Shown: piece by piece, positions 1 through 23,629 of the stretch
How the letters are laid out: each line of letters starts with the position of its first letter
How positions within the stretch are numbered: the first letter of the stretch is position 1
Assembly (NCBI GenBank): GCA_900547645.1
Contig: URHP01000022.1
Location: forward strand, 1 to 23,629
Direction: 5' to 3'
Source: an uncultured Eubacteriales bacterium
GTDB taxonomy: Bacteria > Bacillota > Clostridia > Christensenellales > Borkfalkiaceae
Length of the DNA stretch: 23,629 nucleotides
Notes under the pieces: model-generated
Seen by the model: only the letters and a program-made list of their open reading frames with translations
What the model was told of the DNA's origin: nothing
Database searches by the model: none
Position numbers and translations under genes: made by a program

Positions 1-317
1 ATCGCATTCATATAGAAGCCCGTGCCCCCACAGAGCACAGGCAGTTTCCCGCGCGCAATGATCTCTTCGACCACGGGCAGCGCAAGCGTTTCAAAATCAT
101 GCACGGAAAAAGCGTCGCGCGGATCGGCAACGTCGATCAGATGATGTGCAACCCCGCCCATTTCCGCCGCCGTCGGTTTTGCCGTGCCGATATTCAGACC
201 GCGGTAGACGAGCAGCGCGTCACAGGAAACCACTTCCCCGTTCAGCCGCTTTGCACACTCGACCGCAAGCGCCGTTTTCCCCGAGGCGGTTGCCCCGCAG
301 ATCGCAAGAATCTTCAT
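1..317 (-). CDS. miaA: tRNA dimethylallyltransferase MiaA (N-terminal part, cut by window edge)
   Basis: MiaA transfers a dimethylallyl group to N6 of A37 in tRNAs that read UNN codons. It makes the substrate that MiaB, encoded three genes upstream, then methylthiolates. About 105 residues are visible. They start MKILAICGATASGKT, which is the P-loop. DALLVYRG then follows, the counterpart of DSALIYKG in the E. coli enzyme, then IGTAKPT, HHLID and the CGGTGFY segment near the edge. All match the family order. The ATG at 317-315 overlaps the mutL TGA as ATGA, so translation is probably coupled to mutL. The C-terminal two thirds lie outside the window. The family call is secure; completeness of the gene cannot be judged. 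Confidence 0.93.
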   Translation of the reverse strand, partial: MKILAICGATASGKTALAVECAKRLNGEVVSCDALLVYRGLNIGTAKPTAAEMGGVAHHLIDVADPRDAFSVHDFETLALPVVEEIIARGKLPVLCGGTGFYMNA

Positions 318-2203
318 ACGATGCGTTTGAAGAGCTTTTCAAATTCGCTCTTTTTCATTTTGACAACGGCAGGACGCCCGTGCGGGCATTTCATCCCGAC
401 ATCGCCGCCCATCTGTTCCACAAGCGCACGGACTTCGTCCTCCGTAAGCCGCTCGCCGCCCTTCACCGCGGCTTTGCAGGCAGCGGTCGCCAATTTGTCC
501 TTCAGGATCTCCGAAAGACGGATCGCGCGCAGACTCTCCATCGAGGAAAGCACGTCCCCGAAAAACGCATTCAGATCCATTCCCATCAGGTCGGCGGGAA
601 CCGCCGAAACGCGCACGCTCGTATCGCCGAATTCCTCGATCTCAAACCCGATCTCGCGCAGCACGGAAAAATTTCTTTCGAGAAAGGCAAACTCCTGTCC
701 GTTGAGCGAGAGCACAAACGGGATCAGCATCGGCTGCGACGAGACCGCTCGCGCCTCCCAGGAGGCTTGCAGACGGTCAAAGAGGATCCGCTCATGCGCT
801 GCATGCTGGTCGATAAAATACGCACTGTCTCCCGCCTCATAGATGAGATAGGTGCGGAACAATTCTCCCTTATAGACGAGTTCCGACGGATCGATATGCT
901 CCTGCCTTGCCTTTGCCGCCTGTGCGGCAAGCAGCCTGCGGTTCTCTTCAAACGCGTCTTCGGCGGGCGTCTCGGACACAGCGGCAGGCAACGCGGCCGG
1001 CTGACGCACTTCCATGCGGACATCCTCTTCCAAAAAACGCGGCTCATTTCCCTTAGGAATGGTCACGTCAAACGCAAGTTCCCGTTTCGCCTCCGCATAG
1101 CTCATTCCGGCCATTCCGCGCGCCCCGTTCTGCAAAACAATCGGCACGGAATCCTCCGTTTCCCTCTCCTGCGCCTGTTTTTCGGGAGCTTTCGGCGGAA
1201 CGGCAAGATATTCGAGCGCCCGCGAATTTCCGTCCAGAACGGCAGAAACAACGGAATAAACGCTTCCGTAAATGATCTGATTGTCGGCAAAGCGCACGTC
1301 CGCCTTGTTCGGATGCACGTTGACGTCCACCACTTCGGGAGGGACGTCGAGAAATAGCACATAGAAGGGATACTGCCGCTTCATCAGATAGCTGGCATAG
1401 GCATTGGTCACCGCCGCGCCCACCGTCTGGTTGACGACATACCGCCCGTTTACGAACAGGCTCTGATAGGTGCGGTTTGCCTTGTAATAATTTCTGTTCC
1501 CCAAAAATCCGTGCAATTTTATCCCGTGTTTGTCCGCGCGGATCTCGGTGCAATTGGCAAGCGCATCCGCCCCGTACACGGCAACAAGCGCCGCAGAGAG
1601 CCCGTCGCCGAACGAACGGTACTTTGTCTTTCCGTCCGCAATATATGTGAAGGAAATTTCGGGACGGGACAGCAAAAACCGCGCCATGACGCTGCCGATG
1701 TCCGCCTCCTCCTGCGCATCTGATTTGAGGAATTTCAAGCGCGCAGGCACATTGAAAAACAGATCGTCTACCGTGACGACCGTTCCTTTTGCCCCCGCCG
1801 CAGGCAGGACCTCTCCGAGCGAACCGCCCTCGCAGGAAAGTACGTACGCCTCCCCGTCTGCCGTGCGCGAAACGATCTCCATACGGGAGACCGCCGCAAC
1901 GGAAGCGATCGCTTCGCCGCGGAATCCGAGCGTATGAATGAAAAACAGATCGTCGGCCGTCCTGAGCTTGCTCGTCGCATGAGCGGAATAGGCAAGCGGA
2001 AGATCCTCCTTTGCAATACCGCTTCCGTTGTCCGTCACGCGGATGCGCTTTTTGCCGCCCTTTTCGATCTCGACGGAAATTTCCGTCGCTCCCGCGTCGA
2101 TCGCGTTTTCCACCAACTCCTTGACGACGGAATACGGACGGTCCACGACCTCCCCTGCCGCGATCTTGTTATAGACGTTCGGCGCCAAGACATTGATTTT
2201 CAC
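314..2203 (-). CDS. mutL: DNA mismatch repair protein MutL (endonuclease type)
   Basis: MutL couples mismatch recognition by MutS to strand incision. The N-terminal GHKL ATPase is clear: IAAGEVV at 15-20, KELVENAIDAG at 28-38, DNGSGI and GFRGEA. The C-terminal domain carries DQHAAHERILFD at 465-476 and a late CPHGRP, the metal-site motifs of nicking MutL proteins found in bacteria without MutH. The last acidic position of the DQHA motif is Asp here rather than the usual Glu. I chose the GTG at 2203 (629 aa). It follows AAGGAG by 8 nt, overlaps the mutS stop as GTGA, and gives the standard N-terminus MKINVLAPN. An in-frame ATG at 2221 would add six residues that include the ribosome binding site, so it is less likely. 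Confidence 0.96.
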   Translation of the reverse strand: MKINVLAPNVYNKIAAGEVVDRPYSVVKELVENAIDAGATEISVEIEKGGKKRIRVTDNGSGIAKEDLPLAYSAHATSKLRTADDLFFIHTLGFRGEAIASVAAVSRMEIVSRTADGEAYVLSCEGGSLGEVLPAAGAKGTVVTVDDLFFNVPARLKFLKSDAQEEADIGSVMARFLLSRPEISFTYIADGKTKYRSFGDGLSAALVAVYGADALANCTEIRADKHGIKLHGFLGNRNYYKANRTYQSLFVNGRYVVNQTVGAAVTNAYASYLMKRQYPFYVLFLDVPPEVVDVNVHPNKADVRFADNQIIYGSVYSVVSAVLDGNSRALEYLAVPPKAPEKQAQERETEDSVPIVLQNGARGMAGMSYAEAKRELAFDVTIPKGNEPRFLEEDVRMEVRQPAALPAAVSETPAEDAFEENRRLLAAQAAKARQEHIDPSELVYKGELFRTYLIYEAGDSAYFIDQHAAHERILFDRLQASWEARAVSSQPMLIPFVLSLNGQEFAFLERNFSVLREIGFEIEEFGDTSVRVSAVPADLMGMDLNAFFGDVLSSMESLRAIRLSEILKDKLATAACKAAVKGGERLTEDEVRALVEQMGGDVGMKCPHGRPAVVKMKKSEFEKLFKRIV

Positions 2204-4770
2204 TGATATTTCTCCTTCCATTCGGATATGAGCGCGAGCGCCTGCATGGGCGTAAGCTGATTGGCGTCGATCTCACGCAGTTCCTGCCGCAGATCGGGCA
2301 GCGGCTCTTCCGCGGGCTCCTCTTCCTCAACCTGCTGCCCATGCTCGCGGATGCGCTTCTTTTCTCCGCGCTCCAATTCCTTCAGAATGACTTTTGCGCG
2401 GGAAGTGACTTCCTCCGGCACCCCTGCAAGCGCAGCAACTTCCACGCCGAAAGAGCGCGAAGCTCCTCCCCGCACGATCTTTCTCAAAAAAACAATGCTC
2501 CCCGCGATCTCGCGCACGCCGATCTTATAATTCTTTACCCCTTCCAGCTTGCCCTCGAGTTCGGTCAGTTCATGGAAATGCGTGGCAAACAGCGTCTTGG
2601 CGCGCACGTTCTGCGTGAGATATTCAATGACCGCCCATGCGATCGACAATCCGTCGAACGTACTCGTCCCCCTGCCGACTTCATCGAGAATGAGCAGACT
2701 CCTCGGCGTAGCGTTGCGCAGAATGTTGGCGACCTCCGTCATCTCCACCATGAAGGTGCTTCTGTCGAGAATGAGGTTGTCGTTCGCGCCGATCCTCGTA
2801 AAGATGCGGTCGGTCAGCGGCACGCGCGCACGTTTGGCAGGCACAAACGAGCCAACCTGCGCCATGAACGTGATGAGCGCCACCTGCCTGAGATAGGTAC
2901 TCTTTCCCGCCATGTTGGGTCCCGTGATGATCATTGTGCGCGATGCATCGTTATCCAGCGTGCAGTCGTTGGGGACAAAACGCTCTTTGGAGATCGCCTC
3001 CACGACGGGATGCCGTCCCTCTTCAATTTCGAGCGCGCCGTCCTCGGCGATCTCCGGACGGCAATACTTATTTTCCTTGGCGACGGCCGCAAGGGACACG
3101 AGACAGTCGAGCATGGCGACCGCTTCCGCGATCCGCTGGAACACGGGAATGTTCCGGGCGAGCATCTGCACGATCTCCCCGAAGAGATGCTCCTCCAGAC
3201 GGCTCGCCGCATCACTGCTGCCCAGAATTTTCCCCTCCAGCTCCTTCAATTCCTCCGTCGTGTAACGGACGCCGTTCGCAAGCGTCTGACGGGGTACATA
3301 GGAATAGGGTACCTTATCTTTGAAAGAGTTGCTGACCTCGATATAGTATCCGAAGACGCGGTTGAAGCCAACCTTCAGCGTGCGGATGCCCGTGCGCTCG
3401 CGCTCGCGCGTTTCCAGCTCCAGCACAAGGGACTTGCCGTCATCCTTGACCGCACGAAGCTCGTCCAGCTGCGCGTTATAGCCGCGGCGGATATAATTTC
3501 CCTCCTTCAGCGTGGTCGCTTCGGGCGCGATGGCGCTCTCCAGCAATTTGCATATCGGCGCGGTATCGACAAGCTCCGCGGAAATTTCACGCAGAAGCGC
3601 GGAAGAAAACCCCGTGAGCTGGAATTTGAGATTAGGCACAGCTGTGAGCGAGCTTGCAAGCAAAAGGCAGTCCCGCGGCTGGATATTCCCGTTAGATACG
3701 CGCCCCGTCAGACGCTCGATGTCACGAACGCCGCCAAGCATATCTGCGATCCCCATGCGCACGACCGTTCCCTTAAAGAGCTCTTCCACCGCATCGAGAC
3801 GGCGTTCGATCTCACGCTTTTCCAAAAGAGGCGCACTGAGCATGGAGACAAGTTTCCGTGCCCCCATCCCCGTCTTTGTCTTGTCCAGAAGCCACAGCAG
3901 AGAACCGTACTTCTTGCCCTCGGCGTTGTTTTTCAGAATCTCGAGATTGCGCACGGCAGTCGCATCAAGCGACATGTTCTTGCTCGCATCTACAAGCCGC
4001 AGGCGGTTGATATTGCTGAGCGCGTGTTTTTGCGTCTCGCGCAAATACTCCAAAAGCGCGCCGACGGCGCAGACGATTGCAGGGCGCCCTTCCAGCCCCA
4101 GCGCCTCGAGCGAAGCCGTCTTCAGCTGCTCGAGAACGGCGCGCTCCGCCGCAGGCAGGAAAAACGCCTGCGGAAGATAACAGGAAAAGGGCGGCAAAGC
4201 GCCGCGCTGCGCCTCCGCATCGTCCTTGATTTCAAGCAGGAGCGCGTCATTGCAGATGACTTCCGCCACGGAGAGGTTGAGCAAAGAGGACAGCACGCCC
4301 TCTTTCCCGCCCGCCTCGGAAGCGCACAGTTCGCCCGTCGTAATATCCGCCCAAGCCATCGCGTAGCCGTTCTCCGTCTTGCAGGCGCATGCAATGTAAT
4401 TGTTTCGTTTTTCGTCGAGCTGGTTTTCCTCAATGACCGTTCCTGCGGACACGATGCGGATCACGTCGCGCTCCACCATTCCCTTTCCCGCAGTCGGCTC
4501 CGTCAGCTGTTCGCAGATGGCGACGCGTTCTCCCAGCGAAACGAGTTTGGCAATATAGGAATCGGCGGCATGAAAGGGAATACCGCACATGGGCGCACGT
4601 TCCTTCAGCCCGCAGTCCCTGCCCGTCAGCGTCAGATCGAGCAGCTTGGAGACGCGTACGGCGTCATCGAAAAACATCTCGTAAAAATCCCCGAGACGGT
4701 AAAAGAGCACGCAGTCCTTATACTTCTCCTTCATGGAGAGGTAGTGCTCCATCATCGGCGAAAGCCCCAT
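2200..4770 (-). CDS. mutS: DNA mismatch repair ATPase MutS
   Basis: MutS recognises mismatches and small loops and recruits MutL. The 856-residue length is normal for MutS1. The N-terminal mismatch-contact motif GDFYE is at 27-31, with the Phe-x-Glu pair at F29 and E31. This excludes the recombination-linked MutS2. The lever and clamp domains follow. Then come the ABC-type ATPase elements GPNMAGKST (lysine near 623), Walker B LLILDEVGRGTSTFDG and the FATHFHEL switch. The C-terminus ends in an acidic stretch and a helix (LTPMQALALISEWKEKY) typical of the tetramerisation region. A GGAGG sequence precedes the ATG at 4770 by about 7 nt. The gene starts 13 nt after the miaB stop and its own stop overlaps the mutL start. 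Confidence 0.97.
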   Translation of the reverse strand: MGLSPMMEHYLSMKEKYKDCVLFYRLGDFYEMFFDDAVRVSKLLDLTLTGRDCGLKERAPMCGIPFHAADSYIAKLVSLGERVAICEQLTEPTAGKGMVERDVIRIVSAGTVIEENQLDEKRNNYIACACKTENGYAMAWADITTGELCASEAGGKEGVLSSLLNLSVAEVICNDALLLEIKDDAEAQRGALPPFSCYLPQAFFLPAAERAVLEQLKTASLEALGLEGRPAIVCAVGALLEYLRETQKHALSNINRLRLVDASKNMSLDATAVRNLEILKNNAEGKKYGSLLWLLDKTKTGMGARKLVSMLSAPLLEKREIERRLDAVEELFKGTVVRMGIADMLGGVRDIERLTGRVSNGNIQPRDCLLLASSLTAVPNLKFQLTGFSSALLREISAELVDTAPICKLLESAIAPEATTLKEGNYIRRGYNAQLDELRAVKDDGKSLVLELETRERERTGIRTLKVGFNRVFGYYIEVSNSFKDKVPYSYVPRQTLANGVRYTTEELKELEGKILGSSDAASRLEEHLFGEIVQMLARNIPVFQRIAEAVAMLDCLVSLAAVAKENKYCRPEIAEDGALEIEEGRHPVVEAISKERFVPNDCTLDNDASRTMIITGPNMAGKSTYLRQVALITFMAQVGSFVPAKRARVPLTDRIFTRIGANDNLILDRSTFMVEMTEVANILRNATPRSLLILDEVGRGTSTFDGLSIAWAVIEYLTQNVRAKTLFATHFHELTELEGKLEGVKNYKIGVREIAGSIVFLRKIVRGGASRSFGVEVAALAGVPEEVTSRAKVILKELERGEKKRIREHGQQVEEEEPAEEPLPDLRQELREIDANQLTPMQALALISEWKEKYQ
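2212..2217 (-). promoter_or_regulatory. mutL ribosome binding site deciding the GTG start
   Basis: The minus strand reads AAGGAG here, 8 nt before the GTG at 2203. The site lies inside the last codons of mutS. An upstream ATG at 2221 would place this sequence inside the coding region, so the site favours the GTG start. Confidence 0.75.
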
Positions 4771-4783
4771 TGTGTTTCCTCCG

Positions 4784-6082
4784 TTACAGCAATTCCCCGT
4801 AGAGCGACACGCCGTTTGCGCGCGTCACTTTCATCTGTACAAATTCCCCGATGCGATCGGTCTCACTGGCAAAGTACCCCATCCGGCCAAGCGGCTCCCG
4901 CCCGAGATAGAGCCCCTTCTTCGCATCATAATCCTCGCACAGCACTTCGATCGTCTTCCCGACATATGCTTCACTTTTGCGGCGCGTATTTTCGTTGACC
5001 TGTTCGATGAGACGTGCGATGCGACGCTTGGAAACCTCTTCGGGGATCTGACCGTCCATCTGCGCCGCCTTGGTCCCCGTCCTCGGCGAATAAATAAATG
5101 TGAACGCCGAAGAAAAATCCGCTTCCCGCACAAGAGAAAGCGTCTGTTCAAAGTCCTCCTCCGTCTCCGTAGGGAAGCCCACGATAAGATCGGTGGTCAC
5201 CTCCGCTCCCGGGATTTCCGCCCGCAGAAGCGCGATCTTTTCCAGATACTGCTCGCGCGTATACCGCCTGTTCATGAGCGCAAGAACGCGGCTGGAACCG
5301 GACTGCGCAGGCAGGTGCAGCAAATTGCAGATCTTATCATGCTTTTTCATGACGGCGACCAGCCGCGCAGAAAAATCCTTCGGGTGCGAAGTCATGAACC
5401 GCACGCGGAATTTCCCTTCCACAGATGCCACTGCGTCGAGCAGCGCGGGGAAATCCGTCTCGCCGTCCCGGTAGGAATTGACATTCTGCCCGAGCAGCGT
5501 GATCTCCCGATACCCCGCCGCAACCAACGAGCGCACTTCGTCCAGAATGACGGCGGCGGAGCGGCTCTTTTCCCTGCCCCGCACATATGGCACGATACAG
5601 TACGTGCAAAAATTGTTGCAGCCGTACGTGATATTTACCCATGCGTTGGGATAGCTGGTACGGACGGGCTGCGCGCCGTCCTCCGTCTCGGCACGGTCCT
5701 CAAGCAGGGAAACGATCTTCTTTTCCCGCTTTTTCCGTTCTATAAGGTCGGGCAACTCGGCAACGTTGTGCGTACCAAACACAATATCGATAAAGGGAAA
5801 TTTTTTGACGAGCAGCTCCGCCTTGCCGGGTTCCTGCGCCATGCAGCCGCCTACGGCGATCAGCATCCCCTTTTTCCGGCGCTTGAGTTTTTTCAGCGCG
5901 CCGATATTTCCGAACGCGTGATTTTCCGCGTTCTCGCGGATACAGCAAGTATTGAACACCACAATGTCCGCTTCTTCGATCCCGCTCTCTTCCGCGTACC
6001 CTGCCGCGCGCAGAAATCCCGCGATCTTTTCCGATTCGTGGACGTTCATCTGGCAGCCGTATGTGACGATATGATATTTCAT
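4784..6082 (-). CDS. miaB: tRNA-2-methylthio-N6-dimethylallyladenosine synthase MiaB
   Basis: MiaB is a radical SAM methylthiotransferase that converts i6A37 to ms2i6A37 in tRNA. The three cysteines of the N-terminal auxiliary cluster are visible: C10 in TYGCQMN, C46 in NTCCIRE and C80 in GGCMAQ. The radical SAM cluster motif YGCNNFCTYC gives C155, C159 and C162. A C-terminal TRAM-like stretch from about residue 370 ends the 432-residue protein, the usual length. The NTC-CIRE and YGCNNFCTYCIVP spellings fit MiaB better than its relatives MtaB or RimO, and miaA in the same operon supports this. The ATG at 6082 overlaps the TGA of the sirtuin gene as ATGA, so it is probably translationally coupled to it. 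Confidence 0.95.
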   Translation of the reverse strand: MKYHIVTYGCQMNVHESEKIAGFLRAAGYAEESGIEEADIVVFNTCCIRENAENHAFGNIGALKKLKRRKKGMLIAVGGCMAQEPGKAELLVKKFPFIDIVFGTHNVAELPDLIERKKREKKIVSLLEDRAETEDGAQPVRTSYPNAWVNITYGCNNFCTYCIVPYVRGREKSRSAAVILDEVRSLVAAGYREITLLGQNVNSYRDGETDFPALLDAVASVEGKFRVRFMTSHPKDFSARLVAVMKKHDKICNLLHLPAQSGSSRVLALMNRRYTREQYLEKIALLRAEIPGAEVTTDLIVGFPTETEEDFEQTLSLVREADFSSAFTFIYSPRTGTKAAQMDGQIPEEVSKRRIARLIEQVNENTRRKSEAYVGKTIEVLCEDYDAKKGLYLGREPLGRMGYFASETDRIGEFVQMKVTRANGVSLYGELL

Positions 6083-6810
6083 GACTGTTCCTCTTCGGGG
6101 AGAAAGGACGGAAGCGCGCCGAGCGCTTCTCCCACATTTTCATGTAAAACGAGCGTGCATTTGCCGTCCAGAGGCGTCCTGTCGCGGTTGATCAGCACGA
6201 GATCGTCCCCGCGGAAAAAATCGACGAAAGACGCCGCGGGATAGACGGTGAGCGACGTTCCCGCCACAATGAGCGTATCCGCCGAGGCGATCGCATTCAC
6301 CGCGCCCTCCACGACGCGGCCGTCGAGCGGCTCGCCGTAGAGAACGACGGACGGTTTGACGATCCCGCCGCATGGACAGTGTGGAACCCCCTCGCTGCGC
6401 GCGATCTCTTCCGCCGAGAACTTTCTCCCGCAGGAAAGACAGCGATTTTCATGGATGCTCCCGTGCAATTCATACACGGTTTTGCTGCCTGCCGCCTGAT
6501 GCAGTCCGTCGATGTTCTGCGTGACGACGGCACGCAGTCTGCCCGCACGCTCCCACTGTGCAAGTTTCTTGTGCGCGGCATTCGGCTTTGCCCAAAGGGG
6601 CAGCATCTTGTCGCGGTAAAAGCGGTAGAACGCTTCGGGATGCGCATAAAAATACGACGCGCTCAGCATCACCTCGGGCGGCACGTCATATTGTAAGCGA
6701 TAGAGCCCGTCTTCGCTGCGAAAATCGGGAATCCCGCTCTCTGTCGAGACGCCCGCTCCGCCGAAAAAGACGATGCGGCGGCTCTTTTGCACGATCTCAG
6801 CAAGTGTCAT
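6079..6810 (-). CDS. NAD-dependent protein deacylase of the Sir2 (sirtuin) family
   Basis: Sirtuins remove acetyl or other acyl groups from lysines, consuming NAD. The 243-residue protein has the NAD-binding segment FFGGAGVSTESGIPDFRS at 15-32 and TQNIDGLHQAAG near 97-108. The catalytic histidine is H116 in YELHGS. A zinc ribbon is formed by C124 and C127 (CLSC) with C145 and C147 (CPC). Later come KPSVVLYGEPL and AGTSLTVYPA. I chose the ATG at 6810: GGAG lies 7 nt upstream, and a consensus promoter just ahead would start the transcript at about 6823. Longer in-frame starts at 6828 and 6924 lie upstream of that point. This is the first gene of the miaB-mutS-mutL-miaA operon. The acyl specificity cannot be told from sequence. 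Confidence 0.93.
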   Translation of the reverse strand: MTLAEIVQKSRRIVFFGGAGVSTESGIPDFRSEDGLYRLQYDVPPEVMLSASYFYAHPEAFYRFYRDKMLPLWAKPNAAHKKLAQWERAGRLRAVVTQNIDGLHQAAGSKTVYELHGSIHENRCLSCGRKFSAEEIARSEGVPHCPCGGIVKPSVVLYGEPLDGRVVEGAVNAIASADTLIVAGTSLTVYPAASFVDFFRGDDLVLINRDRTPLDGKCTLVLHENVGEALGALPSFLPEEEQS

Positions 6811-6829
6811 AGATTTGCTCCGATACATT

Positions 6830-6858
6830 ATTATAACACAAACCCGCGTTATTTTCAA
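6830..6858 (-). promoter_or_regulatory. sigma-A type promoter of the sirtuin-miaB-mutSL-miaA operon
   Basis: The minus strand shows TTGAAA (6858-6853), a 17-bp spacer and TATAAT (6835-6830). TG lies one base before the -10 hexamer, giving an extended -10. A start near 6823 would leave a leader of about 12 nt carrying the GGAG site of the sirtuin gene (6821-6818). Placement, spacing and match are close to ideal. I found no comparably good promoter on the plus strand for the divergent gene. Confidence 0.85.
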
Positions 6859-6890
6859 CAAAAGCGGACGCATCCCGCGAATTTTTCCGC

Positions 6891-9236
6891 ATGCCGCGCA
6901 TACTGTATCCGATGAAACGCGCACTGAAAATCACGGGCGTTACGCTCGGAATCGTCCTCGTCGTTCTGCTCGCCATGCTCCTGTACTATCTCGGCGTGAC
7001 CGCAAACGTCCGACTCGACCGCGACAAGCTGACAATGTCCACCGCCTGTGTGCGGCTGTACGACCGATACGGAGAAGAGATCCCCGTATCCGTCCGCACC
7101 GATGCAGCGCTCGAGACGCTGCCGGAACACGTCGGGCAGGCGTTCGTCGCCGTCGAAGACAAGCGGTTCTACGAACACGGCGGCATCGATACGCGCCGTG
7201 TTTTTGCCGCGCTGTGGCACAATCTCATCAGCTTTTCTTTTCGGGAAGGCGCATCTACCATTTCACAGCAGCTCATCAAAAACACGCATCTCTCGAGCGA
7301 AAAGACCATTCAGCGCAAGCTCAAAGAGCTGAAACTTGCCCGTATCCTTGAAAAACATTACTCCAAAGAACAGATCCTCGCACTCTACCTCAACTCCATC
7401 TATTTCGGACACAGCGCCTTCGGGATCGAAAATGCCGCGCAATTTTATTTCGGAAAGCACGCCGAAGCGCTCGACGCAGCCGAAAGCGCCATGCTCGCAG
7501 CCATCGTGCGCTCCCCCAACCGCTATTCTCCCTTCCGTGACGCCGGGCTCTGCCTTTCGCGGCGCAATCTTGTGCTCAGGCTCATGAAAGAGCAGGGATA
7601 TCTGACCGAAGACGCCTGTCTTGCCGCACAGCAGGAGCCCCTTCCCGCGCAGCCCGCACAGGAACAGACGCAAAACGCCTATCTCACATGCGTCCTGGAA
7701 GAATTGGCAGAACTCTTTCCCGATGCCAAATCGGGCGACTGGGGTGCGCTGGAAGTTTTCACATACTACGATCCCGAACTGCAGGAAACGCTTGACTGCA
7801 TCGACTGCGAAAGCGATTTCTGCGCGCTCGTGCGCGACAATGCGCAAAACGCCCTGCTCGCCCTCTCTTCCACCGCCGGCACGCCGAAACGCTCCCCCGC
7901 CTCCACGATCAAACCCCTGCTCGTCTATGCGCCCGCGCTCCAGGAAAACCTCATCAATCCCGCAACGCCCGTCCTCGACGCGCGCACCGATTTCGGCGGA
8001 TATTCTCCCGACGACTACGGCGGAGCCACAGGCGAATATATGAGCGTACGGCACGCACTTTCGCGCAGCGTCAACATTCCCGCCGTAAAAATCCTGAATG
8101 AACTCGGTATTGCGCGCGGCGCGGACTACCTTGCCCGCATGAATCTCACTGTGGACGATGCAGACCGATCGCTCGCGCTCGCCCTTGGCGGCATGCGCAA
8201 GGGCTTTACGCTGCCCGCCCTTGCGGACGGCTATGCAACATTTGCAAGCGGCGGGACCTTTACGCCATCCGCCGCAATCGAACGCGTGACGGACGGCAAA
8301 GGCAGGATCCTCTACGAGCGAAACGTCCGCCGCAGAGAAGTTTTCGCGGAGGACGTCAGCTGGCTGATCAACGATATGCTCATGACGACAGCGCGGGAGG
8401 GCACCGCAAAAAGACTGAAATCCCTTCCCTTTCCCGTCTGCGCCAAGACGGGGACCGCGGGAACAGACGCCGGAAATACGGACGCATACTGCATCGGCTA
8501 CACCCGCGATCACGTGGTGGGCGTATGGATGGGAAACGAAGATTATACGCCCGTTCAGGCGAGCGGCGGCGGACTTCCCGCAAACGAAACGCTCCGCATC
8601 CTGCGCGGGCTCTACAAAGACGGCGCGCCCTCTCCCTTTCCGGCATGCGACGGCGTGACAGAGCTGCATTACGACAAGGAAGCCTACGAAACCGATCATA
8701 CCGTTCTGCTCTCCGATCCCGCCGCGCCGCCCTATACCGATCCGAAAGAGTATTTCCGTCTGAGCGCGCCGCCCCTTCCCGTCAGCACGCGCTATTCGCT
8801 CCCCAGCATCAAAACGCCTGCCATCAGCGTCCAAAACGGCACAGTCAAAATAGTATTATGTCAGACAGAGTACTATGATTATGAAATTATAAGAGAAAAT
8901 CGTGGCAAAAAAGCCACGATCTACTGCGGAAAATACCGAAATACCATCTGCGACAATTCCGTTCGGGCGGGAGAGACTTACGTCTATACCGTCCTGCCGA
9001 AATACAAAGAACACACGGGAACCCCCGTTGTGCTCCCCTCCGTCACGCTTCCCTCCGCGGGCAGCATCCCGGACGATTGGTGGCGCACTCAATGCAGCGG
9101 AATGCGCTCGAGCGTGGCAAGCGCCTCCGCAACAAGTCCCTCTATATCCAGCTTTTTCTCCTCTTCCTCGATAAAGGAGAGTTTGGGTTTGATCGCGGGA
9201 TACTCCGGCAGAAACACGGTACAGCAATCTTCATAG
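6891..9236 (+). CDS. class A penicillin-binding protein (GT51 glycosyltransferase plus transpeptidase)
   Basis: This bifunctional enzyme polymerises lipid II and cross-links peptidoglycan on the outer face of the membrane. One N-terminal membrane helix (about residues 14-34) is followed by a GT51 domain. That domain has the catalytic Glu89 in VEDKRFYEHGGID, then GASTISQQLIKN and LALYLNSIYFG. The transpeptidase domain has STIK (S338 nucleophile, K341), SVN (393-395) and KTGT (519-522). The stretch between the two domains is short. A beta-rich tail of about 120 residues ends the protein. No clear ribosome binding site precedes the ATG at 6891 or the in-frame ATG at 6912 (MKRALKITG, a natural-looking N-terminus), so the start is uncertain. 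The last 148 bp overlap the 3' end of thiI on the other strand. Codons around 8847-8920 are unusually AT-rich. Confidence 0.93.
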   Translation: MPRILYPMKRALKITGVTLGIVLVVLLAMLLYYLGVTANVRLDRDKLTMSTACVRLYDRYGEEIPVSVRTDAALETLPEHVGQAFVAVEDKRFYEHGGIDTRRVFAALWHNLISFSFREGASTISQQLIKNTHLSSEKTIQRKLKELKLARILEKHYSKEQILALYLNSIYFGHSAFGIENAAQFYFGKHAEALDAAESAMLAAIVRSPNRYSPFRDAGLCLSRRNLVLRLMKEQGYLTEDACLAAQQEPLPAQPAQEQTQNAYLTCVLEELAELFPDAKSGDWGALEVFTYYDPELQETLDCIDCESDFCALVRDNAQNALLALSSTAGTPKRSPASTIKPLLVYAPALQENLINPATPVLDARTDFGGYSPDDYGGATGEYMSVRHALSRSVNIPAVKILNELGIARGADYLARMNLTVDDADRSLALALGGMRKGFTLPALADGYATFASGGTFTPSAAIERVTDGKGRILYERNVRRREVFAEDVSWLINDMLMTTAREGTAKRLKSLPFPVCAKTGTAGTDAGNTDAYCIGYTRDHVVGVWMGNEDYTPVQASGGGLPANETLRILRGLYKDGAPSPFPACDGVTELHYDKEAYETDHTVLLSDPAAPPYTDPKEYFRLSAPPLPVSTRYSLPSIKTPAISVQNGTVKIVLCQTEYYDYEIIRENRGKKATIYCGKYRNTICDNSVRAGETYVYTVLPKYKEHTGTPVVLPSVTLPSAGSIPDDWWRTQCSGMRSSVASASATSPSISSFFSSSSIKESLGLIAGYSGRNTVQQSS
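8891..8922 (-). terminator. probable rho-independent terminator of the arginine operon, inside the opposing PBP gene
   Basis: The minus strand carries ATCGTGGC (8920-8913), a six-T loop, GCCACGAT (8906-8899), then TTTCTCTT. This is a perfect 8-bp stem followed by a T-rich run. It lies about 170 nt downstream of the thiI stop, where an operon terminator would be expected. On the plus strand the stem is not followed by T residues, so it should not act on PBP transcripts. The run is interrupted by C, so efficiency is uncertain. Confidence 0.6.
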
Positions 9237-10243
9237 GGAAGCACCGACGTTTCAAACGTCCCGATCTTCTTTGCGCGGACAATGATCTCTTCTTTATCGA
9301 ATCCGATCAGCGGACGCAGCACGGGCAGCGTGACAACCGCATTCGAAGAAGTGATCCCTTCCATGGTCTGCGATGCGACCTGCCCGAGGCTCTCGCCCGT
9401 GATCAGGCACTTCGCGCCCCGCGCAAGCGCGACGCGCTCGGCGATACGGAACATAAAGCGGCGCAGGAGCGTGACATTGAGCTCCGCGGCACATTTTTTG
9501 TGGATCTCTTCCTGAATGTGCGTCACTTTTACGGTTGAAAGTTCCTCCCCGCCCGCATAGCGCGAAAGGATGCGCGCAAGTTCCACAACTTTGTCTTTTG
9601 CCTGTTCGTTGGTATACGGATAACTGTGAAAATGCAGATAACCCACTTCCATGCCGCGCTTTGCCATCATATACCCGGCGACAGGAGAATCGATGCCTCC
9701 TGAAATGAGCAGAAGCCCCTTCGAAGACGTCCCCACTGGCATTCCGCCGACGCCCTCTTCAAAGGTACCGAACACGAGCGCGGAACCGTCTTCGCGAATA
9801 TCGAGATACACGCAGCCCTGCGGTTCATGCACATTGACTTTGAGCGAAGGAAATGCCGCCAACAGGCGCGCACCCACCTCGGCGTTCAGTTCGGGCGAAG
9901 TCATGGGATATTTTTTATCGGCGCGGTGGGTATCCACCTTGAACGTGCCGCTTCGCGGACAGACGATCTTTGCCGCCTCCAGAATGCTTTCCAAGTCGTT
10001 CGGAACGCGGTACCCGACGGAATAGGAGTGTACGCCGAACACGCGCGAAATGCGCGCGCAGATCTCGTCTGCATCCCGTTCGTCAAATGCCGCCACAAGG
10101 TAACGCCCGCTCGTGCGGCGCAATTCGTGCCGCAGTCCTTTTAGCGCTTTTTCGAGATTGACGCAAAAAACCCGCTCGAAATACCCGCGGTTTTTCCCCT
10201 TTAAATGGATCTCCGCATAGCGGACGATGATGACCTTTTCCAT
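9089..10243 (-). CDS. thiI: tRNA 4-thiouridine synthetase ThiI (short form without rhodanese domain)
   Basis: ThiI adenylates U8 of tRNA and directs sulfur to form s4U; in some bacteria it also serves thiamine thiazole synthesis. The 384-residue protein has an N-terminal ferredoxin-like part with a THUMP domain (roughly residues 1-165), then the PP-loop SGGIDSP at 181-187. Further on are TGESLGQVASQT and the late YEDCCTVF segment typical of Gram-positive ThiI. The C-terminal rhodanese domain of the E. coli protein is missing, as in Bacillus subtilis, where a dedicated cysteine desulfurase supplies sulfur directly. Such a gene sits immediately upstream (10-nt gap). The ATG at 10243 was chosen because it gives the standard MEKVIIVRYAEIHLKGKNR start; an ATG at 10282 would lie inside the upstream gene. 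It is the last gene of the operon. Confidence 0.95.
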   Translation of the reverse strand: MEKVIIVRYAEIHLKGKNRGYFERVFCVNLEKALKGLRHELRRTSGRYLVAAFDERDADEICARISRVFGVHSYSVGYRVPNDLESILEAAKIVCPRSGTFKVDTHRADKKYPMTSPELNAEVGARLLAAFPSLKVNVHEPQGCVYLDIREDGSALVFGTFEEGVGGMPVGTSSKGLLLISGGIDSPVAGYMMAKRGMEVGYLHFHSYPYTNEQAKDKVVELARILSRYAGGEELSTVKVTHIQEEIHKKCAAELNVTLLRRFMFRIAERVALARGAKCLITGESLGQVASQTMEGITSSNAVVTLPVLRPLIGFDKEEIIVRAKKIGTFETSVLPYEDCCTVFLPEYPAIKPKLSFIEEEEKKLDIEGLVAEALATLERIPLH

Positions 10244-10253
10244 ATTTTCCAAC

Positions 10254-11372
10254 TCAGTTTCCTCCGAAGGCACGCGCCGCATCGTTCATGGCGTATGCCG
10301 CACGTTCCGCGTCTTCCGACGTGTTCTGCGGCGAAAAACTGACGCGAAGCACACCGTCCAGCACGTCAGTCGTATATCCGCACGCCTGCAGCACGCGGCT
10401 GTGCGGTTTTTTGGAATTGCACGCACTTCCCGTTCCGACGGCAACGCCCCTGTCCCAGAGCATTCTCTGCAGCGTCTCGCCCCGCTTTCCGGCCGCGGAT
10501 ACAGTCAGAATATAGGGAGATCCGTCCTTCGGAGAAAGACGCGTGAACATTTGCTTGTCGAGCAATTCCCAGAGCCGTTCCTTAGCCGCCGCAATGCGCT
10601 GCGCGTCCGCTTCCAAAGCGCTGAATTTTTCCCGTGCGGCATATTCAAAGCAGGCGATTCCGAACACGTTCTCCGTCCCGCTTCTCAGCCCGTTTTCCTG
10701 TCCGCCCCCATGCAGATAGGGCGCAAGCCCCGCATAGCCCTTCCGGCGCACAAGCGCGCCCGTCCCTTTCAGTCCGCCGATCTTGTGCGCGCTGACGGAA
10801 TAAAGGTCAATGTCCTTGGTCAGCCGCACGGGGATCTTTCCGAACGCCTGCACGCCGTCACTGAAAAATACGGCGCGCGGATTTTTTTCCTTGACGCGGC
10901 GCGCGATCGCGGCAATATCGTTGACTGCGCCCGTCTCATTGGAAACATGAATGACGGAAACCAACGCAGTCTTTTCATCCACCAACTCCAGCAGTGCGTC
11001 CGCATCCACGCTTCCGTCCGCATGCAACGGTGCAAAGCGCGGCTCCACACCGCGGTTTTTCAGTTCTTTATAGCTTTCAAAGACAGCGGCATGCTCCCCC
11101 TGCGTCGTCACGGCGTTGCCGCGCCGCGCCGCAGAAAAAATCGCCTGGTTATCCGCCTCCGTCCCGCAGGACGTGAAGACAAGGGAAAACTGCGCAGGAT
11201 CCGCGATCTGCGCAATCAGATAAGAACGCGCTTCCGACAGAAGCCTGCCCGCTTCCGCTCCGCCCCCATAGAGCGCCGACGGATTATAATAGCATTCCTT
11301 CAAAAAATGTTCTGCATGCGCAAGCGCCCCGTCGAGGGGGCGCGTCGTCGCAGCATTGTCAAGATAGATCAT
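10254..11372 (-). CDS. cysteine desulfurase (NifS/IscS family, NifZ-like partner of ThiI)
   Basis: This PLP enzyme takes sulfur from cysteine as an enzyme-bound persulfide. The 372-residue sequence starts with YLDNAATT. It has the PLP-stacking His94 (GEHAAV), NETGAVNDI, the Schiff-base Lys197 in SAHKIGG and the persulfide-forming Cys318 in GTGSACNSKK. The cysteine sits in the longer loop of the class I (IscS/NifS) type rather than the SufS type. Adjacency to a ThiI lacking its rhodanese domain matches the B. subtilis nifZ-thiI pair, so donation of sulfur for tRNA thiolation is the likely role. No iron-sulfur scaffold gene is nearby. The ATG overlaps the stop of the preceding membrane protein gene as ATGA. 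Confidence 0.93.
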   Translation of the reverse strand: MIYLDNAATTRPLDGALAHAEHFLKECYYNPSALYGGGAEAGRLLSEARSYLIAQIADPAQFSLVFTSCGTEADNQAIFSAARRGNAVTTQGEHAAVFESYKELKNRGVEPRFAPLHADGSVDADALLELVDEKTALVSVIHVSNETGAVNDIAAIARRVKEKNPRAVFFSDGVQAFGKIPVRLTKDIDLYSVSAHKIGGLKGTGALVRRKGYAGLAPYLHGGGQENGLRSGTENVFGIACFEYAAREKFSALEADAQRIAAAKERLWELLDKQMFTRLSPKDGSPYILTVSAAGKRGETLQRMLWDRGVAVGTGSACNSKKPHSRVLQACGYTTDVLDGVLRVSFSPQNTSEDAERAAYAMNDAARAFGGN

Positions 11373-11974
11373 TGTCTTTCAAACTTATTCCGTCCCGCCG
11401 CAAAGACGAGATATTCCAGCAATTCCTTTCTGCACTCAAGCACGTACACTCTCTTTTCGATTGACGAAGAATAGAGCAGATAAATAAAGATTTTCCCTTC
11501 AGCCGGTTCATTGTTCGGCGTGAGCGGGACCGCCTTTTTCCCCTGCAGTCCCGCCACAGTCCGCTCAAAGGATGGATTTTCAACATATCCGATCTTCAGG
11601 ATCTGATCAGCCTTGAACGTGTGCAGATGCTTGCGCGACTTCCCGTTGAATACCTTGGTGACGCGGAGTTCGTCTTCCACGAATGTATAGTCAAAGCTGA
11701 GGTTATTTTTTCGCTTGATATGGCGGAACAGGAAGAAAAATCCGACCAGCATCAAAATGGGAAGAAACCAAACGACCAGATTGACCGCCTTTTCCGTTCC
11801 CGTCAGTTCCGGATCGCTGATGATGCCGGGAACAAACGTGAGCGAAAGCAGCACAAGGAACGCCGCGATGACCAATACGACAATGCTCGCAATGTGGAAG
11901 ACCTGGTACATCCTGCGTTCCGACTTCTCCCGCGTCGATACGGCGCTCTCTTCATAGAATGCAGAGCGCGCCAT
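11369..11974 (-). CDS. small membrane protein of unknown function, two transmembrane helices
   Basis: I do not recognise a named function. The 201-residue protein has a short charged N-terminus and two hydrophobic helices (about 23-50 and 62-85). A basic turn RHIKRKN is followed by a soluble beta-rich C-terminal domain of about 110 residues (FDYTFVEDELRVTKVF, then IFIYLLYSSSIEKRVYVLECRKELLEYL in two blocks). This looks like a membrane-anchored PH-like fold, and similar small proteins occur in Clostridia, but that is only a resemblance. The start codon overlaps the carB-dapF stop as TGATG with GGAG about 6 nt upstream, and its stop overlaps the cysteine desulfurase start. It is therefore a genuine, coupled operon member, probably inserted between the arginine and thiolation genes. 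Confidence 0.8.
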   Translation of the reverse strand: MARSAFYEESAVSTREKSERRMYQVFHIASIVVLVIAAFLVLLSLTFVPGIISDPELTGTEKAVNLVVWFLPILMLVGFFFLFRHIKRKNNLSFDYTFVEDELRVTKVFNGKSRKHLHTFKADQILKIGYVENPSFERTVAGLQGKKAVPLTPNNEPAEGKIFIYLLYSSSIEKRVYVLECRKELLEYLVFAAGRNKFERQ

Positions 11975-12816
11975 CAGAACTCCACCGTGCCCTCATAAAT
12001 TTTTTCGACGTTGCCCGTCAGCGTGACGTGTCCGTCCTCGGAATTATACCGCACGAACAGGTCGCCGCCCTTCACTTTGACGGTGATGTCGGTGTCCGCC
12101 TTGCACAGACCGTTGAGCACGCATGCAACCGCCGCGGCAGCCGCACCCGTTCCGCACGCCCACGTCTCGCCGTTGCCGCGCTCCCAGACGCGCATTTTCA
12201 CCGTGCTCTCATTGACGACACGGATAAATTCCACATTCGTCTTGGCGGGGAAGTATTCGCTGTTTTCGATGCGCGGTCCGAGCGTCGAAACGGGGACGTC
12301 GTCCACCTTATCGCAGAAAATGACGCAGTGCGGATTACCGAGATTGACGAGCGTGACGTGATAGGTCTTCCCGTCGATCTCCATGGGCTGATTGACGACC
12401 CTTTCCCCCTTCCATACGGACGGGATGCACTCGCCGCGCAGTTCCACCGTACCAAGATCGGCGCTCGCCGAAGTCACGACGCCGCCGAAGGAATACACCT
12501 TGACTTCTTTGACGCCGCTCATCGTCTCGATGGACATGCTCGGTTTTTTGACGATGCCCTTTTCATAGAGGTATTTCGCAACACAGCGGATGGCGTTTCC
12601 GGCAATCTGCCCCTCGCTGCCGTCCTGATTGAAGATGCGCATTCTGGCATCTGCAACATCAGAGCGCTCGATGAGCACGATCCCGTCCCCGCCAATGCCG
12701 TAATGCCTGTCCACAAAGTTGATGGCAAGCGATTCGGGGCAGGTGATCTTGCCTTCCAGATCTTCAAAATAGATATAGTCATTCCCGCAGGACTGCATTT
12801 TTGTAAAGGCAAGTTC
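11974..12816 (-). other. DapF-like domain of the fusion, first catalytic cysteine replaced by alanine
   Basis: DapF interconverts LL- and meso-diaminopimelate with two cysteines acting as acid and base. The domain keeps GNDYIYF, GIGGDGIVL, RIFNQDGSEG, GNPHCVIF, TNVEFIRV and ERGNGETWACGTG. The second catalytic cysteine is Cys1293. The first, normally in the MCGN(G/A)-RC segment, is Ala1144 here (GQIAGNAIRC, codon GCC at 12603-12601). The later cysteine of that segment, Cys1150, remains but is also present in active enzymes. The spacing of residues 1144 and 1293 from the domain start matches Cys73 and Cys217 of the H. influenzae enzyme. No start codon exists at the normal DapF N-terminus (ELAFTKM); the first ATG (12798) falls inside the first strand. 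Epimerase activity is therefore doubtful. Confidence 0.85.
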
Positions 12817-15800
12817 CGTCTTCTTCGTGCGCAGATTGTTGATGTCCACAAGCTCGGTGTTATATTCGGTGAACTTGCTTGCAATGATGTCGCACAGAGC
12901 ATTCGCCGTATCCAGCGACGTCAGCACGGTGATCCCCAGCAAAATGGCATGGTGATGCAGTTCGATATAGTCGGCAATGGAATCGACGTCCGTCTTTCCG
13001 GTATAGATGATATAGTCGATCTTACCCTCGTCCATGAGCCCGGAAACCTGCTTGGTCGCCTTCAGGCGGTCAACCACCGTGACGTCGATGCCGAGTTCGG
13101 AAATGACTTTGGCTGTCCCCGCCGTCGCATAGAGATTGCAGCCGAGATCGGCAAACTTCTTTGCGATGGACACGATCTCGAACTTATCCTGATCGTTGAC
13201 GGTAAAGTATACGCCGACGGGCTTTTCCTTGGTCGGGTGACACATTTTGAAGCCCGCGGAGACAAGACCTTTGAAGAGCGCTTCTTCAATGGTCTTTCCG
13301 ATGCCCAAAACTTCGCCCGTCGACTTCATCTCGGGTCCGAGCTGCGAATTGACGTCATTGAGCTTCTCGAAGCTGAACACGGGAACCTTGACGGCGACGT
13401 ACGGCGAATTGGGATACAGCCCCGTGCCGTAACCGAGCTTTCTGAGCTTTGCGCCCACCATGATCTTGGTTGCAAGCTCCACCATCGGCACACCCGTGAC
13501 CTTGGAAATATAGGGAATGGTGCGCGATGCGCGCGGATTAACTTCAATGACGTAGAGCTGATTCTGATAGATGAGGTACTGAATGTTGATCAGCCCCTTC
13601 GTCTTCAGCGAGAGCGCAAGCTTTGTGGATATATCCACGATCTTTTCCAGCATCGCATCGCTCAGATGATAGGGCGGATACACAGCGATGGAGTCGCCCG
13701 AGTGTACGCCCGCGCGCTCGATATGCTGCATGATCCCGGGAATGAGCACGTCCACGCCGTCGGAAATGGCGTCTACTTCCAGCTCGCTGCCCATCAGATA
13801 TTTATCGCAGAGCACGGGGTTTTCGATATGTTGCGCAAGGATGACGTCCATGTAGCGCGAAATATCGTTCTCCGTAAAGGCGATGGTCATGTTCTGACCG
13901 CCGATGACGTAGGAAGGACGCAGCAGCACGGGATAGCCGAGCTTTTCGGCGGCGGCGAGCGCTTCCTCCTTCGTCATGACGGTGAGCCCTTTCGGACGGG
14001 CGATATGGAATTGTTCCAGAAGCTCGTCGAAGCGCTCCCTGTCCTCCGCCATATCCACGGAATCTGCACTCGTGCCGAGGATGCGCGCGCCCGACCTGTC
14101 GAGATAGCCGCACAACTTGATCGCCGTCTGCCCGCCGAAGGTAATGACGACGCCGTAAGGCTTTTCCACGTCGAGCACGTTCTGTACATCTTCCGGCGTG
14201 AGCGGCTCAAAATACAGACGGTCCGCCGTATCGAAGTCGGTAGAGACCGTCTCCGGATTGTTGTTGATGATGACGACCTCGTAACCCAGCTCTTTGAGCG
14301 TCCAGACGCAGTGGACGGAGGAATAGTCGAATTCGATGCCCTGTCCGATGCGGATCGGTCCGGAGCCGATGACCACAATGCGCTTTTTCGTGCTGTTCTT
14401 TACGAACGGGAGCGCTTCGTCATGGTCGGGTTCGTCGTATGTCGAATAGAAGTACGGCGTCTTTGCCGCGAATTCCGCGGCGCAGGTATCCACCATTTTG
14501 AATACGGCACGGCGGTGCGCCGGCAGCTTTTCGCCCGAGAAGCGGGCAAGCGCCTTATCGGGATAACCAAGCCGTTTCCCCTCCAAATACTGCGCGCGGG
14601 ACAGCTTTTTACCTGTGATCGACGCCTCATAATCGGCAAGATTTTTGAGTTTGCAAAGGAACCATTCGTCGATTTTGGTCACGGCATAGATCTCTTCGAT
14701 CGGGATCCCCTTCTTGATCGCGGCATAGACGGCAAACAGACGCTCGTCCGTCATTTTGCCGATCTCGGTGCGGAGCTGCTGCGCATCCATCGGTTCGAAT
14801 TTGGAATGGTTGAGCGTATCCAGCCCGATCTCCGCACCGCGTACCGCCTTCATGATCGCCTGCTCGAACGAAGTGCCGATCGCCATGACCTCGCCCGTCG
14901 CCTTCATTCTGGAGCCGAGCGCGCGCCCGGCATACAGGAACTTATCGAAGGGCCACTTGGGAAGTTTGACGACGACATAGTCGATCGCGGGCTCGAAGCA
15001 AGCGTACGTCTTGCCCGTCACGTCGTTGCGGATCTCGTCAAGCGTGTAACCGAGCGCGATCTTGGTCGCGACCTTCGCAATGGGATAGCCCGTCGCCTTA
15101 CTTGCAAGCGCGGACGAACGGGACACACGCGGATTGACTTCGATGACCGCGTACTCGAAGCTGTCCGGATGAAGCGCGAACTGACAGTTACAGCCGCCCT
15201 CGATCCCGAGTTCGGTGATTATGTTGAGCGACGCCGTACGCAGCATCTGATATTCCTTATCGGAGAGCGTGAGGCAGGGCGCTACGACGATGGAATCGCC
15301 CGTGTGAATGCCGACGGGATCGAAATTCTCCATCGAACAGACCGTGATCACATTGCCCGCGCTGTCGCGCAGCACTTCGAACTCGATCTCCTTCCAGCCG
15401 CCGATATATTTTTCGATCAGGACCTGCGTGATGGGAGACAGCATGAGCCCGTTGTGCGAAATGAGCCGAAGTTCCTCCTCGTCGTGCGCGACGCCGCCGC
15501 CCGCGCCGCCCAGCGTAAACGCAGGACGCACGATGACGGGATAGCCGAGCTTGTCCGCAACGGCGACGCACTCGTCCACCGTATAGGCAATATCGGAGGG
15601 AACGACGGGCTGACCGATCTTCTCCATCGTTTCCTTGAACAGCTCTCTGTCCTCGGCGCGGTCGATCGCATCCAGCTTGGTGCCGATGAGTTTGACGCCC
15701 CACTCGTCAAGGAAACCCTCTTTGGCGAGCTTGCAGCCCATGGTAAGCCCCGTCTGTCCGCCCAGCGAAGCGAGCAGGGAGTCGGGGCGTTCCTTGATGA

Positions 15801-16032
15801 TGATGCGCTTGAGGCTGTCCTCCGTCAGCGGTTCGAGGTAGATCTCGTCCGCCAGCATTTTATCCGTCATGATCGTGGCGGGATTGGAGTTGCAGAGGAC
15901 GACGTTGACGCCCGCATCCTTCAAAACGCGGCATGCCTGCGCGCCCGCATAGTCGAATTCCGCCGCCTGACCGATGACAATGGGACCGGATCCGATCACA
16001 AGTACTTTCTTAATATCACTTCTCTTCGGCAT
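11974..16032 (-). CDS. carB: carbamoyl-phosphate synthase large subunit fused to a diaminopimelate epimerase domain (CarB-DapF)
   Basis: Residues 1 to about 1070 are a complete CarB. The first half has KVLVIGSGPIVIGQ, SLGGQTGL and RPAFTLGGAGGG. The second half has RIVVIGSGPIRIGQG, TFGGQTAI and RPSYVIGG, and an MGS-like allosteric domain starts at VGVYFTVNDQDKF. After the linker NNLRTKKTEL, residues from about 1075 to 1352 are a full-length DapF domain. CarB makes carbamoyl phosphate with CarA; its arg-operon position points to arginine supply. The ATG at 16032 (AAGGAG 7 nt upstream) lies inside carA, giving a 17-nt overlap. A longer in-frame start at 16089 would lie deeper in carA and add 19 residues unlike CarB. 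No stop or frameshift separates the two parts, so the fusion is read directly from the sequence. Confidence 0.95.
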   Translation of the reverse strand: MPKRSDIKKVLVIGSGPIVIGQAAEFDYAGAQACRVLKDAGVNVVLCNSNPATIMTDKMLADEIYLEPLTEDSLKRIIIKERPDSLLASLGGQTGLTMGCKLAKEGFLDEWGVKLIGTKLDAIDRAEDRELFKETMEKIGQPVVPSDIAYTVDECVAVADKLGYPVIVRPAFTLGGAGGGVAHDEEELRLISHNGLMLSPITQVLIEKYIGGWKEIEFEVLRDSAGNVITVCSMENFDPVGIHTGDSIVVAPCLTLSDKEYQMLRTASLNIITELGIEGGCNCQFALHPDSFEYAVIEVNPRVSRSSALASKATGYPIAKVATKIALGYTLDEIRNDVTGKTYACFEPAIDYVVVKLPKWPFDKFLYAGRALGSRMKATGEVMAIGTSFEQAIMKAVRGAEIGLDTLNHSKFEPMDAQQLRTEIGKMTDERLFAVYAAIKKGIPIEEIYAVTKIDEWFLCKLKNLADYEASITGKKLSRAQYLEGKRLGYPDKALARFSGEKLPAHRRAVFKMVDTCAAEFAAKTPYFYSTYDEPDHDEALPFVKNSTKKRIVVIGSGPIRIGQGIEFDYSSVHCVWTLKELGYEVVIINNNPETVSTDFDTADRLYFEPLTPEDVQNVLDVEKPYGVVITFGGQTAIKLCGYLDRSGARILGTSADSVDMAEDRERFDELLEQFHIARPKGLTVMTKEEALAAAEKLGYPVLLRPSYVIGGQNMTIAFTENDISRYMDVILAQHIENPVLCDKYLMGSELEVDAISDGVDVLIPGIMQHIERAGVHSGDSIAVYPPYHLSDAMLEKIVDISTKLALSLKTKGLINIQYLIYQNQLYVIEVNPRASRTIPYISKVTGVPMVELATKIMVGAKLRKLGYGTGLYPNSPYVAVKVPVFSFEKLNDVNSQLGPEMKSTGEVLGIGKTIEEALFKGLVSAGFKMCHPTKEKPVGVYFTVNDQDKFEIVSIAKKFADLGCNLYATAGTAKVISELGIDVTVVDRLKATKQVSGLMDEGKIDYIIYTGKTDVDSIADYIELHHHAILLGITVLTSLDTANALCDIIASKFTEYNTELVDINNLRTKKTELAFTKMQSCGNDYIYFEDLEGKITCPESLAINFVDRHYGIGGDGIVLIERSDVADARMRIFNQDGSEGQIAGNAIRCVAKYLYEKGIVKKPSMSIETMSGVKEVKVYSFGGVVTSASADLGTVELRGECIPSVWKGERVVNQPMEIDGKTYHVTLVNLGNPHCVIFCDKVDDVPVSTLGPRIENSEYFPAKTNVEFIRVVNESTVKMRVWERGNGETWACGTGAAAAAVACVLNGLCKADTDITVKVKGGDLFVRYNSEDGHVTLTGNVEKIYEGTVEF

Positions 16033-17098
16033 TTCTCTTCTCCTTCTGCATATTGGCGATAAAGCGGTCGAACAAGAAATTGGCGTCATGCGGACCGCCG
16101 CATGCCTCGGGGTGGAACTGTACCGTAAACGCGTTCACCTCAGGATAATCGACGCCCTCGCAAGTGCCGTCGTTGGCATTGACAAACGTCAGCGTGCCCA
16201 TTCCCTTGACGGAATCGCTCACGACCTCGTAGCCGTGGTTTTGCGAAGAGATGAAGACCTTCCCCGTGGAAAGATCTTTGACAGGCTGATTGGCGCCGCG
16301 GTGCCCGTACTTCATCTTGCGCGTCTGTCCGCCCATGGCAAGCGCAAAGAGCTGATGTCCGAGGCAGATCCCGAAGATAGGCTTCCTTCCGATCAGCTTG
16401 CGGATATTTTCAACGACTTCCACATTTTCGGCAGGATCGCCCGGGCCGTTCGTCAGCATGATCCCGTCCGGATCGAGCGCAAGCGCCTGTTCCGCCGTAT
16501 AAGTCGCAGGGACCTCCATGACGCGGCAGCCGCGGCGCACAAGTTCGCGCACAATGTTCTGCTTCGCTCCGAAATCATAGAGTACGACGCGGGGTCCGTC
16601 CTCTTCGCCCGAAGTACGCACTTCGCCCGAAGAGACCGCCTTGACCGCGTCCTTCACGCGATAGGTCTTGAGTGCCGCAAGATCGGCGAGCGGTTTAAAG
16701 GTGATCGCCGCGTTCATCACGCCCGCTTCGCGGACGATCCGCGTCAGTTCGCGCGTGTCCACGCCGAACACGGCGGGGATGTCCTGCTCTTTCAAAAACG
16801 CTTCAAGCGTCATCTCACAGCGAAAATTGGAGGGCGCGTCGCACTTCTCGCGGACAACGTACGCGGTCAGCCAGCACTTTTTACTCTCCCTGTCGGACAG
16901 GATCACGCCGTAATTGCCGATGAGCGGGAAAGTCTGCGTGACGATCTGCCCGTAATAGCTCGGATCGGTGAGCGTCTCGATATAGCCCGTCATGCCCGTC
17001 GTAAAGACGAGCTCGCCGATCACCTCCCTGTCCGCGCCGAAGGAATATCCCTCGAACACCTTGCCGTTCTCCAGCGTGAGATAGACTTTCTTGTACAT
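16016..17098 (-). CDS. carA: carbamoyl-phosphate synthase small (glutaminase) subunit
   Basis: CarA hydrolyses glutamine and passes ammonia to CarB for carbamoyl phosphate synthesis. The 360-residue protein has the N-terminal CPSase small-chain domain (ENGKVFEGYSFG, ELVFTTGMTGYIE) and a class I glutamine amidotransferase domain from about residue 170. The nucleophile is Cys245 in GICLGHQL, with His329 and Glu331 in QFHPEA and the NGPGDP loop near 217. All catalytic residues are present. AAGGAG lies 5 nt before the ATG at 17098. The gene starts 16 nt after argF and its 3' end overlaps carB by 17 nt. Its place within the arginine operon suggests the arginine-dedicated enzyme, though it could also serve pyrimidine synthesis if it is the only copy. 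Confidence 0.96.
   Translation of the reverse strand: MYKKVYLTLENGKVFEGYSFGADREVIGELVFTTGMTGYIETLTDPSYYGQIVTQTFPLIGNYGVILSDRESKKCWLTAYVVREKCDAPSNFRCEMTLEAFLKEQDIPAVFGVDTRELTRIVREAGVMNAAITFKPLADLAALKTYRVKDAVKAVSSGEVRTSGEEDGPRVVLYDFGAKQNIVRELVRRGCRVMEVPATYTAEQALALDPDGIMLTNGPGDPAENVEVVENIRKLIGRKPIFGICLGHQLFALAMGGQTRKMKYGHRGANQPVKDLSTGKVFISSQNHGYEVVSDSVKGMGTLTFVNANDGTCEGVDYPEVNAFTVQFHPEACGGPHDANFLFDRFIANMQKEKRNAEEK
16040..16045 (-). promoter_or_regulatory. carB ribosome binding site inside the carA 3' end
   Basis: AAGGAG on the minus strand lies 7 nt before the ATG at 16032 and within the last codons of carA. It fixes the carB start and implies coupled translation of the two subunits. Confidence 0.75.
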
Positions 17099-17114
17099 AT
17101 GTTCTCCTTCCGCT

Positions 17115-18017
17115 TTATTTCATGACTTTGCACAGCACCGCCTTCTGTGCGTGCAGTCTGTTTTCCGCTTCTTCGAAAATTTCATCGGCGTGCGCTTCGA
17201 ACACCTCCGCGGTGATCTCCTCGCCGCGGTGCGCGGGAAGACAATGAAGGACCATCGCGTCGGACTTTGCGGCGCGCATCGCCGCGTCGTTCACCTGATA
17301 TCCCGCAAATGCCTTTTCGCGCTTTGCCTTCTCCTCTTCCTGTCCCATGGACGCCCAGACGTCGGTATACACGACGTCCGCATCCGCAGCCGCTTCCTCC
17401 ACGCTGCGCGTCAGCGCGAACGAACCGTTCTCCTTCGCCCATGCCATGAGCTGCGCATCCGGTTCATATCCCTCGGGACAGGCGATCGCAAAGGACATGC
17501 CCGTTTTGACCGCGCCCACCATCAGCGAATTTGCCATGTTGTTGCCGTCGCCGATAAAGCACATCTTCAGTCCCTTGAACGCACCCTTCTTTTCGCGGAT
17601 GGTCATAAGGTCTGCCAGCACCTGACAGGGATGGCAATAGTCCGTCAGTCCGTTGATGACCGGAATGGAACCGTATTTTGCGAGGTCCTCCACCTCGCTC
17701 TGCGCAAACGTACGGATCATGATGGCATCGAGATAGCGCGAGAGTACGCGCGCCGTGTCTTGCACGGGCTCGCCTCTGCCGATCTGCAGATCGCGGTTGG
17801 AAAGAAAGAGCGCGTTGCCGCCCAGCTCATACATTCCCACCTCAAAGGAAACGCGCGTCCGCGTGGACGCCTTCTGGAAGATCATGCCGAGCTTTTTGCC
17901 CTTCAGATAGTCCTTGAATACGCCGTGTTTGCGCTCATATTTGAGCTGATCCGCAAGATTGAGGACGGATAAGATCTCCTCGCGGGAAAGATCGGCAAGT
18001 TTCAGCAAATGTTTCAT
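17115..18017 (-). CDS. argF: ornithine carbamoyltransferase
   Basis: ArgF joins carbamoyl phosphate and ornithine to give citrulline. The 300-residue sequence has the carbamoyl-phosphate motif STRTR at 51-55, HPCQ at 129-132, the ornithine-binding DVWASMGQE at 219-227 and HCLP at 258-261. The SMG loop separates it from aspartate carbamoyltransferase. I chose the ATG at 18017 because it overlaps the argD stop as ATGA and gives MKHLLKLADLS, the family-like N-terminus. An in-frame ATG at 18137 would add 40 residues read from within argD and unlike the family. The product feeds argG, at the front of the operon, and the substrate comes from the carA and carB genes downstream. Confidence 0.96.
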   Translation of the reverse strand: MKHLLKLADLSREEILSVLNLADQLKYERKHGVFKDYLKGKKLGMIFQKASTRTRVSFEVGMYELGGNALFLSNRDLQIGRGEPVQDTARVLSRYLDAIMIRTFAQSEVEDLAKYGSIPVINGLTDYCHPCQVLADLMTIREKKGAFKGLKMCFIGDGNNMANSLMVGAVKTGMSFAIACPEGYEPDAQLMAWAKENGSFALTRSVEEAAADADVVYTDVWASMGQEEEKAKREKAFAGYQVNDAAMRAAKSDAMVLHCLPAHRGEEITAEVFEAHADEIFEEAENRLHAQKAVLCKVMK

Positions 18018-19177
18018 TTCAATACCTCTTTCAGGATGGACAACCCCTCGTCCATCTCCGTCTTCGTGATGGTCAGCGGCGGAACGATGCGCAGCCGCTC
18101 GTGCGCGGTGAGAACGAGAAGCCCCTTTGCAAGGCACTCCGCCGCCACCTGCTTGGAATTTTTCTCCAGCTCGAGACCGATCATCAGTCCCAGCCCCGTG
18201 ACCGCCTTTACGCCGTCAAAGCCCTTGAGCTTTGCGCGCATATAGGCGGCTTTTCCCTGCACTTCCAGCAAAAATTCCTCCGTCAGACGGCCGATCACAT
18301 TGACTGCCGCCGCACAGGAAACGGGATTTCCGCCGAATGTGGAACCGTGATCGCCCGCCGAAAAAGCATTTTCCGCACGCCCGAAGAAGAGACATGCGCC
18401 GATGGGAAGCCCGCCGGCAAGCCCCTTTGCCGTTGTCACGATGTCGGGCGTAATGCCGTACTGCTCATAGGCATACAGCGTGCCCGTTCTGCCGTTGCCG
18501 CACTGCACCTCGTCGCAGATGAGCAGCACGTCGTTTTCCGCGCACCATGCGGAAAGCGCGCCGACAAACGGCTGCGGAAGCGCATTGACGCCGCTCTCCC
18601 CCTGCACGCATTCGATGATCACGGCACAGGTATCCTTCCCTGCGACGCGGATCACGTCGTTTATCTCCGGCGCGGCATAGGAAACGTCCGGCACGAAGGG
18701 ACCGAAATACCGATGGAATTCGTCCTGTCCCGTTGCGGTGAGCGTGAACAGCGTCCGCCCGTGGAAACTGTTTTTGAGCGAAACGATGCGGCTTCTGCCC
18801 GCTCCGTACTTCATAAACGAATATTTACGCGCTGCCTTCAGGGCGCATTCATTTGCTTCTCCGCCCGAATTGGAGAAAAACACACGTTTGGCACCCGTCC
18901 GGTTACAGAGCATTTCCGCAAGCCGCACCTGCGGTTCCGCATAATAATAGTTGCTCACGTGCTGGATCTTTCCGAGCTGCTCGATGACCGCCGCCTTCCA
19001 CGCTTCGTCGTTCGCGCCGAAAATGTTGACGGCGATCCCCGCACCGAAGTCGATATATTCTTTCCCTTCGCTGTCCACAAGCGTCGCATTCCTGCCGCCG
19101 ACGAGCGCCACGGGATAGCGGGCGTACGTTTTGGCAAGATATTCGCCGTCCAGCTCTTTGATCTTCTGAAAATCCAT
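18014..19177 (-). CDS. argD: acetylornithine aminotransferase
   Basis: ArgD is a class III PLP aminotransferase that converts N-acetylglutamate semialdehyde to N-acetylornithine. The 387-residue protein has YIDFGAGIAVN near 41-51, the phosphate-binding SNSGGEANE at 102-110, SFHGRT at 137-142, the PLP-contacting Asp222 in CDEVQ and the Schiff-base Lys251 in TTAKGLAGG. Length and motifs fit ArgD. The related succinylornithine and GABA transaminases are less likely given the position between argB and argF. AAGGAG lies about 4 nt before the ATG at 19177. The 39-nt gap to argB is the widest inside the operon and begins with a small stem-loop. Confidence 0.95.
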   Translation of the reverse strand: MDFQKIKELDGEYLAKTYARYPVALVGGRNATLVDSEGKEYIDFGAGIAVNIFGANDEAWKAAVIEQLGKIQHVSNYYYAEPQVRLAEMLCNRTGAKRVFFSNSGGEANECALKAARKYSFMKYGAGRSRIVSLKNSFHGRTLFTLTATGQDEFHRYFGPFVPDVSYAAPEINDVIRVAGKDTCAVIIECVQGESGVNALPQPFVGALSAWCAENDVLLICDEVQCGNGRTGTLYAYEQYGITPDIVTTAKGLAGGLPIGACLFFGRAENAFSAGDHGSTFGGNPVSCAAAVNVIGRLTEEFLLEVQGKAAYMRAKLKGFDGVKAVTGLGLMIGLELEKNSKQVAAECLAKGLLVLTAHERLRIVPPLTITKTEMDEGLSILKEVLK

Positions 19178-19202
19178 GATACTCCTTATAATCGTAAAAA
19201 TG

Positions 19203-19225
19203 GGTGCCTGAAAAAATCAGTCACC
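19203..19225 (-). repeat. inverted repeat (stem-loop) across the argB stop codon
   Basis: On the minus strand GGTG-A-CTGA (19225-19217) pairs with TCAG-G-CACC (19211-19203) around a five-T loop, with one mismatch in the middle. It spans the argB TGA and lies in the only sizeable gap of the arginine operon. A short T run (TTTTT) follows three bases after the stem. It could be an RNA-stability element or a weak attenuator. Confidence 0.4.
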
Positions 19226-20074
19226 TTTTACGAACATCGTACCCAGCCCCTCATCCGAGAGAAGCTCGAGCAATATGGAATGTTTGACTCTTCCGTCCGT
19301 GATGAACACGCGCCCTACGCCGTTTCGGATCGCGTCGCGGCAGCACTGCACCTTGGGGATCATGCCGCCCGAAATAACGCCTTCCTTGATAAGCGAAGGA
19401 ATATCGGAAACATACACTTTTTTAATGAGACTGCTCTCATCGTCGCGCGAACGGAGCAGCCCGCGCACATCTGTCATGAGGATGAGGCTCTCCGCCTTGA
19501 GCGCGCCCGCGATCGCAGAAGCCGCCGTATCGGCGTTGACGTTATAAATGTTGCCATCGTCATCGTATCCGACGGTGGAAACAACGGGAAGATAGCCCGC
19601 ATCCAGACAGCTCGTCAGGATATGCGTATCGACCCGATCGATCTTTCCGACAAAGCCGAGTTCTTCGCTCTCTTTGCTGCACTTCAGAAGATTGCCGTCG
19701 ATCCCCGAAATACCGATCGCACGCGCGCCCATGGCGCCGAGCATATGCACAAGGCTCTTGTTGACTTTGCCCGCGAGCACCATGCGCACGACTTCCGCCG
19801 TCTCTTCATCCGTATACCGCAGTCCGCCCACAAAGCGGGACTCGATGCCCATGCGCTTGAGTGTCTGTGAAATTTCGGGACCGCCGCCATGCACCAACAC
19901 GACTTTGATGCCGACGAAGCGCAAAAGCGTCATGTCGCGCATGACAAGCTGTTTGAGGCCGTCGTCCGTCATGGCGTTTCCGCCGTATTTTACGACCAGG
20001 ATCTTATTCTGATATTTCTCGATGTAAGGCATCGCCTCCAGGAGAAATTCTGCCTGTGCTTCTTTTCCGATCAC
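19217..20074 (-). CDS. argB: N-acetylglutamate kinase
   Basis: ArgB phosphorylates N-acetylglutamate, the usual control point when the cyclic ArgJ pathway is used. The 285-residue amino acid kinase has VVKYGGNAM at 27-35, the nucleotide-binding VHGGGPEI at 61-68, the RFVGGLRYTDEE segment near 80-91 and a late GGMIPKV. A helix of about 25 residues (AEFLLEAMPYIEKY) precedes the first strand. In arginine-inhibited kinases this extension forms the arginine-sensing ring, so feedback inhibition by arginine is likely (inference). The start is GTG at 20074, overlapping the argJ stop as GTGA, with GGAG about 10 nt upstream. Confidence 0.95.
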   Translation of the reverse strand: MIGKEAQAEFLLEAMPYIEKYQNKILVVKYGGNAMTDDGLKQLVMRDMTLLRFVGIKVVLVHGGGPEISQTLKRMGIESRFVGGLRYTDEETAEVVRMVLAGKVNKSLVHMLGAMGARAIGISGIDGNLLKCSKESEELGFVGKIDRVDTHILTSCLDAGYLPVVSTVGYDDDGNIYNVNADTAASAIAGALKAESLILMTDVRGLLRSRDDESSLIKKVYVSDIPSLIKEGVISGGMIPKVQCCRDAIRNGVGRVFITDGRVKHSILLELLSDEGLGTMFVKGD

Positions 20075-21285
20075 GTTCTGTAATCTCCGTTGATCTTTAC
20101 ATAGTCATAGGTCAGATCGCAGCCCCACGCCGTCGCGCGGTAATTGCCGTCGCCGAGCGAGACGCAAATATCGATCTCCCCTTCCGAAAGGACCTGTTTG
20201 GCTCCCTCTTCGGAAAATGCAACGCCGCGTCCGTTTTCGCAGACGGCGACTTCGCCCGCCGCCGAGCGGAAGGTCACGCCGATCCTGTCCGGATCGAGCT
20301 TCGCACCCGAATAGCCGAGCGCACACAGCACCCGTCCCCAATTGGCGTCCGCGCCGAACATTGCCGCCTTGACAAGATCGGACGAGACGACCGCTTTCGC
20401 CGCAAGGCGCGCGTCCTTCAGGCTCTTTGCACCCTGTACGCGGCATTCGATCAGTTTGGTAGCCCCTTCGCCGTCCGCGGCAAGTTTGCGGCACATGGCG
20501 GTCGTCACGGCGTTCAGCGCCCTGCAGAAAGCGCGGTAGTCCGCGTTCGGTTCGGTGATCCGCGCATTCCCCGCAAGTCCGCTCGCCATGATACAGAACG
20601 TATCATTAGTGGAAGTATCCCTGTCCACCGAGAGCATGTTGAGCGACTTCTTTACGTCCGCCGAAAGCGCCTTTTGCAGCATCTCGGAGGAGATCGCCGC
20701 ATCCGTAGTGACGAACATGAGCATGGTCGCCATATTGGGGCAGATCATGCCGACGCCCTTGCAGATGGCGCCGATCCGGCATTCTCTGCCGCCTGCAGTG
20801 AAGGAAAACGCGATCTGTTTTTTGACCGTATCCGTCGTCATGATGGCTTCCGCCGCCGCATCGCTGTTATCGCCCAGCCCTGCAACAAGCTCTGCCATCC
20901 CGTTTTCGATGGGCTCCAGCGAAAGTTTTTGTCCGATGACGCCCGTCGATGCGATCACCACGTCCCCGGCATGAATGCCCGTGCTTGCCTGCACGAGCGC
21001 GCACATGCCCTCCGCGATCTGTACGCCGCCTTCATTGCAGGTATTGGCATTGCCGCTGTTGACAATGACCGCCTGCGCATAGCCGTCCGCCACATTCTTT
21101 TGGGTGACGAGGATGGGCGCGCCCTTGACGAGGTTGGTCGTATAGACGCAAGCCGTATCGCAGCGCACGTCTGACACGATGAGCGCAAGATCTTTCTTGA
21201 TCTTATTTTTCCGGATCCCGCAATGGATCCCGTTTGCCTTGAATCCCTTGGGCGCGCATACGCCGCCCGCAATCTCTTTCAGCAT
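20071..21285 (-). CDS. argJ: bifunctional ornithine acetyltransferase / N-acetylglutamate synthase
   Basis: ArgJ recycles the acetyl group from N-acetylornithine to glutamate; in many bacteria it also uses acetyl-CoA. The 404-residue precursor self-cleaves. The site is visible as NMATML, with Thr187 as the new N-terminal nucleophile, preceded by the conserved CKGVGMI at 176-182. STNDTF and the terminal YVKINGDYRT are also present. With no argA or argE in the window, a cyclic pathway is indicated. Whether it has the synthase activity cannot be told from these motifs alone. The ATG at 21285 is preceded by AAGGAT (21297-21292). A consensus promoter lies at the end of argC immediately upstream, so argJ and the genes after it may also be read without argG and argC. 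Confidence 0.95.
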   Translation of the reverse strand: MLKEIAGGVCAPKGFKANGIHCGIRKNKIKKDLALIVSDVRCDTACVYTTNLVKGAPILVTQKNVADGYAQAVIVNSGNANTCNEGGVQIAEGMCALVQASTGIHAGDVVIASTGVIGQKLSLEPIENGMAELVAGLGDNSDAAAEAIMTTDTVKKQIAFSFTAGGRECRIGAICKGVGMICPNMATMLMFVTTDAAISSEMLQKALSADVKKSLNMLSVDRDTSTNDTFCIMASGLAGNARITEPNADYRAFCRALNAVTTAMCRKLAADGEGATKLIECRVQGAKSLKDARLAAKAVVSSDLVKAAMFGADANWGRVLCALGYSGAKLDPDRIGVTFRSAAGEVAVCENGRGVAFSEEGAKQVLSEGEIDICVSLGDGNYRATAWGCDLTYDYVKINGDYRT

Positions 21286-21300
21286 AGTCTTATCCTTGCT

Positions 21301-21329
21301 ATTATATCACAATGAAACGCCTTCGTCAA
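21301..21329 (-). promoter_or_regulatory. internal promoter at the end of argC, facing argJ
   Basis: The minus strand reads TTGACG (21329-21324), a 17-bp spacer and TATAAT (21306-21301). TG lies one base upstream of the -10 (TGATATAAT). This is a near-consensus sigma-A promoter straddling the argC stop codon. The predicted start, about 21294, is only some 9 nt before the argJ ATG and falls within its AAGGAT site, so transcripts would have a very short leader. Confidence 0.65.
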
Positions 21330-22230
21330 GCCCGAGCGCAAGATTCATATTCTGAATCGCGGCGCCGGAAGCGCCTTTCCCGAGGTTATCCAGCCGCGCA
21401 GTGAGCAGAATGCGCTCGGTATTTCCGTTGACCAGGATCTCCAGCCCGTTTGTCCCGTTCAGCGTGTTGGCTGAGACATACCCGCTCGGTTCCTTGCCCA
21501 CCCATACGAATCGCTGACCGGCATAATGCGCACGGTACAGCTCTTCCAACTGCTCCGCACCGAGCGGCTTCTGCATCAGATCGACAAAGAGCGGAACGCT
21601 GACCGTCATGCCGCAATAATAATCGCACACATACGGGTTGAACACGGGCGTACGCGCCAGGCCGCACACTTCCTTCATCTCCGGCAGATGCTTATGCATG
21701 AGCGAGAGCGCATACAGGCGGGGCGTATCATACCCCGCGGGACGGTCCGCCGCCTCGTACTCCGCGATCCCCTTCTTCCCCGCGCCGGAATATCCGCTGA
21801 CGGCGTGGCAGACAAAGGGATAATCGGGCGCGACGACGCCCGCACGGATCAGCGGATAGACGAGCGCAATGAAACCGCTCGCATAGCAGCCGGGATTGGC
21901 GATGCGCTTTCCCGACCGGATCCGCGCGCGGTGCTGCGCGGAGAGTTCGGGAAACCCGTACGCCCAATCCGGGTGCGTGCGGTGCGCGGTGGACGCGTCG
22001 ATCACGACCGTATCTTTGTTTTCCACAAGCGCCGCCGCTTCGCGGGCGGCATCGTCCGGAAGGCAGAGAAAGGCGACGTCCGCACTGTTCAGCGCGTCTT
22101 TGCGCGCAGAGACGTCCTTGCGCAGCGATTCGGGCAGCGTAATAAGCGAAATATCCAGCCGCTTTTCCAACATTTCACGAATGCGGAGACCTGTTGTCCC
22201 CGCACTCCCGTCAATAAATACTTGAAACAT
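21307..22230 (-). CDS. argC: N-acetyl-gamma-glutamyl-phosphate reductase (short, type 2 form)
   Basis: ArgC reduces N-acetylglutamyl phosphate to the semialdehyde with NADPH. At 307 residues it belongs to the shorter type 2 group. It starts VFIDGSAGTTGLRIREML, lacking the longer nucleotide-binding region of the type 1 enzymes of about 345 residues. The nucleophile is Cys115 in ANPGCYASGF. VIDASTAHR, WAYGFPEL, SGYSGAGKKG and MHKHLPEM are further family segments. The gene starts 21 nt after argG; only a weak GGCGGA precedes the ATG at 22230. Its 3' end holds the argJ promoter. The order argG-argC rather than argC first is a variation on the common argCJBD arrangement. Confidence 0.94.
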   Translation of the reverse strand: MFQVFIDGSAGTTGLRIREMLEKRLDISLITLPESLRKDVSARKDALNSADVAFLCLPDDAAREAAALVENKDTVVIDASTAHRTHPDWAYGFPELSAQHRARIRSGKRIANPGCYASGFIALVYPLIRAGVVAPDYPFVCHAVSGYSGAGKKGIAEYEAADRPAGYDTPRLYALSLMHKHLPEMKEVCGLARTPVFNPYVCDYYCGMTVSVPLFVDLMQKPLGAEQLEELYRAHYAGQRFVWVGKEPSGYVSANTLNGTNGLEILVNGNTERILLTARLDNLGKGASGAAIQNMNLALGLDEGVSL

Positions 22231-22251
22231 GAAACGATCCGCCGCGCCGTT

Positions 22252-23481
22252 TTACTTGAGTTTTTTCTGATCGAGCAGCGCCTTGACCTTGATGGGAAGA
22301 CCGAACAGATTGATGAAGCCCTCCGAATCCTTCTGCGAATACGCCCCGCCGTCGTCCGAGAACGTGGCAATCTCTTCGCTGTACAAAGAATAGGGAGAAG
22401 TGATGCCGGCGTTCGTGACGTTGCCTTTATAGATGCGCAGCTTTACGTCGCCCGTCACCGTCTCCTGCGTCTTGCTCACAAACGCCGAGAGCGCCTCCCG
22501 TAGCGGCGTGAACCACTGACCGTCGTACACCATCTCGCCGAACTTGACCGCAACGAGCTGCTTGTAGTGCATGGTCGCCTTATCGAGACAGACCGTCTCG
22601 AGCAGCCTGTGCGCTTCGTAGAGGATGGTGCCGCCGGGCGTTTCATACACCCCGCGCGATTTCATGCCGACGAGACGGTTCTCCACAAGGTCGGCAAGCC
22701 CGACGCCGTTTTCCCCGCCGATCTTGTTGAGCGTCTCCACAAGTTCGACCGCGCCCATCTTCTTGCCGTTCACCGCGGTGGGAACGCCCTTTTCAAAGTG
22801 AATCGTGACGTAGCTCACCTGATCGGGCGCCTGCACGGGAGAAACGCCCATCTCCAGGAATCCCTCTTTTTCATACTGCGGCTCGTTGGCCGGATCCTCG
22901 AGGTCAAGCCCTTCGTGCGAAAGGTGCCACAGGTTTTTGTCCTTGGAATAGTTGGTTTCGCGGTTGATCTTGAGGGGAATATTGTGCGCTTCCGCGTATT
23001 CGATCTCCTCTTCGCGGCTCTTGATGTTCCAGATCCTCCAGGGTGCGATGATCGTCATTTCGGGCGCGAACGCCTTGATCGTCAGTTCGAAACGCACCTG
23101 ATCGTTGCCCTTGCCCGTGCAGCCATGGCAGATCGCGTCGGCGCCCTCTTTCTTGGCGATGTCCACGATCGCCTTTGCAATGACGGGACGCGCAAACGAC
23201 GTGCCGAGCAGATATTTGTCCTCATAGACGGCGCCTGCCTGCATGGTCGGGAAGATATAGTCCTCGACAAATTCCTTCTTCAGATCGAGCACATAGAGTT
23301 TGGACGCGCCCGTCTTCTTTGCCTTTTCCTCCAGTCCGTCCAGTTCCGTTCCCTGTCCGACGTCCCCGGAGACGGCAATGACCTCGCAGTTATCGTAATT
23401 TTCCTTGAGCCACGGGATGATGATGGAGGTATCAAGTCCGCCCGAGTACGCAAGAACCACCTTTTTGATCTTCTTTTCCAT
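22252..23481 (-). CDS. argG: argininosuccinate synthase
   Basis: ArgG condenses citrulline and aspartate using ATP to give argininosuccinate, the penultimate step of arginine synthesis. The 409-residue protein has the N-type ATP pyrophosphatase P-loop AYSGGLDTS at 11-19, then [16 protein letters not shown], the [15 protein letters not shown] segment and APWRIWNI. Length and motifs match the family. I chose the ATG at 23481, which gives [15 protein letters not shown] and has GAGGA 8 nt upstream. In-frame starts further upstream, such as the ATG at 23544, lie ahead of the predicted transcription start. It is the promoter-proximal gene of the arginine operon, while argH for the next step is not in this window. 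Confidence 0.96.
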
Positions 23482-23497
23482 TTGAAAATTCCTCGCT

Positions 23498-23509
23498 TGA
23501 ATTTTTTCA
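23498..23509 (+). promoter_or_regulatory. possible ARG-box-like operator at the argG transcription start
   Basis: TGAATTTTTTCA combines a TGAAT half with a TTCA half of the ArgR box. The halves are 2 bp closer than in the textbook site (TGAAT-4-ATTCA). It covers about +1 to +12 of the predicted argG transcript, a good place for arginine-dependent repression. The spacing mismatch keeps confidence low. Confidence 0.35.
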
Positions 23510-23515
23510 TATGCC

Positions 23516-23544
23516 ATTATACAGAGCGCGGGGGCGCAAGTCAA
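23516..23544 (-). promoter_or_regulatory. sigma-A type promoter of the arginine operon (argG)
   Basis: The minus strand reads TTGACT (23544-23539), a 17-bp spacer and TATAAT (23521-23516), close to consensus in sequence and spacing. The predicted start near 23509 leaves a leader of about 28 nt with the argG ribosome binding site. That is too short for a T-box, riboswitch or attenuator, so control should act at the promoter. Confidence 0.85.
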
Positions 23545-23559
23545 GCGATTGCGCCCCCG
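23529..23559. repeat. 11-bp perfect inverted repeat over the argG promoter (candidate operator)
   Basis: CGGGGGCGCAA at 23529-23539 and TTGCGCCCCCG at 23549-23559 are perfect reverse complements around a 9-bp centre. The -35 hexamer shares one base with the left arm and otherwise lies in the centre, and the left arm fills half of the promoter spacer. The very GC-rich arms stand out in an AT-rich intergenic region. Neither side carries an adjacent T run, which argues against a terminator. Confidence 0.7.
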
Positions 23560-23629
23560 TTTCCGAAGATTTTTTATATTTTTTGCATATTATTGGAAAT
23601 GATTTGAAAATATACACTGATTATACATA
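23560..23629. other. AT-rich upstream region, no gene seen
   Basis: This stretch holds A/T runs upstream of the argG promoter and no credible open reading frame. A second TATAAT on the minus strand (23625-23620) could be the -10 of another promoter whose -35 would lie beyond the window edge. Confidence 0.5.

Follow-up and report, generated by a model that had tools for sequence, protein, structure and literature searches.

In-frame fusion of the carbamoyl-phosphate synthase large subunit to a predicted inactive diaminopimelate epimerase domain in Clostridia

The 23,629-nucleotide stretch of DNA analysed here (the window), from an uncultured Eubacteriales bacterium, carries a gene in which CarB, the large subunit of carbamoyl-phosphate synthase (CPSase), continues in frame into the diaminopimelate (DAP) epimerase DapF. 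The CarB-DapF fusion is real, old-looking and common in the class, and it is apparently undescribed: the literature searches made found no paper describing it, and the available sections of a survey of amino-acid pathways in gut genomes (PMC9026213) contain no mention of it. One catalytic cysteine of the DapF half is replaced by alanine, and we see about an even chance that this half, a predicted dead epimerase, is a non-catalytic module for dimerisation or ligand binding set behind the allosteric domain of CPSase.

The fused gene (carB::dapF) lies at positions 11974..16032 on the minus strand, as do its parts and the neighbouring genes described below, and encodes 1352 amino acids according to its translation and profile matches. 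Its reading frame is free of stops from the ATG at 16032 to the stop codon at 11974-11976. The CarB part comprises residues 1-1053 (12874..16032, minus strand), which are covered entirely by the NF003671 profile (1445.6 bits, cut-off 599), and the TIGR01369 profile covers residues 2-1048 (1400.9 bits, cut-off 1027). It is thus a member of the large-subunit family by full-length matches above curated cut-offs. The MGS-like allosteric domain corresponds to residues 952-1038 (12919..13179, minus strand), as delimited by PF02142 and by alignment to E. coli CarB. A junction follows (residues 1054-1074; 12811..12873, minus strand), in which 12 residues separate the motif NTELVD from the F-x-K-M start of DapF and which contains neither a stop nor an ATG immediately ahead of the DapF part. 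The DapF domain itself spans residues 1075-1350 (11983..12810, minus strand) and is recognized by TIGR00652 with 255.1 bits (cut-off 114.65) over positions 2-268 of the 270 of the profile; by contrast, the bifunctional DapF/glutamate racemase profile NF038284, tested on the fused chain, scored 116 bits, below its curated cut-off of 350. The DapF fold is complete, as judged from profile coverage and structural matches: in a structure model, the DapF part has high pLDDT values and gives strong structural matches, the junction has low pLDDT values at residues 1054-1065, and the placement of CarB and DapF relative to each other is uncertain (pTM 0.66). The initial annotation, which had described an in-frame fusion with a linker of roughly ten residues and without the normal DapF start codon, is therefore borne out on these points, with the correction that the gene is read from the minus strand. 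On the plus strand, the same bases hold an open frame of 1367 amino acids, which we take as an antisense shadow of carB::dapF.

The same architecture is found far beyond the window. A protein search restricted to long chains (candidates of 744-2366 amino acids), scored on residues 1040-1352, returned 6474 proteins at an E value of 1e-3 or better among 7993 scored, and all of the nearest 120 listed (the best 120 of the 6474) are CarB-DapF fusions. A scan of species genomes yielded 80 related loci, 78 of which have CarB sequence and DapF in one frame; the remaining two (L074 and L079) start inside DapF, at or near the end of a contig. Reading of the DNA revealed the fusion in 86 of the 197 genomes of an order-level sample: 87 genomes had a DapF match in a frame longer than 600 amino acids, 85 of these were read as CarB-DapF and G233 was counted with them, and the frame of G129 was removed because it proved to be a DapF-MurE fusion. 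Stop-free, single-frame matches spanning CarB and DapF were present in at least 57 of 391 genomes of the class, and fusion matches in at least 15 of 299 genomes of the phylum, both figures being lower bounds as a result of the strict limits applied (E values of 1e-90 and 1e-120, respectively). The order, class and phylum samples were all centred on G038, a genome picked because it carries the fusion and included in each of the counts. When an intact fusion served as the query, the search added at least 120 CarB-DapF proteins, and the matches listed include one from a named species of Lachnospiraceae, Anaerotaenia torta (P0233), as well as metagenome-assembled genomes (MAGs) labelled Oscillospiraceae and Treponema (some of the taxon labels in this set, namely those of the Planctomycetaceae, Chitinispirillia and Treponema MAGs, may be binning errors). 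Neither of the two observations that the initial annotation had considered fatal to the fusion was made: the window sequence has no stop at the junction, and the close relatives, which might all have carried separate carB and dapF genes, are fused instead.

In the window, the fused gene stands behind an argGCJBDF-carA cluster. Its start is overlapped by the 3' end of carA, which encodes the small subunit (16016..17098, minus strand; NF009475) and upstream of which lie, on the same strand, argF (17115-18137), argD (18014-19177), argB (19217-20074), argJ (20071-21285), argC (21307-22230) and argG (22252-23544). This setting is widely kept: carA is on the same strand and directly ahead of the fused frame in every one of the 44 related loci that exceed 20 kb, and each of argC, argJ, argB, argD and argF is present in 39 of them. 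The five other loci (L029, L042, L064, L068 and L075) have the fusion and carA with none of these five arg genes within 10 kb, so that the fusion may have a role that does not depend on the arginine operon. In 18 of the 25 genomes checked, no CPSase large subunit other than the fused CarB was detected (a short fragment in G002 being taken as part of its contig-cut fused gene), and therefore any role of the DapF part in these genomes would concern the synthesis of arginine and of pyrimidines alike; the other seven have one or two additional CarB copies without the fusion. No RNA element was found in the window at the gathering threshold. A plasmid origin of the window was rejected, as the plasmid search gave no match.

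DapF catalysis uses two cysteines, Cys73 and Cys217 (PMC4227774 and PMC3581254, in the portions available). The window's domain has only one of them: codon 1144 (12601..12603, minus strand) specifies alanine where alignment places the first cysteine, and codon 1293 (12154..12156, minus strand) specifies the equivalent of Cys217, which is kept. Since the first catalytic cysteine is missing, epimerase activity is predicted to be absent, and the sequence strongly suggests that the domain is catalytically dead; it has the hallmark of a pseudoenzyme, an enzyme fold kept after the loss of an essential catalytic residue. The description of the DapF part as "complete" in the initial annotation thus holds for the fold but not for the active site. 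Alanine also replaces the first cysteine in all of the 120 nearest proteins listed and in 75 of the 79 related loci readable at this position, the others having Gly (three loci) or Cys (L076); L079, which lacks this column, was left out.

The loss of catalytic cysteines extends to the fusions of the order sample, where, of the 84 fused copies readable at both sites, 66 lack one or both cysteines and 18 have the full pair (G233 was not scored, and G089, which lacks the second-cysteine column, entered only the test of the first cysteine against a separate dapF described below). The replacements are diverse, with A, G, S, F or T at the first cysteine and S or N at the second, and the second cysteine is kept in 93% of the cysteine-less fused copies. 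Among the 120 proteins listed with the intact fusion as the query, 72 keep both cysteines and 14 have serine at both positions (six of these 14 were checked letter by letter). We placed the copies on a rapidly built tree of 207 DapF rows, which omits most of the near-identical loci L001-L080 (23 were kept). On this tree, at least three changes separate the fused from the unfused copies, one fused copy (L209) and one separate copy (L264) falling outside their own groups, and both cysteines are present in the branch that diverges first within the main fused clade. If regain is disallowed, about nine separate cysteine losses are required, a number that is approximate because the support values of the tree are uneven. 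The added enzyme thus seems to have lost catalysis several times while the domain was kept.

The probable origin of the fusion may be illustrated by two genomes of the class in which carB and dapF are separate neighbours in the same frame, dapF having both cysteines. In these genomes, carB ends with TAA and dapF starts 12 bases (L260) or 15 bases (L261) further on, the gap being occupied by a purine-rich stretch resembling a ribosome-binding site. Such an arrangement shows that very little change is needed to fuse the two genes. The length of the linker is nearly constant, with 12 residues in 141 and 19 residues in three of the 144 fused frames in which it could be measured (out of 163 frames, 19 being unmeasurable by pattern, after removal of the repeat readings L083 and L140), which argues for a single origin and a fixed geometry. 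We infer that the fusion probably arose once, from adjoining carB and dapF genes, and that it was bifunctional at first and then repeatedly lost catalysis.

The fused DapF domain is under strong purifying selection. Its median dN/dS is 0.066 in 70 close pairs, compared with 0.0195 for the C-terminal 400 residues of CarB in the same pairs and 0.119 for separate DapF in the 15 pairs for which both copies were read. The 70 pairs were chosen for highest similarity from 179 candidates; they are not independent of one another, and in five of them both members are intact fusions. Within the limits set by this non-independence, the fused domain therefore also shows the purifying selection after loss that is expected of a pseudoenzyme. 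Moreover, among the positions that are at least 95% conserved in separate DapF, the first cysteine alone has a different commonest residue in the cysteine-less fusions. In the window's branch, most of the DapF pocket is kept, with the equivalents of Asn11, Asn64, Asn157, Asn190, Glu208 and Arg209, so that ligand binding is possible there. By contrast, the Coproplasma branch has an eroded pocket, with Tyr or Phe in place of Asn190, frequently Lys for Arg209, and Ala for Gly74; a ligand-binding role therefore cannot be general, which argues against one ligand shared by all the fusions.

The genomes that carry the fusion often have another predicted source of meso-DAP. A second, separate DapF, of the kind that the initial annotation had proposed to look for in the window's own genome, is present in 34 of the 38 genomes reached from the first related loci, and each of the 29 copies read among these 34 has both cysteines. 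In the order sample, a separate DapF match is present in 48 of the 86 fusion genomes, and a separate copy has both cysteines in 44 of the 45 genomes read, G196 being the exception (the copies of G132, G147 and G234 are outside these 45). Ddh gives meso-DAP without DapF (pathway variant P4 in the available sections of PMC9026213), and was searched for in all 86 order-sample fusion genomes and in four more, weak matches (G067, G119 and G212; E values of 1e-13 to 1e-19) being scored as absent. When a separate DapF or Ddh is present, cysteine loss is seen in 59 fused copies and the intact state in 12; when neither is present, the numbers are 7 and 6 (Fisher p 0.028, kinship ignored). Likewise, loss of the first cysteine is associated with a separate dapF (Fisher p 1.4e-4, kinship ignored). 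Control for kinship left the link between an alternative route and cysteine loss unsupported, with no more than five independent pairs (p 1 in a sign test), and the intact or lost state changes only six times on a tree of the fused copies. As a result, the idea that a spare route to meso-DAP allows cysteine loss is plausible, not established. The stricter rule, that a cysteine is lost only where another route exists, was rejected: besides the outcome of the kinship control, a cysteine is lost in seven of the 13 genomes of the order sample that lack both a separate DapF and a clear Ddh, and in two further genomes of this kind outside the sample (G012 and G023). These cases could be due to incomplete MAGs or to other routes. 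Both cysteines are kept in five fused copies whose genomes also have a second DapF match.

Work on the E. coli proteins suggests what a dead epimerase could do for CPSase. In E. coli CPSase, the effectors bind to the C-terminal domain and dimer formation relies on the regulatory domains (PMC6245113, in the sections available). DapF is a dimer, and the E. coli DapF(C73&217A) variant does not epimerise LL-DAP, yet binds and stimulates RppH (PMC4227774, likewise in part). We infer that a DapF fold lying 12 residues past the regulatory domain would be well placed to alter the CPSase dimer: the retained fold would pair with another DapF domain, and this pairing would set or stabilise the dimer of CPSase. 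The pocket of the window's branch, which is nearly intact, may still be able to bind DAP or a similar amino acid. The initial annotation had put forward an additional module for regulation or docking, for instance one sensing DAP. The module as such gains support from the loss of the cysteine under purifying selection, the near-constant linker and the activation of RppH by a dead E. coli DapF; the specific DAP sensor fares less well, since the Coproplasma branch has lost part of the pocket. It seems unlikely that the dead DapF acts as a built-in sensor, which would bind DAP without turnover, close and change the CPSase dimer, tying arginine and pyrimidine supply to that of the cell-wall and lysine precursor across a large part of the Clostridia.

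The domain might also be kept with no regulatory role, CarB having come to need the DapF fold for its own folding or solubility. We hold this explanation possible but doubtful: the near-constant linker and the strong purifying selection fit a structural dependence, and the pocket erosion in one branch fits a ligand-free role, but the pocket residues of the window's branch are kept beyond what a bare structural need predicts and the dN/dS of fused DapF is no higher than that of the separate copies. Alternatively, the fused DapF could still be catalytic, using the remaining cysteine to epimerise slowly or in one direction only, or racemising some other amino acid. The frequent retention of the second cysteine is in keeping with such an activity, as are the racemase that still works one way after the change of one catalytic Cys to Thr (PMC8142540, in the portion available) and the other chemistry performed by the DapF-fold proteins PhzF and HisR. 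However, Ala, Gly and Phe cannot donate a proton, and other lineages lost the second cysteine instead, or both, as in the double-serine proteins mentioned above. In addition, the E. coli double Ala mutant (C73/C217) fails to convert LL-DAP (PMC4227774, in part), and in the related HisR a single Cys-to-Ser change greatly reduces the rate. We consider residual catalysis quite improbable. An ordinary bifunctional enzyme, both halves being active and the fusion coordinating the dosage of two housekeeping enzymes, would suit the fused copies that keep both cysteines, namely 18 of the 84 in the order sample, among them those of six genomes for which the searches gave neither a separate DapF nor Ddh, and that of Anaerotaenia torta; it suits neither the window nor the 66 copies with a lost cysteine, CarB and DapF have no common substrate, and we consider it very unlikely. 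The probability of an assembly or gene-calling artefact is negligible, as the same junction, with its near-constant linker, recurs throughout the class in numerous separate assemblies.

As a rule, fusions bring together enzymes of the same pathway, both of which are kept active. CarB-DapF joins two unrelated pathways, and its second enzyme was apparently inactivated repeatedly, by different residue changes, while the domain was kept. The fusions thereby offer a natural series leading from a bifunctional enzyme to a pseudoenzyme, the intact, half-lost and eroded states all being present today. They are also a hazard for annotation, since a genome may seem to have two DAP epimerases when one of them is dead, or one when it has none.

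Another dead enzyme relative that serves an amino-acid pathway enzyme is HisZ, the regulatory subunit of ATP phosphoribosyltransferase. HisZ is a separate chain and belongs to another fold family, whereas the fused DapF is in one chain with CarB. Compared with CarB of the E. coli type (TIGR01369; 1bxr), the fused protein has all the CarB domains in order and scores above the equivalog cut-off. According to the alignment, Thr974 and Thr977 of the allosteric domain are kept in the fused CarB and Lys993 is replaced by Arg. The alignment of the longer piece reaches only residue 1017, so that the ornithine site near Thr1042 is outside this evidence, and the allosteric region alone gave no match to E. 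coli CarB at 1e-3. E. coli CarB stops after the allosteric domain (1073 residues), whereas the fused chain adds the 12-residue junction and a whole DapF. This added domain differs from DapF proper (TIGR00652; 2otn, 1bwz) by the alanine in place of the first cysteine, the lack of a start codon of its own and the attachment to CarB. As in the E. coli DapF-RppH complex (PMC4227774, in the portions available; 6d13), the DapF fold would act as a protein partner independently of epimerase activity; in E. coli, however, DapF is a separate and naturally active protein whose partner is an RNA pyrophosphohydrolase, whereas the fused DapF is covalently fixed to CPSase. Finally, the DapF-MurE fusion of G129 (L280:171-2531), a genome of the same order sample, resembles CarB-DapF in having DapF in one chain with another enzyme. 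Unlike in CarB-DapF, DapF is N-terminal there, has both cysteines and is joined to a ligase that uses its product, a pathway-logical arrangement.

In two genomes (G276 and G496; loci L260 and L261), carB adjoins dapF as two separate genes: the stop codon is followed by a stretch resembling a ribosome site and then by an ATG, 12 or 15 bases after the stop. Separate dapF copies were also encountered in other genomes. G245 carries a second copy in addition to the fused one (L262/L263), a separate dapF lies about 2 kb away from the fused gene in G227 (L273), and that of G493 (L264) is placed within the fused clade of the DapF tree, carB not being found in the 7.5 kb read. The separate copies of these three genomes are possibly fissions or duplications.

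At three loci, the fused frame starts within CarB (L061, 443 aa; L076, 644 aa; L191, 702 aa), with no contig end at the frame start in the DNA read. These short frames reflect either a sequencing frameshift or a real break of CarB. Among the 79 readable of the 80 related loci L001–L080, the first catalytic cysteine is present in L076 only. Serine occupies both catalytic cysteine positions in 14 of the 120 fused proteins listed for an intact fusion as query, including P0149, P0172, P0181, P0235 and P0237, the last two being labeled Treponema sp.

A DapF–MurE fusion of 786 aa, with both cysteines present, is encoded in G129 (L280:171-2531); its MurE partner is a ligase using meso-DAP, the epimerase being coupled to it in one chain.

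As for the other open frames of the window, the 1367-aa frame antisense to the entire fused gene (11959-16062, + strand) is taken as a codon-usage shadow. The 523-aa frame (7263-8834, − strand), without a match in Pfam or NCBIfam, has a relative in 23 of the 44 long loci (>20 kb). The 201-aa gene (11369-11974, − strand), which overlaps the end of the fused gene and is weakly DUF6106-like (score below the cut-off), has one in 17 of these.
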